The translations under genes and the position numbers were made by a program. A DNA stretch of 64,000 nt, from positions 1-64,000 of the forward strand of contig JACYLQ010000048.1 in assembly GCA_015272395.1 (NCBI GenBank), given 5' to 3'. Positions 1 through 64,000 of the stretch are shown here, piece by piece (the stretch's first letter is position 1; every line of letters begins with the position of its first letter). Under the pieces are notes generated by a model. It ran no database searches and was not told where the DNA came from. It saw nothing but the letters and a program-made list of their open reading frames with translations. The DNA is from Calothrix sp. C42_A2020_038. Its GTDB lineage: Bacteria > Cyanobacteriota > Cyanobacteriia > Cyanobacteriales > Nostocaceae.

Positions 1-3
1 TAA

Positions 4-31
4 CCCTACCTAAACTTCGTTATAGGTAGGG
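4..31. terminator. Hairpin, probable terminator of a gene left of the window
   Basis: CCCTACCTA at 4-12 pairs perfectly with TAGGTAGGG at 23-31 around a 10-base loop. No T-run follows on the plus strand, so it may instead be a repeat hairpin. The gene it would end lies outside the window. Confidence 0.35.
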
Positions 32-136
32 ACTGCGCTCAACATTTTTGTTCAATTGCAATTAATCGGTTTAGCAATGCTATGTCACAATAAAAGGGAT
101 GAACCAGTCAAAGCTCCCTTTGGGGCAGAGCAAACA

Positions 137-168
137 TTGCTACGTGAGGTTTGAGTCACACGTAGCAA
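137..168 (+). promoter_or_regulatory. Leader hairpin before the DUF2996 gene
   Basis: TTGCTACGTG (137-146) and CACGTAGCAA (159-168) form a perfect 10-bp inverted repeat with a 12-base loop, about 70 bases upstream of the DUF2996 start codon. It could fold in the mRNA leader. The role is unknown. Confidence 0.35.
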
Positions 169-240
169 TATAAGTTCGGAATCCCGGTTTTTCAAAGCCA
201 GGAGAGTTCAAGTGTAAATATAAGGACTAACTCGCGCGTT

Positions 241-813
241 ATGGCAGAAGAAAATAACCAGAATCAACCAGAGGACAAGGTTCCCGGTACCAACTCACCC
301 GAAGCTACGAATATCCCGACTGCTAACGCTCCTGACCCTGAAGCAGTAAGTGAAGATAATCCAAACGCAGCCAAACCTGCTGCCAAAAAACCTACCGCTG
401 CTTCAGCAGATAAAAAACCGGCTGCGAAGAAAGAAAAAGCTCCGGCAGTTGAAGATAAGCCATTTTTAGAGTTTATGGAACAAGATTATGTTCCTGCGTT
501 ACAGAAAGCGATTGCAACTGAAGGGGTACGAGATTTAACACTCAAGTTTGTCAAGCAACCAATTCCGCTCAAAGGTGTACAGCTAGGTGAATGTTGGCAG
601 GTTGCAGGTAGCTGGCAAAATGGTTATCGCCAGTTCAATTTATATTTCCCCGAAGAAAATATTCAAGGTAAAAAGGCATTTTCTTGCAATGAAGGAAAAG
701 CGCCTAGTACACTTGAATCATTTTTAATTGATGAGCGTAAAGTCACGCTTGATATGTTGGTATCAAGATTGGTTTACCGCTTGAATGGGCAAAAGTGGTT
801 AGGAAGAAATTAA
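241..813 (+). CDS. DUF2996 family protein
   Basis: A 190-residue protein in two parts. Residues 1 to about 75 are a low-complexity Ala/Pro/Lys/Glu-rich tail with no hydrophobic segment. Residues about 78-190 form a compact domain starting FLEFMEQDYVPAL and ending RLNGQKWLGRN, which I recognise from memory as the cyanobacterial DUF2996 family. No signal peptide is visible, so a soluble cytoplasmic protein is likely. The function is unknown. The gene is convergent with xseB, and a long palindrome lies between them. An AAGGA about 15 bases before the ATG is a distant candidate ribosome-binding site. Confidence 0.85.
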   Translation: MAEENNQNQPEDKVPGTNSPEATNIPTANAPDPEAVSEDNPNAAKPAAKKPTAASADKKPAAKKEKAPAVEDKPFLEFMEQDYVPALQKAIATEGVRDLTLKFVKQPIPLKGVQLGECWQVAGSWQNGYRQFNLYFPEENIQGKKAFSCNEGKAPSTLESFLIDERKVTLDMLVSRLVYRLNGQKWLGRN

Positions 814-816
814 TTT

Positions 817-842
817 TAGAGACGCGACATGTCGCGTCTCTA
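817..842. repeat. 26-bp perfect palindrome of the GTAGAGACG hairpin family
   Basis: The bases from TAGAGACGCGACA to TGTCGCGTCTCTA are perfectly self-complementary without a loop. It sits between the convergent DUF2996 and xseB genes and could end both transcripts. Related hairpins occur at 10467, 21079, 31866 and 42693. Confidence 0.75.
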
Positions 843-848
843 CATCTT

Positions 849-1070
849 TTATTCATCTTGTAGCGTTTCGATTAATATATCTACCTGTTGCTGTTTTGTT
901 TGTAAAAAACTATCGCACTCCTTTAAGTATTGTACTGCTGTGGCAAACTGTTCAAAAACTTCTGCTAAATCAAGTTGACCCGTTTCAATTCGGGCTATAA
1001 TACTGTCAATTTCAGCGACTTTAGCTTCGTAACTCCACTCTTCACTCGTTATCTTTTGACCTTTAGGCAT
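849..1070 (-). CDS. xseB: Exodeoxyribonuclease VII small subunit
   Basis: A 73-residue acidic, helical protein with the family pattern [19 protein letters not shown], then [18 protein letters not shown]. The length matches the usual 60-90 residues. XseB binds XseA to form exonuclease VII, which degrades single-stranded DNA from both ends in repair and recombination. The gene starts 22 bases after the xseA stop on the same strand, the classical xseA-xseB operon order. Identification rests on sequence pattern plus this neighbour. Confidence 0.93.
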
Positions 1071-1092
1071 TGGTTCTTTGTGTCCTTTGTAG

Positions 1093-2322
1093 TTAATCTT
1101 TTACTTGCACTACTTTTACTTTTATCTCACCTTCACCTAGTAACACAAATAATTCATCTTCTACTTTTAATTCATTTGCAGCGCGCGCGATTTCTCCATT
1201 TTCTTTTCTGACCACTGCATAACCCCGCTGCAACACTTTCTTTGGGTCAAGAGTTTCTAGCTTTTGCCGTGACATTTCCAAATGTTGCTTTGCTGAGATT
1301 AACTTTTGTGAAGTATTTTGTAATAATCGCTGGCGCCTCCACGAAAGTGCTTCGATTCGTTGCTGAACTTGTTTATCCAAACTTAGGCGTGTTAAACGGT
1401 CTCGCATTTTTTGCAGTTTGTTACCTGCACTTTCATAGATATAGCGAACCATCTCAAACAATTCATCAATACGCTTGAGATGCTGGTTGTATAAATCATC
1501 TAACGATGGCACTACTCGTTCTGCTGCAGCGGTTGGAGTATGTACACGCAAATCTGCTGCTAAATCAGCTAATGACTCATCGCGTTGATGCCCAATACCA
1601 GTGATTACAGGAATTGTACAATTTGCAACTGCGATGACGACTTGTTCATCATCAAAACAAGCTAACTCCTCAACGGCGCCACCACCTCTGGCTAAAATTA
1701 GCACTTCTGCACGTCCGTCTTTTTCCACCCGTTTAATTGCATTAACTATAGAAGTTGGTGCCTCGTCTCCCTGTACGATTGCAGGTGAGAATAAAACATG
1801 TAATCCAGGATAACGACTCCGTAATGTCTTTTGAATATCTCCCCATGCTGCTGCGGTGGGGGAAGAGACAACGGCAATTGTTTTTGGATGTGGTGGAATA
1901 TCGCGCTTGCGTTCTTCGTCGAACAATCCTTCTGCTGCCAAACGATTTTTTAACTGTTTGTAGCGAATCGCTTGTAAACCTTCACCAGCTGGAAGTACTT
2001 GCCACACTTGTAATTGATATTCTCCGCGTGCGGGATACAGCTTTATACTACCCAAAATTATTACTTGTTCGCCAGGAGATGGAATTTGCGCGAGTTTTGC
2101 GACCTGAGTTTTCCAAGTTACGCATTTAATCGAGGCGCCACCATCTGGGTCTTGAAGCGTAAAAAATAACCCAACACGGTGATTATTAGCGCTGGAAACT
2201 TCGCCAACTACCCAAATTTGACGAAGAATTTCATTTTCTTCGAGAAGTACTTGAATATATTCGGTTAGACCTGCAACTGAAACCGCAGTATCGGAAATAA
2301 AAGTGTCATAGTTAAATGTCAT
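1093..2322 (-). CDS. xseA: Exodeoxyribonuclease VII large subunit
   Basis: A 409-residue protein with an N-terminal OB-fold (residues about 15-110, containing [19 protein letters not shown]). A catalytic domain follows with [34 protein letters not shown] and [19 protein letters not shown]. The C-terminal part is helical and ends with the [12 protein letters not shown] segment typical of XseA. It forms exonuclease VII with the small subunit encoded just downstream. Length is normal for the family. The start is the first ATG, with the OB-fold beginning shortly after. Confidence 0.96.
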
Positions 2323-2460
2323 AACAATTGAATATTTAAAATCAAATTCATAAAACTTATGTATACATCATACTAGCATTCAAGTTTACACTAACTTTTT
2401 TGCATAACCTCTTAGTAATCAGAAATATAGAAATTTCAGATCAATTACACCCCCAAACAT

Positions 2461-2621
2461 TAGAGGTTGTTTGAAAAGTATCAAATAACCTAACCCATAA
2501 CCCCTTTTTTACCAAAGAAGAGGAATAATAAAATACGGGTTTAAGAATCTCTTTCCCACACGGAGAGAGGTTTATCAAAGAAGTCTGGTGTATATTTTTA
2601 GACTTTTCAAACATTCTTTTA
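2461..2621. repeat. MITE-like dispersed repeat, copy 1 (inverse orientation)
   Basis: A 161-bp element. The left end begins TAGAGGTTGTTTGAAAAGT and the right end, read on the other strand, begins TAAAAGAATGTTTGAAAAGT, giving terminal inverted repeats of about 20 bp. Its reverse complement matches copy 2 (9171-9310) over most of its length. No open reading frame lies inside. It fills most of the gap between xseA and the CHAT gene. Confidence 0.7.
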
Positions 2622-2643
2622 ATAATTTATCTCTATTTCGTAT

Positions 2644-3909
2644 ATGCAGTATTCAATTATGATTTGTAAACCTCTTGTTTTATTCCTGATTATTTTTTGT
2701 GGTTTACATCAAATACAAGTATCCTGGCAAAAGCCAATATCAATAAATTTTTTCGTAAAAAATCTTGATTCAATATCCTTGCCAGAAATTAAAGAAATAG
2801 CAAAATTACAAAACGCGACTATTGTTCAATATTCAATTTTACCAGAAGAAAAAACTATTGAGAGTAAATTGCAACCACAAGAATCAGAATTACTGATTTG
2901 GGTGATAAAACCTACGGGTAAAATTTTTATGCGTCGTATTGACTTGAAATCTAGAAATAACAAAAAATCTTCTCTTCCAGAGCTAATTAGAAAACATCAA
3001 CTTAATACCAAAAATAATTACATAGTTAATTCAAATTTACAAGAATTACATCAAATATTAATTCAACCAATAGCTGAACTTTTACCATTAAAACCAGAAG
3101 AAAATGTCATTTTTATTCCTCAAGGACAATTATTTAACGTTCCCTTTGCAGCATTACAAGATGAAGATAATAAATATCTAATCGAGAAACATACTATTTC
3201 AACTTCACCTTCAATTCAAGTACTGGATTTACTTGCACAACGACGCAATAAAAATCTAAATCAAAGACAAAATCAGCAAGTATTAATAGTTGGTAGTTCT
3301 ATCATACCAAATCAGCCATTAAAACCAAGCGAGCAGTTGAAACAAATACCATCATTACATAGTGCAGAAAACGAAGCAAAAGCCATTATTGATATCTATA
3401 ACACCAATATCAAGAAAGTTTTACATCTAACGTCCTTACTCGGCGCCGATGCAACAGAAACAAAAGTTGTACAGTTAATTCCTAAAACTAGAATTATTCA
3501 TTTTGCAACTCAAGGATATCTCGAAGATTCTTTAGAAAATTCTAGTGTTTTAGCATTTGCCACTACTAAACAAGATGATGGTTGGTTGACTAATAATGAA
3601 GTCAGCAAGTTAAAGCTCAACGCTGAACTCGTCGTGTTGAGTAGCAATAGTTCAGCTTTAGGGAAAATCACTTTAGATGGAGTAATCGGAATGCCACGCG
3701 CTTTCTTGGCTGCTGGCGCCGATAGTGTTGTTGGTTCACTGTGGAACACTAATAATCTGTCAACGGTAACGCTCATGACTGAATTTCATCGCAATATCAG
3801 TAAAAACCCTGATAAAGCAGTTGCATTGCGCCAAGCCATGTTAGTAACAATGAAACAATATCCGAATCCTTGGGATTGGGCAGGATTTACTTTGATTGGC
3901 TTGCCATGA
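2644..3909 (+). CDS. CHAT-domain protein lacking the catalytic His-Cys pair
   Basis: A 421-residue protein. A hydrophobic N-terminal stretch (residues about 6-22) looks like a signal or anchor segment. The C-terminal half (about 150-421) has the CHAT caspase-like fold pattern: VIFIPQGQLFNVPFAAL, RIIHFATQGYL, GWLTNNEVSKLKL, LVVLSSNSSALG, GMPRAFLAAGADSVVGSLW and WDWAGFTLIG. In active CHAT peptidases the two key motifs read HFATHG and LSACxT. Here the His is Gln290 and the Cys is Asn335, both read directly from the DNA. The protein is therefore probably a pseudo-peptidase with a scaffold or regulatory role. A second ATG at 2659 is an alternative start. No obvious partner gene is adjacent. Confidence 0.85.
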   Translation: MQYSIMICKPLVLFLIIFCGLHQIQVSWQKPISINFFVKNLDSISLPEIKEIAKLQNATIVQYSILPEEKTIESKLQPQESELLIWVIKPTGKIFMRRIDLKSRNNKKSSLPELIRKHQLNTKNNYIVNSNLQELHQILIQPIAELLPLKPEENVIFIPQGQLFNVPFAALQDEDNKYLIEKHTISTSPSIQVLDLLAQRRNKNLNQRQNQQVLIVGSSIIPNQPLKPSEQLKQIPSLHSAENEAKAIIDIYNTNIKKVLHLTSLLGADATETKVVQLIPKTRIIHFATQGYLEDSLENSSVLAFATTKQDDGWLTNNEVSKLKLNAELVVLSSNSSALGKITLDGVIGMPRAFLAAGADSVVGSLWNTNNLSTVTLMTEFHRNISKNPDKAVALRQAMLVTMKQYPNPWDWAGFTLIGLP

Positions 3910-4069
3910 ATTAATCGCTAATCTACGTATTATAACGTATATGAAATGTTAAGTTTACAAAATTTTTTAGATGGCGAATAAGCCTTACTTTGTTCAGATT
4001 AAAATTGCGCTAGGATATTGTCACAGTTTTGTAATGCATGTTCCATTTTCAATTTTTCTAGCGTAAGAT

Positions 4070-4083
4070 AGTATAAATGTTCC
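4070..4083 (+). promoter_or_regulatory. Candidate LexA (SOS) box upstream of recA
   Basis: AGTATAAATGTTCC lies about 85 bases before the recA ATG. It differs at one position from the cyanobacterial LexA-box pattern RGTACNNNDGTWCB as I recall it. Position and match suggest LexA control of recA. Confidence 0.5.
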
Positions 4084-4165
4084 AAATACTCAGAAATAAG
4101 AATAAGCTGGGTAAACATACTAGGCGTGAATTTTTAAAGGTAGTAAATTAATTTAGGTAGCGAGA

Positions 4166-5257
4166 ATGGCAGCAAATAATACAGATAATAATGCAGGCAA
4201 GCAAAAAGCTCTCAATATGGTACTTAACCAGATTGAGAAAACCTTTGGAAAAGGCACAATAATGCGCCTAGGTGATGCCAGCAGGATGAAGGTTGAAACT
4301 ATTTCAAGTGGCGCCTTAACTTTGGATTTGGCATTGGGTGGTGGTTTACCTAAAGGTCGAGTTATCGAAATTTATGGGCCAGAGAGTTCGGGTAAAACAA
4401 CAGTAGCGCTACATGCAGTTGCAGAAGTACAAAGAGAAGGTGGTATCGCTGCTTATGTTGATGCTGAACACGCGCTTGACCCTGCTTACTCAGCAGCATT
4501 AGGTGTAGATATCGAGAATTTGTTAATATCTCAGCCTGATACTGGAGAAGCAGCGTTAGAAATAGTTGACCAATTAGTGCGTTCGGCAGCAGTAGATATT
4601 GTTGTAGTTGACTCAGTAGCAGCACTAGTACCCCGCGCGGAGATTGAGGGTGAAATGGGTGATGCTCACGTTGGTTTACAAGCACGTTTAATGAGCCAAG
4701 CTCTGCGTAAAATCACTGGTAATATTGGTAAATCTGGTTGTACTGTGATTTTTATTAACCAATTACGTCAAAAAATCGGTGTCACCTACGGCAACCCAGA
4801 AACCACAACCGGTGGTAATGCTTTGAAGTATTATTCATCAGTTCGTTTAGATATTCGTCGGATTCAGACTTTGAAAAAAGGTACTGAAGAGTTTGGTAAC
4901 AGAGTTAAAGTTAAAGTCGCTAAAAACAAAGTGGCGCCACCTTTTAGAATCGCTGAGTTTGACATCATCTTTGGTAAAGGTATTTCAACTATTGGTTGTT
5001 TGGTAGACTTGGCTGAAGAAACTGGCATCTTAACCCGCAAAGGCGCCTGGTATAGCTACAAAGGTGAAAATATTTCCCAAGGTCGCGACAATGCGATTAA
5101 GTATATGGAGGAGAAACCCGAAGTTACTGAAGAAATCAAGAAGTTGGTACGTGAAAAATTAGAAAAAGGTGCAGTCGTTTCTGCCAACTCAGTTCGGAAA
5201 ACAGCTGAAGATGAGGCAGAAGAAGCTGAAGAAGAATTAGAAGAACTCGACGAATAA
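4166..5257 (+). CDS. recA: Recombinase RecA
   Basis: A 363-residue RecA. The Walker A motif is GPESSGKTT. The Walker B region is [20 protein letters not shown]. The L2 loop region is [28 protein letters not shown] in pattern, with the conserved IRRIQ following. The C-terminus is strongly acidic ([12 protein letters not shown]), as usual. It catalyses homologous pairing and strand exchange and triggers LexA self-cleavage. The N-terminus begins about ten residues before the conserved [19 protein letters not shown], so the ATG at 4166 is well supported. A hairpin follows the stop. Confidence 0.98.
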
Positions 5258-5274
5258 AATAAGAATTACACTCT

Positions 5275-5304
5275 CCGCTATACCACGCAAGCACGGTGTA
5301 GCGG
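5275..5304 (+). terminator. Probable recA terminator hairpin
   Basis: CCGCTATACC (5275-5284) pairs with GGTGTAGCGG (5295-5304), with one T-G wobble. It lies 17 bases after the recA stop and is followed by the weakly T-rich GAAATTCTTGTTT. Confidence 0.55.
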
Positions 5305-5335
5305 GAAATTCTTGTTTCACAGAAATACGTTATTC

Positions 5336-5716
5336 CTAACCCTTTTCCCAAACACTACCTATAGCTAAAGTTATCCAAGCTGTAATCAAAGCGGCGCCAC
5401 CAAGCGGTGTTATGATTCCAAGACTGGCTACGTTTGTTAGGCACAGAGCGTATAAGCTGCCTGAAAATAATAATGTTCCAACAGTAAACAGCCATCCACT
5501 GAAAACAAAACTTTTGTTCGGTTGGGGACTGTTGCGAATTAAAATCGCAACGGCAAGCAGCGCCAGGGCGTGATACATTTGGTAGCGAGTGGCAATTTCA
5601 AAAATTTCCATAGCACGTTCACTCAAGTTGCCTCGTAGCGAATGAGTGCCGAAAGCACCTGCTGCAACGGATAAGGCGCCGAACATCGCTGCGACTCTCA
5701 GAAATATTTGTGTCAT
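5336..5716 (-). CDS. DUF423 family membrane protein
   Basis: A 126-residue protein with four predicted membrane helices. The N-terminus carries the family signature GALSVAAGAFGTHSL, and YQMYHALALLAVAIL and TPLGGAALITAWITLA follow. This is the small DUF423 (YwdK/YgdD-like) inner-membrane family, normally about 120-130 residues, function unknown. It is convergent with recA. Confidence 0.88.
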   Translation of the reverse strand: MTQIFLRVAAMFGALSVAAGAFGTHSLRGNLSERAMEIFEIATRYQMYHALALLAVAILIRNSPQPNKSFVFSGWLFTVGTLLFSGSLYALCLTNVASLGIITPLGGAALITAWITLAIGSVWEKG

Positions 5717-5792
5717 AGGTTTGATGTGAACCTACTATTGAAATGTCACAAAGCTTAACAAAACGCAAGTAGGTTGAAGCCACAAATCAAGA

Positions 5793-6287
5793 TTAAATAT
5801 CGAAGTGATAAGAAACAGAACCTTCTTCGCTAATTTTAAAGTTAGCATTAAATTCCCTAGCTCTGCTGTCTAAGTAATCTTTTGCAACCGTTGGAGGTAG
5901 TTGTGACTGCATCGCAAAACCTAAAAGTGTAATCCTTCCGTGGTTTTCTTGCACCATATTATAAAAAATTGACTGCAAACGCTCGGTTGTTTGCTGCTGA
6001 AGTAGTTTTTGCTCTTGCTTATTGCGTCGGTATAAAGACAATGCTAACCACGCACCTAAAACTGAGCTTGGAATGCCAAATACAATTCCTGCCACTGCGG
6101 TGCTACTGCTTGGTAATAAACCATTATTAGTTTTTGGATAATCAAGAGTAGGGGTATTATCGTTTACAGGCGGAAATTGTACTCTTTCTATAGCTTTTTC
6201 TTCTAAAATTGCTGTAGCCGACATTGATAAGAACATGAATCCGAGCGTAAGCAGCCAAAACGAAGCCAATTTTTCAGCAGTCTTCAT
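5793..6287 (-). CDS. Small membrane protein, paralogue of the 6438-6860 gene
   Basis: A 164-residue protein of unknown family. There is one hydrophobic segment at residues about 10-28 and a second at about 65-85, followed by a basic RRNKQEQ stretch. A cytoplasmic C-terminal domain of about 70 residues contains LQSIFYNMVQENHGRITLLGFA and AREFNANF. The same architecture and C-terminal pattern recur in the next upstream gene, so the two are tandem duplicates. The C-terminal helical domain could be a small winged-helix-like or adaptor module, but this is a guess. It lies downstream of chlM on the same strand. Confidence 0.7.
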   Translation of the reverse strand: MKTAEKLASFWLLTLGFMFLSMSATAILEEKAIERVQFPPVNDNTPTLDYPKTNNGLLPSSSTAVAGIVFGIPSSVLGAWLALSLYRRNKQEQKLLQQQTTERLQSIFYNMVQENHGRITLLGFAMQSQLPPTVAKDYLDSRAREFNANFKISEEGSVSYHFDI

Positions 6288-6437
6288 AATTATATTTCAC
6301 ATTTGAAGCATCATGAGCGATTCTAACTTTTGTTTCGCTGATGTACCACTAAATTTTGAATCAGCACTTGATCTTAAACTACTTGTAATCAAATTCCCGA
6401 TTTTTTGAAGAAATCGGGAATCTTAAACCCGCTTTAA

Positions 6438-6860
6438 CTAGATATGAAAGTAATAATATATACCACCTTCTTTACCTAGCTCAAAGGAAGCATTGAATTC
6501 CTTAGCTTTGCAATCAAGGAACTGTCGAGCTTCTGTACCTGTGATGTTTGCTTCTTTTGCAAAATTGAGTACGGAGATGCGACCTTTATTTTGTTCAACA
6601 AGATGATAAAAAGTAGACTGGAGTTGTTGAGTTAATAGTTTGCGGTTCTGTTGTCGCAGTCCCCAAACTAGCCATCCTCCTCCTGCAACCAATGGAATAC
6701 CCAAAGCTAGACCAGCAAATGCGGTTTGTCTGGCTTCAAGACTTTCGAGAGAATTATTCTCTTTGTTCTGTAACGCGAACAAATCTGAAGCCGAAACCAT
6801 TAAAAACACAAACCCTAGCGAGAGCATCGAACCAGCAGCAAACTTTGTGAGGAGTTTCAT
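6438..6860 (-). CDS. Small membrane protein, paralogue of the 5793-6287 gene
   Basis: A protein of 140 residues when started at the ATG at 6860. That start is chosen because MKLLTKFAAGSMLSLGFVFL then aligns with the first residues of the neighbour. A longer frame opens at 6908. Two membrane segments (residues about 8-26 and 45-65) are followed by a soluble domain with LQSTFYHLVEQNKGRISVLNF and AKEFNASFELGKEGG. It begins about 50 bases after the chlM stop, so co-transcription with chlM is plausible. No family is recognised and no function is claimed. Confidence 0.68.
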   Translation of the reverse strand: MKLLTKFAAGSMLSLGFVFLMVSASDLFALQNKENNSLESLEARQTAFAGLALGIPLVAGGGWLVWGLRQQNRKLLTQQLQSTFYHLVEQNKGRISVLNFAKEANITGTEARQFLDCKAKEFNASFELGKEGGIYYYFHI

Positions 6861-6908
6861 AATAAGCGCGGAGATTATGTAGGTATCTTGCCGCGATTTT
6901 AACCTCAC

Positions 6909-7589
6909 TCAACGTGTAGCTTCCAGTAGTCGTGAAAAGTAAAATCGAGTTTTTGTCATTGATGAACGCTTTACACTAAAGCCAGAAGCTTGCAAAAACT
7001 TTACTACATCAGTTTCACTGTGGAGATAAGCTCTTGTTGCTTTACTGGCGCCTGGGAAAAAGCTGCCGATTTTCTTCAACAAACTTAACGCAAAGGTTTT
7101 TGGAGCGAAACTCAGTATAATTCGTGACTCAGCAAGGGAACACAAGTGGGATATCATTTCCGAGGCTTCATTTACTGGGTAGTGAATGAGAACATCAAGA
7201 CAAATTACTGTATGGTATTTACCACTGAGAGTGGCTAAATCCTGCACATCGAAAACGGGATTATCGTTGTTGGCAAAAATGCTCTTAGCACGTTCTTTTG
7301 CTTCTCCTACCATCTTTTCAGAGATATCGCTAGCATAGACTCTCGCTCCTGCTTCTGCAAGTGGAATACTGAGACTACCGACACCACAACCGGCATCGCA
7401 AATAGACAATCCAACCAAATTATCATCTCGTAGCCAATTAATTACCTTCTCGACTGTTTGCTGATGTCCATTGCGAATATCAAGCTGGACTTTGTTAACT
7501 TCACCGTCACCGTATATACGCTTCCAACGGTCAAAACCTGTGGAATTGAAATAATCTTTAACAATCGTTTTATCGTCAGCTACGTTCAT
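6909..7589 (-). CDS. chlM: Magnesium protoporphyrin IX methyltransferase
   Basis: A SAM-dependent methyltransferase of 226 residues from the ATG at 7589, chosen because the product then starts MNVADDKTIVKDYFNSTGFD as in cyanobacterial ChlM. An upstream in-frame start at 7616 is less likely. The SAM-binding motif I is ICDAGCGVGSLSIPLA, with the acidic loop ASDISEKMV and motif LDVLIHYP following. The C-terminus TRFYFSRLLEA is characteristic. It methylates the C13 propionate of Mg-protoporphyrin IX in chlorophyll synthesis. The paralogous membrane-protein pair lies immediately downstream on the same strand. Confidence 0.95.
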   Translation of the reverse strand: MNVADDKTIVKDYFNSTGFDRWKRIYGDGEVNKVQLDIRNGHQQTVEKVINWLRDDNLVGLSICDAGCGVGSLSIPLAEAGARVYASDISEKMVGEAKERAKSIFANNDNPVFDVQDLATLSGKYHTVICLDVLIHYPVNEASEMISHLCSLAESRIILSFAPKTFALSLLKKIGSFFPGASKATRAYLHSETDVVKFLQASGFSVKRSSMTKTRFYFSRLLEATR

Positions 7590-7616
7590 ATAAGTAAATA
7601 AATCAAACCTTCTCAA

Positions 7617-7998
7617 TCGTTTAAATTAGCAGGATAAGGGCAAGCAGGGGAAGAGGTGAATACATGAATACTAAAAAAAAATCAACTAAATGCTTGTATA
7701 ACGATATAACACTTGAATATTTAGCGCCGAGCAAAAATTAAAAAAATCAACGATGAGGGGAACATTATTCGGATGTCTGTGGTTGAATAAGTAGGAGATA
7801 AAGTTTAAATCTCACATTCTGTTTGTCAGGGTAATTTTGTTCGGAAAAATGTATTAAGCAAGGAAAATAAGTAGTTAGCAGGAATTTAACAGTTTTAGTA
7901 AAACACGGTTACGTAAAGTATTGACTAGCTTTTATCTCATCCTGTTTACTATCCTCATTTAAGAGCAATATAAATTGATACCAAGGCGCAGGTCGATA
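7617..7998. other. 382-base intergenic region without a recognisable feature
   Basis: AT-rich sequence between the divergent chlM and HlyD-like genes. It must hold promoters for both, but I see no clear -35/-10 pair, hairpin or repeat. Confidence 0.5.
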
Positions 7999-9069
7999 AT
8001 GGAAAGTATAAATTCTTCTCAGCAAAGTCAGCAAATAGCACCAATCGATGATTCGGAAAATCGTATCGCCGGAAGTGAAATGAGTGATGTCAGTAGTGTT
8101 ACTACAATTACTCCAATCGAGGCATCGGAAAAAACTGCTCAACGCAGGCAAAACAGGCGCCGGATATTGCCTAAAGTAATTGTCGGTGTATTATTGGGAG
8201 CCTCTGCTGTAGCTAGTGGTATTTATTACTATCGTTGGTCGCAGTTCAACAGATACCATCTCACAACCGATGTTGCTTACATTAGTGCAGATGTTTACCC
8301 GGTTACATCTCGTGTTGGTGGTGTAGTAACAGAAGTCTTGGCAAAAGAAAATCAATCTGTTAACCCAGGAACAGTTTTGGTTAAACTTGACCCTCGTGAA
8401 TATCAAGTGGCTTTAGCGCAAGCAAAAGCAGCGCTTGATGTGGCAAAGCAACAAGCCGAAGTCGCGCGAGAAAACATTAATAATGTTCCACCAACAATCG
8501 CACCCGCGCAAGCTGACTCAAATTCACCAACTCCCAAACCGCCAGAAACATTTAATCGCCAAGTAGAAGTAAACCGTCAGCAATACAAAGCTGCATTAGC
8601 GACTGTGGCACAAAGACAAACTGAAGTCAAACAAGCTGAACTAAAGCTGTCTTATGCCAGTATCAACGCTATGGCTTCAGGCAAGATTGGTAATACTAAT
8701 ATCCGTGTAGGTCAACAAATACAACCGGGACAAACTCTTGTTGAGATAGTACAGCCCAATCCTTGGGTTGTTGCTAACTTCCAAGAAAACCAGTTGGAAA
8801 GAATACAACCTGGACAGCAAGCAACAATCAAAATAGCTGCATTTCCTAGCCGTCGGTTTACAGGAAAGGTTGAAAGCGTGTCTTCGAGTCCGACAAATGT
8901 TGTCGTGTCTCCTTCACCCGACAGTGGAAATAATTTCGGCAGTATGCAGCCTACTAGTCTCCGCCGTATTCCCGTTAAGATTACGTTTGACCCTGAGAGC
9001 ATTAAAGATTTTGAATCACGAATTGCTCCAGGAATGTCAGCCGATGTTGTAATCAGTACACGTAAGTAA
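7999..9069 (+). CDS. HlyD/EmrA-type membrane fusion protein
   Basis: A 356-residue periplasmic adaptor from the ATG at 7999. An upstream TTG at 7975 is possible but would add only a short basic tail. One N-terminal membrane helix (VIVGVLLGASAVASGIYYY) is followed by a biotinyl-lipoyl half (TTDVAYISADVYPVTSRVGG, then VLVKLDPREYQ). Next come a coiled-coil hairpin with an inserted Pro-rich linker, the second lipoyl half (KLSYASINAMASGKIG) and a beta-barrel region (IVQPNPWVVANFQENQL). EmrA-like adaptors couple an inner-membrane transporter to an outer-membrane channel. No transporter gene is adjacent, so its partner is unknown. Confidence 0.88.
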   Translation: MESINSSQQSQQIAPIDDSENRIAGSEMSDVSSVTTITPIEASEKTAQRRQNRRRILPKVIVGVLLGASAVASGIYYYRWSQFNRYHLTTDVAYISADVYPVTSRVGGVVTEVLAKENQSVNPGTVLVKLDPREYQVALAQAKAALDVAKQQAEVARENINNVPPTIAPAQADSNSPTPKPPETFNRQVEVNRQQYKAALATVAQRQTEVKQAELKLSYASINAMASGKIGNTNIRVGQQIQPGQTLVEIVQPNPWVVANFQENQLERIQPGQQATIKIAAFPSRRFTGKVESVSSSPTNVVVSPSPDSGNNFGSMQPTSLRRIPVKITFDPESIKDFESRIAPGMSADVVISTRK

Positions 9070-9170
9070 TTTATCACCAAACTCTGTAAATTAGACTACT
9101 GTGTACACGATTCATCTGATCCCCCGAAATCCCACTTTTCAATGGGAATTTCACGAATTTATCCGCTTAC

Positions 9171-9310
9171 TAAGAGCTTGTTTAAAAAGTCTAAAAAGAT
9201 ACATGATATCGCTCTGGTAAACCTCTCTCCGTGTCAGGGAAAGACTTTGAAAGCAGTATTTTATTGTTCCCCTTCCCTACCAGGGAAGGGGTTATACTTT
9301 TTCACTCTAA
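9171..9310. repeat. MITE-like dispersed repeat, copy 2
   Basis: Begins TAAGAGCTTGTTTAAAAAGT and carries the internal landmarks GGTAAACCTCTCTCCGTGT and TTGTTCCCCTTCCCTACC shared with copies 1, 4 and 5. The right terminal repeat is not recognisable, so this copy is probably truncated at its 3' side. Confidence 0.65.
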
Positions 9311-9589
9311 TCCTGATGAGAGCAATGCGATTTTGTTAGATTAGCCCAAATTTCAAGCGACCATCAATATTTATTCTCAGTACAAAAATATATTTAATAC
9401 AGTGCAAACAAGTGTTAGCACTTAATAAATGGAGAAGGAAGAGCGAAAATTATCTATGAATGAAGACTAGGGACTGTATTCAAATATTTATTGGTTTCCT
9501 TATTTGTACGGGAAAATAGCTATCGCTGGTGATTATGCCAGCGATAAAATGAGTGGCTATATCTACGCCTTCTAGCACGACACATTCTA

Positions 9590-9644
9590 AAATGACAAAT
9601 GTAGTTACAGATGTGTTGTCATTTGTATATACAAATGATATCTT
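9590..9644 (+). promoter_or_regulatory. brnTA promoter with palindromic operator
   Basis: A -35 TTGTCA (9616-9621) and -10 TATCTT (9639-9644) are separated by exactly 17 bases. A perfect 20-bp palindrome, TCATTTGTATATACAAATGA (9619-9638), fills the spacer. A second inverted repeat, AAATGACAA (9590-9598) with TTGTCATTT (9616-9624), overlaps it. This is what an autoregulatory toxin-antitoxin operator looks like. The start codon at 9651 falls about where transcription would begin. Confidence 0.7.
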
Positions 9645-9650
9645 AGAGAT

Positions 9651-9950
9651 ATGATACAAGAAGTATCTGGCTATGACTGGGATGAAGGGAATCATCAAAA
9701 ATGCCAAAAACACGGTGTTTCTATAGAAGAAATCGAAAGTTTGTTCTCTGGTAGTGTTCAAATATCGCCTGATATAAAGCATTCAGAGGCTGAAGAAAGA
9801 TTTCTTGCGGTAGGTAAATCAATCAAAAATAGATATATTTTTGTAGCATTTACTCTACGTGAAAAAGAAGAAGAAACCTTCATTAGACCAATCAGCGCTC
9901 GTTACATGCGTGATAAAGAGGTGAAAAAATATGAAGAAAATCTTACCTAG
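9651..9950 (+). CDS. brnT: BrnT-family toxin
   Basis: A 99-residue protein with the BrnT pattern: YDWDEGNHQKCQKHGVSIEE near the N-terminus, EERFLAVGKSIKNRYIFVAFTLRE in the middle, and RPISARYMRDKEVKKYEE at the end. BrnT toxins are RelE-fold ribonucleases that block translation and are neutralised by a ribbon-helix-helix antitoxin. The antitoxin gene overlaps its 3' end by 20 bases. Length is typical (about 90-100). The promoter upstream places the likely transcription start at or next to the ATG, so the message may be leaderless or the first codon may lie slightly further in. Confidence 0.88.
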   Translation: MIQEVSGYDWDEGNHQKCQKHGVSIEEIESLFSGSVQISPDIKHSEAEERFLAVGKSIKNRYIFVAFTLREKEEETFIRPISARYMRDKEVKKYEENLT

Positions 9951-10179
9951 AATCAAAACTGATGACGAAGCAGAAAGCTTGCTGGAACAAGACTTGTCTG
10001 ATTGTCTAAATAAAGACAATTTCAAGCCTGTTACTTTTGAATTCAAGCCTAAAGACAAAACTGTAAACCTACGTGTCTCGTCCGACTTGCTAGAAGAAGT
10101 TAAAACTGTTGCAAAAAAACAAGGTGTTACTTATCAAAAGTACATCCGGAACGCAATAGAAAAGTCGTTGGGAGAATAA
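9931..10179 (+). CDS. brnA: Ribbon-helix-helix antitoxin (BrnA/CopG type)
   Basis: An 82-residue protein. Residues about 1-45 form the toxin-neutralising region (DDEAESLLEQDLSDCLN, FKPVTFEFKPKDKTVNLRV). Residues about 47-82 form a ribbon-helix-helix DNA-binding domain (VNLRVSSDLLEEVKTVAKKQ, then YQKYIRNAIEKSL). It looks closest to the CopG-antitoxin family that pairs with BrnT. The 20-base overlap with brnT implies translational coupling. The palindrome in the promoter is the likely binding site. Confidence 0.83.
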   Translation: MKKILPRIKTDDEAESLLEQDLSDCLNKDNFKPVTFEFKPKDKTVNLRVSSDLLEEVKTVAKKQGVTYQKYIRNAIEKSLGE

Positions 10180-10440
10180 ATCACTCCGCGCACCAAAATA
10201 AGTCAGAACGAAGGCATCCGTGACAAATGCATAGATTTTTCACGTAAATCTCCTTAGTTTGGAAGCCACTCTGCTGGCTTCGAGTGGAGGAAAAAGGCTT
10301 TGCGGATTCGCGATGATTCAGGTCTACTACAAGACCCGTGCGCTGTGCGTGGAGGCGAAAGCCCCCGCGTTTCAACCGGGGGTTAGCTTACCCCACTAAG
10401 TATGGAAGAGCCGTGATGTGCTACCCTCTTCAACTGTTTG
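10180..10440. other. GC-rich structured intergenic segment, possible insertion-sequence end
   Basis: The block is unusually GC-rich for this genome. It contains the hairpin CCCCCG-CGTTTCAAC-CGGGGG (about 10363-10383), the near-palindrome GGGGTTAGCTTACCCC just after it, and stems around GAAGCC/GGCTTC (10261-10280). Such structures occur at ends of IS200/IS605-type elements and their TnpB guide RNAs, but no tnpB is recognisable here. Identity is uncertain. Confidence 0.3.
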
Positions 10441-10466
10441 ATTAAATCCTGATACATATCCAGATT

Positions 10467-10498
10467 GTAGGGACGCTTCGGTTCCGAAGCATCTCTAC
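10467..10498. repeat. Hairpin of the GTAGAGACG family
   Basis: GTAGGGACGCTTCGG and CCGAAGCATCTCTAC form a near-perfect hairpin between the toxin-antitoxin locus and nagA. A possible terminator for nagA on the minus strand. Confidence 0.55.
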
Positions 10499-10536
10499 GG
10501 TATCCCTATTTGTATCAACAATTTTGTTAAATGGTA

Positions 10537-11724
10537 TTAGGGGTTAGGTTTTTGGTCAATAAACCTTTGCCAACTCAACTCACCACTTTCATTAGCGTGC
10601 CACTGCAAAAGGCTAGTAACAGCAACACCAGGTATAGTAAATTTGGTGCCAATTGCTAGACGTGGCGCCGAGGTTGCTAGGAGGATAGCTTTTTCAAGAT
10701 CACAAATATGCCATTTAACTAAATTCTGCACGCCAACTAGTAATGACAGTGTTGTTCCTGATAGTGTGCCATCGGGGAGTCTAGCAGTACCATCTTTAAC
10801 TTCAATTTCGCGACTATCCCACGGGTAAATACCATCAGGAAATCCCAGAGGCGCCAATGCATCACTAACGAGAAATAAGCCTTCATAATTGCTAGCGCGT
10901 AAAAGTAAATCTAGCATAATTGGCGATACATGCTGACCATCAGCGATAAACCCACACATGATATTTTTGTTGGTAATGGCAGCACCTAATAAACCAGGTT
11001 CACGGTGATGTAATGGTGGCATGGCGTTAAATGCATGTGTCACCATCGTGGCGCCATTTTCAAATGCTTGTTGTGCTTGTGCTGCGGTAGCTTGCGAGTG
11101 TCCAAGACTTACAGTAATATGTTGTAAACGTAAATATTTAATAACTTCGCCTGTGGAGTCTAGCTCTGGGGCAAGAGTAATAATTTTAACAATATGAGTA
11201 TAATCACCTAAAACTCTTTTAACTTCATCGATAGTTAAAGGTAATAAATACTCAGCAGGATGGGCGCCACGTTTCTGATAGTTTAAGAAGGGTCCCTCTA
11301 AATGAACACCGAGTATTTGGGCAGTAGGTTGTAATGAAGCACTCAAACTCATGTAATCAGCAATTACAGATAATGCACGCTGAATATTTTCTACTGAAGT
11401 CGTTACTAAAGTCGGTAAAAACGCATCAACTCCGTTATTCCACAAGAATTGGCATATTTTAGGCAATATATGAGCATTTTCTGGACTTAAATCGGGGAAT
11501 GCTTGGCATAATCCACCATTAATCTGTAAATCTACACCACCTAGGGAAATAAAATCGCCTTCAACATCTACTATTTGTAAATTATCTGGTGGGACTCGTT
11601 TTAAAACTGTACCCATTGGTAAAATTTGTTGAACAATACCCTCACTGAGCAACAACATCTGTAAACCTTCATAACCAGGTACACGCGCGTTGATAATATC
11701 TATAGGAGTAGCTGTACTGAGCAT
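10537..11724 (-). CDS. nagA: N-acetylglucosamine-6-phosphate deacetylase
   Basis: A 395-residue amidohydrolase-superfamily enzyme. Visible motifs are HLEGPFLNYQKRGAH (metal ligand Glu and substrate loop), VSLGHSQATAAQA and THAFNAMPPLHHREPG (metal-binding His), and LVSDALAPLGFPDG with the catalytic Asp. It removes acetate from GlcNAc-6-phosphate in amino-sugar recycling. Length matches the family (about 380-400). No nag operon partners are near, and the gene is divergent from purE. Confidence 0.94.
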   Translation of the reverse strand: MLSTATPIDIINARVPGYEGLQMLLLSEGIVQQILPMGTVLKRVPPDNLQIVDVEGDFISLGGVDLQINGGLCQAFPDLSPENAHILPKICQFLWNNGVDAFLPTLVTTSVENIQRALSVIADYMSLSASLQPTAQILGVHLEGPFLNYQKRGAHPAEYLLPLTIDEVKRVLGDYTHIVKIITLAPELDSTGEVIKYLRLQHITVSLGHSQATAAQAQQAFENGATMVTHAFNAMPPLHHREPGLLGAAITNKNIMCGFIADGQHVSPIMLDLLLRASNYEGLFLVSDALAPLGFPDGIYPWDSREIEVKDGTARLPDGTLSGTTLSLLVGVQNLVKWHICDLEKAILLATSAPRLAIGTKFTIPGVAVTSLLQWHANESGELSWQRFIDQKPNP

Positions 11725-11788
11725 GGAAATATAACCATAACTATAACTGCACTGATTTAAATATTACTTCTAGGAATAAAGCAATCAC

Positions 11789-12313
11789 ATGTCTCCTGTT
11801 ATCGGCATTATTATGGGTAGTGACTCCGACTTACCCACTATGAAAGATGCTATTAGTATCTGTGAAGAATTTGGAGTAAGTTGCGAAGTCGCAATTGTCA
11901 GCGCACATCGCACCCCAGAACGAATGTTTGAATATGCTAAGTCAGCCCATCAGCGTGGTATCAAGGTAATTATTGCTGGTGCTGGCGGTGCCGCACACTT
12001 ACCAGGTATGGTAGCATCACTAACACCTCTACCAGTAATTGGTGTTCCTGTCCCTAGTCGTCATTTACAAGGTGTTGATTCTTTATACTCAATAGTACAA
12101 ATGCCAGCAGGTATACCTGTAGCAACCGTAGCGATTGGTAACGCCAAAAATGCGGGTTTGTTAGCTGTACAAATGATTGCAATATCGCAACCTGAATTAC
12201 TTATAAAAGTTCAACAATACCGTAGTAGTCTCCAAGATTCGGTAATAGAAAAACAGTCAAAATTAGAACAAGTAGGTTATATAGATTATCTTAAAAATTT
12301 AACAGGTTTATGA
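11789..12313 (+). CDS. purE: N5-carboxyaminoimidazole ribonucleotide mutase
   Basis: A 174-residue class I PurE with [13 protein letters not shown] at the N-terminus, [10 protein letters not shown], and [14 protein letters not shown]. It converts N5-CAIR to CAIR in purine synthesis. The start ATG at 11789 gives the usual N-terminus [14 protein letters not shown]. Other purine genes in the window (purF, purL, purH) are far away, so purE stands alone, 64 bases from the divergent nagA. Confidence 0.97.
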
Positions 12314-12374
12314 AAAATAAAATTCTCTATTACGAATAGAAAGTATAAATTAAAACCCCTTTAGCAAATGTTAA

Positions 12375-12490
12375 AGAGGGAGAGAACTGTGAAACCTTAT
12401 TTTCTATTTTCTTGTTCCCCTTCCCTTGTAAGGAAGGGGCTAAAGGTTAGGTTTTTGAGTCAAGAACGATACTTTTCAAACATCCTCTAA
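12375..12490. repeat. MITE-like dispersed repeat, copy 4 (right part)
   Basis: Contains TTGTTCCCCTTCCCTTG, GCTAAAGGTTAGGTTTTTGA and the terminal GATACTTTTCAAACATCCTC, matching the right half of the family. The left terminus is not recognisable. Confidence 0.65.
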
Positions 12491-12527
12491 AACCGCGCGG
12501 AATCCGAAAAGATTTAGGTATGTGTTT

Positions 12528-13790
12528 TTAATCTCCATCTCCAGCTTTCCAAGCAATATTTTTGCTTGGTTGAGGATTAGGTAACTTTAAAGTAACTAGT
12601 CCTGCTGCCAGTACTAATACCGTAGATGTCCATAGGCAGCCAACAAGCCCGAAAAACTGATACACTAAACCTGACAGTACAGTTCCTGCTAACCGACCTC
12701 CAGAGTTTGCCATGTAATAAAATCCAACGTTCAGTGCTACTTTGTCATCATCAGTAAAAGCTAATACCAAGTATGAGTGAACAGCGGAGTTAAAGGCAAA
12801 CACTACACCAAAGAGCAGCAATCCACCAATGATAGCAGCATTAGCAGGTACACTTAGTTGCAGAGCAAGGGCAATTGCTGCTGGAACTACTGTGAGGGCA
12901 AAAGTCCAAAATCGTATAGTATTTGACTGTGGTGGACGACCAGAACCGAATCTTCTAATCAGCGTTGGTGCCAAGGATTGAATAATACCGTAACCAATCA
13001 CCCAAAGAGCAAGAAATCCACCAACTTGATAGAATGACCACCCCAAAGGACCACGTAAAAATACTGGTAATCCCACAACAAACCAAACATCTCTCGAACC
13101 AAACAGAAAAAAGCGAGCAGCGGAGAGAATGTTGATTTCTTGGCTTTTAGAAAAAAGTTGGCTAAACTTAACCTTCTTTTTGATTTTGCCCATACCTTTG
13201 GGCAGCATTACTCCTGTAAACATAATCAGGAATAGCCCTGCTGCCATAATCCATAAAGAATTGGTAAAGCCAAATAATCCGAGGAGGGCACTACCAACAA
13301 AGAAACCAACTCCTTTGAGGGCATTTTTCGAGCCAGTTAATACTGCCACCCATTTAAACAAAGCAGACTGAGCATCTTGTGCAACAACTAAGCGAATAGC
13401 ACTTTTCGTACTCATTTTAGTCAGGTCTTTGGCAATACCTGAGAATGCCTGTGCCACCATCACATAAGAAACTGCAAACCACTGTACCCAACTTTCGTTT
13501 AGCCAAGACAACATTAACAAAGAAAATATCTGTAATCCAATGCCAATGTAAAGCGTTAGTTTTAGACCAAACTGAGAGCCAATCCAACCACCTAAAAAGT
13601 TTGTAATGACACCAAAGATTTCGTAGAACAGAAACAGGGACGCGATTTGTAGTGGGGTATAACCTATGTTATTGAAGTAAAGTAACACTAACATTCGTAG
13701 GGCGCCATCAGTAATGGTGAAGCCCCAATAAGCCAGTGTAACAACAGCATAATTTTTTAAATTGATTTTGTCCGCTATGGTAGAACTCAT
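12528..13790 (-). CDS. arsJ: Organoarsenical efflux MFS transporter ArsJ
   Basis: A 420-residue transporter from the ATG at 13790 (a TTG lies two codons upstream). About 11-12 membrane helices are visible, with ITDGALRMLVLLYFNNIGYT near the start and SRDVWFVVGLPVFLRGPLGW in the middle, both typical of ArsJ. ArsJ exports 1-arseno-3-phosphoglycerate made by its companion GAPDH. The compound then hydrolyses outside to arsenate. The companion GAPDH gene is 30 bases upstream on the same strand, so the pair is almost certainly co-transcribed. Confidence 0.92.
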   Translation of the reverse strand: MSSTIADKINLKNYAVVTLAYWGFTITDGALRMLVLLYFNNIGYTPLQIASLFLFYEIFGVITNFLGGWIGSQFGLKLTLYIGIGLQIFSLLMLSWLNESWVQWFAVSYVMVAQAFSGIAKDLTKMSTKSAIRLVVAQDAQSALFKWVAVLTGSKNALKGVGFFVGSALLGLFGFTNSLWIMAAGLFLIMFTGVMLPKGMGKIKKKVKFSQLFSKSQEINILSAARFFLFGSRDVWFVVGLPVFLRGPLGWSFYQVGGFLALWVIGYGIIQSLAPTLIRRFGSGRPPQSNTIRFWTFALTVVPAAIALALQLSVPANAAIIGGLLLFGVVFAFNSAVHSYLVLAFTDDDKVALNVGFYYMANSGGRLAGTVLSGLVYQFFGLVGCLWTSTVLVLAAGLVTLKLPNPQPSKNIAWKAGDGD

Positions 13791-13820
13791 AAGCAAATGT
13801 AGGGTGAAGGGTAAGTAAAA

Positions 13821-14837
13821 CTACTTCAGGCTTAATGCAACTTTGCGGGCAAGTTCCACCATCCGGTTGGCGTAACCCCATTCATTGTCGTACCAGGCAA
13901 GGATTTTTACTTGCGTCTCATTGACGACCATTGTCGATAAGGCATCTACAATTGAAGACCTGGGGTCATCTTTGTAGTCAATTGATACTAGAGGAAGTTC
14001 CTCGTAACCTAAAATTCCTTTGAGTGGTTCTTGAAGTGAAGCAGCTTTCAACAAGCTATTAATTTCTTCAACTGTTGTAGGTCGTGTTACTTCAAACACG
14101 CAATCAGTTAGAGAAGCATTGAGTAATGGCACTCGCACTGCCAGACCATTGAGCTTACCATTCAGTTCTGGGTAAATCAATCCAATTGCTGTTGCAGAAC
14201 CAGTTGATGTTGGAATCAAAGACGAGCCTGTCGCCCGCGCTCGACGTAAATCTTTATGTGGAGCATCGACGATAGTTTGAGTATTTGTATGGTCGTGGAT
14301 AGTTGTAATAATTCCGTGCTTAATACCCAACCCTTCATGAATTACCTTCACAATCGGTGCCAAACAATTGGTAGTACAGGAGGCAGCAGTGAGCAGATGA
14401 TGTTTGTCAGGTTCATAGAGGTAGTCATTTACACCCATAACGATGTTTAACGCCCCTTGCTTGACTGGCGCCGCTACGATTACCTTCTGTACACCCCGCT
14501 TGAAGTAAGGGTCAAGAGTTTCCGGAGTTCTAAACTTACCAGAGCATTCTAGGACAATATCAACACCGACCTCTTCCCAAGGGACTTCCTCTGGTTTGGA
14601 ATACTCGCTAAAGCTAAGAGGTTTACCATCGATCAAAACACAGTTGTGATTTTGCGCTTCGACTTCAGGCGCCCAACGTCCGTGAACAGAATCAAACTTC
14701 AGTAGATGAGCTGCAGTTATTACCCCACCTTTAACTTCGTTGATATGAACAAACTCGAATTCTGACCAACCCCAAGCCGCGCGAAGGTCTAACCGCCCAA
14801 TCCTACCGAATCCGTTAATTCCAACACGAACTGTCAT
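13821..14837 (-). CDS. ArsJ-associated glyceraldehyde-3-phosphate dehydrogenase
   Basis: A 338-residue GAPDH. The NAD-binding motif is [16 protein letters not shown], the catalytic cysteine is in [18 protein letters not shown], and [20 protein letters not shown] and [18 protein letters not shown] follow. The DLRAAW after the Rossmann glycines and the position next to arsJ mark it as the arsenic-detoxification isozyme, not the glycolytic Gap1 or Calvin-cycle Gap2. It forms 1-arseno-3-phosphoglycerate from glyceraldehyde-3-phosphate and arsenate for export by ArsJ. Confidence 0.93.
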
Positions 14838-14976
14838 CCGTTTTATACCCCCATGTACATCAAAATTACACTTCTTAGCAAAATTAAAGTCAATCCCACG
14901 TTAGGAATAGCGTTCATAATGACTGTACAGATACTAAGTCTTTGATACTAAAATCAGAAAAGTAATGGTGTTCCTT

Positions 14977-16059
14977 CTAAAACTGCCCTTCTTTTCTCAA
15001 TAACTCGCTAATTGTTAAATTCAGCTTTGCTTCTCCACCGAAGACTGTTCCAACCTTACCTCGGTAAAAATGAACATAGTTAAGGTGTTTGCCTTCTTCT
15101 GGTAAAGGTATATATCCTACAGAACTTGCTGCTGTTGGTGCTTTCTCGATGTAATGTTTAACAAAATTATTTACTGCTGGTTTGTTTTGGCTGGATGTAA
15201 TATTTACGTAGATAAACAGCGGACGAGAAAGTGGCTGATACTGGTTTTTTTCTACAGTCGTTGGTGAAGGCAATATCGGTCCTTTTCCATTATCAACAGG
15301 CAGAGCCTTTAATTTATCTTTGTTTTGTTCGTAGTACGAATAACCAAAGTAACCCAGAGCATTTGGGTCTTTAATGATGCCATTTACCAAGACGTTATCA
15401 TCTTCACTCGCTGTATAGTCTTTCCGACTGGCTCTTGGTGTACCTACAGTTGCTTCTGTAAAATAATCAAATGTACCTGACTTGTCACCTGCTCCATACA
15501 ATTTCAGAGGTCTATCAGGCCACGATGAACGAACTTGATTCCACTTAGTTATTTTATTTTGTGCAGCAGGTTCCCAGATTTTTTTTAACTCTTCGGTAGT
15601 AATATCTTGTGCCCAGTTATTCTGCGGATTCACAGCAACCGTCAAAGCATCAAAAGCTATAGGAAATTCCATATACCCGATACCATTTGCCTTACAAGCT
15701 TCCATCTCTGCTTTGAGAATTGGTCGGGAGGCATTGTTAATATCTGTTTCTCCAGCGCAGAATTTTTTGAAACCACCAGTAGTACCAGAAAAGTTAACTT
15801 CTACCTGTGCTTGATTCCCCGATGCTTCGTAATCTTTAATAATTGCTTGTGTTATCGGATATACAGTACTCGAACCATCTATCTTAACCTTCCCACCCGC
15901 AACTGTTTCAGAATTCGCGACTTGCTTCACTTGCTGCTGTTGCTGCGGTTGTTCTGGCGGTTGTTCTGTCTGTGCAGATGGGTTAGATGGCGCCGTGCAA
16001 GCAGAGGTTAAAATGAGCGTCGCAAACATAAGAGCAGAATTTGTCACTTTTGCGTTCAT
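14977..16059 (-). CDS. PstS/SphX-type phosphate-binding lipoprotein (arsenic-island copy 1)
   Basis: A 360-residue substrate-binding protein. Started at 16059, it has a lipoprotein signal peptide ending ILTSAC, a Gln/Pro-rich linker, then [50 protein letters not shown] and [19 protein letters not shown]. This is the PstS_2/SphX group. The start is fixed by alignment with the paralogue at 21160: both share GAGGTCAATG immediately before and at the start codon. No permease is adjacent. Lying between arsR and the GAPDH/arsJ pair, it may scavenge phosphate or discriminate phosphate from arsenate. The ligand preference is not shown by sequence. Confidence 0.87.
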
Positions 16060-16173
16060 TGACCTCATCCTCGTCAGTTGTACATTAAAAGTATACATCT
16101 ATCATTTCAAAAAAAATTGATTTGTCAACTATTGAAAGTATAAAAATTACAAACAAATATTAAGAAAATTTGA

Positions 16174-16506
16174 TTAATCATTAGGTTTTTCGCAAGCGTG
16201 AGTCGAAATAATCGGGCTAAAGCAGCGGAATTCAGCTAAGTACTGCTCTAACATAGCAAATTGAGGCAGATTCAGGCTGTAGTAAATCCAGCGTCCCTCC
16301 TGACGAGAACGTAGTAAACCCGCTTCCTTGAGTGATTTAAGATGGAAAGACAATTTTGACTGAGTTACACCTAAAACATCACATAAATCGCACACACATA
16401 GTTCCTTCTGCCGCAATAATTCCAACACATTCACTCGTAACGGGTCGGAAAGGGCATGAAAGCCTGCAATAATTGAGTTAGGAATTATGGAGGAGTTAGC
16501 TTGCAT
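16174..16506 (-). CDS. arsR: Arsenic-responsive repressor ArsR
   Basis: A 110-residue winged-helix repressor. The As(III)-binding motif ELCVCDLCDVLGVTQ places Cys residues in the DNA-recognition helix region. SKLSFHLKSLKEAGLLRSRQ is the recognition helix, and GRWIYYSLN is the wing. Arsenite binding releases it from DNA. It precedes the phosphate-binding protein, GAPDH and arsJ on the same strand and follows arsC. Candidate operators lie directly upstream at 16580-16625. Confidence 0.95.
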   Translation of the reverse strand: MQANSSIIPNSIIAGFHALSDPLRVNVLELLRQKELCVCDLCDVLGVTQSKLSFHLKSLKEAGLLRSRQEGRWIYYSLNLPQFAMLEQYLAEFRCFSPIISTHACEKPND

Positions 16507-16579
16507 TAGTTTTTATTGATGTGTTGAGTATTTTTGCAGTGTCTCTATTATGAACGGTTGGATATTAGAGTGAAATGCA

Positions 16580-16625
16580 TATATACATATATGTATATAA
16601 TCATATAATTATGTATATAATCATA
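16580..16625 (-). promoter_or_regulatory. Candidate ArsR operator region
   Basis: A perfect 20-bp palindrome TATATACATATATGTATATA (16580-16599) overlaps the first of two direct copies of ATGTATATAATCATA (16591-16605 and 16611-16625), spaced 20 bp (two helical turns). It lies 75-120 bases upstream of the arsR start. Confidence 0.55.
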
Positions 16626-16633
16626 GCAAAGAA

Positions 16634-16671
16634 AGAGTGCTACAAACTGGGATTAATTAGTGCAGCACTCT
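16634..16671 (-). terminator. Probable arsC terminator
   Basis: On the minus strand AGAGTGCT and AGCACTCT (arms 16664-16671 and 16634-16641) form a stem just after the arsC stop and are followed by TTTCTTTGC. One mismatch allows extension to 11 bp. Confidence 0.55.
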
Positions 16672-16685
16672 GAAATTTGGAAATT

Positions 16686-17081
16686 TTAGCTTAGAGATTC
16701 GATTAATTTTTCGACTCGTTCTTTAATTTGCTCACGTACCTGACGATAAATCTCAATATCCTCTCCTTGAGGGTCTTCAAGTTGCCAATCTTCAAATACT
16801 TCTCTTAGTACCCAGTCAGATGGTAAGTTAACGCCACAGCCACACAAAGAAATAACTGCATCATACTCTTCGGGGTTAAAATCGCTTAAAGGCTTAGAAG
16901 TTTGATTACTAATATCAATACCAATTTCTGACATCGCTTGAACAGCCATCGGGTCTACATGAGAAGCTTCCAATCCTGAACTTGTCACAGCAACTCTACC
17001 TTCCCCCAAGTGTCTAGCAAATCCCTCAGCCATTTGGGAACGGCGAGAATTTTTTTTGCAAACAAACATTATCTTTTTCAT
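16686..17081 (-). CDS. arsC: Arsenate reductase, low-molecular-weight phosphatase type
   Basis: A 131-residue enzyme from the ATG at 17081. This start gives MKKIMFVCKKNSRRSQMAEG, and the P-loop CX5R cysteine becomes Cys8. With this numbering the two further cysteines of LCGCGVNLP are Cys80 and Cys82. That is exactly the Cys8/Cys80/Cys82 set known for the Synechocystis arsenate reductase, which uses glutathione/glutaredoxin. It reduces As(V) to As(III). The frame is open to 17129 but the extra residues do not resemble the family. arsH lies just upstream. Confidence 0.94.
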   Translation of the reverse strand: MKKIMFVCKKNSRRSQMAEGFARHLGEGRVAVTSSGLEASHVDPMAVQAMSEIGIDISNQTSKPLSDFNPEEYDAVISLCGCGVNLPSDWVLREVFEDWQLEDPQGEDIEIYRQVREQIKERVEKLIESLS

Positions 17082-17170
17082 CGGTTGTTGATTGTTAGTG
17101 ATATGGTGGCACGAGCGGAAATTTTCCAAATACGAACCGGAATTAGACTGAGAATTAAATGTGCTATTTG

Positions 17171-17803
17171 CTACCCTGAGATTTTTTGTAATGACGCTAA
17201 TTTTTGCTTACGTTCGCTGTGGCGGTCTGTTAAATAATCGACTTGCTCACGTAAGAGTAGCGTAAATTTATACAATTCTTCCATAACATCAACTACGCGA
17301 TCACGATAAGGCGAGTCTTTCATCGTTCCGTCTTCGTTAAACTCTTGATAAGCTTTAGCTACGGAAGACTGATTAGGAATCGTGAACATTCGCATCCATC
17401 GTCCCAAAATCCGTAGAGTATTGACTGCGTTGAACGACTGAGAACCACCACTTACTTGCATTACAGCTAAAGTTTTGCCTTGAGTTGGTCGAATAGAACC
17501 AATATTTAGGGGAATCCAATCAATTTGGTTTTTCATTATCCCAGAAATATTCCCATGTAATTCTGGAGACGACCAAACTTGTCCCTCAGACCACTGACTC
17601 AACTCTCGCAATTCCTGTACCTTGGGGTGCGTATCCGGTACACTATTGTGAATTGGTAATTCGCGCGGGTCAAAAAACCTAACTTCTGCACCGAATTCTT
17701 GAATTATACGGGCGCCTTCTTCTGCTAATAATCGACTATAAGAACGCTCCCTTAAAGAACCATACAAAAACAAAATTCTTGGTGGGTGATTGAACGTTGT
17801 CAT
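17171..17803 (-). CDS. arsH: ArsH, NADPH-dependent FMN reductase
   Basis: A 210-residue flavodoxin-like protein. The FMN phosphate-binding loop is [17 protein letters not shown]. The ArsH-specific stretches are [32 protein letters not shown] and [19 protein letters not shown]. ArsH oxidises trivalent organoarsenicals and reduces quinones or azo dyes with NADPH. It is placed between arsC and the flavin disulfide-reductase gene, all on the minus strand, as in other proteobacterial and cyanobacterial ars clusters. Confidence 0.95.
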
Positions 17804-17938
17804 AAAAAGCTGACCATTTTCTCAAACATAGAATTGTGGAGTACGTTACTACATCACAATCACAGTCACTCAACGAAACTAATAGAATCCAGTAACGCAC
17901 CATCAACGTTTACTTAGGAATACAAACAAAACAAGTAG

Positions 17939-19303
17939 TCAGCTATACGATTTAGTCCAATGTTTAACCCAAGCTTGGGCACTCATTTGCACTGGGTCCC
18001 AAGGGCTACTCAAAGGTGGGGTATAGCTGAGGTCGAGTTCGCTTAACTCGTCAACTTTCATGCTGTGGAATAAGGCAGTAGCAAAAATATCAATTCGTTT
18101 AGCAACCTCTCCTTGATAATGACCAGCAATTTGGGCGCCTAAAAGGCGACCAGTATGGGAATCTCCGGTAACAAGAATCCGCAATTTTTTTGCACCTGGA
18201 TAGTAGACTTTGTGGTCCCAGGTTTCAAATTCGATAGTTAAGGGTTTAAATCCTGCATTTTGAGCTTCAGAGTCACGTAAACCAGTACGGGCAACAGCCA
18301 AATCAAATATTTTTACGACTTGAGTCCCAAGTGTGCCAGCAAATTCTTGATTGCCACCAACGGCATTTTCTCCAGCAATTCGTCCTTGTTTATGTGCGGT
18401 AGTTCCCAGTGGAAGGTAGACATACTCAGATAGCAGACGATGCCAAGTTTCGATACAGTCACCTGCTGCGTAAATATCAGGTACGTTAGTTTCCATTTTA
18501 CGGTTAACTTGGATGGCGCCGCGTATACCAGTTTTCAAACCTGCTGACTCAGCTAGGTTAGTCAAAGGATTAACACCCACAGCAACTAAAACCATATCAG
18601 TGGTTTTGTGAAAGCTGTCAGAACCTGAGACTTTTAACTGTGTTCCGACTTGTTCAATGGTTTTGATTTCTATACCATTCGCAACTTCAATTGAATGACG
18701 TTTTAGTTCTTCTGCAATTAACTTTCCTAAAGTTGGGTCAACAGTTTTCATCACCGTCGGCGAATGTTCCACTACCGTTACGGCAATACCTCGATGAGTC
18801 AGAGCATCTGCCATTTCTAAACCAATATATCCACCACCAACAATTACAGCAGATTGTGGTATGTGATTAGTGAGATATTGGTGAACTGCAAAGCTATCAT
18901 CCATTGAATGTAGTAGAAATACTCCAGGCAAATCCAGTCCTTGGATACGGGGTTTAATAGAGACGGCGCCTGTACCAATCACCAGCTGATCGTAAGTCAA
19001 CCATTGCTCCTGCCCTTGAGTATTCACAACTTTGACTCTTTTTTGAGCGGGGTCAATGATTGTTGCGGTGTGATTGAGTAATAACTTCACACCTGTTTGC
19101 GTAATTTCCTCTGCTGTGCGGTGAGCTAAATGGCGCCAATCTGGGACTTCTCCACTTAGATAAAAAGGAATACCGCAAATACTAAAATTAGGAAAGCTAT
19201 CAGCGACAACGATAGTTACATCAACGTTTTGATCTAGCTCTCTAGCTCTGAGCGCCGCACTGATGCCTGCGTCGCTACCACCAATTATAAGTAGATGAGT
19301 CAC
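17939..19303 (-). CDS. FAD/NAD(P)-dependent disulfide-reductase-like oxidoreductase
   Basis: A 454-residue flavoprotein. The FAD-binding motif is LLIIGGSDAGISAALRA, the NAD(P) motif is VIVGGGYIGLEMADAL, and IYAAGDCIE is the second FAD motif. A single redox cysteine in FSICGIPFYLSGEV places it with CoA-disulfide reductase/NADH oxidase-type enzymes. A C-terminal dimerisation domain follows residue about 330. I choose the GTG at 19303 because AGGAG lies seven bases before it. A TTG at 19327 would overlap the aquaporin stop and has no such site. It may supply reduced thiols or flavin-linked electrons for arsenic handling. The exact substrate is unknown. Confidence 0.85.
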   Translation of the reverse strand: MTHLLIIGGSDAGISAALRARELDQNVDVTIVVADSFPNFSICGIPFYLSGEVPDWRHLAHRTAEEITQTGVKLLLNHTATIIDPAQKRVKVVNTQGQEQWLTYDQLVIGTGAVSIKPRIQGLDLPGVFLLHSMDDSFAVHQYLTNHIPQSAVIVGGGYIGLEMADALTHRGIAVTVVEHSPTVMKTVDPTLGKLIAEELKRHSIEVANGIEIKTIEQVGTQLKVSGSDSFHKTTDMVLVAVGVNPLTNLAESAGLKTGIRGAIQVNRKMETNVPDIYAAGDCIETWHRLLSEYVYLPLGTTAHKQGRIAGENAVGGNQEFAGTLGTQVVKIFDLAVARTGLRDSEAQNAGFKPLTIEFETWDHKVYYPGAKKLRILVTGDSHTGRLLGAQIAGHYQGEVAKRIDIFATALFHSMKVDELSELDLSYTPPLSSPWDPVQMSAQAWVKHWTKSYS

Positions 19304-19323
19304 ATTCTTTCTCCTGGTTGTTT

Positions 19324-20028
19324 TCAACTGCGGTCTGGTTCCAAATCTTGAAACCCGTTAGAAAGTTGACTATAAACAATAACTGCTAATTGCGCTCCCA
19401 AAATTGGTGCAAGCCAATAAACCCATTGATGCTGCCAAATTCCTGCCACTAAAGCTGGAGCAAGGGAGCGAGCTGGATTCATACTTGCGCCAGTAATTGG
19501 TCCCATAAATAATGCTTCTAATCCTACTGTTAAACCAATCGCCAACCCAGCAAAACCAATAGGTGAACGACGGTCTAATCCAGAACCTAAAATTACGAAC
19601 ATCAAAATAAAAGTGAGAACAATTTCTAGTACAAAAGATTGAAACCAATTATCGTTAAGTGGCAGAGTTGCTCCTAAGTTCCCAATTTTTCCCAAACTGA
19701 TTAGTAGTAATACAGAAGCAGCGATCGCGCCTAGCAACTGCGCCAAAATATAAGGTATAACTCGTTGTTTTGGGAAAAAACCACTTGTCCAAAACGCTAA
19801 AGTCACAGCAGGGTTGAAATGGGCGCCACTGAGATGCCCACTAGAGTAAATTAAAGCGGCAACTACGGCACCAAACACAAAGCTAATTCCCATATGAGTA
19901 ATGGCACCTTGAGTAAGTTCATTTACCATCACGGCGCCGGTACCAGCGAATACTAAAACAAAAGTACCGATTGCTTCTGCTAAAATCTCCCGTCGAAATC
20001 GAAAAAAATTAGTGTATAAAAGTTTCAT
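19324..20028 (-). CDS. AqpS-like aquaglyceroporin of the arsenic island
   Basis: A 234-residue MIP channel from the ATG at 20028, with six membrane helices and both NPA boxes (GAHFNPAVT and GASMNPARS). Aligned by eye to E. coli AqpZ, the selectivity-filter positions are Phe (H2), Ala (H5, His in water channels) and the conserved Arg. The small residue at H5 argues for a wider solute pore. In Sinorhizobium meliloti, AqpS replaces the arsenite pump and lets As(III) flow out. The gene is directly upstream of the flavin oxidoreductase and downstream of the broken acr3. Confidence 0.88.
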   Translation of the reverse strand: MKLLYTNFFRFRREILAEAIGTFVLVFAGTGAVMVNELTQGAITHMGISFVFGAVVAALIYSSGHLSGAHFNPAVTLAFWTSGFFPKQRVIPYILAQLLGAIAASVLLLISLGKIGNLGATLPLNDNWFQSFVLEIVLTFILMFVILGSGLDRRSPIGFAGLAIGLTVGLEALFMGPITGASMNPARSLAPALVAGIWQHQWVYWLAPILGAQLAVIVYSQLSNGFQDLEPDRS

Positions 20029-20116
20029 AGATATAATTAAAAACTTGGGTGTTTCCGTAAATTGCAACCCTTGGAACGGAAAACAAAAGTGTTTATTCTT
20101 GCCAAGCAGCAGTAAA

Positions 20117-20823
20117 CTAGAACAAACAGCGTGGGTCTCGTAAAGTTGCTTTTTCAGGTTCTCGTGGAAACCAAGCAGCTGTGCGTTTACAAAATTCTAC
20201 CAGCATCAACATGACTGGCACTTCGATTAAAACTCCTACCACTGTTGCTAATGCAGCGCCGGAATTCAAACCAAATAACATCACTGCTGTAGCAATCGCA
20301 ACCTCAAAATGGTTACTAGCTCCAATCAACGCAGCTGGCGCCGCATCTTCATAAGAGAGGTTGTTGCAGTACAAGGTGCAATCCCCAATAAAATGGGGCC
20401 AGCAGTATATGAATTGAAGATTGCTACTTCACTACCCCGAATGATCTCACTGCCTGTAATCAAAGGGCGAAATAACCATCCCAAGAAGAATTGAGCAATC
20501 ACCACCATTGTGAATGGTTTAATCAACCAGTTCACTACCAAGGTTAAAATTACGGGTTTTGGCGCGCGGATAGCATTTTTTGCTTGAGTAAAATCTATTT
20601 TCACCATGATGGGATACATCATGAAAAACAAGCAGATAGCAATGGGTATTGACACTTGGTACACACTCATCGCATCCAATACTACTGCGACCCCTGGAAA
20701 TAATCTCCCCAATGTAATCCCTGCAAAGATGCACAAAAACACCTAAACCGTTAGGTATTTTTCAAAAAAACTTAGATTACTACCCGCTTGTACTGCGGCT
20801 TTATGGGTTTGTGGATTATTCAT
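20117..20823 (-). pseudogene. acr3: acr3 arsenite efflux pump, disrupted by a nonsense codon and an internal deletion
   Basis: The reading starts at the ATG at 20823 with MNNPQTHKAAVQAG. It runs into LSFFEKYLTV, then hits TAG where intact Acr3 has Trp (LTVWVFLCIFAGITLGRL in pattern). After the stop the same frame continues as VFLCIFAGITLGRLFPG through [12 protein letters not shown]. There it jumps directly to the C-terminal part [20 protein letters not shown] in another frame, near 20355-20375. The missing middle is about 150 codons judging by the usual 380-400 residue length. The C-terminus ending [13 protein letters not shown] is intact. Two independent lesions mean the pump is inactive. 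Confidence 0.93.
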
Positions 20824-21159
20824 ACCGAACCCCAATTTTACAAAGAAAATCGCTAAAGCTATACAGCTTCTATTAAACTGCAACTCTCCAATTATTTCAA
20901 GAAAAATTGATGGATTGAGTAGCAAAAAAGAGAAGTCATACCATTTTGGATTGTGGATTTTAGATTTTGGATTTGAAAATGCTTACACAGTAGTACTTTC
21001 CAAAATCTATCTGTCACATTTATCTTTCAAATTGGTGTCAGTAATGAGTTAACAGTAGATCTATTGCATGGAATCCTTGTAGAGACGCGATGTTATGCGC
21101 GTCTCTACACTGATAACCCAAGGTTAACAAAACAATAAACAGGGAATAACGTATAAATC
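20824..21159. other. 336-base intergenic region with a repeat hairpin
   Basis: AT-rich sequence between the broken acr3 gene and the second phosphate-binding lipoprotein. It contains short GGATTTTAGATTTTGGATT-type repeats near 20950 and the 21079-21108 hairpin. No gene is seen. Confidence 0.5.
21079..21108. repeat. Hairpin of the GTAGAGACG family
   Basis: GTAGAGACGCG (21079-21089) and CGCGTCTCTAC (21098-21108) form a perfect 11-bp stem with an 8-base loop, downstream of the lipoprotein gene that ends at 21160. It may act as its terminator. Confidence 0.65.
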
Positions 21160-22218
21160 TTAAATCTGTTTCTGTTTCCGCAAAACTTCTCCAATTGTTA
21201 GGTTCAATTGAGGTTGACCACCATAAGCAGTACCAACCTTAAACTTGTTAAGGTGAACCTTACCAATTTGATAGATTTGATCAGGTAAAGCTATGTACCT
21301 GACCTGGGAAGCAACGCTAGGTGCTTTTTGCAGGTAATAGTTGGCAAATTGATAGACTTCGCTTTTGTTTTTGCCAGATGCAGGGTTTACATAAATAAAT
21401 AAAGGTCTGGATAGTGGCTGGTACTGATTTTTAACTACAGTTGTTACTGAAGGTTCCACAGGTCCCTTGCCGTTGTCAACTGCCAAAACTTTTAACTTGG
21501 CTTTATGTTTTTCGTAATATGCATAGCCAAAGTAACCCAAAGCATTAGGGTCTTTAGTAATCCCCTCAACGAGTTTTTCATCATCTTCACTAGCTGTGTA
21601 GTCATTACGGCTAGCTTTGGATTTACCTACTGTTGCATCTGTAAAGTAATCAAATGTACCAGAATCCTTACCTGGGCCAAATAAATTGAGAGGTTTATCG
21701 GGCCAAGATGCACGTACTTGGTTCCAACGGGTGATTTTGCCTTCAGCCGCAGGTTCCCACATCTTCTTCAATTCTTCTACAGTAATATCTTTTGCCCAGT
21801 CGTTTTGAGGATTGACAATAACACTGAGAGCATCGAAGGCTACTGCAAGTTCTATATATTCGATATTATTCTGTCTGCACAATTGCATCTCGTCTTCGTT
21901 AATTGGTCGAGAAGCATTGCTTATATCCGTTTCTCCAGCGCAGAATTTTTTGAACCCACCACCAGTACCAGAAATGTCAACTGTGACGTTAACTCTATTC
22001 TTGGAGGTTGCTAGATAATCTTTTGCAATTATTTGGGTTATCGGAAATACCGTACTAGACCCATCAATTTTAATTGTTGAAATGATTTCGGAACTACTGG
22101 CTGGTGTTGCGGATGGCGACTGAGAAGTTTGAGTATCGGAGTTGGATCCAACTGTACAACTAGTCACCAAACCTAATAACCCAAGCGCGAAAGCCAATTT
22201 CTGTAACCTTGCTTTCAT
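21160..22218 (-). CDS. PstS/SphX-type phosphate-binding lipoprotein (arsenic-island copy 2)
   Basis: A 352-residue protein closely related to the 14977-16059 gene: [65 protein letters not shown] and [11 protein letters not shown]. The lipoprotein signal ends LGLVTSC. Start at 22218 is chosen because GAGGTCA directly precedes it, as in the paralogue. About 50-85 bases upstream both genes share ATCAA(T/C)TTTTTTTG(A/G)AATGATAG, likely part of a common promoter. It has no adjacent permease and probably feeds the Pst permease encoded at 26-29 kb or acts as a scavenger. Confidence 0.87.
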
Positions 22219-22487
22219 TGACCTCACCACTACTGGTAGTATTTAAATGGGATGTAGCTATCATTCCAAAAAAAGTTGATGAATGCATGTCAAAAGGAAC
22301 ACTAATAAACAAAACTTAATCATGACATTTGATTTCGATTTTTTTTTTCAAACAAGTATAGAGGATAACAACAAAGCAATAAAGCGTTTCTGGTTCTAAT
22401 GAAGTACATAAGGGGAGGTAAGGATGCTTACTTCACCAGAAATCTACTGAGTTATTTTATACTCATCTGACTAGGAACTGCTATAAA

Positions 22488-23150
22488 TTAATTTAAAATC
22501 AAACCGTCCTGAACTCTAATAATTCGTTTGGTTCGAGCCGCGATATCTGGTTCGTGAGTGACAATTACAATTGTGATACCTTGCTCATTTAGTTCTCCCA
22601 ACAAATTCATGACTTCTTGCGATGTTTCGGTGTCTAATGCACCTGTTGGTTCGTCAGCGAGAACTAATGCTGGTCGGTTGACTAAAGCGCGCGCGATTGC
22701 GACTCGCTGTTGTTGTCCTCCAGAAAGTTGACTGGGACGGTTATTTACACGTTCTGCTAAACCGACTCTGTGCAATGCCTGTAATGCTCGTTGGCGCCGT
22801 TGTGGTTTCGAGACGTTGGCGTAGATCATAGGTAACACAACATTATCAAGGGCAGTAGCGCGCGCTAGCAAGTTAAACTGTTGGAAAACAAAACCAATTC
22901 TTTGGTTGCGTATATACGCTAATTCTTCATCATCAAAAGTAGTCAAGTTTCTACCTTCTAATATGTAGTGTCCAGATGTTGGTCGGTCGAGACACCCCAT
23001 AATATTCATCAGTGTAGACTTACCAGAACCAGAGGCGCCCATTATTGCAACATATTCCCCTTCATCAATGAAAAGTTCAATTCCCTTTAATATGGGAACA
23101 CTCATTTCTCCCAAGCGGTAAGTTTTAGTTATCGATTCCATGTAAATCAT
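22488..23150 (-). CDS. MacB/LolD-type ABC transporter ATP-binding protein
   Basis: A 220-residue ATPase with Walker [11 protein letters not shown]-loop VFQQFNLL, signature [17 protein letters not shown], Walker [13 protein letters not shown] and the switch His in IVTHEPDI. It belongs to the MacB/LolD subgroup, which works by mechanotransmission rather than direct substrate translocation. It is the last gene of a minus-strand set: adaptor (26102), permease (24536), then this ATPase. The gap to the permease is 84 bases. Confidence 0.93.
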
Positions 23151-23234
23151 AATTTTAATTAAAATTTTTTACAAATCATCTAAGATTGCTATAGCAAAAA
23201 TCACAGTGATAACGTACAGTGTATCCGTTGCAAG

Positions 23235-24536
23235 TTAATCACTTCTGAGGGCAGTAATGGGGTCTAATTTGGCAGCGTTACGCGCGGGTATGACTCCTGC
23301 AAGTAAACCAACAGTTAGGGAAAGTCCTAAACCAGCAATGACTGATAATACAGAGATAACAAAGGGAAACTTAAAAATATTGGCAGCAGCAAAGGCAATC
23401 AAAATTCCACTTCCAATTCCAATCCCTCCTCCAAGGGTGGAAATGACGATTGCTTCAGTTAAAAATTGATTGAGAATTGCTGAATTTGTGGCGCCCACTG
23501 CTTTGCGAATTCCGATTTCGCGCGTTCGTTCAACAACAGAAACCAACATAATATTGGCAATTCCAATTCCTCCTACAACTAATGATATTCCTGCAATCGC
23601 AACCACCATGACTGTAAATAAACCAACTATATTGGTAAAAGTGCTAATAATATCAGCTTGGTTGGTAATACGAAAATCATCTTCTTGTGGTGGATAGATA
23701 TTGTGGCGTAATCGTAAAAGATTGGTAACTTGAAATTGTACTGCGTCTAATTGTTCCTGGTTACCAGCTTTGATTAATATCGCGTTTACAGAAACTCCTG
23801 ATAGAGCATTGTTACCAACTAATCTTGCTGACATAGTAGTTAAAGGGATAAAAATGACTTCATCTCTGTCCATTCCTCCCTGCGAACCTTTCGGTTGCGT
23901 GACTCCAATAATTTCGTAAGCTTCACCACGAATTCTGATTCGCTTACCTATAGGGTCACTACCATTACTAAATAAATTACTTTCAATAGTTGGCCCAATT
24001 ACAGCGACCAATGATGTAGTATCAATTTCTTCTTGGTTAAAAAATCTACCATTTTTAATTTGAATATCTCTAACTTGGGGATAATTTAAATCTGTGCCAA
24101 AAATAGGTGTTGAGTTGTTCTGACCTTCGTAAACAACTTGTGCATTTCTTTGTAAATAGGCAGATACAACTTGTGCAGAAGGCGCCTGTTCTGCAATTGC
24201 CTTAGCATCATCCCACGTTAATGTACTACTCGTCCCAGTACCCTGACGAATATTTCCACTTCTGGCAGAACCAGAAAACACTGAAAGTACATCTGGTCCT
24301 AGTGCCTGAATTTGTTGCTCGGTTCCTTTTTGTACACCTTGACCAACAGAAGTAATGGCAATCACCGAGGCAATACCAATAATTACACCTAGCATCGTTA
24401 ATCCAGTGCGTAATTTGTTACTCCATAAAGTCTCAACCGCCATTGAGATGATTTCTGTGATTGAAATCGGGCGGTTATTTTTTTGTTTAGGATTATTGTG
24501 CTTAAGATTTTTATACTTAGAATCGAGCTTTGTCAT
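23235..24536 (-). CDS. MacB-like ABC transporter permease
   Basis: A 433-residue permease with the MacB/FtsX topology: one N-terminal helix (LRTGLTMLGVIIGIASVIAI), a large periplasmic domain of about 200 residues, and three C-terminal helices. VVERTREIGIRKAVGAT lies between the second and third helix, and a terminal PARNAAKLDPITALR motif closes the protein. In this tripartite type the periplasmic domain binds the adaptor and expels substrate through an outer-membrane channel. The gene lies 24 bases after the adaptor. The exported compound is unknown. Confidence 0.93.
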   Translation of the reverse strand: MTKLDSKYKNLKHNNPKQKNNRPISITEIISMAVETLWSNKLRTGLTMLGVIIGIASVIAITSVGQGVQKGTEQQIQALGPDVLSVFSGSARSGNIRQGTGTSSTLTWDDAKAIAEQAPSAQVVSAYLQRNAQVVYEGQNNSTPIFGTDLNYPQVRDIQIKNGRFFNQEEIDTTSLVAVIGPTIESNLFSNGSDPIGKRIRIRGEAYEIIGVTQPKGSQGGMDRDEVIFIPLTTMSARLVGNNALSGVSVNAILIKAGNQEQLDAVQFQVTNLLRLRHNIYPPQEDDFRITNQADIISTFTNIVGLFTVMVVAIAGISLVVGGIGIANIMLVSVVERTREIGIRKAVGATNSAILNQFLTEAIVISTLGGGIGIGSGILIAFAAANIFKFPFVISVLSVIAGLGLSLTVGLLAGVIPARNAAKLDPITALRSD

Positions 24537-24560
24537 ATTGTAATATTTATAACTAAATTT

Positions 24561-26102
24561 TTAAGGTGCGCCACGTCTCGAACCAGCACCGGCGCCAGGA
24601 AAAACTCCCCCGCGCGGGGTTGACTGAGGCCGTGAACCTGGTGGAAAGCTAAGTAGCACTCTTTCGTTTCCTTTCAATCCTGATTTGACTTCTGTAAAAT
24701 TATTAACTGTTACACCTGTTTCAATCTGGGTAAATATTGGTTGATTATCTTTTCCAGCCACAAATACCCCTGTGCTTCTTTGTCGGCGTACAACTGCTGC
24801 TGTCGGCACTACGAGAGCATTTTCTAGTTGACCAACTTGGAAATCTGCTGTTACATTCATTCCTGAACGCAGTAAATTTTTATTATCCGATACGATATCA
24901 GCTTTCACCTGAAAACTAGTAACGTTTTGTTCTACTGTTGCCTGGGCAGCAATTTGGCTGACTCGACCCTCAAAAACTTTGCCTGGGTGAGCATCTGCTG
25001 TTATTAGTACTTTTTGACCAAGGCTAATTTTACTAACATTTACTTCAGCGACATTTGCTACAAGTTGATTTGTGGAAGCAAGAGATACAATAGACGAAGA
25101 AGTTGCACTCGATACAGCGCTACCTGAAGTTGTTGGTGTGACAAAGGCGCCTGGGTCAGCATACTTTTGTGTGACAACAGCTTCAAAAGGTGCCCGCAGT
25201 ATCGTGTCATTGATTTGAGTTTGGATAGTTTGCAACGAACCACGCGCAGAATTTACCTGTGCGCGCGCAGCTGAAATATCCTCTTCTCGAGTACCTGCTT
25301 TTAACAGTGACAAAGTTTGTTGTCTTTGTCTGACCACCGCGCGTAAAGAGTCGATATCTTCTGCACGTGAACCAGCTTTTTGCAAAGCAAGTGCTTGTTG
25401 TGCTTCGGTAACTTGACCTCTTGCGCTATCTCTATCTGCACGACTTTGATTTAAAACTTGAAGCGAAATGGCACCAGAATTATAGAGTAGAGTATTGCGG
25501 CGTAAATTATCTTCGGCTTTTGTTAAACTTGCTGTAGCCTGTTGTAAACGCGCTTGCGCTTGACCAATATCTTGAGGTCTGTTACCAACTATAGCTTTTT
25601 GTAAATTTGCTTCAGCTTCATCCAACGAAGCTTGTGCAGAAGCAATATCTTGAGGACGATTTCCTGCTATTAACTTTTGTAAATTAGATTCCTGTTGCGC
25701 GAGTTGCCCTTTTGCTTGAGTAAGTTGTCCAAGTAAGTTGGAATCATCCATGTAAGCAATGATTTGCCCCTGTTTAACAGTATCGCCTTCTTTGACGAGT
25801 AATGACTTGAGAACACCTGACTGTTTTGGGCTAATATTAATAGACCTTTCGGGTTTAATGGTTCCATTCGCCGAAACCTTTACAGGTAAAGTTTTTCTTT
25901 CTACAGGTTGCGTTAAAATTTTACTTCTAGCTTCTTGAGCAGGAACAATTACTACTTGACGATAAATAACATAACCAATTCCACTTAATAAACCTAGCAC
26001 TAGCAACCAAGGTAGCCAAACAATTCGACGCTTTTTCTTTCTATCTCGTATCTCTGGCAAAAAACCTGTTGAATCTACAGGCTTTGATGTCTCTAATGTC
26101 AT
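24561..26102 (-). CDS. MacA/HlyD-type periplasmic adaptor
   Basis: A 513-residue adaptor from the ATG at 26102, preceded by GGAAAA about ten bases upstream. An alternative start at 26129 adds nine residues. A membrane helix (IVWLPWLLVLGLLSGIGYVI) is followed by a lipoyl half, a long coiled coil and the second lipoyl half (ILRAPFEAVVTQKYADPGAF). The coiled coil holds three related ~30-residue repeats around AGNRPQDIASAQA, VGNRPQDIGQAQA and AGTREEDISAARA. The C-terminus is Gly/Arg/Pro-rich. It heads the operon with the MacB-like permease and ATPase. An outer-membrane TolC partner is not encoded here. Confidence 0.9.
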   Translation of the reverse strand: MTLETSKPVDSTGFLPEIRDRKKKRRIVWLPWLLVLGLLSGIGYVIYRQVVIVPAQEARSKILTQPVERKTLPVKVSANGTIKPERSINISPKQSGVLKSLLVKEGDTVKQGQIIAYMDDSNLLGQLTQAKGQLAQQESNLQKLIAGNRPQDIASAQASLDEAEANLQKAIVGNRPQDIGQAQARLQQATASLTKAEDNLRRNTLLYNSGAISLQVLNQSRADRDSARGQVTEAQQALALQKAGSRAEDIDSLRAVVRQRQQTLSLLKAGTREEDISAARAQVNSARGSLQTIQTQINDTILRAPFEAVVTQKYADPGAFVTPTTSGSAVSSATSSSIVSLASTNQLVANVAEVNVSKISLGQKVLITADAHPGKVFEGRVSQIAAQATVEQNVTSFQVKADIVSDNKNLLRSGMNVTADFQVGQLENALVVPTAAVVRRQRSTGVFVAGKDNQPIFTQIETGVTVNNFTEVKSGLKGNERVLLSFPPGSRPQSTPRGGVFPGAGAGSRRGAP

Positions 26103-26223
26103 ATTTGGTTTTCCATAGTACAAAAACACACAAAAAGTTAAAATCCCAAGTAAATATACTTAGGATTAAAAATTGTCATTCATTATCGCTATAGCACAAT
26201 TATTAAAACCAGTTGAACTAAAA

Positions 26224-27030
26224 TTAACCGAACTTACCGCTGATATATTCTTTGGTTGCTTCTTGTTGAGGGTCTTGGAAAATTTTCTCAGTACGGTCGT
26301 ATTCAACTAAGTAACCTGTACGACCACCTTTTTCAGAAGTTTGAACGTTAAAAAAGGCTGTTCTATCAGCAACGCGCGATGCTTGTTGCATGTTGTGAGT
26401 CACGATAATAATCGTGTACTGCTCTTTTAATTCGTGAATTAGTTCTTCAACGCGCAAGGTTGAAATTGGGTCAAGCGCTGAACATGGTTCGTCCATCAGG
26501 ATAACATCAGGTTGAACTGCAATTGCGCGCGCAATACACAGACGTTGTTGTTGTCCACCAGATAATGACAAACCGCTTTGACGAAGTTTATCTTTAACTT
26601 CATCCCATAATGCAGCTTTTTTAAGGCTACTTTCGACTAATTGCTCCATGTTGCCTTTGAAGCCGTTAATTTTGGCGCCCCAGGCAATATTATCGTAAAT
26701 AGATTTGGGGAATGGGTTGGGACGCTGAAAAACCATTCCAATTCTTCTACGTACTTCTACTGGGTCAACATTAGGAGCATATAAGTTATGACCTTGGTAA
26801 ATAACGTTTCCCTCAGCTCGAAAACTTTCGATTAAGTCATTAAGACGGTTATAGCATCTTAAAATTGTACTTTTACCGCAACCAGAAGGTCCAATAAATG
26901 CTACAGCTTGATTTCTAGGAACATCAAGCCAAACATTGCTAACTGCTAAAAAGTTACCGTAATAGACATTTAGCCCTTCAGTTCTGAGAACTGTGTCTGT
27001 ATCGTTGGCTGTACGAATGTTAGTAGCCAT
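26224..27030 (-). CDS. pstB: Phosphate ABC transporter ATP-binding protein
   Basis: A 268-residue PstB. Walker A is [19 protein letters not shown], the Q-loop is [21 protein letters not shown], the signature is [16 protein letters not shown], and Walker B is [13 protein letters not shown]. These loops, especially PNPFPKS, are specific for PstB. It energises phosphate uptake through PstCA. Last gene of pstSCAB on the minus strand, 78 bases after pstA. Confidence 0.97.
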
Positions 27031-27108
27031 AAATTTGAGGTTGCGTGTATTTTAGTGTGTTGGATTAAGTTAAAGAGATTTTTCTTAATATTCTCTTTTT
27101 GGAGTAAT

Positions 27109-28053
27109 TTAGTAAGCTTTGCGTCTAGTTGCAAATCTGGCAATGATACTTGCAATCAGAACCATCAGAACTAAAATTAGAGACGCTGCCCAAGCTAGAG
27201 ACTTCCACTTTTCGTAAGGGGAAATCGCGTAGTTATAAACCAAAACAGCTAAAGAAGCTGTTGGTTGAAGTAATCCTTGAGGGGTAAGAGATGGCCAACC
27301 GGACGAGAATAGAGCTGTAAATAATAGAGGTGCTGTTTCACCAGCAGCACGCGCGACTGCGAGGGTTGCACCTGTAACAATTGATGGTACTGCCGCTGGT
27401 AGTACTACAGCAGCAACGGTTTGGAATTTGGTGGCGCCAATACCGACGGCAGCTTGCCGTAAATCATTCGATACCAACTGTAATGATTCGTCAGTAGTTC
27501 TTACGATGATTGGTAGCATTAGAATTGACAGTGCAAACCCACCACCAACTGCCGAGTAAGAACCCCAACCCAATCTATTTAGTGTCAACACTACAACACC
27601 GTAAGCAAATACACCTGCGATGATTGAGGGTACACCGCTGAGAACGTTGGTAGCAAACCGGATCCATCGAGACAGTTTACCAGAACTAAACTCGGTTAAA
27701 TAAATGGCTGCTAGAACTCCAATCGGAATACTAATTAAAGCTCCGATTGTCACCATGATGATAGTACCTAGAATTGCGTTACCAAAACCACCTTGTGATG
27801 GTCCAAATGGTAACGGTGGTAATTCAGTAAATACTCTAGGGTTAATACTACCAAAACCGCGATACAGTACGTAAGATAGTACGGCTGCTAAAGTCAAAAT
27901 CGCCACAATGCCGCAAAAAAACGCGACACTAGTCATGACTGAATTAAACAGTGTCCTAGGAGCAGAAGGAGAGCGTACTAAGCTGCCGAATGTATAACCG
28001 CTCGAATTACCTGAGCTATCTGAAAAATTAGAAGACATAGTCTGACTCACCAA
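27109..28053 (-). CDS. pstA: Phosphate ABC transporter permease PstA
   Basis: A 314-residue permease with six membrane helices. The conserved GLALSILMLPIIVRTTDESL-like segment and the EAA loop ESLQLVSNDLRQAAVGIGAT identify PstA. The N-terminal 30 residues are Ser-rich and cytoplasmic. The gene is separated from pstC by only seven bases and should be translated from the same mRNA. Confidence 0.95.
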   Translation of the reverse strand: MVSQTMSSNFSDSSGNSSGYTFGSLVRSPSAPRTLFNSVMTSVAFFCGIVAILTLAAVLSYVLYRGFGSINPRVFTELPPLPFGPSQGGFGNAILGTIIMVTIGALISIPIGVLAAIYLTEFSSGKLSRWIRFATNVLSGVPSIIAGVFAYGVVVLTLNRLGWGSYSAVGGGFALSILMLPIIVRTTDESLQLVSNDLRQAAVGIGATKFQTVAAVVLPAAVPSIVTGATLAVARAAGETAPLLFTALFSSGWPSLTPQGLLQPTASLAVLVYNYAISPYEKWKSLAWAASLILVLMVLIASIIARFATRRKAY

Positions 28054-28060
28054 ATACTAA

Positions 28061-29011
28061 CTATATTCGCTTGACTCGCTGCACAATTATTTCTGCCAAG
28101 ATGTTGACTATAAGCGTTAAGAAAAATAGCACTAACGCAGCGTACATCAAAGCACCAACTTGCAAACCGCTAGCTTCTGCAAATTGGTTTGCCAGTAGAG
28201 AAGAAATTGTGTTTGCTGGTGAAAATAACGAAGGGCTGATAGTATTCGAGTTACCAATCAACATTGTGACTGCCATTGTCTCACCCATTGCTCGACCAAG
28301 TGCCAGCATTATCGCACTGACAATCCCGGAAAAAGCCGCAGGTACGAGAACTTGCAATATGGTTTCCCAACGTGTGGCGCCTAATCCTAAAGCTGCTTGT
28401 CGCAAGCTAGGAGGAACCGAGTTGAGGGCATCGCGCGAAATCGCGGTGATAATCGGTAAAGTCATGATGGCCAAAATAATACCTGCAACCATCATATTTG
28501 GACCTGTTGGGGTAGTACCAAAAAGTGGTATAAATCCTAAACCCGCATTCAGACCTCTGCCAATATTTGTTACTACAGGCACTAGTACAAATAGTCCCCA
28601 TACTCCATAAACAACGCTAGGAATTGCCGCTAGAAGCTCTACCATGAACACTATAACTAAGCGTATTCCTGCTGGTAAAAAGTCTTCAGACAGAAGAATC
28701 GCTGCACCAACACCAAGTGGTACAGATATTAACAGTCCAATAAAAGAGCTTACCAGAGTCCCGTATACCTGCGGAAGTACGCCATACTCGCTAGTCACTG
28801 GGTTCCAGTCAGTGTTAACCAAAAAACCAGCACCAAATTGTTGAATCGCAGGGAATGCTTGCAAGGCAACTTGAATCGATATCCATACTAAAATGGCAGC
28901 GATTCCAATCGCAAAAACTCGAGTTGTCCAAATAAAGCCACGGTCGAGGTTTTTATCAACCTCTGATCGCGATTTTGTTGATGCCTGACTACCTTGAGCT
29001 AAACTAGTCAT
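28061..29011 (-). CDS. pstC: Phosphate ABC transporter permease PstC
   Basis: A 316-residue permease with six helices. The family features are GVGAAILLSEDFLPAG, AIPSVVYGVWGLFVLVP, and the EAA loop ALNSVPPSLRQAALGLGATR followed by GRAMGETMAVTMLIGN. It forms the inner-membrane channel with PstA. It follows pstS by about 105 bases on the minus strand. Confidence 0.96.
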   Translation of the reverse strand: MTSLAQGSQASTKSRSEVDKNLDRGFIWTTRVFAIGIAAILVWISIQVALQAFPAIQQFGAGFLVNTDWNPVTSEYGVLPQVYGTLVSSFIGLLISVPLGVGAAILLSEDFLPAGIRLVIVFMVELLAAIPSVVYGVWGLFVLVPVVTNIGRGLNAGLGFIPLFGTTPTGPNMMVAGIILAIMTLPIITAISRDALNSVPPSLRQAALGLGATRWETILQVLVPAAFSGIVSAIMLALGRAMGETMAVTMLIGNSNTISPSLFSPANTISSLLANQFAEASGLQVGALMYAALVLFFLTLIVNILAEIIVQRVKRI

Positions 29012-29116
29012 GAATTAATTCACCCATTTTGCGCTAGATAAGTGTAGGAGCGAACAAGAAGTTGGTAGTTAACTACTAACTTTCAATTCATCTTTTATTT
29101 GCTTTTGGCGTATAGC

Positions 29117-30307
29117 CTAATTGCTTGCACTGGCGCCACCAGCACCACCACCGACGCTGATCTTATAATCGCTAATAGGGTCTGCTGCTGCGGCTACTTT
29201 CTGCACAACATTTGCAGGTAGAGGAATATAACCGAGTTCCGCAGCAACCTTTTGGCCTTCAGTTAAAGCATACTCAACCATTGCTTCAACTGCTTTAGCT
29301 TTACCTGCATCAGGATAATTTTTGTAAACCAATAACCAGGAGTAGCTAACGATTGGATAGGAATCACCACCATCCGGATCAGCAATAAACGCGCGTAGGT
29401 TTTCAGGTAGTGCTACAGATTCTAAAGTTTTAGAACCTGATTTATCATCAGCTTTTACGAATTTACCAGCTTTATTTTCAAGTGTTGCGAAGTTAAGGTT
29501 GTTTTGCTTGGCATAACCGTATTCAATATAACCAATTGAACCTGCAGTTTGTCCAATTTGGGCGGTTACACCTTCATTACCTTTAGCACCAATACCTACA
29601 GGCCATTTTACAGACTTACCCTCACCGACTTTGGTTTTCCATTCGGGGCTAACTGCGCTCATGTGCTTTGTAAATACGCCTGTAGTACCACTACCATCAG
29701 AACGATATACAACTGTTATGGGTGTGTTAGGCAGTTTGGCGTTCGGGTTAGCTTTTGCAATTGCAGGGTCATTCCAAGTCTTAATTTTACCCAATAAAAT
29801 ATCAGTGTAAACAGCACGAGGTAGCTGGAGTTCGGGTACATCTGGCAAATTATATGCTAGTACAATACTACCAGCAGTTACTGGCAGCAAGATAGTTCCT
29901 TTGTCAGCAGGTACCTTCGCAATTTCTTCATCCGTCATTGCCACATCACTGGCGCCAAAGTCTACAGTGCCTTTGGTAAACTGTTCAACACCAGCACCGC
30001 TACCAACAGATTGATAGTTGATTTGCAAGTTGGGATATTTTTGGCTCAAGGTTTGGAACCATGTCAGGTACAAAGGAGCAGGGAAGGAAGCACCTGCACC
30101 AGTCAATGCAACATTACCACCAAGGTCAAGTTTTCCTGGAGTTGAAGAAGCTGCTTCTTTTGCGGTGCCGGGAGATGCTTCAGCACCAGGGGTTCCATTA
30201 TTTGCAGCTTGCTCACCACCACAAGCTGCCAAGCTTAAAGATAAAGCTAATGCGGGAATCACTCCCACAATGCGTTTGTTAATTTTGAAAGGGTTACAAG
30301 AAAGCAT
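29117..30307 (-). CDS. pstS: Phosphate ABC transporter substrate-binding protein PstS
   Basis: A 396-residue lipoprotein. The signal peptide ends LSLSLAAC. The binding domain shows LTGAGASFPAPLYLTWF, YQSVGSGAGVEQF, DFGASDVAMTDEEIAKVP, VVYRSDGSGTTGVFTKHM and YPIVSYSWLLVYKNY, the classical PstS set of phosphate ligands. It is a different subfamily from the two SphX-like proteins at 15-22 kb. It leads pstSCAB, and a Pho box lies about 50 bases upstream. Confidence 0.97.
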   Translation of the reverse strand: MLSCNPFKINKRIVGVIPALALSLSLAACGGEQAANNGTPGAEASPGTAKEAASSTPGKLDLGGNVALTGAGASFPAPLYLTWFQTLSQKYPNLQINYQSVGSGAGVEQFTKGTVDFGASDVAMTDEEIAKVPADKGTILLPVTAGSIVLAYNLPDVPELQLPRAVYTDILLGKIKTWNDPAIAKANPNAKLPNTPITVVYRSDGSGTTGVFTKHMSAVSPEWKTKVGEGKSVKWPVGIGAKGNEGVTAQIGQTAGSIGYIEYGYAKQNNLNFATLENKAGKFVKADDKSGSKTLESVALPENLRAFIADPDGGDSYPIVSYSWLLVYKNYPDAGKAKAVEAMVEYALTEGQKVAAELGYIPLPANVVQKVAAAADPISDYKISVGGGAGGASASN

Positions 30308-30356
30308 GGGGAAGTTTGTGACAATTTTGGGTTACAGTGCTAACAATATCGTGTGT

Positions 30357-30375
30357 ATATTAAGGTAAGGTTAAA
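30357..30375 (-). promoter_or_regulatory. Pho box upstream of pstS
   Basis: Read on the minus strand, TTTAACCT and CTTAATAT start 11 bases apart. They fit the cyanobacterial SphR/PhoB half-site pattern PyTTAAPyPy(T/A) (second copy one mismatch). Expected effect is induction of pstSCAB by phosphate starvation. Confidence 0.6.
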
Positions 30376-30778
30376 AGAAACAACTATCATTGAAAAAAAT
30401 TATGTTACTCGAAGAACAATAATTGATTCTCAGCATCACTGTTGAAATGGATGCCAAACATAAATTATCTGCTAACTTCAGACTCTTGCTTCTACGTTAT
30501 TAAAGCGTTAGCTACTTGCAATATTGATTTAATTTTATCGCAAATAACTAGTATTTTTTAAAACCTTTGTTTAAGTAATATCACTTAAGCGAGATCTTTC
30601 TTAACCATAGAGCTGGTATAAAAGTAATGATAGATTTTAGAAAAAACTTAATATAATCATCTAAATCAAAGCCAAAATTAAACGATTTACACAATTCTTA
30701 TAGAAAAATAGTTAAACGTTAAATTTTTACTGGTATATATTGATATTGCACAGAGTGTCTCGCGCATCTTTTAATCGA

Positions 30779-31366
30779 ATGCTAGCTGCGTCCAATCAAT
30801 TATTATGGTCAATGATTGGCTTACTGCTGACAATGGCCGGTACGTTTCTCAAAGCGTACATTACTACCCCACCTTGGGGTTGGAGCCAATATGGAGTCCA
30901 GACGTTTTCTCTAGGTGTCAGTTATCAGATTGGCGGGGTACTACTGGTTGGATGTTTAGGTGGTAAGAATGCAGGCGCCCTTTCACAGATAGCTTACTTA
31001 GTTATGGGTTTAACCTTATTGCCAGTATTTTCAGATGGTGGTGGTATGGGTTATATAAAGCTATCGCAATTTGGTTACTTACTTGGTTTTATACCGGGAG
31101 CTTGGATTTGCGGTTTGTTGGCATTTAAAGCAAGACCACGACTTGAAACTTTAGCATTTAGCTGTATCTGTGGCTTGTTTACTGTTCACCTTTGCGGCAT
31201 TATCTATCTGGCGCTTGGCTATATATTACAGTGGAAAGGTACAGAGGCACAGTCATTCACGCAAGCGGTCTTAAAATATTCTTGGTATGTACTACCCGGA
31301 CAGTTTATCGTAGTTTGTGCTGTTACCGTCATTGCTTTCATACTGCGCCATCTAATGTTTTACTAA
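30779..31366 (+). CDS. bioY: Biotin transporter BioY
   Basis: A membrane protein of 195 residues from the ATG at 30779; GTG at 30755 and TTG at 30740 are in-frame alternatives. About six helices, with VSYQIGGVLLVGCLGGKNAGALSQIAYLVMG and FGYLLGFIPGAWICGLLAF giving the BioY pattern of an S component for biotin uptake. The gene precedes lspA by 18 bases, a pairing I know from other cyanobacteria. Confidence 0.85.
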   Translation: MLAASNQLLWSMIGLLLTMAGTFLKAYITTPPWGWSQYGVQTFSLGVSYQIGGVLLVGCLGGKNAGALSQIAYLVMGLTLLPVFSDGGGMGYIKLSQFGYLLGFIPGAWICGLLAFKARPRLETLAFSCICGLFTVHLCGIIYLALGYILQWKGTEAQSFTQAVLKYSWYVLPGQFIVVCAVTVIAFILRHLMFY

Positions 31367-31384
31367 AGGGACTATTCCTTAATA

Positions 31385-31861
31385 ATGCACCTAAAAAATC
31401 GTAATTTTTGGATAGCAGCTTGCAGTGCTTTTTTTCTAGACCAATTAACGAAGTACTGGATATTACAGAGTTTTCAGCTACAGCAAACGCAACCTTTGAT
31501 AGCTGGAGTATTTCACCTCACTTACGTTCGTAACTATGGTGCAGCTTTTAGCATTTTAGATGGACAAGTCGAATGGTTACGGTGGTTATCATTGGGCGTT
31601 AGTTTAGCTTTGATGGCACTGGCTTTATTTGGTCCGGAGTTAAGTTTTTGGGATAGATTAGGTTATGGCTTTATCCTTGGTGGTGCTTTGGGTAATGGAA
31701 TCGACCGATTTGTACTAGGCTATGTTGTAGATTTTCTAGATTTTCGGCTCATTAACTTTCCCGTATTTAATTTTGCAGATGTGTTTATTAATATAGGTAT
31801 TGCTTGTTTAATTATAGGTAGTTTTAAACAAAGTAAAAGTTCTAACCATCGGGCACGATAA
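31385..31861 (+). CDS. lspA: Lipoprotein signal peptidase (signal peptidase II)
   Basis: A 158-residue inner-membrane aspartyl protease with four helices. The conserved N-terminal DQLTKYWI, FHLTYVRNYGAAFSIL (family NxGAAF), GGALGNGIDRF and VVDFLDF are present. The catalytic Asp residues are in GNGIDR and in FNFADVFIN. It cleaves prolipoproteins such as the Pst lipoproteins in this window. It is linked to bioY. Confidence 0.96.
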   Translation: MHLKNRNFWIAACSAFFLDQLTKYWILQSFQLQQTQPLIAGVFHLTYVRNYGAAFSILDGQVEWLRWLSLGVSLALMALALFGPELSFWDRLGYGFILGGALGNGIDRFVLGYVVDFLDFRLINFPVFNFADVFINIGIACLIIGSFKQSKSSNHRAR

Positions 31862-31865
31862 TCTT

Positions 31866-31893
31866 GTAGAGAGGTTACATGTAATGTCTCTAC
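31866..31893. repeat. Hairpin of the GTAGAGACG family
   Basis: GTAGAGAGGTTACAT and ATGTAATGTCTCTAC form an imperfect palindrome just after the lspA stop. Its position suits a transcript end. Confidence 0.5.
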
Positions 31894-32112
31894 GATATTT
31901 TGATTACAGTTACGCTACAGAACATAATATAAATCCCCGTAAATATGACATTTAGGGGATTTGAAGGTTCGTGTTTTACAGCAAATTTTCAGTTAGTTAA
32001 ATATAGTCGAGCGAGCAAGGATGCTCACTCAACAACAGTTTGATTGTAATCTATGTACCTCCCCCAACCTAAAAACTGCTGTAATTTTTTTGAATTTTGA
32101 CTTGCTTTGCCA

Positions 32113-32931
32113 CTAATTTCTAACACCAGGTGCAGGTTCAGAAGTAGAACCAGGAGTTGCTTCACCAGGAGTGCTACCAGGAACAGTGATGTTACCTGGA
32201 GTACCTGATGCTGGGTTATTTAATGGTTCTGTGGTACTATCAGTAGGATTGCTTTGATTTGTACTACCTGGGGCGCCAGGAAGTGGGTTTAAAGGTGCAG
32301 CTTCGAGGTTAGTGCCACCACTGGGAGAAGGTGCCGAAGGTGTTCCTGTACTACCGGGAGTAGTTGTTTCAGGAACTTTGTTAGTGCTGCTTCCAGGGGT
32401 TTCATTAGTACCACCAGGTAAGGGTGTAACTGGTACCGTTTGCTGATTGCTACCACCTGGTAGAGTGGTTCCAGGAGCTGGGGTAACATTACCAGGATTA
32501 GTAGGGTTAGTTTCAGTAGGTGCGACTGTACCATCTGGGCTGGGAGTTCCAGTTGGATTAGTATCGCTAGGTGCGGTGGTGCCAGTACCTGGTGCGCTTG
32601 GAACAACTTCTATAGTACTTGGGGTTTCAGATGGAGCCACAGGAGTGCTGCCACCACCTGTAGTACTATCGGTTGTACCAGTACCACTTTCTCCTGCGGG
32701 TTTCGCATTTGCACCACTTTGACAACGTGAGTTCAGTGGGAAATTCTTACAGAGAATCTCCATTACATCAGGGGGAAGTTCTTTTGGAGGAGATGCTTCA
32801 GTTGTTGTGGATTCTTGCTGTCTTTGAGCTCGCATTAGCTCTGGAAACTTTGTTGATTGAGCGGCGGCAACGTTACAAGAGAGCGCCAAACCTAGAGTTG
32901 TACTTATCAGGGTTAGAAATTTTCCCTTCAT
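32113..32931 (-). CDS. Secreted Pro/Thr/Gly/Ser-rich repetitive protein
   Basis: A protein of 272 residues from the ATG at 32931, chosen because GAGG lies nine bases before it and a signal peptide (LISTTLGLALSCNVAAAQ) then begins correctly. A short segment PPDVMEILCKNFPLNSRCQ with two Cys is followed by about 190 residues of low-complexity sequence. That tract uses PGS, PGT, TNP, PAPG and GGTN units and is rich in Thr, Pro, Gly and Ser. The composition suggests an extended wall, sheath or periplasmic spacer. No family is recognised. Confidence 0.7.
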   Translation of the reverse strand: MKGKFLTLISTTLGLALSCNVAAAQSTKFPELMRAQRQQESTTTEASPPKELPPDVMEILCKNFPLNSRCQSGANAKPAGESGTGTTDSTTGGGSTPVAPSETPSTIEVVPSAPGTGTTAPSDTNPTGTPSPDGTVAPTETNPTNPGNVTPAPGTTLPGGSNQQTVPVTPLPGGTNETPGSSTNKVPETTTPGSTGTPSAPSPSGGTNLEAAPLNPLPGAPGSTNQSNPTDSTTEPLNNPASGTPGNITVPGSTPGEATPGSTSEPAPGVRN

Positions 32932-33072
32932 ATTACTTAACCTCAACACCTCAACACATACTCGACCCATTAAATCAAACAATTGGATTTAGAAAATCTT
33001 CCCAAATGCAGATGTATCTCCAATCAAAATTTGCATCGGAGACATAGTTTGAGTATTGAGGTAGGTGAGTTA

Positions 33073-33113
33073 TGTAAAATTTACACCAAAAGCATCTTCG
33101 GTGTAAGTTTACA
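33073..33113. promoter_or_regulatory. Stable hairpin between divergent genes
   Basis: TGTAAAATTTACACC (33073-33087) pairs with GGTGTAAGTTTACA (33100-33113) with one bulge. It lies in the 499-base divergent region before the FHA-PBP gene and the secreted Pro/Thr protein. The rest of that region is AT-rich with no other clear feature. Confidence 0.4.
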
Positions 33114-33430
33114 GTAATACCAAATGAAAATATATTTTTACGAATGTAAAGAAGGATAAGTTAGATATAGAGACTAATATAGAGTATTTGTATCTGACAA
33201 TCAACAGGTTGCCAATTGTATATTTAGTTTTGAGCAAAATGTAATATTATTAACAAACTAATTCTTAGTTAATGTACTTGAGGAATATAGTTAAGTTTGG
33301 TATTGATTAAATTGGAAACAATTCCGTATAATCAGCGTCTTGTTGAGCTTGTGAGTACAATGGTGGAGTAGCTAGCATCGCATGATAAACTCGCCCTATT
33401 TTTAAGTAATAACCGTGGTGTGAATAGCCG

Positions 33431-35698
33431 ATGAGTTCCCCCCAACCTCCTCAAAAACCGCAAACTCTGCTTGGTCAGTTGACGCAAGCAGTTCAGACGA
33501 TTCAAGCTAGAGTCGATTTTTCTAAATTGGCGCTGAAACCGAACGCCAGAGTTCCAGAACTCTGGGTACAAGATGCGGGGGCATCTCAAGCGGAAGTATA
33601 TCCCTTGTTAGGCGACCGTTACATGCTTGGTCGCAGTTCCAAATCCTCCGATATTGTTGTCCGCAACCCAGTGGTTAGCCAAATACACTTATCGTTGTCG
33701 CGAGATTCGACTCAGCGGCGCCCAGTATTTGTAATCAAAGATGAAAATTCGACAAATGGTATTTACCGAGGTAAACGTCGTGTCACCTCGCTAGAATTAC
33801 GTCACGGTGATATATTGACGCTTGGACCACCTGAACTAGCAGCTTCAGTACGCTTACAGTATATTGACCCACCACCTTGGTATATTAAAGCAGCCACATG
33901 GACAGGATATGGAGTAGGTGCGATTGCAGCTTTACTAGCTTTAACCGTTGGTGTCGAATGGCTAAAATTCTCAGTACGACCGCTTCCTGGTGCCACACGT
34001 TCGCCAATTGTGATTACCGCGCGCGACGGTATTACACCACTACGGGAAACACGTTCAGTGGCCCACATTGATTTGAAGCAGTTGGATGACTTCGGTCCAT
34101 ACATAGCTTCGGCAGTTGTTGCCTCAGAAGATAGTCGATATTACTGGCATCCAGGTGTTGACCCATTGGGAATTTTACGAGCAGTGTTAGTCAATACTCG
34201 TAGTGGGGACGTACAGCAAGGCGCCAGTACGGTGACGCAGCAAGTCGCGCGCAGTTTGTTCCGCGATTATGTTGGTACGCAAGATTCTTTGGGACGCAAA
34301 TTTCGTGAAGCAGTTGTATCACTAAAATTAGAGACTTTCTACAGCAAAAACGATATTTTGCTGACTTATCTCAACCGAGTTTTCCTAGGAGCTAATACTT
34401 TTGGATTTGAAGATGCTGCCAAATTTTATTTTGAGAAATCAGCAAAAGAATTGACTTTGGCGGAAGCATCAACGCTAGTAGCAATTTTGCCAGCACCGAA
34501 TGGGTTTGATTATTGCGGTGGTCAAAATAAACTGCGAACAATTGAATATCGCAATCGTGTCTTGCGTCGTATGCTTGATATGGGGAAAATCAAGCAGGAT
34601 GAATATGACCGCGCTCGACGCTCACCTGTAGAGATTAGCCCTAAAGTTTGTGAACAACAAGCGAAAACGATTGCACCCTATTTTTATGATTATGTTTATC
34701 AAGAACTCGAAACGATATTGGGGGCAGAATTAGCCAGAGAAGGTAACTTTATTATTGAGACGCAATTAGACCCTGCCATCCAAGCTCAAGCCGAAGCAGC
34801 ACTACGAAATTCGGTGCGTCAAGATGGTTCGACTTACGGTTTTTCTCAGGGAGCAATAGTTACACTTGATACGAGTACAGGTGCTATTTTAGCGATGGTC
34901 GGTGGAACTGATTATCGCCGTAGTCAATTTAACCGTGCCTTCCAAGCAAAGCGTCAGCCTGGTTCAACTTTTAAAATCTTTGCCTTTAGCGCAGCGATTG
35001 AAAAAGGAATTTCACCTGAAAGAACTTACTCCTGCGACTCCTTAGTTTGGCAAGGGTTTCGGTATAAACCTTGTCGCTCCGGTCCTGGTGGAAGTTTGAG
35101 TCTGGCAACAGGATTAGCGCTGTCCGAAAACCCAATTGCTCTGAGAATCGCGCGTGAAGTTGGGCTTGGTAGAGTTGTGGAAGAAGCAAAACGTATGGGT
35201 ATACGCTCACCTCTTGACCCTGTACCAGGTTTAGTGTTGGGACAAAGTGTTGTTAATGTCTTAGAAATGACAGGGGCATTCGCTGCCATTAGTAATAATG
35301 GTGTATTAAACCGTCCCCACGCAATCAGCAGAATTTTAGACAGCAGTGACTGTCGTGACCGTAGTAATTTAAAAACCTGTCGAGTAATTTATTCTTACGA
35401 CCAAGATCCAGAAGCGAACAAGCGCGTTTTGTCAAAAAGTGTCGCCTCTACCATGACAGGGTTACTAAGGAGCGTGATTACTAGCGGTACAGGTAGAGCT
35501 GCAAGTCTTGGTTTAGGAGAAGCAGGTAAAACTGGTACAACTGATAAAAATGTAGACCTTTGGTTTATTGGCTTTATTCCTGGTCGGCGCCTAGCAACAG
35601 GCATTTGGTTGGGAAACGACGACAATACACCTACATCAGGAAGCAGCGCCCAAGCCGCACAATTGTGGGGAAATTATATGGGCAGAATTGTGAAGTAA
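33431..35698 (+). CDS. Class A penicillin-binding protein with N-terminal FHA domain
   Basis: A 755-residue bifunctional peptidoglycan synthase. Residues about 45-135 form an FHA phosphothreonine-binding domain (YMLGRSSKSSDIVV, NPVVSQIHLSLSRD, DENSTNGIYRGKRRV). One membrane helix follows at about 155-175. The glycosyltransferase domain carries the catalytic Glu in VASEDSRYYWHPGVDP plus GASTVTQQVARSLF. The transpeptidase domain has RQPGSTFKIFAFSAAI (SxxK), SEN and GEAGKTGTTD (KTGT). The FHA module suggests control by a Ser/Thr kinase. This fusion is known in cyanobacteria. Confidence 0.95.
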   Translation: MSSPQPPQKPQTLLGQLTQAVQTIQARVDFSKLALKPNARVPELWVQDAGASQAEVYPLLGDRYMLGRSSKSSDIVVRNPVVSQIHLSLSRDSTQRRPVFVIKDENSTNGIYRGKRRVTSLELRHGDILTLGPPELAASVRLQYIDPPPWYIKAATWTGYGVGAIAALLALTVGVEWLKFSVRPLPGATRSPIVITARDGITPLRETRSVAHIDLKQLDDFGPYIASAVVASEDSRYYWHPGVDPLGILRAVLVNTRSGDVQQGASTVTQQVARSLFRDYVGTQDSLGRKFREAVVSLKLETFYSKNDILLTYLNRVFLGANTFGFEDAAKFYFEKSAKELTLAEASTLVAILPAPNGFDYCGGQNKLRTIEYRNRVLRRMLDMGKIKQDEYDRARRSPVEISPKVCEQQAKTIAPYFYDYVYQELETILGAELAREGNFIIETQLDPAIQAQAEAALRNSVRQDGSTYGFSQGAIVTLDTSTGAILAMVGGTDYRRSQFNRAFQAKRQPGSTFKIFAFSAAIEKGISPERTYSCDSLVWQGFRYKPCRSGPGGSLSLATGLALSENPIALRIAREVGLGRVVEEAKRMGIRSPLDPVPGLVLGQSVVNVLEMTGAFAAISNNGVLNRPHAISRILDSSDCRDRSNLKTCRVIYSYDQDPEANKRVLSKSVASTMTGLLRSVITSGTGRAASLGLGEAGKTGTTDKNVDLWFIGFIPGRRLATGIWLGNDDNTPTSGSSAQAAQLWGNYMGRIVK

Positions 35699-35918
35699 TT
35701 CAATGGATGGATTTTGGATTACAGCAGTTTTTGGGTTGCGCTCTTGTACACAGATAAAAATCAAACTGTTGTGGAGTGGGCAGGGAGTGCCCGCTCCGCT
35801 GTATTTAACCAACTTGAAATTTTCTGTAATCAAAAATTACGCCACTTGCGACAACGGGGGAAACCCCTAATGGCGCAGTGGCTCAAAAATCTATTCATTG
35901 TCGAGTTCAAATCCAAAA

Positions 35919-37394
35919 TCATCTATATCCTTGCCAAGGTTGAATTTCTAACGTTCCACTCGGCTTAAATACTACTTGATAGTGAGCCAGTGGTTGCTTA
36001 GTATCTGGTGCAGCAACATTAGAACCATATATATCGTTGAACATTTTAGGTAAAGGAGTTTCACGATAAAAATCAAAAGCACCTTTATTCAGTGGCTCGT
36101 AGTCAGCAATTACACCATCTTTATTTACTGCTACTCTGTACTTTAAATCACTATTAAAAGTAGGTGTTCCACTCCAATTTTTACGAATCGTATCGTATAA
36201 CTTTGTATTTAATTCTTTGATTTGGTTGGCATCGTTAATTTTTTCACCTACGACTTGTGGAGTTTTAGAGTAACCTAACCAAGGGCTTACTTCTAAGGCG
36301 CCTTTTCTTCTAAAAACGACACGAAACTGGGCAATCGGTTCGTTTGTCGCTGAACCTCTAGTCGCAGGATTGTAAAGCAAGTTCGGCAAAGGTGTTTGAC
36401 TCACTAAGTCGTTTGCTGTTTTGTTTACAGCTTTATAGCCAATAATTGCACCATCAGCAGCAACACCAACGCGATAAACTACATCCTCATTAATGGCACT
36501 ACGCCCTGTCCAAGCTGGGTTAATTTGGTTGTACACTTGGCGGTTTAATGCCCGCAGTTGTGATGGATCAGTAATTTCTGGGACTGTTCTTAGAAGACTT
36601 TCGATATCTGTAGGTGTTGGTATTGGTGTAAGTGTAGGAGTCGGGGCTAGACTAGTGTCTAGTGTTGGGGTTGCAGTAATGGCTGGTGTCGGAACAATAG
36701 CCGCTGCTTCGGTAGCAACTGGAGTTGGGACATTAGGTGCTGCGCTGTTAGCCGTTGCACTACTAGTCTGTTTTTCAGCTTCGGGTTGCGGTACCCTTGG
36801 TTGTGGAGTCGGAATCAAACTAAATGCAAACGCTGCTGCCGCTAAACTCGATAATCCCACTGTTGCTGGTACAGCTTGTTTAGCTAACCCATCATTAGTA
36901 CTGCTGTAGCGTTTTGGAACCGATTGAAGAGCAAGGGTTAATTCAGGCAAAGTTTGGCTATCTGCAAAAAATTGGTCAACAGCTTCAACTAAGTCAAATA
37001 ACTGTACTGTATTTAATTCAATTTCTATAGGCGTTTTGGCATCTGAATAACTCGATTCAGATGGCTGAGTCACATCTGAATTGATAATTAGCATGTGACG
37101 ATTACGATCAATTTGGTGCAGTTGTACGATATGTGACTCTTGATCTTGTGCTAATGGATTTGGTACATTGCTTAGAAATTGTTGAGCATAACCACTAACC
37201 GCACGCACTAAGCTTTCAAAAAATTCACGCCCACCAGCCAGAGGTTGCTTGAAACCTGCTAGGTAGCATTCTACGTTAACCAATATAGATAATTCCGGGC
37301 GCATTTCTTGAAAATGCGAAGCCTTACTAGCGTCGCTCAAACCTTCCAAAAGCAAAGTACAGTTTGGTAAGCTATATTTTCTTTGAATATTCAT
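35919..37394 (-). CDS. DUF4335 domain-containing protein
   Basis: A 491-residue protein. The N-terminal DUF4335 domain covers residues about 1-165 (RKYSLPNCTLLLEGLSDA). A hydrophobic stretch near 178-195 may anchor it and is followed by a Pro/Thr/Ala-rich linker. The C-terminus holds two related copies of a ~110-residue module: YRVGVAADGAIIGYKAVN with FRVVFRRKGALEVSPWLGY, and YRVAVNKDGVIADYEPLN with YQVVFKPSGTLEIQPWQGY. The start is three bases after the DUF3038 gene, and these two families commonly occur as a pair in cyanobacteria. Function unknown. Confidence 0.88.
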   Translation of the reverse strand: MNIQRKYSLPNCTLLLEGLSDASKASHFQEMRPELSILVNVECYLAGFKQPLAGGREFFESLVRAVSGYAQQFLSNVPNPLAQDQESHIVQLHQIDRNRHMLIINSDVTQPSESSYSDAKTPIEIELNTVQLFDLVEAVDQFFADSQTLPELTLALQSVPKRYSSTNDGLAKQAVPATVGLSSLAAAAFAFSLIPTPQPRVPQPEAEKQTSSATANSAAPNVPTPVATEAAAIVPTPAITATPTLDTSLAPTPTLTPIPTPTDIESLLRTVPEITDPSQLRALNRQVYNQINPAWTGRSAINEDVVYRVGVAADGAIIGYKAVNKTANDLVSQTPLPNLLYNPATRGSATNEPIAQFRVVFRRKGALEVSPWLGYSKTPQVVGEKINDANQIKELNTKLYDTIRKNWSGTPTFNSDLKYRVAVNKDGVIADYEPLNKGAFDFYRETPLPKMFNDIYGSNVAAPDTKQPLAHYQVVFKPSGTLEIQPWQGYR

Positions 37395-37397
37395 AAA

Positions 37398-38027
37398 TTA
37401 ATTCACTTCACCGTCAAAAAGACTAATCCAAAACCGCTGCATTCCAGCAGTTCCGGTACAGAATAATAATTTGCTTAATAAATCAATGGCTAGCTCATCG
37501 AGTTTTTCATCGCTTGTAATCGCAAGTACACCTGAACGCCTTGGATTCATACGGCTTTTGAAATGAGCGCGAAATCTTTCTAGATAATTTGATAGCCTGA
37601 TATTTTGTTCGAGTGGTATCTGCTTATCGCTCATTTGTTGGTATATGATCAATAACTGGCGAATCGTTACCGTTAAGCGACGTGCGATATAACAGGCAAT
37701 GACAACCAATGCTTTAGCTTCCATGATAGACAAAGGGCGCCGAATATGCGCTCTTCGCATTGGATTACTGCTACGCATTCGCCACAAATTAACTCGATCT
37801 TTAATAATACCTTTCAGGTCTAATTCTTCGGCAAAAGCTAAAATAGCCTCGGAACCACCTAATTCGAGAGCTTCAATTGCGAGCAAAATTAGGTCGATTT
37901 GCAACCGCGTTCGACGGGGACAATCTTGACCCTCGATCGCCGGCTCTGGTAAGGTGTCCAAAATCATCGGAAGCGACGACGGCATTGAATTACTGTGATA
38001 AGGCGTTAAACTAGCTGAGACATTCAT
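37398..38027 (-). CDS. DUF3038 domain-containing protein
   Basis: A 209-residue protein from the ATG at 38027, giving MNVSASLTPYHSN; another ATG lies four codons upstream. It is helical and basic with LDTLPEPAIEGQDCPRRTR, LDLKGIIKDRVNLWRMRSSN and LERFRAHFKSRMNPRR. I recognise it as cyanobacterial DUF3038. No catalytic motif or membrane segment is visible. It is the first gene of a two-gene unit with DUF4335. Confidence 0.86.
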   Translation of the reverse strand: MNVSASLTPYHSNSMPSSLPMILDTLPEPAIEGQDCPRRTRLQIDLILLAIEALELGGSEAILAFAEELDLKGIIKDRVNLWRMRSSNPMRRAHIRRPLSIMEAKALVVIACYIARRLTVTIRQLLIIYQQMSDKQIPLEQNIRLSNYLERFRAHFKSRMNPRRSGVLAITSDEKLDELAIDLLSKLLFCTGTAGMQRFWISLFDGEVN

Positions 38028-38039
38028 TATAAATACCAT

Positions 38040-38417
38040 TACGAGGCTGCAACAGACTACATACTAATTAAAATATTGTGCAACTTGCACATGCGCTTCT
38101 CTTGTGGCAGCAAAGGCACTGCCTGATATATACATTAGTTACTCATCCGATTGAAAGGTTTCCGTATACTCAAATCAATGTTTTTATTACATAGTTTACC
38201 CAGGTTGTTAATCACATCTTTAAATTAGGTAATAAATGATCTTGTGACTTGTGCTGTACATCCCTAGCTTCGTGTAGATTAGCTTAATCGTCAATCCGTA
38301 AGAGCAGCACTAAGTTTACATGCTTGAGAACTGCCATTATAATGTAAGATTTGGCATTGGGTAGCATGTAAATACTCATTGTTAGATCAGCTTAATATAT
38401 TGTATGGAATTGATTGT
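38040..38417. other. 378-base divergent intergenic region without a recognisable element
   Basis: Sequence between the DUF3038 gene and apt. It is AT-rich and should hold both promoters. I see no clear hairpin, repeat or operator. Confidence 0.45.
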
Positions 38418-38936
38418 ATGGATTTAAAGTCGTTAATTCGTGACATCCCAGATTTTCCAAAACCAGGTATCGTGTTCCGCGATATTACTACATTACTACG
38501 CGATGCCAAAGGGTTGCGATACACTATCGATTTACTAAAACAAAAGTGTATCGAAGCAAATTTAAGCGTTGATTATGTAGTCGGTATGGAATCACGAGGA
38601 TTTATTTTCGGTACTCCTCTGGCCTGTGAACTCGGTGCTGGTTTTATCCCAGTACGCAAACCAGGAAAGTTACCAAGCGCTGTTCACTCAATTGAATACC
38701 AATTAGAATATGGTACCGATTGTTTGGAGATCCATCAGGATGCCTTACAAATCGGTAGTCAAGTTTTAATTGTTGATGACCTGATTGCAACAGGGGGAAC
38801 CGCAGGTGCCACTGCAAAGCTATTGCAAAAAATCGGCTGCAATCTTGTTGGATTTGGGTTTATCATCGAGCTACGTGATTTAAACGGACGTCAGCATTTG
38901 CCTGATGTGCCGATTATCTCCTTGGTGGAGTACTAA
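38418..38936 (+). CDS. apt: Adenine phosphoribosyltransferase
   Basis: A 172-residue enzyme from the ATG at 38418, which yields [20 protein letters not shown] as in other Apt proteins; the frame opens earlier at 38379. The PRPP-binding motif is [20 protein letters not shown] and the substrate loop is [19 protein letters not shown]. It salvages adenine to AMP. The gene is monocistronic in appearance. Confidence 0.95.
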
Positions 38937-39014
38937 ATTGCTAATAGTTAATGGGCTAGGAGCTTATTGTCTATTAACTATTCACAATTACCTATTGACT
39001 ATTAAGTTTTGATT

Positions 39015-40061
39015 ATGACAGCAAGCAGGGTTTCTTGGGAATCAGGAAAAGATTCATTAATAAGATTTATAACAAGTGATACGTTTATTTATGTCATCAA
39101 ACGCTTATTGCAGGCGCTATTAACATTATTTTTTGCATCTGCCCTATCTTTTCTAATTATTCAACTGGCGCCTGGTGATTATTTGGATACACTAAGACAA
39201 AATCCCAAAATTTCACCGGAAAGAATTGCGGAATTACAACGCCAGTTTGGTTTAGATAAATCATGGTTTGAGCAATTTTTCTTGTGGTTGCAACGAATCT
39301 TAACAAAAGGTGACTTTGGACAAAGCTTTGTTTATCAACGTTCAGTATCATCACTGTTATGGGAACGAGTACCAGCAACGTTGTATTTGGCTATTTCCTC
39401 ATTGGTAATGACCTGGGCTATAGCGGTACCTCTAGGTATTTTTGCCGCTGTGAAGCAAAATCGTGCGGCTGACAGAATCTTACAAGTCATTAGTTATGCA
39501 GGGCAAGGTTTTCCCAGCTTCGTAACAGCACTGTTACTCTTAATTTTTGCCCAAGTTACGGCTCCCTTATTCCCTGTAGGTGGTATGACTAGTATTTACC
39601 ACGATGAACTGAATGCATTTGGTAAATTTATTGATATTGCTTGGCACATGTTTTTGCCTACAATTGCTTTGAGCGTTACCAGCTTCGCTGGACTGCAACG
39701 TATCACCCGTGGTGAATTACTTGACGTTCTAAGGCAAGATTATATTCAAACAGCACGAGCGAAAGGTTTGCCGGAAAACCGAGTCATCTACGTTCATGCG
39801 CTTCGCAATGCAATTAACCCGTTGATCACTCTTTTGGGGTTTGAGCTAGCAAGTTTATTAAACGGCGCTTTTATTGCCGAGTATTTCTTTAACTGGCCAG
39901 GTTTAGGTCGGTTAACTCTACAAGCATTACAAGCTCAAGATTTATATTTGCTGATGGCAAGCTTGGTAATGGGCGCTGTGCTGTTAATCCTAGGCAACTT
40001 GATCGCGGACTTGATGCTCAAAGTTGCTGACCCACGTATTAAACTTGAAGACCTGAATTAG
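39015..40061 (+). CDS. DppB/OppB-type ABC transporter permease
   Basis: A 348-residue permease from the ATG at 39015 (TTG at 39009 is possible). Six helices, with the N-terminal FLIIQLAPGDYLDTLRQNP, the EAA loop YIQTARAKGLPENRVIYVHALRNA and the terminal LILGNLIADLMLKVADPRIK, all typical of peptide/nickel permease DppB. No second permease, ATPase or binding protein is adjacent, so it must assemble with subunits encoded elsewhere. Substrate unknown. Confidence 0.9.
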   Translation: MTASRVSWESGKDSLIRFITSDTFIYVIKRLLQALLTLFFASALSFLIIQLAPGDYLDTLRQNPKISPERIAELQRQFGLDKSWFEQFFLWLQRILTKGDFGQSFVYQRSVSSLLWERVPATLYLAISSLVMTWAIAVPLGIFAAVKQNRAADRILQVISYAGQGFPSFVTALLLLIFAQVTAPLFPVGGMTSIYHDELNAFGKFIDIAWHMFLPTIALSVTSFAGLQRITRGELLDVLRQDYIQTARAKGLPENRVIYVHALRNAINPLITLLGFELASLLNGAFIAEYFFNWPGLGRLTLQALQAQDLYLLMASLVMGAVLLILGNLIADLMLKVADPRIKLEDLN

Positions 40062-40088
40062 TAAAAAGTTCAGAGTTTTAAGTTAGGA

Positions 40089-40122
40089 GGCGTGGAGTTA
40101 TCACCACTCTTAACTCCGTGCC
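40089..40122 (+). terminator. Hairpin after the DppB-like gene
   Basis: GGCGTGGAGTTA (40089-40100) pairs with TAACTCCGTGCC (40111-40122), 12 bp including two G-T pairs. No strong T-run follows, so a terminator role is likely but not certain. Confidence 0.45.
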
Positions 40123-40165
40123 TTCGATGTGATGAATTGAATATCTATATAATATAGATTGTTTT

Positions 40166-40444
40166 ATGTCCGACTTTTATTACATAATGCGCTCGAAAAG
40201 TGACGGTAAATACTTAGTTGCGCGCCCCCATGATTCCCAAACAAGCTATTTGCTGCTATTCAAAGAACAATACGATGCTTTGAGCTATGTAAATACCCAC
40301 GCTGGGGAGTACGCCAATCATTTGGGAATTGAAATGATTCCGAACAACCAAATCTCTACAATACTACAGCGCTGGGGTTTCATCGGTGTAGGCGTTGTTT
40401 CAGACCCCTTAATACCCAGGATAGAATTTTTGCAGCGAAGCTAA
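40166..40444 (+). CDS. Small conserved hypothetical protein
   Basis: A 92-residue soluble protein starting MSDFYYIMRSKSDGKYLVAR, with LLLFKEQYDALSYVNTHA and LQRWGFIGVGVVSDPLIPR following. No membrane helix or known motif is visible. The codon use and lack of low complexity support a real gene. It lies between the DppB-like permease and the RRM gene, all on the plus strand, but separate hairpins suggest separate transcripts. I do not recognise the family. Confidence 0.65.
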   Translation: MSDFYYIMRSKSDGKYLVARPHDSQTSYLLLFKEQYDALSYVNTHAGEYANHLGIEMIPNNQISTILQRWGFIGVGVVSDPLIPRIEFLQRS

Positions 40445-40549
40445 TACAAGGTAAAGTCTTGTTTACAGTCTCCCTAATTAACAAAATGTGCTATACTAAT
40501 GGACGAGACTTAATTCGGCGACTGTGTTTTGTTTTTATTATTCACGGAA

Positions 40550-40596
40550 TTTTCTCCGAAATCTAGATCTCTTTACGTTTATAGTTTCGGAGAAAA
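40550..40596 (+). promoter_or_regulatory. RRM-gene leader hairpin that hides the ribosome-binding site
   Basis: TTTTCTCCGAAA (40550-40561) and TTTCGGAGAAAA (40585-40596) are perfect 12-bp complements with a 23-base loop. The GGAG at 40589-40592 is the Shine-Dalgarno element of the gene starting at 40600, so it is fully base-paired in the folded state. A -10-like TATACT at 40492-40497 would give a leader of about 95 bases. Confidence 0.7.
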
Positions 40597-40599
40597 CTT

Positions 40600-40899
40600 A
40601 TGTCAGTTTATGTAGGCAACCTTTCCTACGAGGTTACAGAAGAAAGCTTGAATGCTGTGTTTAAAGAATATGGTACTGTAAAGCGGATTCAATTACCCAC
40701 CGACCGTGAAACAGGTCGCCTTCGTGGGTTTGGTTTTGTGGAAATGTCTTCTGATGCAGAAGAAGCAGCTGCCATTGATGCTCTTGATGGTGCTGAGTGG
40801 ATGGGACGCGACCTCAAGGTTAACAAAGCTAAACCAAGAGAAGAGCGAGGTTCATTTGGTGGAGACCGGAGAAATAATAACTACCGTAACCGTTATTAA
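40600..40899 (+). CDS. RRM-type RNA-binding protein
   Basis: A 99-residue protein with one RRM domain (residues 1 to about 80) and a short Gly/Arg/Asn-rich tail. RNP2 is SVYVGNLSYEV and RNP1 is GRLRGFGFVEM; both carry the aromatic residues that stack on RNA. These Rbp proteins are cyanobacterial, often cold-induced, and affect mRNA stability and localisation. The start is set by GGAG seven bases upstream, which sits inside the leader hairpin described separately. Confidence 0.94.
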   Translation: MSVYVGNLSYEVTEESLNAVFKEYGTVKRIQLPTDRETGRLRGFGFVEMSSDAEEAAAIDALDGAEWMGRDLKVNKAKPREERGSFGGDRRNNNYRNRY

Positions 40900-40968
40900 A
40901 CTGAAATAATTGGTTTTTTTTAAGCCAATTGTTCAGAGATAACTAATAATTTGATATTTTGGTTAGAA

Positions 40969-40990
40969 GCCCAAGTGTTTTCACTTGGGC
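40969..40990. terminator. Bidirectional terminator between the RRM gene and purF
   Basis: GCCCAAGTG and CACTTGGGC (40969-40977, 40982-40990) form a perfect 9-bp stem with a TTTT loop. ATTTTGGCTTTATT follows on the plus strand, so it mainly ends the RRM transcript and may also serve purF. Confidence 0.75.
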
Positions 40991-41004
40991 ATTTTGGCTT
41001 TATT

Positions 41005-42498
41005 CTATACAGTTACTTTTTCGAGTACTAACTTTGCGCGTTTGACTTGCTCAGGTATAGGTATAGGATAATTACCTGTAAAACATGCAGAACAGAAATT
41101 ATTAGTGTCTTCTTGAGTTTCTTCTAACATTCCTTTCCAACTGAGGTAAGCAAGACTATCGACTTCCAGCTGTTTGGCAATCTCTTCTACAGATAAACGT
41201 GCAGCGATCAACTGGTCTTGACTATCTGTGTCAATCCCGTAAAAGCAGGGATGAGTAACTGGAGGTGAAGAAATTCTCATGTGAACTTCAATGGCGCCAG
41301 CATCGCGTAAAGCTTTTACAAGTTTACGACTAGTTGTGCCACGCACAATCGAGTCATCAATAATAATTATTCTTTTACCAACAAGCACATCTTTGAGTGG
41401 ATTGAGTTTCATTTTGATTCCTGACTCACGCATCGCTTGAGTTGGTTGAATAAAAGTACGTCCAACATAACGGTTTTTGATCAATCCCTCAGCATATTTA
41501 ACTCCTGATTCCTGGGAGTAGCCAATTGCAGCGGGAATTCCTGAATCTGGCACACCAAAGACAATATCTGCATCTACAGGAGATTCTTGTGCAAGTCGGC
41601 GCCCTAAGCGCATCCGATAGCTGTATAGTGTCTCGTTATGCATGACACTATCAGGACGAGCAAAGTAAATCATCTCAAACACACACAGCTTTGTTCGTGG
41701 CTGTTGACTCCAATGGTATGATGCTAATCCAGCTTCAGTAATCCATACCACCTCGCCTGGTTCAACATCACGTAAATAGTCAGCACCAATAATATCTAAA
41801 CCACAAGTTTCAGAAGCTAAAACATAGCGAACTGGATTTTCGCCAATTGTGCCAATTACAAGTGGGCGAATTCCATGTGGGTCACGCACACCCATAATAC
41901 CCACAGGAGTACCAATAACCAAACTAAAGGCTCCTTGACAACGATGAAATGCTTTAATCGCACCATCCAACCAATCCAAGCCACTATCTATTTCCTGTGC
42001 GATTGCATACGCTATCATCTCAGAATCTGTCGTTGTCACCAAGTTGATATTGTCTCTGATCAGCTCATCACGCAGTTGTACAGTATTGACTAAATTCCCG
42101 TTATGCGCTAGAGCCAGATTACCTAGTCGTGTTTCGGCAACAGCAGGTTGAGCATTAACTTTACGACTAGAACCTGTGGTGGAATAGCGCGTGTGACCGA
42201 CACCAATCGTACCAAGCAATTCGCTCAAAATTGATTCATTAAAGACTTGGGATACTAAACCCATGTCTTTGTACAAGTGAACTCTGTCACCCTCGAACGT
42301 AGCAATACCAGCGGATTCTTGACCTCGATGTTGCAGTGCGTACAACCCGAAATAAGTTAGCTTGGCTACATCTTCACCGGGTGCGTAGATGCCAAAAACA
42401 CCACAAGCTTCTTCTGGCTTATCGGCTCGTTCCTGATAGTTGCTATCCTGGGTAGACTGGAAATCGCAATCCGAAGTGACGGGATGATTGGGAATCAT
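41005..42498 (-). CDS. purF: Amidophosphoribosyltransferase
   Basis: A 497-residue enzyme. A propeptide of about 31 residues precedes the catalytic Cys in EEACGVFGIYAP. The glutaminase half shows ALQHRGQESAG and LAHNGNLVN, and the PRPP-binding half shows IIIIDDSIVRGTTSRK. Four later Cys (in HPCFYGID, and FCSACFTG near the C-terminus) fit the [4Fe-4S] cluster of the B. subtilis-type enzyme. It makes phosphoribosylamine, the first step of purine synthesis. It lies downstream of purL on the same strand, 243 bases away. Confidence 0.96.
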   Translation of the reverse strand: MIPNHPVTSDCDFQSTQDSNYQERADKPEEACGVFGIYAPGEDVAKLTYFGLYALQHRGQESAGIATFEGDRVHLYKDMGLVSQVFNESILSELLGTIGVGHTRYSTTGSSRKVNAQPAVAETRLGNLALAHNGNLVNTVQLRDELIRDNINLVTTTDSEMIAYAIAQEIDSGLDWLDGAIKAFHRCQGAFSLVIGTPVGIMGVRDPHGIRPLVIGTIGENPVRYVLASETCGLDIIGADYLRDVEPGEVVWITEAGLASYHWSQQPRTKLCVFEMIYFARPDSVMHNETLYSYRMRLGRRLAQESPVDADIVFGVPDSGIPAAIGYSQESGVKYAEGLIKNRYVGRTFIQPTQAMRESGIKMKLNPLKDVLVGKRIIIIDDSIVRGTTSRKLVKALRDAGAIEVHMRISSPPVTHPCFYGIDTDSQDQLIAARLSVEEIAKQLEVDSLAYLSWKGMLEETQEDTNNFCSACFTGNYPIPIPEQVKRAKLVLEKVTV

Positions 42499-42692
42499 GC
42501 GCTAGTATGCTCCTGATGATAAAATGTCGGTCGGGTCGCAAACAATAAATTACTGCTGAGATTTGTAAAAGACCGAAAAAGTATGTCTTTGGATAGTGGT
42601 ACGAGAAAAATTAAATATCTCTTAACCATCTATTAAAACAGTACCCTAAAATTTGAGTTAAAAACGTAGACTTATTGTGAGTTCTGACTCTA

Positions 42693-42721
42693 TACAGACG
42701 CTTCGTTGCGAAACGTCTGTA
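42693..42721. repeat. Hairpin of the GTAGAGACG-like family
   Basis: TACAGACG and CGTCTGTA flank TTCG...CGAA, giving a near-perfect hairpin between purL and purF. It may attenuate or end the purL transcript. Confidence 0.5.
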
Positions 42722-42741
42722 CTCCGCTCCTCCTAACTTGA

Positions 42742-45093
42742 TCAGCACTGTATTTTGAGGCGCCGTTCAATAGCGTTAAGAAAGTTTAAGCTTATTTCTT
42801 CAATCGTAACTCCAATTAAAGTTTGGTTATCAGTTGTTAAAACCTGTAAACCAGTGTCGAAATTACCGACCTTGCCTAGTTTTTGCCAACAATTAGTAAG
42901 GTATTGGCTTAAGTGTGATTCCCAAGCAGATTGCTGTGCTGGAGACACAGAGACTACTATTCTGGCGCCACTTTCACCAAACAACAATTCATCCCAACGT
43001 AAATTTGGCGAATTAGGTGGTATTACTGAAATTTCGGCACCAAGCTGACTCGATATGCAACACTCTGCCAGTGCAACAGCCAAGCCACCTTCGGAACAGT
43101 CATGAGCGGAATGCACCCAGCTAAGACGAATTCCTTGACGGCAAACTTTTTGAACTCGGCGTTCTAAATCAAAATCGATACGTGGCGGTTTACCTGCAAT
43201 AGTATGATGAATCGTTGCTAAATATTCAGATGCTCCGAGTTGGGTTTTAGATTCGACTGGTGTACCTAGTAAGTAAATTAAGTCACCTTGATTTTGCCAC
43301 CCTTGACCACAAATATGATTTAAATCGTCTATTGTGCCAATCATCCCGACTACAGGGGTTGGATATATAGCTTGAGGATTACCTTGAGAATCAAGAGTTT
43401 CATTGTATAAAGAAACATTTCCACCAGTTACAGGAGTATCTAGTTCGCGGCAAGCTTCAGCTAAACCACGACAAGCTTGAGCTAATTGCCAATAACCAAT
43501 CGGTTTTTCTGGACTACCAAAGTTTAAATTATCTGTAACTGCCAAAGGTTCGGCACCAACACAACTAAGATTACGTGCAGCTTCTGCAACAACTGCCTTA
43601 GCACCTTCTAATGGGTCAAGATAAACGTAACGTGGATTGCAATCTACAGTGGCAGCAACACCCAATTTTGGATTAGCTTTGGGGAAATGGCGATTTTCGA
43701 GGGGACGTAAGCGTAAAATTGCGGCATCGGCGCCACCTGGAAGCATAACTGTATTATTCTGGACTTGGTGGTCATACTGACGGTAAACCCAGCGTTTAGA
43801 AGCGATGCTAGGTGTATCGAGTAAGGTTAGTAAAACATCATTCCAACTTAACTTTTTACCTTGTACCTCAATACCGTTGGCTGTACATTTAGGCAACAAT
43901 TCAGGTGTCCATTGCCAAGCTTTGCGTGCGTATTCAGGTGGTTCTTGAAGTAACTGACGTTGATATATTGGTGTATTTTCTGCCAGAGCAAGAGCAGGAA
44001 TTTCAGCGGCAATTTTTCCCTGGAATAAAATCCTAACAATTGGCTGTGCAATTACAGTACCTGCAACAACAGCATGAAGTCCCCAGCGATGGAAAATATC
44101 GACTAACTCCTGTTCACGTCCTTTGTGGGCAACAAATAACATTCGTTCTTGCGACTCGGAAAGTAGGTACTCATAAGGCACCATTCCCGTTTCCCGCACT
44201 GGAATTTTATCTAAATTAAATTCGATTCCAACTCCACCTTTAGCCGCCATTTCCGCAGTCGAACAAGTTATACCTGCTGCTCCCATATCCTGTGCGGCGA
44301 CTACGGCGCCTGTTTTGAATGCTTCCAAGCAAGCTTCAATTAGGGATTTTTCTAAAAATGGGTCGCCCACTTGTACAGCTGGACGGTCGTCAATTGATTC
44401 ATCACTGAGTTCAGCACTCGCAAAACTGGCGCCTCCCATACCATCGCGTCCAGTTGTGGAACCAACATACAATACAGGGTTGCCAATTCCAGAGGCGGCG
44501 GATTTAACGATTTCCGGTGTTTCCATTAACCCCAGTGCCATCACATTAACCAAAGGGTTGCCAGAATAAGCTGGGTCAAAATAGACTTCACCACCAACAG
44601 TGGGCACCCCAACACAATTACCGTAGTGAGAAATACCTGCAACTACACCTTGAAATAATCTTTGAGTTTTAGAATCGTCTAATGAACCAAACCGTAGTGA
44701 ATTTAGTACAGCAATGGGACGCGCCCCCATTGTAAAAATATCTCTCAATATACCACCAACACCTGTAGCGGCGCCTTGAAATGGTTCAACCGCAGAAGGA
44801 TGGTTATGGGATTCGATCTTGAATGCTAGTTGTAGTCCATCACCAATGTCAACAACACCTGCATTTTCACCGGGACCGACAAGAATACGCCTACCTGTAG
44901 TTGGAAATTGTTTTAACAGTGGTCGAGAATTTTTATAGCAGCAGTGTTCAGACCACATGACACCAAACATCCCCAACTCTGCTTTGTTGGGATGGCGCCC
45001 TAACCTGTTAACGATTTCTTGATACTCTTCGGGTTTAATACCTTCCGATGCGATTTCTTGAGGAGAAAACGGAGGTTGAGAGGAGACAGTCAT
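42742..45093 (-). CDS. purL: Phosphoribosylformylglycinamidine synthase subunit PurL
   Basis: A 783-residue small-type PurL, the ATP-dependent subunit that works with PurS and PurQ. Key segments are [15 protein letters not shown], the ATP/Mg loop [20 protein letters not shown], and [13 protein letters not shown] at the start of the second half. [12 protein letters not shown] and [16 protein letters not shown] follow. Length is normal for this class (about 750-780). It converts FGAR to FGAM. The start ATG gives [19 protein letters not shown], typical of the family in cyanobacteria. Upstream lies the triplicated small-RNA array. Confidence 0.96.
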
Positions 45094-45246
45094 GATGATG
45101 CACCATAGGGACAGAGCAATATTTTACCCATTTTTGATGCGTTCATGTTGTTTAAAGGAGTTGCAGAGTAATTACCTTCCTAACAGTTTTGTATAAAAAT
45201 AAACTCTTTATCAATAGGGATAAAACAGATTGAACGACGATAGCGT

Positions 45247-45262
45247 TGTGACGAGAATCACA
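45247..45262 (+). promoter_or_regulatory. CRP-type box before small RNA A
   Basis: TGTGACGAGAATCACA matches TGTGA-N6-TCACA exactly. It ends 58 bases before the conserved GAACTCTAGCCGAGTC block, and the same distance recurs at the other copies. Confidence 0.7.
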
Positions 45263-45315
45263 CTGCTGCATGATTAAGATCGTCTCCTTATAGTTGCCGT
45301 ACTGAAATAATAAAG

Positions 45316-45392
45316 ACACTGAACTCTAGCCGAGTCATTAATAGGGAACACACTAAGCGCCGACAGCCTCTTTCGAGACTGCCGGTTTTTTG
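45316..45392 (+). ncRNA. Tandem small RNA, copy A
   Basis: A conserved block of about 47 bases (GAACTCTAGCCGAGTCATTA, then ATAGGGAACACACTAAGCGC) contains a mini-hairpin ACTC-TAGCC-GAGT and a single-stranded middle. It ends in the hairpin CCGACAGCCTC / GAGACTGCCGG followed by T6 (45386-45391). A -10-like AATAAT lies at 45306-45311. No coding potential is seen. Identity unknown. The layout recalls the NsiR1 tandem RNAs, but I cannot confirm it. Confidence 0.7.
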
Positions 45393-45449
45393 TTTTTATA
45401 TGGCAATACTTAATACAAATTAGACGTGGCACTACATAATGATTTGGCT

Positions 45450-45465
45450 TGTGATGTTAATCACA
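45450..45465 (+). promoter_or_regulatory. CRP-type box before small RNA B
   Basis: TGTGATGTTAATCACA, an exact TGTGA-N6-TCACA site, is centred about 63 bases before the inferred transcription start of copy B, the spacing of a class I CRP site. Confidence 0.7.
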
Positions 45466-45520
45466 GCTTTGCATGACTAAAATCGCATCATAATCAGGTA
45501 TAAACGAGCATAATAACAAC

Positions 45521-45597
45521 TAACTGAACTCTAGCCGAGTCATTAATAGGGAACACACTAAGCGCCGACAGTCTTTTTTGAGACTGCCGGTTTTTTG
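45521..45597 (+). ncRNA. Tandem small RNA, copy B
   Basis: Same block as copy A beginning at 45526, with a -10-like CATAAT at 45509-45514 and no good -35 box, which fits activator dependence. The terminator stem around GCCGACAGTCT / AGACTGCCGG is followed by T6 at 45591-45596. Confidence 0.72.
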
Positions 45598-45644
45598 TTG
45601 CCGAAACCCCAAACTTTGTGGTTCCACACCAAAATTATTGATGT

Positions 45645-45660
45645 TGTGATCACAGTCACA
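45645..45660 (+). promoter_or_regulatory. CRP-type box before small RNA C
   Basis: TGTGATCACAGTCACA, an exact TGTGA-N6-TCACA site, ends 60 bases before the conserved block of copy C, as for copy B. Confidence 0.7.
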
Positions 45661-45715
45661 AGTATAAATGATAAAAATCGCATCATAATAGGTAGCTTCA
45701 GTGCATAATAACAAC

Positions 45716-45792
45716 TAACTGAACTCTAGCCGAGTCATTAATAGGGAACACACTAAGCGCCGACAGACTAATTCCAGACTGTCGGTTTTTTA
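45716..45792 (+). ncRNA. Tandem small RNA, copy C
   Basis: Conserved block from 45721, with -10 CATAAT at 45704-45709. Upstream it shares AAATCGCATCATAAT with copy B. The terminator CCGACAG / CTGTCGG has compensatory changes relative to the other copies and is followed by T6 (45786-45791), which supports a folded RNA. Confidence 0.72.
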
Positions 45793-45987
45793 TTTTTGAT
45801 AAATAAAATTTCCCCACAACTTGTTGGTAATTCGACAGTGCTGCCAAGAAAACAACAGGTTGTGGGGAGTTACAATTTTAATTGATGTTTTTATCAAGGC
45901 TTAGTGTCTACAGAAATGCAGCACCTCAAAATAGCGTTGCACTTGAATCGACTTGACTAGTCAAAAAAGTACAAACAAACCGTTGGA

Positions 45988-46473
45988 TTATGACATTCCT
46001 TGAATGATGTAATCAAAGTAGGGTGCAGCTTCGGTTGCATCTTCAGCAGTGAGTAAATCCAGAGAGGCAGTTTTGAGACAGCTAATCGCTTCTACCATTC
46101 CAGGTAAAGGTACGCCCAGAGAATTGTACATTTCGCGGGCGCCGACAATACCAATTTTTTCAATTGGCTCAATATCACCCGCGAGAACACCGTAAGTGAC
46201 TAAACGTAAGTACCATCCAAAATCACGGATGCACTGAGCGCGCTCACGTTGTCCGTAAGCATTTCCCCCGGGAGAGATAAAATCGGGACGCTTGCGCCAC
46301 AGCTGCTTGGTTGCTTCTTGGACTATCTTCTTCTCATTTTCACTCAGGGTAGAAACAATGCGTACTCGCTGTTCGCCTGTTGTCAAAAAGTCCTTGATAC
46401 TATTGAGTTCGCCACTGCTGGGATACCGCAGTTCGTCGTCAGCTTTGAGAATAACTTTGCTTACTACAGTCAT
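45988..46473 (-). CDS. apcD: Allophycocyanin alpha-B chain
   Basis: A 161-residue phycobiliprotein. The chromophore Cys is in [47 protein letters not shown] and the C-terminal [13 protein letters not shown] are diagnostic for ApcD rather than ApcA. It is a terminal emitter of the phycobilisome core that passes energy to the photosystems. The gene stands alone, 195 bases from the small-RNA array and divergent from rlmD. Confidence 0.94.
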
Positions 46474-46644
46474 GATTAATGCAGCATGAAATTATTATTA
46501 GCTAGTTTAACGAGTCTTGAGTACACAAGTGAAGGGAGTGTGTATTGAAATTATACGTTTTGGAATCGGGAATAAAAACCCACTCACCTCTGGAGGGGCT
46601 AGGCGACCCCCTGGAGTATTAAACTTTATCACTATAAAAAAATT

Positions 46645-48009
46645 ATGGAATGGCGCCAAGGTGAATTAATCGAACTTGAAATTACTGACCTCAATGACGA
46701 TGGAGATGGTGTCGGACGCGCGCTCAGTAGGGCGGTTTTTGTTCCTGATACTGTTCCAGGTGATTTAATCAAAGCGCGTTTGGTTTTTGTCAAACCGAGG
46801 TATGGGTATGCGACTATCAACGAAATATTAAAACCATCAGTCTACAGAGTTCGACCGAAATGTATTGTGGCTGATAAGTGTGGGGGATGTCAGTGGCAAC
46901 ATATTGATTATCAATATCAACTCGAAGCGAAGCGTAATCAAGTTGTTCAAGCATTGGAACGTATCGGAGGTTTTGTCTCACCGAGGGTTGATGCAGTACT
47001 TCATACAAGTTCTGAGTTAGGTTATCGCAATAAGGCAACTTACCCAGTCGGAAAATCAGCAACAGGAAATTTTGTTGCTGGTTACTACCAGAAAAATAGT
47101 CATCAAATAGTTAACTTAAATCAATGCCCCGTGCAAGACCAGCGTTTAAACCCGCTATTGCAAAAGGTGAAACTTGATATACAGTCTCATGGTTGGCAGC
47201 CATACGATGAAAAGCTTCACACCGGGTTAATTCGGCATCTGAGTTTGCGTATTGGGCGCCGTACAGGAGAAATGTTACTGACATTAGTGACAAAAGATTG
47301 GAATATACCAGGAATTGGTGTAGTCGCGCAAGAGTGGTTAGACAGCACACCCCCACTTGTGGGAGTAATGTTAAACCTGAATGGCGAACGTACTAATGCT
47401 ATTTTTGGACGAGAAACTCGTTGCATTACTGGCAAAAACTTCTTGCGAGAAGAATTTCAGAAGCTGGAATTTCAGGTACGTCCCGACACGTTTTTTCAAG
47501 TTTACACCGAAACAGCGGAAGCTTTAGTGCATCAAATCAAAATGGAACTGGGTCTAAACGGTAAGGAAATTTTACTCGATGCTTATTGTGGCATTGGTAC
47601 ACTCACTCTGCCATTAGCAAAACAAGTTAGTCAGGCAATAGGGATAGAGGTACAAGCAGAAGCAGTAGAACAAGCGCGGGTTAACGCTAGACACAACGGG
47701 ATTGCAAACGTCAACTTTTATACCGGGACTGTTGAAAAATTGATCAAGTCGTTGGGTATACTGCCTGATGTCGTTATTCTCGACCCACCACGCAAAGGAT
47801 GTGACAAGGCAGTCATTGATGCTTTGCTCGCTTCCAAACCTAAACGTATTGTCTACGTTAGCTGCAAAGTTGCCACATTGGCACGTGATTTAAGATTACT
47901 CTGTCAAAATGGAGTGTATACCCTCACGCGCGTGACACCTGCCGACTTCTTCCCTCAAACTGCACACGTGGAAGCTGCAGCATTTCTTGTGTTATCACAG
48001 TTGGCATGA
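46645..48009 (+). CDS. rlmD: 23S rRNA (uracil-C5)-methyltransferase RlmD
   Basis: A 454-residue RumA-type enzyme. An N-terminal TRAM domain (residues about 3-60) is followed by CIVADKCGGCQWQH and a later NQCPVQDQR, giving the four Cys of a [4Fe-4S] site. The SAM motif is LLDAYCGIGTLTLPLA, VVILDPPRKGCDKAVID is motif IV, and the catalytic Cys is in IVYVSCKVATLARDL. It methylates a uracil in 23S rRNA. The subtype (U747 versus U1939) cannot be decided from sequence alone. Confidence 0.9.
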   Translation: MEWRQGELIELEITDLNDDGDGVGRALSRAVFVPDTVPGDLIKARLVFVKPRYGYATINEILKPSVYRVRPKCIVADKCGGCQWQHIDYQYQLEAKRNQVVQALERIGGFVSPRVDAVLHTSSELGYRNKATYPVGKSATGNFVAGYYQKNSHQIVNLNQCPVQDQRLNPLLQKVKLDIQSHGWQPYDEKLHTGLIRHLSLRIGRRTGEMLLTLVTKDWNIPGIGVVAQEWLDSTPPLVGVMLNLNGERTNAIFGRETRCITGKNFLREEFQKLEFQVRPDTFFQVYTETAEALVHQIKMELGLNGKEILLDAYCGIGTLTLPLAKQVSQAIGIEVQAEAVEQARVNARHNGIANVNFYTGTVEKLIKSLGILPDVVILDPPRKGCDKAVIDALLASKPKRIVYVSCKVATLARDLRLLCQNGVYTLTRVTPADFFPQTAHVEAAAFLVLSQLA

Positions 48010-48429
48010 TAGCAGTGAGGAATAGGTCAATAAACAAGAATTTCAAATTTGTAGTCTAGTGCATAGTAAAAATGCTAAAATTGAATTAAGCTAAAAATAT
48101 AATTCCTTTTAATTAAAGAAATTGAAGTTGCATCGTCACTCAACAATATGAATCAGGTTGTAAACAACATAGGCAAATAGTGATGCTTTTAACGAAAGCA
48201 GAAAGAATGTAACATTTATTCGCTAATCAATTTAGAGAATGAATATTTTCTCACTAATTAGCATTAATCAACCGATTAGTATTAAGAGAGACTTTGCTCC
48301 CTAGCTATTTTCAAAATTTAGTTTTAAAGACGCAAGTTTGAAGCAGTGCGACCACCTTAATTTTTATCAGGGTGCCTGTGATAGCAAACAAATGTCTAGC
48401 TAACGAACGAAAGCTACGGGGTTTTCCTT
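48010..48429. other. 420-base intergenic region without a recognisable element
   Basis: AT-rich sequence between rlmD and the RsbW-like kinase gene on the same strand. Short inverted ATTAGTATT-like runs occur near 48260-48290. No coding, RNA or repeat feature is clear. Confidence 0.45.
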
Positions 48430-48927
48430 GTGATTACTATCTCACTCCGTCCTGTTGGACGCAATTGGGGAACAATTAGTTTCGCCTCAACTTTATATCT
48501 CTGTCCAATTCTAGACTTGTTATTAGCAGAGATTCCGGAAAAAATGCAAGCCGAATTACGATTAGGACTCCAAGAAGCCCTAGTCAATGCCGCTAAACAT
48601 GGTAATAATTTAGACCCAAGTAAAAAAGTTATAGTTCGTTTTTCTTTAATAGATAATCAATATTGGTGGGTAATATCAGATCAGGGTGGCGGTTTTGATG
48701 TCAAAACCACTGGGGGAAATCTTCCAAATCTGGATGATGTTACACCATCTGGAGGTAGTTGCGATACAGACCCCACAGAATTTCTACCCCCTGACGAAGC
48801 CGAAAGTGGTCGTGGTCTATGTATTCTCCATCAAATTTTTGACCAAGTTGAATGGAACCGTAAAGGCACGGAATTACGCCTTTGTAAGCAGCTAAAAACA
48901 CGACCAAGATTATCTTTAAGAAAATAG
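48430..48927 (+). CDS. RsbW-like anti-sigma factor / serine kinase
   Basis: A 165-residue GHKL-fold protein. The N box is LGLQEALVNAAKHGNNLDP, G1 is ISDQGGGFD, and G2 is ESGRGLCILHQI, with an insert of about 40 residues between them. This matches HATPase_c_2 anti-sigma regulatory proteins (RsbW/SpoIIAB type), which phosphorylate an anti-sigma antagonist or bind a sigma factor. The start is GTG at 48430. No STAS antagonist or sigma gene lies nearby. Confidence 0.86.
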   Translation: MITISLRPVGRNWGTISFASTLYLCPILDLLLAEIPEKMQAELRLGLQEALVNAAKHGNNLDPSKKVIVRFSLIDNQYWWVISDQGGGFDVKTTGGNLPNLDDVTPSGGSCDTDPTEFLPPDEAESGRGLCILHQIFDQVEWNRKGTELRLCKQLKTRPRLSLRK

Positions 48928-48963
48928 TTAGGAGTTAGGAGTTAGGAGTTAGTAACTCCTAAC
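48927..48963. repeat. GTTAGGA heptamer repeat ending in an inverted repeat
   Basis: Three copies of GTTAGGA (48927-48947) run into GTTAG, then TAACTCCTAAC (48953-48963), which pairs with GTTAGGAGTTA. This short tandem heptamer type is common in filamentous cyanobacteria. It separates two convergent genes and may end both transcripts. Confidence 0.65.
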
Positions 48964-49227
48964 TTATTTGCCTCCATGTGTTGGGCAAGGTGGCGCCGAG
49001 ATTGAGCGATCCAGCCAGCCAACCGCTTGTTGAAGTCTTTGTAGTGCTTCTTGTTTTTCATCTTTAAGTAAAAATACGAGTGCGGCGGCAACTTGTTCGC
49101 TAGCGCGCGCTTTACGGTTAGCTTTAAGGCGATGCCAATCATCTGATGAAATGCCAAGTCTTTGGACAAGTGCCTGTGCAAGTTCCAAGTCACTAATTTC
49201 TGCTAATTGTGTAGTTTGAGACATCAT
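48964..49227 (-). CDS. Small conserved cyanobacterial protein (possibly DUF6439)
   Basis: An 87-residue helical protein: LAEISDLELAQALVQRLGIS, DDWHRLKANRKARASEQVAA, ALVFLLKDEKQEALQRLQQA, then a tail with PPCPTHGG. A second Met directly follows the first. I believe it belongs to DUF6439, but that is from memory and uncertain. No membrane segment or catalytic motif. Convergent with the RsbW-like gene and divergent from the coiled-coil protein. Confidence 0.7.
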   Translation of the reverse strand: MMSQTTQLAEISDLELAQALVQRLGISSDDWHRLKANRKARASEQVAAALVFLLKDEKQEALQRLQQAVGWLDRSISAPPCPTHGGK

Positions 49228-49312
49228 AATAACCAGGAATATTAACTATTTGCTACTTTTTATTGGTTGTACTATAACCGGATGAGATTTAATTGTAGTT
49301 TACAACCCATAC

Positions 49313-49678
49313 ATGAAACCGTCGAAACAACAAAGCCAGGAACCATCGGGTGAAGATTCACAGTCACTGGAATTTAAACAAGGGCTGTGTGAAGTTGAGC
49401 AAGCGTTAGTGGCACTAAAAGAGCGTTACGAACAAATCGAGAATGATTATACTCTCCAAAGCGAACTGAAACAGCGCAGTGAAGACCTCCGCAAAAGCAA
49501 ATTACCAGAAATGAAAGCGGAGTTGAAGTATATTCAGCAACAGTTAGAAGTATTAGAAATAAACTTAGAAAGTCGATTATTGAACTGGCGCAGCTTTAAA
49601 GACCCGTTTTGGCAAGTTATCCGCTTTAGTGGATTGGGCGTTATTATAGGCTGGTTGTTGAAGTCATTTGCTTCTTAA
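49313..49678 (+). CDS. Coiled-coil protein with C-terminal membrane anchor
   Basis: A 121-residue protein. Residues about 20-88 are a charged coiled coil (EVEQALVALKERYEQIEND, MKAELKYIQQQLEVLEINLE). A C-terminal hydrophobic segment (VIRFSGLGVIIGWLLKSFA) would anchor it in a membrane with the coil in the cytoplasm. The stop is three bases before asnS, so the two are probably co-transcribed. Family not recognised. Confidence 0.7.
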   Translation: MKPSKQQSQEPSGEDSQSLEFKQGLCEVEQALVALKERYEQIENDYTLQSELKQRSEDLRKSKLPEMKAELKYIQQQLEVLEINLESRLLNWRSFKDPFWQVIRFSGLGVIIGWLLKSFAS

Positions 49679-49681
49679 ATT

Positions 49682-51085
49682 ATGATTGAGAAACGCATCG
49701 CTGAAATATTACGTAGTGGGCAGCCAGATGAATCGGTAAAGGTACAAGGTTGGGTACGTACTAAGCGCGAACTCAAAGGTTTTGCTTTTATTGAGGTCAA
49801 TGATGGTTCATCGATGGCGAGTTTGCAAGTTGTTATTAATGAAGAAGTTCCTGAGTATAGCGAGATTATCAAAAAAGCGAATACAGGTGCCTCTGTAGAA
49901 GTTGATGGTGTAATTGTAGCGTCGCAGGGAAAAGGTCAGCGGATTGAAGTTAAAGCCGAGTCTGTTCAAGTATATGGCGAAGCTGACCCAGAAACTTATC
50001 CGTTACAAAAGAAGCGTCACTCGTTCGAGTTCTTGCGAACCATTGGACATTTGCGCAGTCGTACCAATTCTTTTGGCGCCGTGTTTCGTGTTCGTAATGC
50101 TTGTGCAACTGCAATTCACCAGTTTTTCCAAGAACGTGGTTTTCTGTGGGTACATACTCCCATTATTACTGCTAGCGACTGCGAAGGCGCCGGAGAAATG
50201 TTTAGCGTCACCAGTTTTGATTTGAAAAAAGTTCCTCAAACCAAAGATGGCGCCGTAGATTATGGCAAAGACTTCTTTGCGAAACCAACATATCTCACCG
50301 TTAGTGGACAACTCGAAGCCGAAGTGATGGCGATGGCGTTTAGCAACGTCTACACCTTTGGTCCAACATTCCGGGCAGAAAACTCCAACACTTCACGTCA
50401 CTTGGCAGAATTTTGGATGGTTGAGCCAGAAATGGCGTTTTGTGACCTATTTGAAGATATGGATTTAGCCGAGGCTTTTCTTAAACACATCTTTAAATAT
50501 GCGATGGAAAAATGCCCTGAAGACATGCAATTTTTTAATGAGCGTATAGATAATACTGTATTAGCTACGGCAGAAAATATTATTAATAATCAGTTTGAAC
50601 GCATTACATATACTGAAGCTATCAAACTATTAGAGAAAGCCGTAGAAAAAGCTGATGTTCAATTTGAATATCCTGTAAGTTGGGGTACAGATTTACAATC
50701 TGAACACGAGCGCTACTTGTGTGAGCAGCTATTCAAAAAACCCACAATTATTACTAATTACCCAGCACAAATCAAAGCGTTTTACATGCGCTTAGACGAT
50801 GATGAAAAAACTGTTTCAGCAATGGATATTGTGGCGCCAAAGATTGGAGAAATCATTGGGGGTTCACAGCGTGAGGAAAGATTAGAGGTGCTGCAACGAA
50901 GAGTACAAGCACAAGGTATGAAGGAGGAAGATTTGTGGTGGTATCTTGATTTAAGGAGATTTGGCACTGTTCCTCATGCAGGTTTTGGTTTGGGGTTTGA
51001 AAGAGTCGTGCAGTTTATGACAGGTATGGCTAATATTCGCGATGTTATACCGTTCCCAAGAACACCGGAGAATGCGGAGTTTTAA
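49682..51085 (+). CDS. asnS: Asparagine-tRNA ligase
   Basis: A 467-residue class IIb synthetase. The N-terminal OB-fold binds the anticodon ([22 protein letters not shown]). Motif 1 is around [16 protein letters not shown], motif 2 has [20 protein letters not shown], and motif 3 is [15 protein letters not shown]. Residues around [13 protein letters not shown] are typical of AsnRS rather than AspRS. Length is normal (about 460). A strong hairpin follows the stop. Confidence 0.97.
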
Positions 51086-51117
51086 TTACTCACCTCTCCT
51101 TCAAGGAGGGGAAAATT

Positions 51118-51158
51118 TTCCTAGAGGATATACGGATGTTAAAATTATCCTCTAGGAA
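51118..51158 (+). terminator. asnS terminator hairpin
   Basis: TTCCTAGAGGATA (51118-51130) and TATCCTCTAGGAA (51146-51158) are perfect 13-bp complements with a 15-base loop, followed by TTTATTTG. It lies 33 bases after the asnS stop. Confidence 0.7.
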
Positions 51159-51296
51159 TTTATTTGTCAACAAATGTTCAATTCACAAATTATTTTACAT
51201 ATGAATTGTACGTACATGAATATATTTCCTTGGGAACAAGAAAAGAAGCGCGATTATTGTAGTTCATCAACATATAGTAAATTGTAAAATGTTTAC

Positions 51297-52772
51297 ATGA
51301 TTGCAAATACTACTGAGCGAAAACTAACAGTACCTGGCCCAAGTGTGTCTCCATTGTTTGGACATATTACTCAGGTTTTAAATTTTGTCGGCGACTCTAT
51401 TCGCTTATCGAGTCGGTTATTTCAAGAATATGGTTCGGTTGTTGCTTTAGCAGAAGGTGGTGGTACAAACGTTTACTCACCATACCCAAATTGTCCGGGT
51501 ACGGTGTTAGCTTACGGCGCCGATATTGTTCGTGACGTGACAAGCCAACACGATATTTATCATAAGTGCCCATTGACTGGGCATATTTATCGTAAGCGGA
51601 ATGATTCTCCACGTACTCAACCTTTCAGGCACTTTCTTGTCGGGTTGTTTGGTGTTAATGGTGGAGAACACCGTCAACACCGACAACTTTTGATGCCTGC
51701 TTTTCACAAATCGCGTATCGAATCTTACCACTCAGAAATGGTAGCAATTACTCAATCTGAACTGGACAAATTACAGCTTGGTGAGGTAGTAGATATTCTT
51801 GAGTTGATGCGGCGCCTAACAATGCGTATCGCGACTAAAACTTTATTTGGGATAGATTTTAGCGAAGATGGCGGTAGTTTTGCAAAGCTTTTAAAAGAAG
51901 TTTTTGGTAAATTTGGAGACCCAGCAATTCTTGCTCTTCCATTTGATATTCCAGGTTTGCCTTACCATAGACTTCTCAACAGTATGGTTAAACTCGATAC
52001 CACTATGCGGGATGTGATCCAGCAAAAACGCGAGAATGGTATCGATACTGGTGATGTCCTCTCCATGCTTATCCAAGCTAGGGATGCAGAAACTGGCATG
52101 ACATTGACTGATGACGAGTTACTAGGACATCTTGGCGTTATTTATTTTGCTGGGCATGACACAAGTGCAAATGCACTAACTTGGACATTATTTCTACTTT
52201 CGCAACACCCGCAGATAGCAGCTGACTTACTCGATGAACTTGACAGTGTGTTGCATGGTGAGGCGCCGAGCATAGAACAATTACAACAGTTACCTTTACT
52301 AGAGCGCATTATTAAAGAAAGTATGCGGGTAATATCACCTGTTCCTTGGAATGGTCGCGTTATTTCACAGGAGACTACTTTAGGTAGTTACGAATTACCT
52401 GTTGGAACAGAAGTATTTGTCAGCATTTATCAAACTAATCGTGTACCAGAAATATACTCCGAACCGGAGCGTTTTATCCCTCAGCGTTGGCAGCAAATTC
52501 AACCGAGTATATATGAATATAACCCCTTTAGTGCTGGGTCGCGCGTTTGTATTGGCGCCGGGTTTGCAATGATGGAAATCAAGATTATCTTATCAATGTT
52601 GCTAATGCGCTACCGTTTGCAATTTATACCACAATCAGTTGACCCCAAAGGATTAATCGTATTATCTCCTCAAAATGGAATATCAATGCGAGTATGTAAA
52701 CAAGACCGCGAGTTTAATAAAGGAGTGGGTAGTGTCAGTGGGAGCGTTCGTGAAATAGTTAAGTTGTCTTAA
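51297..52772 (+). CDS. Cytochrome P450
   Basis: A 491-residue P450 with the full set of motifs. The I-helix is FAGHDTSANALTW, the ExxR of the K-helix is KESMRVISPVPWNGR, PERFIPQRW is the meander, and the heme-binding loop is FSAGSRVCIGAGFAMME. No N-terminal membrane anchor is visible, so a soluble or peripherally bound enzyme is likely. The substrate cannot be predicted and no redox partner is adjacent. Its stop overlaps the convergent glycosyltransferase remnant by four bases. Confidence 0.92.
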   Translation: MIANTTERKLTVPGPSVSPLFGHITQVLNFVGDSIRLSSRLFQEYGSVVALAEGGGTNVYSPYPNCPGTVLAYGADIVRDVTSQHDIYHKCPLTGHIYRKRNDSPRTQPFRHFLVGLFGVNGGEHRQHRQLLMPAFHKSRIESYHSEMVAITQSELDKLQLGEVVDILELMRRLTMRIATKTLFGIDFSEDGGSFAKLLKEVFGKFGDPAILALPFDIPGLPYHRLLNSMVKLDTTMRDVIQQKRENGIDTGDVLSMLIQARDAETGMTLTDDELLGHLGVIYFAGHDTSANALTWTLFLLSQHPQIAADLLDELDSVLHGEAPSIEQLQQLPLLERIIKESMRVISPVPWNGRVISQETTLGSYELPVGTEVFVSIYQTNRVPEIYSEPERFIPQRWQQIQPSIYEYNPFSAGSRVCIGAGFAMMEIKIILSMLLMRYRLQFIPQSVDPKGLIVLSPQNGISMRVCKQDREFNKGVGSVSGSVREIVKLS

Positions 52773-53503
52773 CCAGCCCAAAGCTTCTGTGCAAAACGTA
52801 TGCTAAAGGTGAATAGTAAAATTGCGAAAAACCCCATACTCATGTAACCCCAGCGGGTATAGCGCGCGAACAACAAACCAAAAGCAACTATGACTGGAAC
52901 AATTCCATAAACTAAACGATTTAATGAAATAGTTCCACCGGAAAACACTAGTAAGCCAATACCCGATAAGCCGTAAAATAAGGCAACTGGAGTTAACTCA
53001 CTGCGAAAATGCCACATTAAGTAACTACCTATCAAAACTACAATGGTATTGATTAAAGGGTCTCCAGCTAGTAACCATAAACCCAAAAATAATACTCCAA
53101 ATCCATAATCGACTTTTGCTGGAGTCAATCTATTTCTTCGGTGCCATAAAAGATAACCGCATCCTACTATTATTAAAAATATCAAAGGATGCGTAATCTC
53201 TTTGATAGTACCATATCTGTAATTATACGTACCTATGGTGATTTGCATGAGCATTTTCCACCAAGGGCGCCAGTCAAAGCCTAGTGTTTCCCGCCAAGCC
53301 TTTTGAGCGTTGATAAATGCCAATGCATCATTGTGGTAAATAAAACAGTAAATACTGTAAGAAATTAGCCCCAAACTCGTTGCCAACCCTGCTATATAAG
53401 CTACTAATGATTTTTTCTGCTTCCATGCTGCCAGAACAAATGCAGGTATTAACACCATTCCCGTTGGACGTGTCGCAGTTGCTAAGGCACCAAAAAAGGA
53501 TGC
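52769..53503 (-). pseudogene. 5'-truncated membrane glycosyltransferase (mannosyltransferase-like)
   Basis: The open frame reads back from the stop at 52769 through six or seven membrane helices to ASFFGALATATRPTGMVLIP. There it meets an in-frame TAG at 53504-53506. The ATRPTG segment is typical of the middle of PIG-V/GT39-like mannosyltransferases, where roughly 150-200 residues normally precede it. Those residues are missing, and sequence beyond 53506 is unrelated. An ATG at 53458 could still start a 229-residue product, but without the catalytic N-terminal half it should be inactive. Confidence 0.72.
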
Positions 53504-53583
53504 CTACCCGATTGTATAAGTTTGGATACCTTGTTTTTTGTGCCTGTTAGTATTAATTCACCCAAAGTAGAACCTAATTTGGA

Positions 53584-55461
53584 TTATTTGTCGAAAATTA
53601 TACAAGAACCTGGGATACGGTTAATAACGTTATATAATTTCATATTATTTTGGTTAAAAATGATTACAATAACTGTGCTAGATAAGTTAAGTTGTGCTTG
53701 GATTTGTTCAGTTAGTTCTAAATCAGGTTGATAGTTGGCGCCTGTTCCGCCACAAAAGCGACGTATGATACCGAGTACGTATAAAGGTTTATCTGGAAAT
53801 ATTTTTGTTTGCTTTCTGACGAGATAAGCTTTACTTACTGACAAGTAGTCTGATAGCTGTTCGGATATTTGGTTTGCTTCGATTGGTGGTAAATTATGGG
53901 TAACAAATTGATCAGTGTGGCTAATGTGCTGACGTTCTACTTGATATAGTTTAAATGAGTTTTGATACTGTTGGCGAAGAAATAAATACTTATTCGCTTG
54001 TTCGGGTTGTGAACAGCGCATATAAAAGCTGTAAAGTATTTCGCAACTGGGTATTACCAACTCAGGGTCTAGGTCAATAGCTCTGTTCAGATAATTTATA
54101 CCTCTGCCATCGTGGTTTTGCAGCAAAATTCTTCCTAACTCATAGTTTGCTTGTGGATGATTTGGATTATTACTTAGTAATTCTTTAAACAAAGAAATAG
54201 TAGCTTCTTGGTCTTGATAAAATTTCTCTGTTAAAATCGCACGCTTATAAACTTGTTCTGGGGTCAGAGAATATTTATATGCTTTTGCTTCTAATGCTCT
54301 TAAGTTTTGTCTTTGATACAGTAGTCGAACGTATATTTTTTGCCATTCTTTACCGAATTCTCGCTTCCACTGCTCATCAAGGTATGCAGCAAAACTATAT
54401 AGTTTTTCACCGAAAAAATACTCTGCTGCACTTTCAATAATAGGTGGAGGTAGTTGATTGATATCAACAGTATATCCTATTGCTTTTAGACGTTCTGATA
54501 AGCAAGGATGAGTATCATCGTTATTGGTTGTTTCTGAATAAGCTAACCCCAACCATTTAACCGCATCATGAATTTGAATATCTGTCTTTAAAGCTCGTAA
54601 TAGCTTGCTAATTGTACCATTCGGCATCTGTTCGCTATGTATAGCTTTCTCATAAATTTGCTTCCAAAAGATATTTTCTAAAAACGAATTATGTACATAT
54701 ATATTAATTAACTCTTCGGCTGAAGTTTCAACTCCACATATTTCCACTGAACACTTATCTGCTTCATACTCCTGAGCGCGTGCAAGTGCGAAAGAATAAG
54801 CGTTGAAATAAGGTTCGTACCATTGGAAAAAATACTTAAACAGAAAGAAATCACCTAAAGTCGCTAAGTGATACCAAGTTCGTCGTACTCGATAAACCCA
54901 CCCAGAAAAACGACTGTGGTTTCCTGATAAGTGTGCTAACTCATGAGCAATGGTTGAGCGAAATTGTTCGACCGTCAATGATTGTAATAAAGGCAACCCC
55001 AATACAAGGTAGTTCTTCTGCCAACCAAGAAAACCCAAACGTGGTATTTGCAGAATACCCGCATTATGTTCGTAATTTAATAATACATGGTGAATTGGAG
55101 GTGTTTGTAATACTTCTCTAATTTCATCAATAATTGTAAATAGTTCCGGTACTTGCTGCCGATATAATTCTAAACCAGTAGGTGGTTGAAATTTCACAAA
55201 AAATAATCGAACCATTCCAATCGCCATAATCACGATTAGATAGTCAACTCGCTCAACTAAATAATTTGATTGAGTTGACACAATCAGGTTTCTTAAGCTC
55301 CAAATAGCAGTACATAGCAATAAAAATATTAATAAAATATAACTGTATCCTAATAAAGCTAGCAATAAAACGCACAACCTATAGTAAGAAGGCTTTTGCC
55401 TAGCTTCAGTATTAATTTTTTGGACTATCAAGTCAAATTGCTTTCGCTGTCGAATGTTCAT
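53584..55461 (-). CDS. M48-family metalloprotease with TPR repeats
   Basis: A 625-residue membrane protein. Two hydrophobic segments (residues about 30-60 and 72-90) precede the peptidase domain. That domain has the zinc motif in STIAHELAHLSGNHSRF and the third ligand region ARAQEYEADKCSVE. Residues about 400-490 carry TPR-like repeats (NHPQANYELGRILLQNHDGR, GINYLNRAIDLDPE). The C-terminal 90 residues are unassigned. M48 enzymes such as HtpX and BepA degrade damaged membrane or outer-membrane proteins. The gene directly abuts the 55462-55719 gene, so they are likely co-expressed. Confidence 0.88.
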   Translation of the reverse strand: MNIRQRKQFDLIVQKINTEARQKPSYYRLCVLLLALLGYSYILLIFLLLCTAIWSLRNLIVSTQSNYLVERVDYLIVIMAIGMVRLFFVKFQPPTGLELYRQQVPELFTIIDEIREVLQTPPIHHVLLNYEHNAGILQIPRLGFLGWQKNYLVLGLPLLQSLTVEQFRSTIAHELAHLSGNHSRFSGWVYRVRRTWYHLATLGDFFLFKYFFQWYEPYFNAYSFALARAQEYEADKCSVEICGVETSAEELINIYVHNSFLENIFWKQIYEKAIHSEQMPNGTISKLLRALKTDIQIHDAVKWLGLAYSETTNNDDTHPCLSERLKAIGYTVDINQLPPPIIESAAEYFFGEKLYSFAAYLDEQWKREFGKEWQKIYVRLLYQRQNLRALEAKAYKYSLTPEQVYKRAILTEKFYQDQEATISLFKELLSNNPNHPQANYELGRILLQNHDGRGINYLNRAIDLDPELVIPSCEILYSFYMRCSQPEQANKYLFLRQQYQNSFKLYQVERQHISHTDQFVTHNLPPIEANQISEQLSDYLSVSKAYLVRKQTKIFPDKPLYVLGIIRRFCGGTGANYQPDLELTEQIQAQLNLSSTVIVIIFNQNNMKLYNVINRIPGSCIIFDK

Positions 55462-55719
55462 TTATCGTCTTCTTTGTAAGTCATATAATACTTTTTCTAA
55501 ATACCAGCGTTCTGGTTTACCGGGATTTTTACTTCTAGCTAATGCAATCAATCTTTCGGCTGTATCTCGTGTTACAAACTTCAATAGCTTTTTTCGGAGT
55601 GGCGCACATTCTATGTCAACACATACTTTTTGGCGCCAAACCTGAATCTGGTCGCGATAGGTATATATCAGCAGTCCCCAGCCAACAAGAATAAGTAATC
55701 CAATCGACCAAGTTATCAT
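55462..55719 (-). CDS. Small membrane-anchored protein next to the M48 peptidase
   Basis: An 85-residue protein with an N-terminal helix (WSIGLLILVGWGLLIYTYRD) and a basic cytoplasmic part holding two Cys-containing segments (KVCVDIECAPLRKKL). The C-terminus is Arg-rich (DLQRRR). Its stop codon is adjacent to the peptidase start, so translation is coupled. It may be a partner or substrate-handling factor of the peptidase. Family not recognised. Confidence 0.65.
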   Translation of the reverse strand: MITWSIGLLILVGWGLLIYTYRDQIQVWRQKVCVDIECAPLRKKLLKFVTRDTAERLIALARSKNPGKPERWYLEKVLYDLQRRR

Positions 55720-56040
55720 TTCTTGCCCCTGATTGTAGTCAATTCGTTTCTGTCTATGCCTACTTGTTATTTGCTGTCAAATAATATTTTTATATTTATA
55801 AATATTATGATTGACTATTATTTGAAAAAAATTATTAAGTACTAGTGTTTTATTTAACCTTTAATGTAAAGAGTATATGTAGTAGTTCATGCCATAAATT
55901 TTGGTGGGTAGAAATATTGGCAACGGATGATTAACGGATGAGTAGTTTTAAGTCGCTAGACTTTGTTTGTAACCAATAACCCATCTGTTACATTCGCTAT
56001 ATCCATTGCTCTCCCCACACCCTGAAAATAGCTGTATCGA

Positions 56041-56078
56041 AAAAATAAAAATCCTGACCAACAAATACGCAGTCAGGA
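56041..56078 (-). terminator. mscS terminator
   Basis: On the minus strand TCCTGAC (56072-56078) and GTCAGGA (56052-56058) form a 7-bp stem. TTTTTATTTTTT follows, a canonical intrinsic terminator just after the mscS stop. The rest of 55720-56115 shows nothing else clear. Confidence 0.8.
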
Positions 56079-56115
56079 GTTTTAGTTGTGAATATAACTA
56101 ATTTCGTTTGGGTTT

Positions 56116-56964
56116 TTATGATATCGGCAGTACTGCGTTACTACTGCTGCCACCATTTGTTAATGCATGTAGGCTAAACGGTTGTTCTGGAACTGGATAC
56201 TCGGCTTGAGTGAATGTTTCACGAATTACTTTGTTGGTATCGAAGTACACTTGCCAATAATGATCATTATTGCAATAAGGACGTACTACCAGTACTGGTC
56301 CAGCAGCCTCAAACTTGAGAATTTCGACATCAGGTGCAGGTTCGCTTAAAACGTTGGGAATTGCACTAACTCTTTGTTTCAGGCGCCGGATAGCGTCGTT
56401 ATGGTCTACGCTATGGTTCAGTTGAGCAACCAAGTCAACACGTCGATAGGGATTAGCAGAAAAGTTTTGGATATTATCAGAGAATATTTTGTTATTGCCG
56501 ACAATCGTCATAACATTGTCGGGGGTGGTGATACTTGTCACAAACAAACCAATTTCGTGAACAGTTCCTGTGACACCAGCTGCACAGATAAAGTCACCGA
56601 CTTTGAATGGTCGAAAGATAATCAAGAATGCACCAGCGGCAAAGTTTGCCAATAGTCCACCCCAAGCGGCGCCAATTGCAACACCTGCTGCGGCTAATAA
56701 TGCGGCGAAAGATGTTGTTTCAATTCCAAAAAACCCTAATAAAGCAACAACGAGAACAACTCGTAATGTGACTGAGATGATGTTAACTAGATAACTAATT
56801 AACGTTGCATCCACATTCTGGCTACGAAATATCCGTCGTAATAGTCTTGTTGCAAAATCAATTAGTTTTTGCCCAACAATCCACAAGGCGATGGCGCCTA
56901 AAATCTTGAGTCCGAATGCGGTTAATAGTGAAGCCGCTACTTGACCAATTTGATTGATATCCAT
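56116..56964 (-). CDS. Small-conductance mechanosensitive channel (MscS family)
   Basis: A 282-residue protein. Two membrane helices are followed by the pore-lining TM3 pattern ALLAAAGVAIGAAWGGLLAN, rich in Ala/Gly as in MscS. The beta domain follows with FRPFKVGDFICAAGVTGTV and VIGN-like TIVGNNKIFSDNIQN. The length matches E. coli MscS (286). It releases ions when the membrane is stretched in hypo-osmotic shock. Monocistronic, with its own terminator. Confidence 0.94.
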   Translation of the reverse strand: MDINQIGQVAASLLTAFGLKILGAIALWIVGQKLIDFATRLLRRIFRSQNVDATLISYLVNIISVTLRVVLVVALLGFFGIETTSFAALLAAAGVAIGAAWGGLLANFAAGAFLIIFRPFKVGDFICAAGVTGTVHEIGLFVTSITTPDNVMTIVGNNKIFSDNIQNFSANPYRRVDLVAQLNHSVDHNDAIRRLKQRVSAIPNVLSEPAPDVEILKFEAAGPVLVVRPYCNNDHYWQVYFDTNKVIRETFTQAEYPVPEQPFSLHALTNGGSSSNAVLPIS

Positions 56965-57210
56965 AGATACAAATCTGTTGATGTCTTATTAAGACAATAT
57001 ATAAAAAATGATACCTTAGCATAAAAATCGTTATATTTTCTTTAACATTGATTAAGATTTCAGGTCTGTTTAAGAACATCTAACTCCAGTTATTTCACCT
57101 GGTAAAAATATCATGAAGATGTGATACTTCAAAACAAGTAATTGTTAGCAAATATGCAAACACTATCTTCAGAAAACCTTTTGAAAATTACTTCAGCTCA
57201 TGCATTAATC

Positions 57211-57320
57211 TAAGAGGATGCTTCAAAAGTATAAAAAAATACATTAGGCTACTCTGGTAAATCTTGAAACGACCCATACACCCCCTGCTTCCCTTATCTT
57301 CAAAAGGTAGAGAGACTTTG
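57211..57320. repeat. MITE-like dispersed repeat, copy 3 (left part)
   Basis: Begins TAAGAGGATGCTTCAAAAGT, then shares CTCTGGTAAA and GAGAGACTTTGAAA-type landmarks with copy 2. The right half is not recognisable. It lies about 140 bases before the tnpB remnant. Confidence 0.55.
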
Positions 57321-57450
57321 AAACTATAGATATCAAAGTATGGAGTGGAACGGACTGGAGATGGATTAATAATATTAAAGTTAAAAACATGGATTATCTC
57401 GTCATCTAATTGATGGGAACGAGATACAATCACCCACATTAGTTATTAGT

Positions 57451-57645
57451 AAAAACAAATGTCAACTTTCTATGCCAGTTCAAATCAAGAAAGTTGATAG
57501 AGAAGATTCAGAATTTGTGTGCAGCGTTGATATGGGCATTAATAATGCTGCCACAGCATCAATTGTTGGTAAAAACTTGTTGGTAAAAACTTGCTTGCAA
57601 TTAGTTGGGGTGCGTTCAAAGCTGTATTTTCTTATTATCGGTTAG
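57451..57645 (+). pseudogene. tnpB (IS200/IS605-type) remnant
   Basis: From about 57451 the frame reads QLSMPVQIKKVDREDSEFVC, then SVDMGINNAATASIVGKN. This is the RuvC-I region of a TnpB nuclease (VDxGINN pattern). A 14-bp tandem duplication, GTTGGTAAAAACTT at 57565-57578 and 57579-57592, shifts the frame, and a stop follows at 57643. In the unduplicated frame the text continues LAISWGAFKAVFSYYRLG, similar to a later part of TnpB, so an internal deletion probably also occurred. The element is dead. Confidence 0.75.
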
Positions 57646-57804
57646 GGATTAAGTTATTAGTGATAATTTTCGCGAGTATATAATATGATATCTAAAAACA
57701 GACTCTTTTTAGTTCTTCAGTACTACCAGAACCGCAATAATAGATAAGCTAGAACTAGTTAGGAGCGCACTTTAACGCAATTTAATGTTGAGTAAAAATA
57801 TTTA

Positions 57805-57884
57805 AAAAGCAAAAAGCACTTAGACGTGTGACCGTGTTTCCACTCTAAGCGCTTTTCGTTTTCAACTTACTCCTCACACACCCC
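57805..57884 (-). ncRNA. Yfr2-like small RNA, copy 1
   Basis: Minus-strand RNA of about 80 nt. It starts GGGGTGTGTGAGGAGTAAGT and ends in a hairpin. The stem arms are 57844-57856 and 57812-57824, the loop is GTGGAAACACGGTCACACG, and a T-rich tail follows. Promoter: -35 TTGCCA (57911-57916) and -10 TATTCT (57888-57893) with 17 bases between. The loop GGAAACA and terminator layout fit my recollection of the cyanobacterial Yfr2 family. The 5' GUGUGUGAGGAGU is complementary to the conserved core of Yfr1. Confidence 0.72.
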
Positions 57885-58527
57885 TATAGAATATCTCTTG
57901 TTTTTTCAAATGGCAAGTATTTTGGAGAACTTTTTGGAAAATTTATATGAGCGGGCACCGTTTCTGGATAACAATGTCAGGATAGCCTTGAAGCACGACA
58001 ACAAACTGCTCAATTCCAATGTCAAGGTTAGCAATCGCATCTGCATCTTTAGAGATAGCTGTTCTCCCAGTAGGAGTCTGACAGTAAAAATATAAAGTTT
58101 TTTGCTCAGGGTCAAAATGTAGCTGACAGACTCCCCAGCAAGGAAACCTATGTGCCCAAAATTGGCAAATTAAATGCATATAACTCATGCTTTGCGGCTA
58201 CTCCTAAAAGGTGTAGATTTGTTTACTTGCAATTCGTAACAATCTTTTTGGATAAGCACCACAATAAAGCGTCAGACTTAGGGTACTAAGACTAACGCCC
58301 GTTTGCAGCAAGAAATTAGTTAAATTCTAGACTCTGGGTCTTTATCAAAAGCGACCCATTTGAGTTCAGAGTATTGAATAATTTTTAGATTCGCATCAAA
58401 TGCGCTTATTCCATCTAACTTTAAGACTTTTTTCAGAATTTTTCAGAACCACATGAGATGATTTTGAAATTTAATACTTGAATTCCGAAAAAATAATCAT
58501 TTACTTGAATTATTTAATTTAGTCATA

Positions 58528-58604
58528 TATGGCAAAAAGCGCCTGGAAGTGTTACCGTGTTTCCACTCCAGGCGCTTTTCGTTCTCAACTTACTCCTCAC
58601 ACAC
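58528..58604 (-). ncRNA. Yfr2-like small RNA, copy 2
   Basis: Same organisation as copy 1. Promoter -35 TTGCTA (58634-58639), 17-base spacer, -10 TACTAT (58611-58616). The terminator stem arms at 58567-58579 and 58535-58547 (AAAAGCGCCTGGA on the plus strand) carry compensatory base changes compared with copies 1 and 3. Confidence 0.72.
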
Positions 58605-58696
58605 AACTCAATAGTAGTCTTTTTCAGATCAGATAGCAAATATGGTAAGTGACACTTTTCTATCTGTACATTACATTTGAAATTACTTAAAAATAA

Positions 58697-58775
58697 ATAA
58701 ACAAAAAGCGCTTGGACGTGTGACCGTGTTTCCACTCCAAGCGCTTTCCGTTCTTTCAACTTACTCCTCACACAC
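58697..58775 (-). ncRNA. Yfr2-like small RNA, copy 3
   Basis: Promoter -35 TTGCCA (58805-58810), 17-base spacer, -10 TATGCT (58782-58787). The RNA begins near GTGTGTGAGGAGTAAGTTGA. The stem arms are 58736-58748 and 58704-58716, the loop is GTGGAAACACGGTCACACG, and TTTTTGTTT follows. Copies 1 and 3 also share the spacer sequence AACAAGAGATAT. Confidence 0.74.
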
Positions 58776-58969
58776 TACTAAAGCATATCTCTTGTTGTTC
58801 CATATGGCAAGTATTTTGCGTGACAGTTTTGAAATTGGTTTATATAAGAGTTAGGAGTAGGGTCAGTAACGCGACTAGAAATAAACGAATAATTATACTG
58901 AGACTGATGATAAGAGCAAGATATAAAATTTTTCATCTTAATCCCGCGATGAGTAAGTGTAGGTGCATC

Positions 58970-59071
58970 TCTAGCCCTCTGAAACCTCTATTTTCATGTC
59001 CCCCTTCCCTACTAGGGAAGGAGCTAGGGGTTAGGTTTTTAGTCAATAATGATACTTAAACATCCTCTTAG
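58970..59071. repeat. MITE-like dispersed repeat, copy 5 (right part)
   Basis: Contains CCCCCTTCCCTACTAGGG, GGGGTTAGGTTTTTAGTCAA and the terminus GATACTTAAACATCCTCTTAG. The last bases overlap the purH stop codon (59068-59070). Confidence 0.65.
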
Positions 59072-60618
59072 TGAATAAAATGTCTAATTCCTGTGAACAC
59101 CATTATCAAACCGAGTTCATTGGCTGCTTTTATGGAGTCTTCGTCACGGAGACTGCCACCGGGTTGAACGATAGCTTTAATTCTAGCTTTAGCGGCAGTG
59201 CGTACTGAATCATCGAATGGGAAGAAGGCATCGCTGGCAAGAAAGGCGCCTTGTGCGTGTTCTGCTGCCTGTTCAAGAGCAATTTTGACAGAACCAACGC
59301 GGTTCATTTGTCCGGCGCCAATGCCAACAGTTGTATACTCGCGGGCAATAACAATGGCGTTTGATTTCACGTGCTTGCAGACTTTCCAGGCAAATAACAA
59401 TTCTTGAAGTTCTTGATCAGAAGGTTTTTTATCGGTGACAACATTCCATTCACTGGTATTTGCCACAACATTATCTGTGTCTTGAAGAAGAAACCCACCA
59501 GCTACAACTTTAATAGCTTGTTTTGGTCCACTAACTAAATCAGGTAATATTAGTACCCTCAAATTCGCTTTTTTCGCCAGTATTTGTTTGGCATCAGCAT
59601 CACATCCTGGTGCAACTACACATTCAAGAAATATCTTTGTTAACTCAGTCGCAGTTGCGGTATCAATTGGTTGATTAAGTGCGACAATTCCACCGAACGC
59701 GGATAAAGCATCAGCGTTATAAGCTTTTGTGTAAGCTTCGTGAATCGTATTTCCTAATGCTGTTCCACAAGGATTAGTATGTTTAATAATGGTGGCAGCA
59801 GGTTTATCGGTGAATTCGGCAATAATTTGACGCGCGGCTTCTAAATCAACTAAATTATTGTAACTAAGTTCTTTTCCCTGAAGCTGATTCGCTGCTGCCC
59901 ATCCACTGGCAGTATTACTAGTTTGATACCATCCTGCTTGCTGATGAGGGTTTTCACCATAACGTAAAGCTTGAATTTGCTTACCAGAAATACTGAACTG
60001 TTGCGGTAATTTTGCCTCTGTCTCGGGCAAAGGAGTAAGACTACTAAGATACTCAGATATGGCTTGGTCGTAACTTGAAGTGTGTAAAAATCCTTTGAGG
60101 GCAGACTTTTGACGAAATTCTAACGATGCGGCGCCGTTTTGTCGTAATTCTTGTAAATATTCATCATACTGAGCAGGGTCACATAATACAGTTAAATGAG
60201 CAAAGTTTTTAGAAGCTGCCCTGAGCATGGCCGGACCACCAATATCAATTTGCTCTACAGCCTCAGCTAAAGTTACACCAGGTTTAGCTATAGTTTCTTC
60301 AAATGGGTAAAGATTTACTACAACTAAATCAATGGGACGAATTTGATTTGCTTCCAAATCTGTGACATCGGAAGAAATGTCACGACGCGCTAGTATTCCA
60401 CCGTGAATGCGTGGATGCAGGGTTTTAACTCTTCCACCCAAAATTTCTGGTGAGCCAGTATAATCTGCAACTTTAGTTACAGGTAAACCTGCTTCTTGTA
60501 AAGCCTTAGCTGTACCTCCACTGCTGACTATATCAAAACCAAACTCTTCTACTAAACTTTTCGCGAAGTCAATTAAACCTGTTTTATTAGATACACTCAG
60601 CAGTGCTAGAGGCGCCAT
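59068..60618 (-). CDS. purH: Bifunctional AICAR formyltransferase / IMP cyclohydrolase
   Basis: A 516-residue enzyme from the ATG at 60618 (a TTG lies three codons upstream). The N-terminal cyclohydrolase domain starts ALLSVSNKTGLIDFAKSL and has SSGGTAKALQEAG and GRVKTLHPRIHGGILARRD. The formyltransferase domain holds LRYGENPHQQAG, IIKHTNPCGTALG and KSNAIVIAREYTTVGIGAGQ. It performs the last two steps of IMP synthesis. The C-terminus FTGIRHFIH is of normal length. Confidence 0.96.
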   Translation of the reverse strand: MAPLALLSVSNKTGLIDFAKSLVEEFGFDIVSSGGTAKALQEAGLPVTKVADYTGSPEILGGRVKTLHPRIHGGILARRDISSDVTDLEANQIRPIDLVVVNLYPFEETIAKPGVTLAEAVEQIDIGGPAMLRAASKNFAHLTVLCDPAQYDEYLQELRQNGAASLEFRQKSALKGFLHTSSYDQAISEYLSSLTPLPETEAKLPQQFSISGKQIQALRYGENPHQQAGWYQTSNTASGWAAANQLQGKELSYNNLVDLEAARQIIAEFTDKPAATIIKHTNPCGTALGNTIHEAYTKAYNADALSAFGGIVALNQPIDTATATELTKIFLECVVAPGCDADAKQILAKKANLRVLILPDLVSGPKQAIKVVAGGFLLQDTDNVVANTSEWNVVTDKKPSDQELQELLFAWKVCKHVKSNAIVIAREYTTVGIGAGQMNRVGSVKIALEQAAEHAQGAFLASDAFFPFDDSVRTAAKARIKAIVQPGGSLRDEDSIKAANELGLIMVFTGIRHFIH

Positions 60619-60735
60619 AGTTCCCAAGCTTCCTTTGTCGAATTAAAGTGAGGTTAGAAGATTATTGTACAGAGAAGAACAATAATTAATTTTGTGACTG
60701 CACAACAAATTCTCTCTTCGTAAACAATACAGACA

Positions 60736-61353
60736 ATGACACTAGAATTTATTACCATCCCCCCCCAAAATCAACAAACTCCTACACATCAAATTATTAT
60801 GCTACACGGGTGGGGCGCCAATGCTGACGATTTGGCTTCGTTAGTTCCTTACCTCGATTTGCCCAATTACCTATTTATCTTTCCAAACGCACCTTTTCCT
60901 TATCCATATTCCCCCGTCGGTAGAGCTTGGTACGACTTAAGTACAGAAAATATGTATCAAGGATTACCAGAGTCTAGGGAAATATTAACACAATGGATAC
61001 TTTCTTTAGAGAAAAGTACTGGAGTGGCTTTGTCGCAGACAATTTTGAGTGGTTTCTCACAAGGTGGTGCGATGACTTTGGATGTGGGTTTACAATTGCC
61101 TGTTGCTGGTTTGGTATCGATGAGCGGTTATTTGCATGACAGGATAGCAGTTCGTTATCAGGCACCGACTTTAATTATGCACGGTATTCATGACCGCGTA
61201 GTACCACTTCAAGCAGCAGTAAAGGCCCGCGAAACGATAAAAGCTTTAGGTGTTGTGGTAGAATACCATGAGTTTGATGCGGAACATCAAATAAATATGG
61301 AAATGTTGCGGATACTGCGGAATTTTATTTTAAATACACTTCCGCTATCATAG
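60736..61353 (+). CDS. Alpha/beta-hydrolase (phospholipase/carboxylesterase family)
   Basis: A 205-residue hydrolase. The oxyanion region is IIMLHGWGANADDLASL, the nucleophile elbow is LSGFSQGGAMTLD (GxSxG), and the Asp and His of the triad are in GIHDRVVPL and FDAEHQI. This is the small YpfH/EstB-like carboxylesterase family, normally 200-220 residues. It probably hydrolyses short esters or lysophospholipids. Divergent from purH, with about 117 bases between the start codons. Confidence 0.9.
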   Translation: MTLEFITIPPQNQQTPTHQIIMLHGWGANADDLASLVPYLDLPNYLFIFPNAPFPYPYSPVGRAWYDLSTENMYQGLPESREILTQWILSLEKSTGVALSQTILSGFSQGGAMTLDVGLQLPVAGLVSMSGYLHDRIAVRYQAPTLIMHGIHDRVVPLQAAVKARETIKALGVVVEYHEFDAEHQINMEMLRILRNFILNTLPLS

Positions 61354-61499
61354 TTACAAAATTTTTACAAAATAGCGTAGAAATCCGGATAAAGTTCACG
61401 AAAATCAGGCTTGTGAGTGAGTAATATATATTGGGTGGGTTAGTTTAACGTAACCAACCGTTTCCTGAGTGCGAATGCAGAATACTGGGAGGGGCAAGC

Positions 61500-61715
61500 A
61501 TGATGAAAACTTTAAGCATTTCCAAGAACCAAATTGCTACCATGACTGCAAAAGATGTGGAAACTTTGGCAACACGTCTTGAACAGGATAACTATGGTAA
61601 TGCTTTTGAGGGGCTAAACGATTGGCACTTACTACGTGCTGTTGCTTTTCAACGTCCTGAGTTGGTCGAGTCTTACATCCACCTTTTAGATTTAGAACCT
61701 TACGACGAAGCGTAA
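61500..61715 (+). CDS. DUF2555 family protein
   Basis: A 71-residue protein beginning MMKTLSISKNQIATMTAKDV, with ATRLEQDNYGNAFEGLNDWH and the invariant-looking ending HLLDLEPYDEA. I recognise it as the cyanobacterial DUF2555 family. A second Met at codon 2 is an equally good start. It precedes coaBC on the same strand, an arrangement I recall from other cyanobacteria. Function unknown. Confidence 0.85.
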   Translation: MMKTLSISKNQIATMTAKDVETLATRLEQDNYGNAFEGLNDWHLLRAVAFQRPELVESYIHLLDLEPYDEA

Positions 61716-61848
61716 CGATTTTGGATTTGTCGCGCGACAATGAATGGGTTTTAGATTTTAGATTGTGGATTTTAAATCATCCATTTGGGTGAAATCCGTG
61801 TGATTATGGGTTGATTAAAATTGTAAACTGTTGGCCAGCTTTAATACA

Positions 61849-63105
61849 ATGCAACCCTTCTCAAATTCAAAATCGAAAATCGATTCATTGTTGAAGACAA
61901 ATCCAAAATCATATGGTCGGGTGCTGATTGGTGTGGGTGGTGGCATTGCTGCTTATAAAGTTTGCGAAGTAGTTTCGGCACTTTTTCAACAGGGTGTGGA
62001 AGTACGAGTTATTTTGACCAATTCAGCGCAGCATTTTGTGACAGCGTTAACTTTTGCAACGCTATCACGTTATCGTGCTTATACAGACGAGGATTTTTGG
62101 CAGTCAAATAACTCGCGTCCCTTACATATCGAATTAGGTGAATGGTCAGATGTACTACTAATCGCACCTCTTACTGCCAATACTTTGGCTAAGTTAGTTT
62201 ATGGAATGGCAGATAACTTGCTAACTAACACTGTACTTGCTTCCAAATGTCCTATCTTGGTGGCGCCTGCGATGAACACTGATATGTGGGAACAGGTATC
62301 TGTACAGCATAATTGGCAAAGACTTTTAAATGATGCACGCTATCACAGCATGGGTACTGCTTCAGGGTTACTAGCATGTGATCGGGTTGGTAAAGGTCGA
62401 ATGGCAGAACCGAATGAAATAGTTTCTCACATTCATTCATTGCTGTACACGAATGGAAAGCATGATTTAGTAGGAAAAAATCTTTTAGTTAGTGCAGGTG
62501 GGACCCGCGAGTTTCTTGACCCTGTAAGGTTTATTGGTAATCCTTCAACAGGGAAAATGGGGTTAGCATTAGCACAAGCTGCTTTGCATCGAGGCGCCAA
62601 TGTTACCCTTGTACATGGTGTTGCAAATTGGCAGGCACCATTTGCTACCAGAGCTATACCTGTTGTTAGCGCAGAAGAAATGCGATTAGTTATGCTCGAA
62701 GAATTACCTAATGCAGATGTCATAATTATGACGGCAGCAGTAGCAGATATGAAACCAAGGGATTATAGTACTGAGAAATTACCCAAAAAAGAACTTCCAG
62801 AGAATTTAGCTTTGGTGCCAGTAACCGATATAATTTCAGAGTTAGCACAGCGCAAACAACCGCATCAAAAGTTGATTGGTTTCGCAGCGCAAACAGGAGA
62901 TATCATAACTCCAGCATTAGACAAATTACAACGCAAAAACCTAGATGCGATCGTAGCAAATCCGGTAGACAAGGAAGGTAGTGGATTTGGCAGCGATAAT
63001 AATCAAGCAGTATACATAGATAAGCAAGGTAAAAAAGTAGAAATTTTACCTTGTTCAAAGTTAGAAATGGCGCATCGATTACTTGATTTGATCACAGATT
63101 TGTAA
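61849..63105 (+). CDS. coaBC: Bifunctional phosphopantothenoylcysteine decarboxylase/synthase
   Basis: A 418-residue enzyme. The CoaC half has the flavin-binding start [30 protein letters not shown] (PxMNxxMW) and the catalytic Cys in [13 protein letters not shown]. The CoaB half has [20 protein letters not shown] and AAVADMKP with the KLPKKEL lysines. It makes phosphopantetheine for coenzyme A. The start is uncertain: ATG 61849 is used here, while TTG 61831 is also open and family members usually begin shortly before the GVGGGI motif. Confidence 0.94.
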
Positions 63106-63119
63106 AGATTGTGTAAAAA

Positions 63120-63323
63120 TTAATTGTCCTCCTCTAGTTCATCTAAATCAACTTCAAAGGTCTGTCCTTCTAAAGTGACTTGATCTCCTTGAATTAATTG
63201 TCGTTTACGACGGGTTTCAAGCAAACCATTGACTTTAACATCACCACCTTGAATCATGATCTTGGCTTGTCCTCCAGTCGCTGCTATACCGATTAGCTTC
63301 AAAAATTGGTCGAGTTTAATCAT
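63120..63323 (-). CDS. S4-domain RNA-binding protein
   Basis: A 67-residue protein that is almost entirely one S4 domain: IKLDQFLKLIGIAATGGQAK, IMIQGGDVKVNGLLETRRKR, then QVTLEGQTFEV and an acidic tail. This is the YbcJ/YaaA-like small S4 family, which binds structured RNA, often linked to ribosome assembly. It follows the HAD phosphatase by 11 bases on the same strand, so the two are co-transcribed. Confidence 0.9.
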   Translation of the reverse strand: MIKLDQFLKLIGIAATGGQAKIMIQGGDVKVNGLLETRRKRQLIQGDQVTLEGQTFEVDLDELEEDN

Positions 63324-63334
63324 AATTAAAAACT

Positions 63335-64000
63335 TTACTGAACAACTTTAATTTCATCTAGCTGATCAATTACAACATCAGCACCCTTTACATGGTCAGA
63401 TTTATTTAACCACGTAATACCGATACACCCAGCAGCACCAGCATTTGTTGCCATCCGCATATCGCCAACTGAGTCACCCACCATTAAAGTGACACTACTG
63501 TCTACTTCAAGTTTTCGGCAAGCTTCTAAGAATAACCTGGGGTCGGGTTTACCTACTCCAAAGTCTACCCCCATTTGGAGTTGGATGTATTTACCCAAAT
63601 CATGGACTCGAACAAAATCATATACCTCGTTTGTTGTGGCAGCTGAGAGGATACCAATTTTTAAACCCGCTTGCGATAGTCTCTCCAATACATGTAAAGT
63701 ACCAGGAAACAATGGCGAAGGCACCTGTCCAACATACTTATCAGCTTCAGAAAGCGCAGAACGTGCGATGTTCATAGACTCATACCAACTCCTTCCCGTT
63801 TCCGCAATATAAGCTGCTGCTGCTACTTCTGTATCGTGTCTGCTTGCTACAGCGATTAAGCCTGCTGGGTCGAGAATATTATTGTTAACACCAAATGCCA
63901 TTAATAGTGGTTCCCCTGTACCAGGAATCTGTGTGTCAACAATACGCGCGCAGTGTTTTGCCAACGATAGTAGATGTGATTCTGAATCTTCTAAAGTGCC
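63335..64000 (-). CDS. HAD-family hydrolase, N-terminus outside the window
   Basis: The frame stays open to the window edge, where it reads GTLEDSESHLLSLAKHCARI, the end of HAD motif I (DxDGTLxDS). Motif II is IGILSAATTNE, motif III Lys is in GVGKPDPRLFLE, and motif IV is MVGDSVGDMRMATNAGA. A helical cap lies between motifs I and II. It resembles phosphoglycolate phosphatase-like or pyrophosphatase-like enzymes, but the substrate is undetermined. About 222 residues are visible and the first ten or so are missing. Confidence 0.9.
   Translation of the reverse strand, partial: GTLEDSESHLLSLAKHCARIVDTQIPGTGEPLLMAFGVNNNILDPAGLIAVASRHDTEVAAAAYIAETGRSWYESMNIARSALSEADKYVGQVPSPLFPGTLHVLERLSQAGLKIGILSAATTNEVYDFVRVHDLGKYIQLQMGVDFGVGKPDPRLFLEACRKLEVDSSVTLMVGDSVGDMRMATNAGAAGCIGITWLNKSDHVKGADVVIDQLDEIKVVQ

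Follow-up and report, generated by a model that had tools for sequence, protein, structure and literature searches.

In Calothrix sp. C42_A2020_038, three small transcription units, each preceded by an exact CRP-type box, lie between purL and apcD at 45247-45792 of the window (i. e. the whole analysed stretch of 64,000 nucleotides). We consider it fairly probable, judging from sequence comparisons, that cAMP-bound CrpA activates a multi-copy base-pairing sRNA here and that this sRNA represses secreted CAP-domain proteins. The array would deliver three copies of one trans-acting base-pairing sRNA of ~74 nt. cAMP-bound CrpA would bind a palindrome ~63 bp 5' of each start, acting as an activator rather than a repressor, and a probable second factor at a conserved element near -41 would help to bring in RNA polymerase; the promoter itself has a good -10 and lacks a clear -35. 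In the predicted RNA, a 5' hairpin is followed by the invariant single-stranded UUAAUAGGGAACACAC and then by a terminator; as each copy has its own terminator, the dose would be set by copy number. The single strand would pair with the 5' regions of some mRNAs for secreted CAP-domain (PF00188) proteins; in part of these the predicted site lies around the ribosome site or start codon, and in the rest at the very beginning of the leader. Such pairing would most likely block CAP translation; we infer this direction of control from the position of the sites. If this is true, the second messenger cAMP would be linked to secreted CAP-domain proteins.

Anatomy and conservation of the RNA

The features of the locus are as follows.

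42742-45093, minus strand: purL, divergent neighbour (NCBIfam PurL equivalog, above cut-off)
45247-45262, no strand: CRP box 1, TGTGACGAGAATCACA, exact TGTGA-N6-TCACA, conserved in relatives
45270-45284, plus strand: second conserved promoter element of copy 1, ATGATTAAGATCGTC, from column conservation
45306-45311, plus strand: -10 of copy 1 (AATAAT), 51.5 bp from the box centre
45318-45391, plus strand: sRNA copy 1, predicted transcript, start deduced from the -10
45360-45391, plus strand: terminator of copy 1, hairpin and T6
45450-45465, no strand: CRP box 2, TGTGATGTTAATCACA, exact TGTGA-N6-TCACA
45473-45487, plus strand: second element of copy 2, weaker, from the sequence by eye
45509-45514, plus strand: -10 of copy 2 (CATAAT)
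45523-45596, plus strand: sRNA copy 2, predicted
45565-45596, plus strand: terminator of copy 2, hairpin and T6
45645-45660, no strand: CRP box 3, TGTGATCACAGTCACA, exact TGTGA-N6-TCACA
45668-45682, plus strand: second element of copy 3, weaker, from the sequence by eye
45704-45709, plus strand: -10 of copy 3 (CATAAT)
45718-45791, plus strand: sRNA copy 3, predicted
45760-45791, plus strand: terminator of copy 3, hairpin and T6
45988-46473, minus strand: apcD (allophycocyanin alpha-type), convergent neighbour; its best family is ApcA, below cut-off, so the name is presumptive

The three sRNA copies form one direct-repeat family with spacings of 205 and 195, and the predicted transcript is ~74 nt for each. 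They share a 37-nt core, ACTGAACTC...ACACACT, which is 100% identical in all three (45318-45354, 45523-45559 and 45718-45754). T6 runs begin at 45386, 45591 and 45786, 3' of terminator hairpins with folding energies of -9.4, -12.9 and -10.9 kcal/mol for copies 1, 2 and 3. Each of the copies has 51.5 bp between its box centre and its -10. These data bear out an earlier sequence-only reading, which had described a three-copy array with a nearly identical block, T6 terminators and an exact TGTGA-N6-TCACA palindrome before every copy. Its distances of 58, 60 and 60 bases from palindrome to block are correct when measured to GAACTC (45321, 45526 and 45721), but not to 45316, 45521 and 45716, where it had placed the copies. 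It had also claimed that the terminator arms differ and nevertheless keep pairing. The arms do vary, but pairing is kept only in part, since copies 1 and 2 each hold one A.C mismatch.

Peptide coding by the unit, which that reading had denied, can be ruled out. ATG, GTG and TTG are absent from copies 1 and 3 and occur once in copy 2, at nt 56 within the terminator loop, and the linker 3' of the core is 7, 8 or 9 nt long in the relatives (86/86 sequences), which breaks the reading frame. Between the array and apcD, a 16-nt inverted repeat was also seen (45811-45826 and 45853-45868, 94% complementary, 26 nt apart).

From base composition, 0.07 exact boxes would be expected per 64 kb, compared with the three observed. 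The 6.53-Mb genome contains seven exact palindromes, three of them in the array (a backward control pattern gave two). Within its own genome the RNA is confined to the array, the next matches having E values of at least 1.8. A search of Rfam 15 in gathering mode returned no family over the array; in E-value mode the best scores there were 16.3 and 15.3 bits against gathering thresholds of 80 and 100. A plasmid search with the array locus gave no match.

When 386 genomes drawn from the whole phylum were searched with a covariance model, the RNA was detected in 48, and five families that do not belong to the order are represented among these; the filters were stricter in this search, and weak matches were lost. 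Among 150 related genomes, 88 carry the RNA (E <=0.001, own genome included). At the best 80 of 426 apcD loci it was found 69 times, always downstream of apcD and on the opposite strand; some of the 11 loci lacking a match end at contig edges. The window's genus and several others have arrays of 2-5 copies, and most positive genomes have a single copy. Two tandem copies were also observed in G399 (L222) of a distant family, which points to repeated formation of arrays.

Across 105 copies the 37-nt core is nearly invariant, whereas the flanks drift. The segment GGGAACACAC is conserved from Nostocaceae to distant families, apart from substitutions of single bases at the edge of the segment and from one genome that has GGGAATACAC. 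The loop and stem of the 5' hairpin are nearly invariant too, so covariation gives no information on this element. In the terminator stem, paired changes were found in 16 cells, a value that none of 500 shuffles equalled; the number of pairs with paired changes, five, was reached by 119 of the 500.

The CRP box and CrpA

The linkage of box and RNA was evaluated on 125 copies (107 and 21 collected, minus L046, which was not anchored, one duplicate and one that was too short), which are distinct but not independent by descent. The best box scored 10/10 in 50 of them, 9 in 68, 8 in six and 7 in one. A score of at least 8/10 was thus reached by 124/125 copies, as compared with 3.8% of shuffled upstream regions. 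Homologues entirely lacking the palindrome, which would have counted against the sequence-only reading, were not seen among these copies. The spacing from box centre to -10 was 51.5 bp in 101 copies, 52.5 in 13 and 50.5 in one (115 within 50.5-52.5 bp), with the -10 picked as the best match around the expected place, a procedure that favours constant spacing. Four copies have a spacing of 30.5, shorter by 21 bp, which corresponds to two turns of the helix. The remaining six have other spacings, and in three of those the best box lies 22 bp farther upstream.

Placing +1 at 12 nt past the first base of the -10 puts the box centre near -63.5, which is 2 bp away from the class I optimum of E. coli. 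The second element ATGATTAAGATCGTC lies ~22 bp 3' of the box centre and is kept in most copies. It was rejected as a regulon motif: with up to two mismatches it had 11 matches genome-wide against 31 for the control, i. e. no enrichment.

A CrpA orthologue was found in all 88 RNA-bearing genomes (E <=1e-80, next matches 1e-36 or weaker). All 15 of the 150 genomes that lack CrpA also lack the RNA (Fisher 5.7e-7, uncorrected for kinship). Within the family, 78 genomes have both, seven have CrpA and no detected RNA, and five have neither (p 1.8e-5, likewise uncorrected for kinship). The CrpA of the genome itself (L125) is 27% identical to E. coli CRP and keeps the R-E-T-V-x-R of the recognition helix, residue roles here and in the cAMP pocket being assigned as in E. 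coli CRP. Among the three own proteins aligned, NtcA reads R-V-T-V-T-R in the helix and a second paralogue lacks the pattern. In the cAMP pocket of L125, G-E and R-S are kept, and the T-S of the C-helix, which contacts cAMP in the E. coli protein, is replaced by V-N. L125 is presumably the orthologue of AnCrpA of PCC 7120, which according to the available text of PMC2633013 binds cAMP and the TGTGA-N6-TCACA consensus. Together, box linkage and CrpA co-occurrence lend computational support to the earlier proposal that the array encodes a CRP-controlled multicopy regulatory RNA between purL and apcD.

Could the locus be something simpler? The repeat-like layout would suit a non-functional tandem repeat or a set of terminator repeats. 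We regard this as extremely unlikely, because the core hardly changes while its flanks drift, the terminator covaries beyond all shuffles in the number of cells, and outside the window's genus the RNA is mainly single-copy. It is also conceivable, though very unlikely in our view, that the boxes are read by another protein of the CRP/FNR family, or that they act as repressor sites or serve purL. The genome encodes several members of this family, box 1 lies ~160 bp upstream of purL, and AnCrpA may also use non-canonical sites, as far as the accessible part of PMC2633013 indicates. On the other hand, among the three own proteins aligned (two further regulators are outside the alignment) only CrpA has the canonical helix, and the position of the box relative to the sRNA is kept in distant stretches with no detected purL or apcD next to the RNA (L212-L214, L216, L217, L219-L223).

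CAP-domain genes as candidate targets

The sequence-only reading had named no target; CAP-domain mRNAs are put forward here as candidates. Two separate pattern searches both led to secreted CAP-domain genes. As there are just 1-9 matches to this family (PF00188) per genome in 15 genomes, it is unlikely that it was met twice by chance. For GTGTGTTCCC, the exact complement of GGGAACACAC, the own genome has four sites outside the array, the same number as for the control, and the count by itself is therefore uninformative. One of these sites, however, lies at the predicted mRNA start of the CAP-long gene on C38 (10 nt), and this site or a shorter form of it is retained in orthologues. A -10 combined with TGTTCCC had one match in the own genome, at this CAP gene, and none for the control. 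Taken alone, the energy of the C38 duplex is weak (20/2000 shuffles were as strong). For the longer complement TGTTCCCTATTAA, one conserved extra site was found in 6/6 other members of the genus that were searched; it lies upstream of another CAP-domain gene, distinct from CAP-long. The own copy of this gene, on C1, has a match of 14 nt, extended by flanking pairs, which lies 31 nt upstream of the ATG and is identical with an earlier E=3.39 match of the own-genome RNA search. Its duplex has an energy of -33.1 kcal/mol, and none of 2000 shuffled targets was as strong.

Other leads were discarded. Within psaD of G027 and G157, GTGTGTTCCC is present but follows conserved codons, and PsaD was set aside as a target. 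Apart from the CAP sites, the TGTTCCCTATTAA matches outside the sRNA (60 stretches, among the matches listed) mostly look like chance or repeats of the TTCCCTGTTCCC type.

The complementarity was then evaluated for CAP genes of 15 genomes against each genome's own sRNA. Of 78 family matches, 75 were used (the fragments G056:C41 and C110 and the long G050:C90 were left out), and 73 were scored, two having no usable ATG. Runs of at least 10 nt were found in 9/73 CAP genes and in 0/99 other genes of the same stretches (p 3e-4); shuffled CAP regions gave 14/3650. The two lead gene groups described above account for seven of the nine. Outside these groups the figures are 2/63 against 0/99 (p 0.15), and both hits are adjacent paralogues in G018, whose matches overlap the start codon. 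The CAP-long site of G018 lies beyond the 150-nt test window and was counted as a miss. In G213 and G157, none of the scored CAP genes had a 10-nt run. Since there is no significant excess outside the lead groups, the proposal concerns particular CAP genes and not the whole family.

The CAP-long leader itself looks like a cis switch (in the own genome it spans L263 1533-1660, C38). In both leaders that were folded, the 5' GUGUUCCC pairs with GGGAAUAC of the same leader, and GGCAUAGG can pair with the start-codon CCUAUGCC. Comparison with Rfam riboswitches gave no credible match for this leader. Genomes with several sRNA copies (window's genus, G018, G025, G026) were all observed to have a CAP-long gene; a link between sRNA copy number and this target is possible, with kinship and the search threshold as confounding factors.

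Two alternative explanations bear on these sites. The RNA could be a CRP-controlled sRNA whose complementarity to CAP genes is incidental, its invariant segment acting on other mRNAs or binding a protein. This we regard as a serious but rather unlikely alternative. It is favoured by the 64/73 CAP genes that have no long run, by the non-significant excess outside the lead groups and by the near-invariance of the hairpin loop and stem in addition to the pairing segment. It does not readily account for the arrival of two separate searches at so small a family, nor for G054, where the seed of the sRNA ends in ACACAU (target AUGUGUUCCC) and is matched by AAUGUGUUCCC in the CAP leader; this compensatory change was seen once. 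It is likewise at odds with the CAP-long leaders that retain the site despite the loss of its internal partner. Of the 13 leaders (out of 16) in which the start was located, nine contain GGGAAUAC. The other four (L287, L289, L291 and L292) have lost it and keep 9-15 nt complementary to their own sRNA; for three of the four, this stretch is located no more than 27 nt from the ATG.

The same leaders are relevant for the second alternative, namely that the 5'-end motif is kept for cis pairing with GGGAAUAC and not for the sRNA. The presence of GGGAAUAC in most leaders and the pairing in both folds, one of which beats all 200 shuffles (z -2.9), agree with this explanation. The other fold, however, is no more stable than shuffles (about z -0.02), and preservation of the site after loss of the partner favours the sRNA as the reason for its conservation, which makes cis pairing alone quite unlikely. 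Both processes may also be combined: binding of the sRNA could free the inner strand, and GGCAUAGG would then close on CCUAUGCC.

Repression of CAP translation by the sRNA, the reading that we prefer, can be extended to a more far-reaching one, which we offer tentatively and as the less probable side of the question. According to this, cAMP, CrpA and the sRNA would form an ancient module that already existed before heterocyst formers and Thermosynechococcus-like cyanobacteria diverged, and would represent a deeply conserved output of CRP in the phylum, in which arrays arose repeatedly and independently. The module would silence secreted CAP proteins, in one leader type by capturing a 5'-end clamp that is otherwise paired beside the start-codon stem. 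The accessible text of PMC2633013 counts T. elongatus BP-1 among the genomes with crp.

Relation to known systems

CRP-regulated sRNAs are known from enterobacteria and vibrios, namely Spot 42, CyaR and McaS. The array would share with these the control of a trans-acting RNA by cAMP-CRP. It differs in phylum, sequence and targets, in having one box per copy, and in its conservation across orders. In cyanobacteria, the outputs of cAMP-CRP are poorly defined, and the array RNA may be one of the things that the cAMP signal really controls; for the nitrogen-fixation genes of PCC 7120 that had been ascribed to AnCrpA, no high-scoring sites were found, according to the available part of PMC2633013. 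A small conserved RNA with a near-perfect CRP box would also provide a clean reporter of cAMP signalling with a testable set of targets. Among the literature matches listed, such an RNA is not described in cyanobacteria (supplements and subscription papers were beyond reach, and the RNA may be present without a name in Table S3 of PMC4734099), nor is a role of secreted CAP-domain proteins in these organisms.

The accessible sections of PMC9045159 describe NsiR1 of Nostoc PCC 7120 as a short sRNA in a tandem array of near-identical copies with individual promoters, which represses mRNAs, with one predicted site in the translation initiation region. It lies upstream of hetF and has heterocyst-specific DIF promoters. 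The array studied here has three copies, each with an individual box, -10 and terminator, but it is situated between purL and apcD and not upstream of hetF, and it carries CRP boxes. The resemblance to NsiR1 arrays that the sequence-only reading had noted therefore applies to the layout, with its tandem copies and individual promoters, and not to locus or promoter type. TCCGGA, which we take to be the core of DIF (HetR-dependent) promoters, occurs six times in the window and not at all within 45200-45800.

ApcZ, another sRNA tied to allophycocyanin genes, is derived from a 3' end and regulates ocp (PMC8136909, as far as its text is available). Unlike ApcZ, the array RNA has its own putative promoter and is convergent with apcD. 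With Cyano-1 and Yfr1, whose motif is given as CACUCCUCACACC in the accessible part of PMC4734099, it shares being a small, widely conserved cyanobacterial RNA with an invariant motif; it differs from Cyano-1 (RF01701) in having no Rfam match. The window itself contains three Cyano-1 RNAs on the minus strand (57808-57883, 58531-58606 and 58700-58777), a second multi-copy sRNA cluster. RF01701 is presumably the Yfr2 family.
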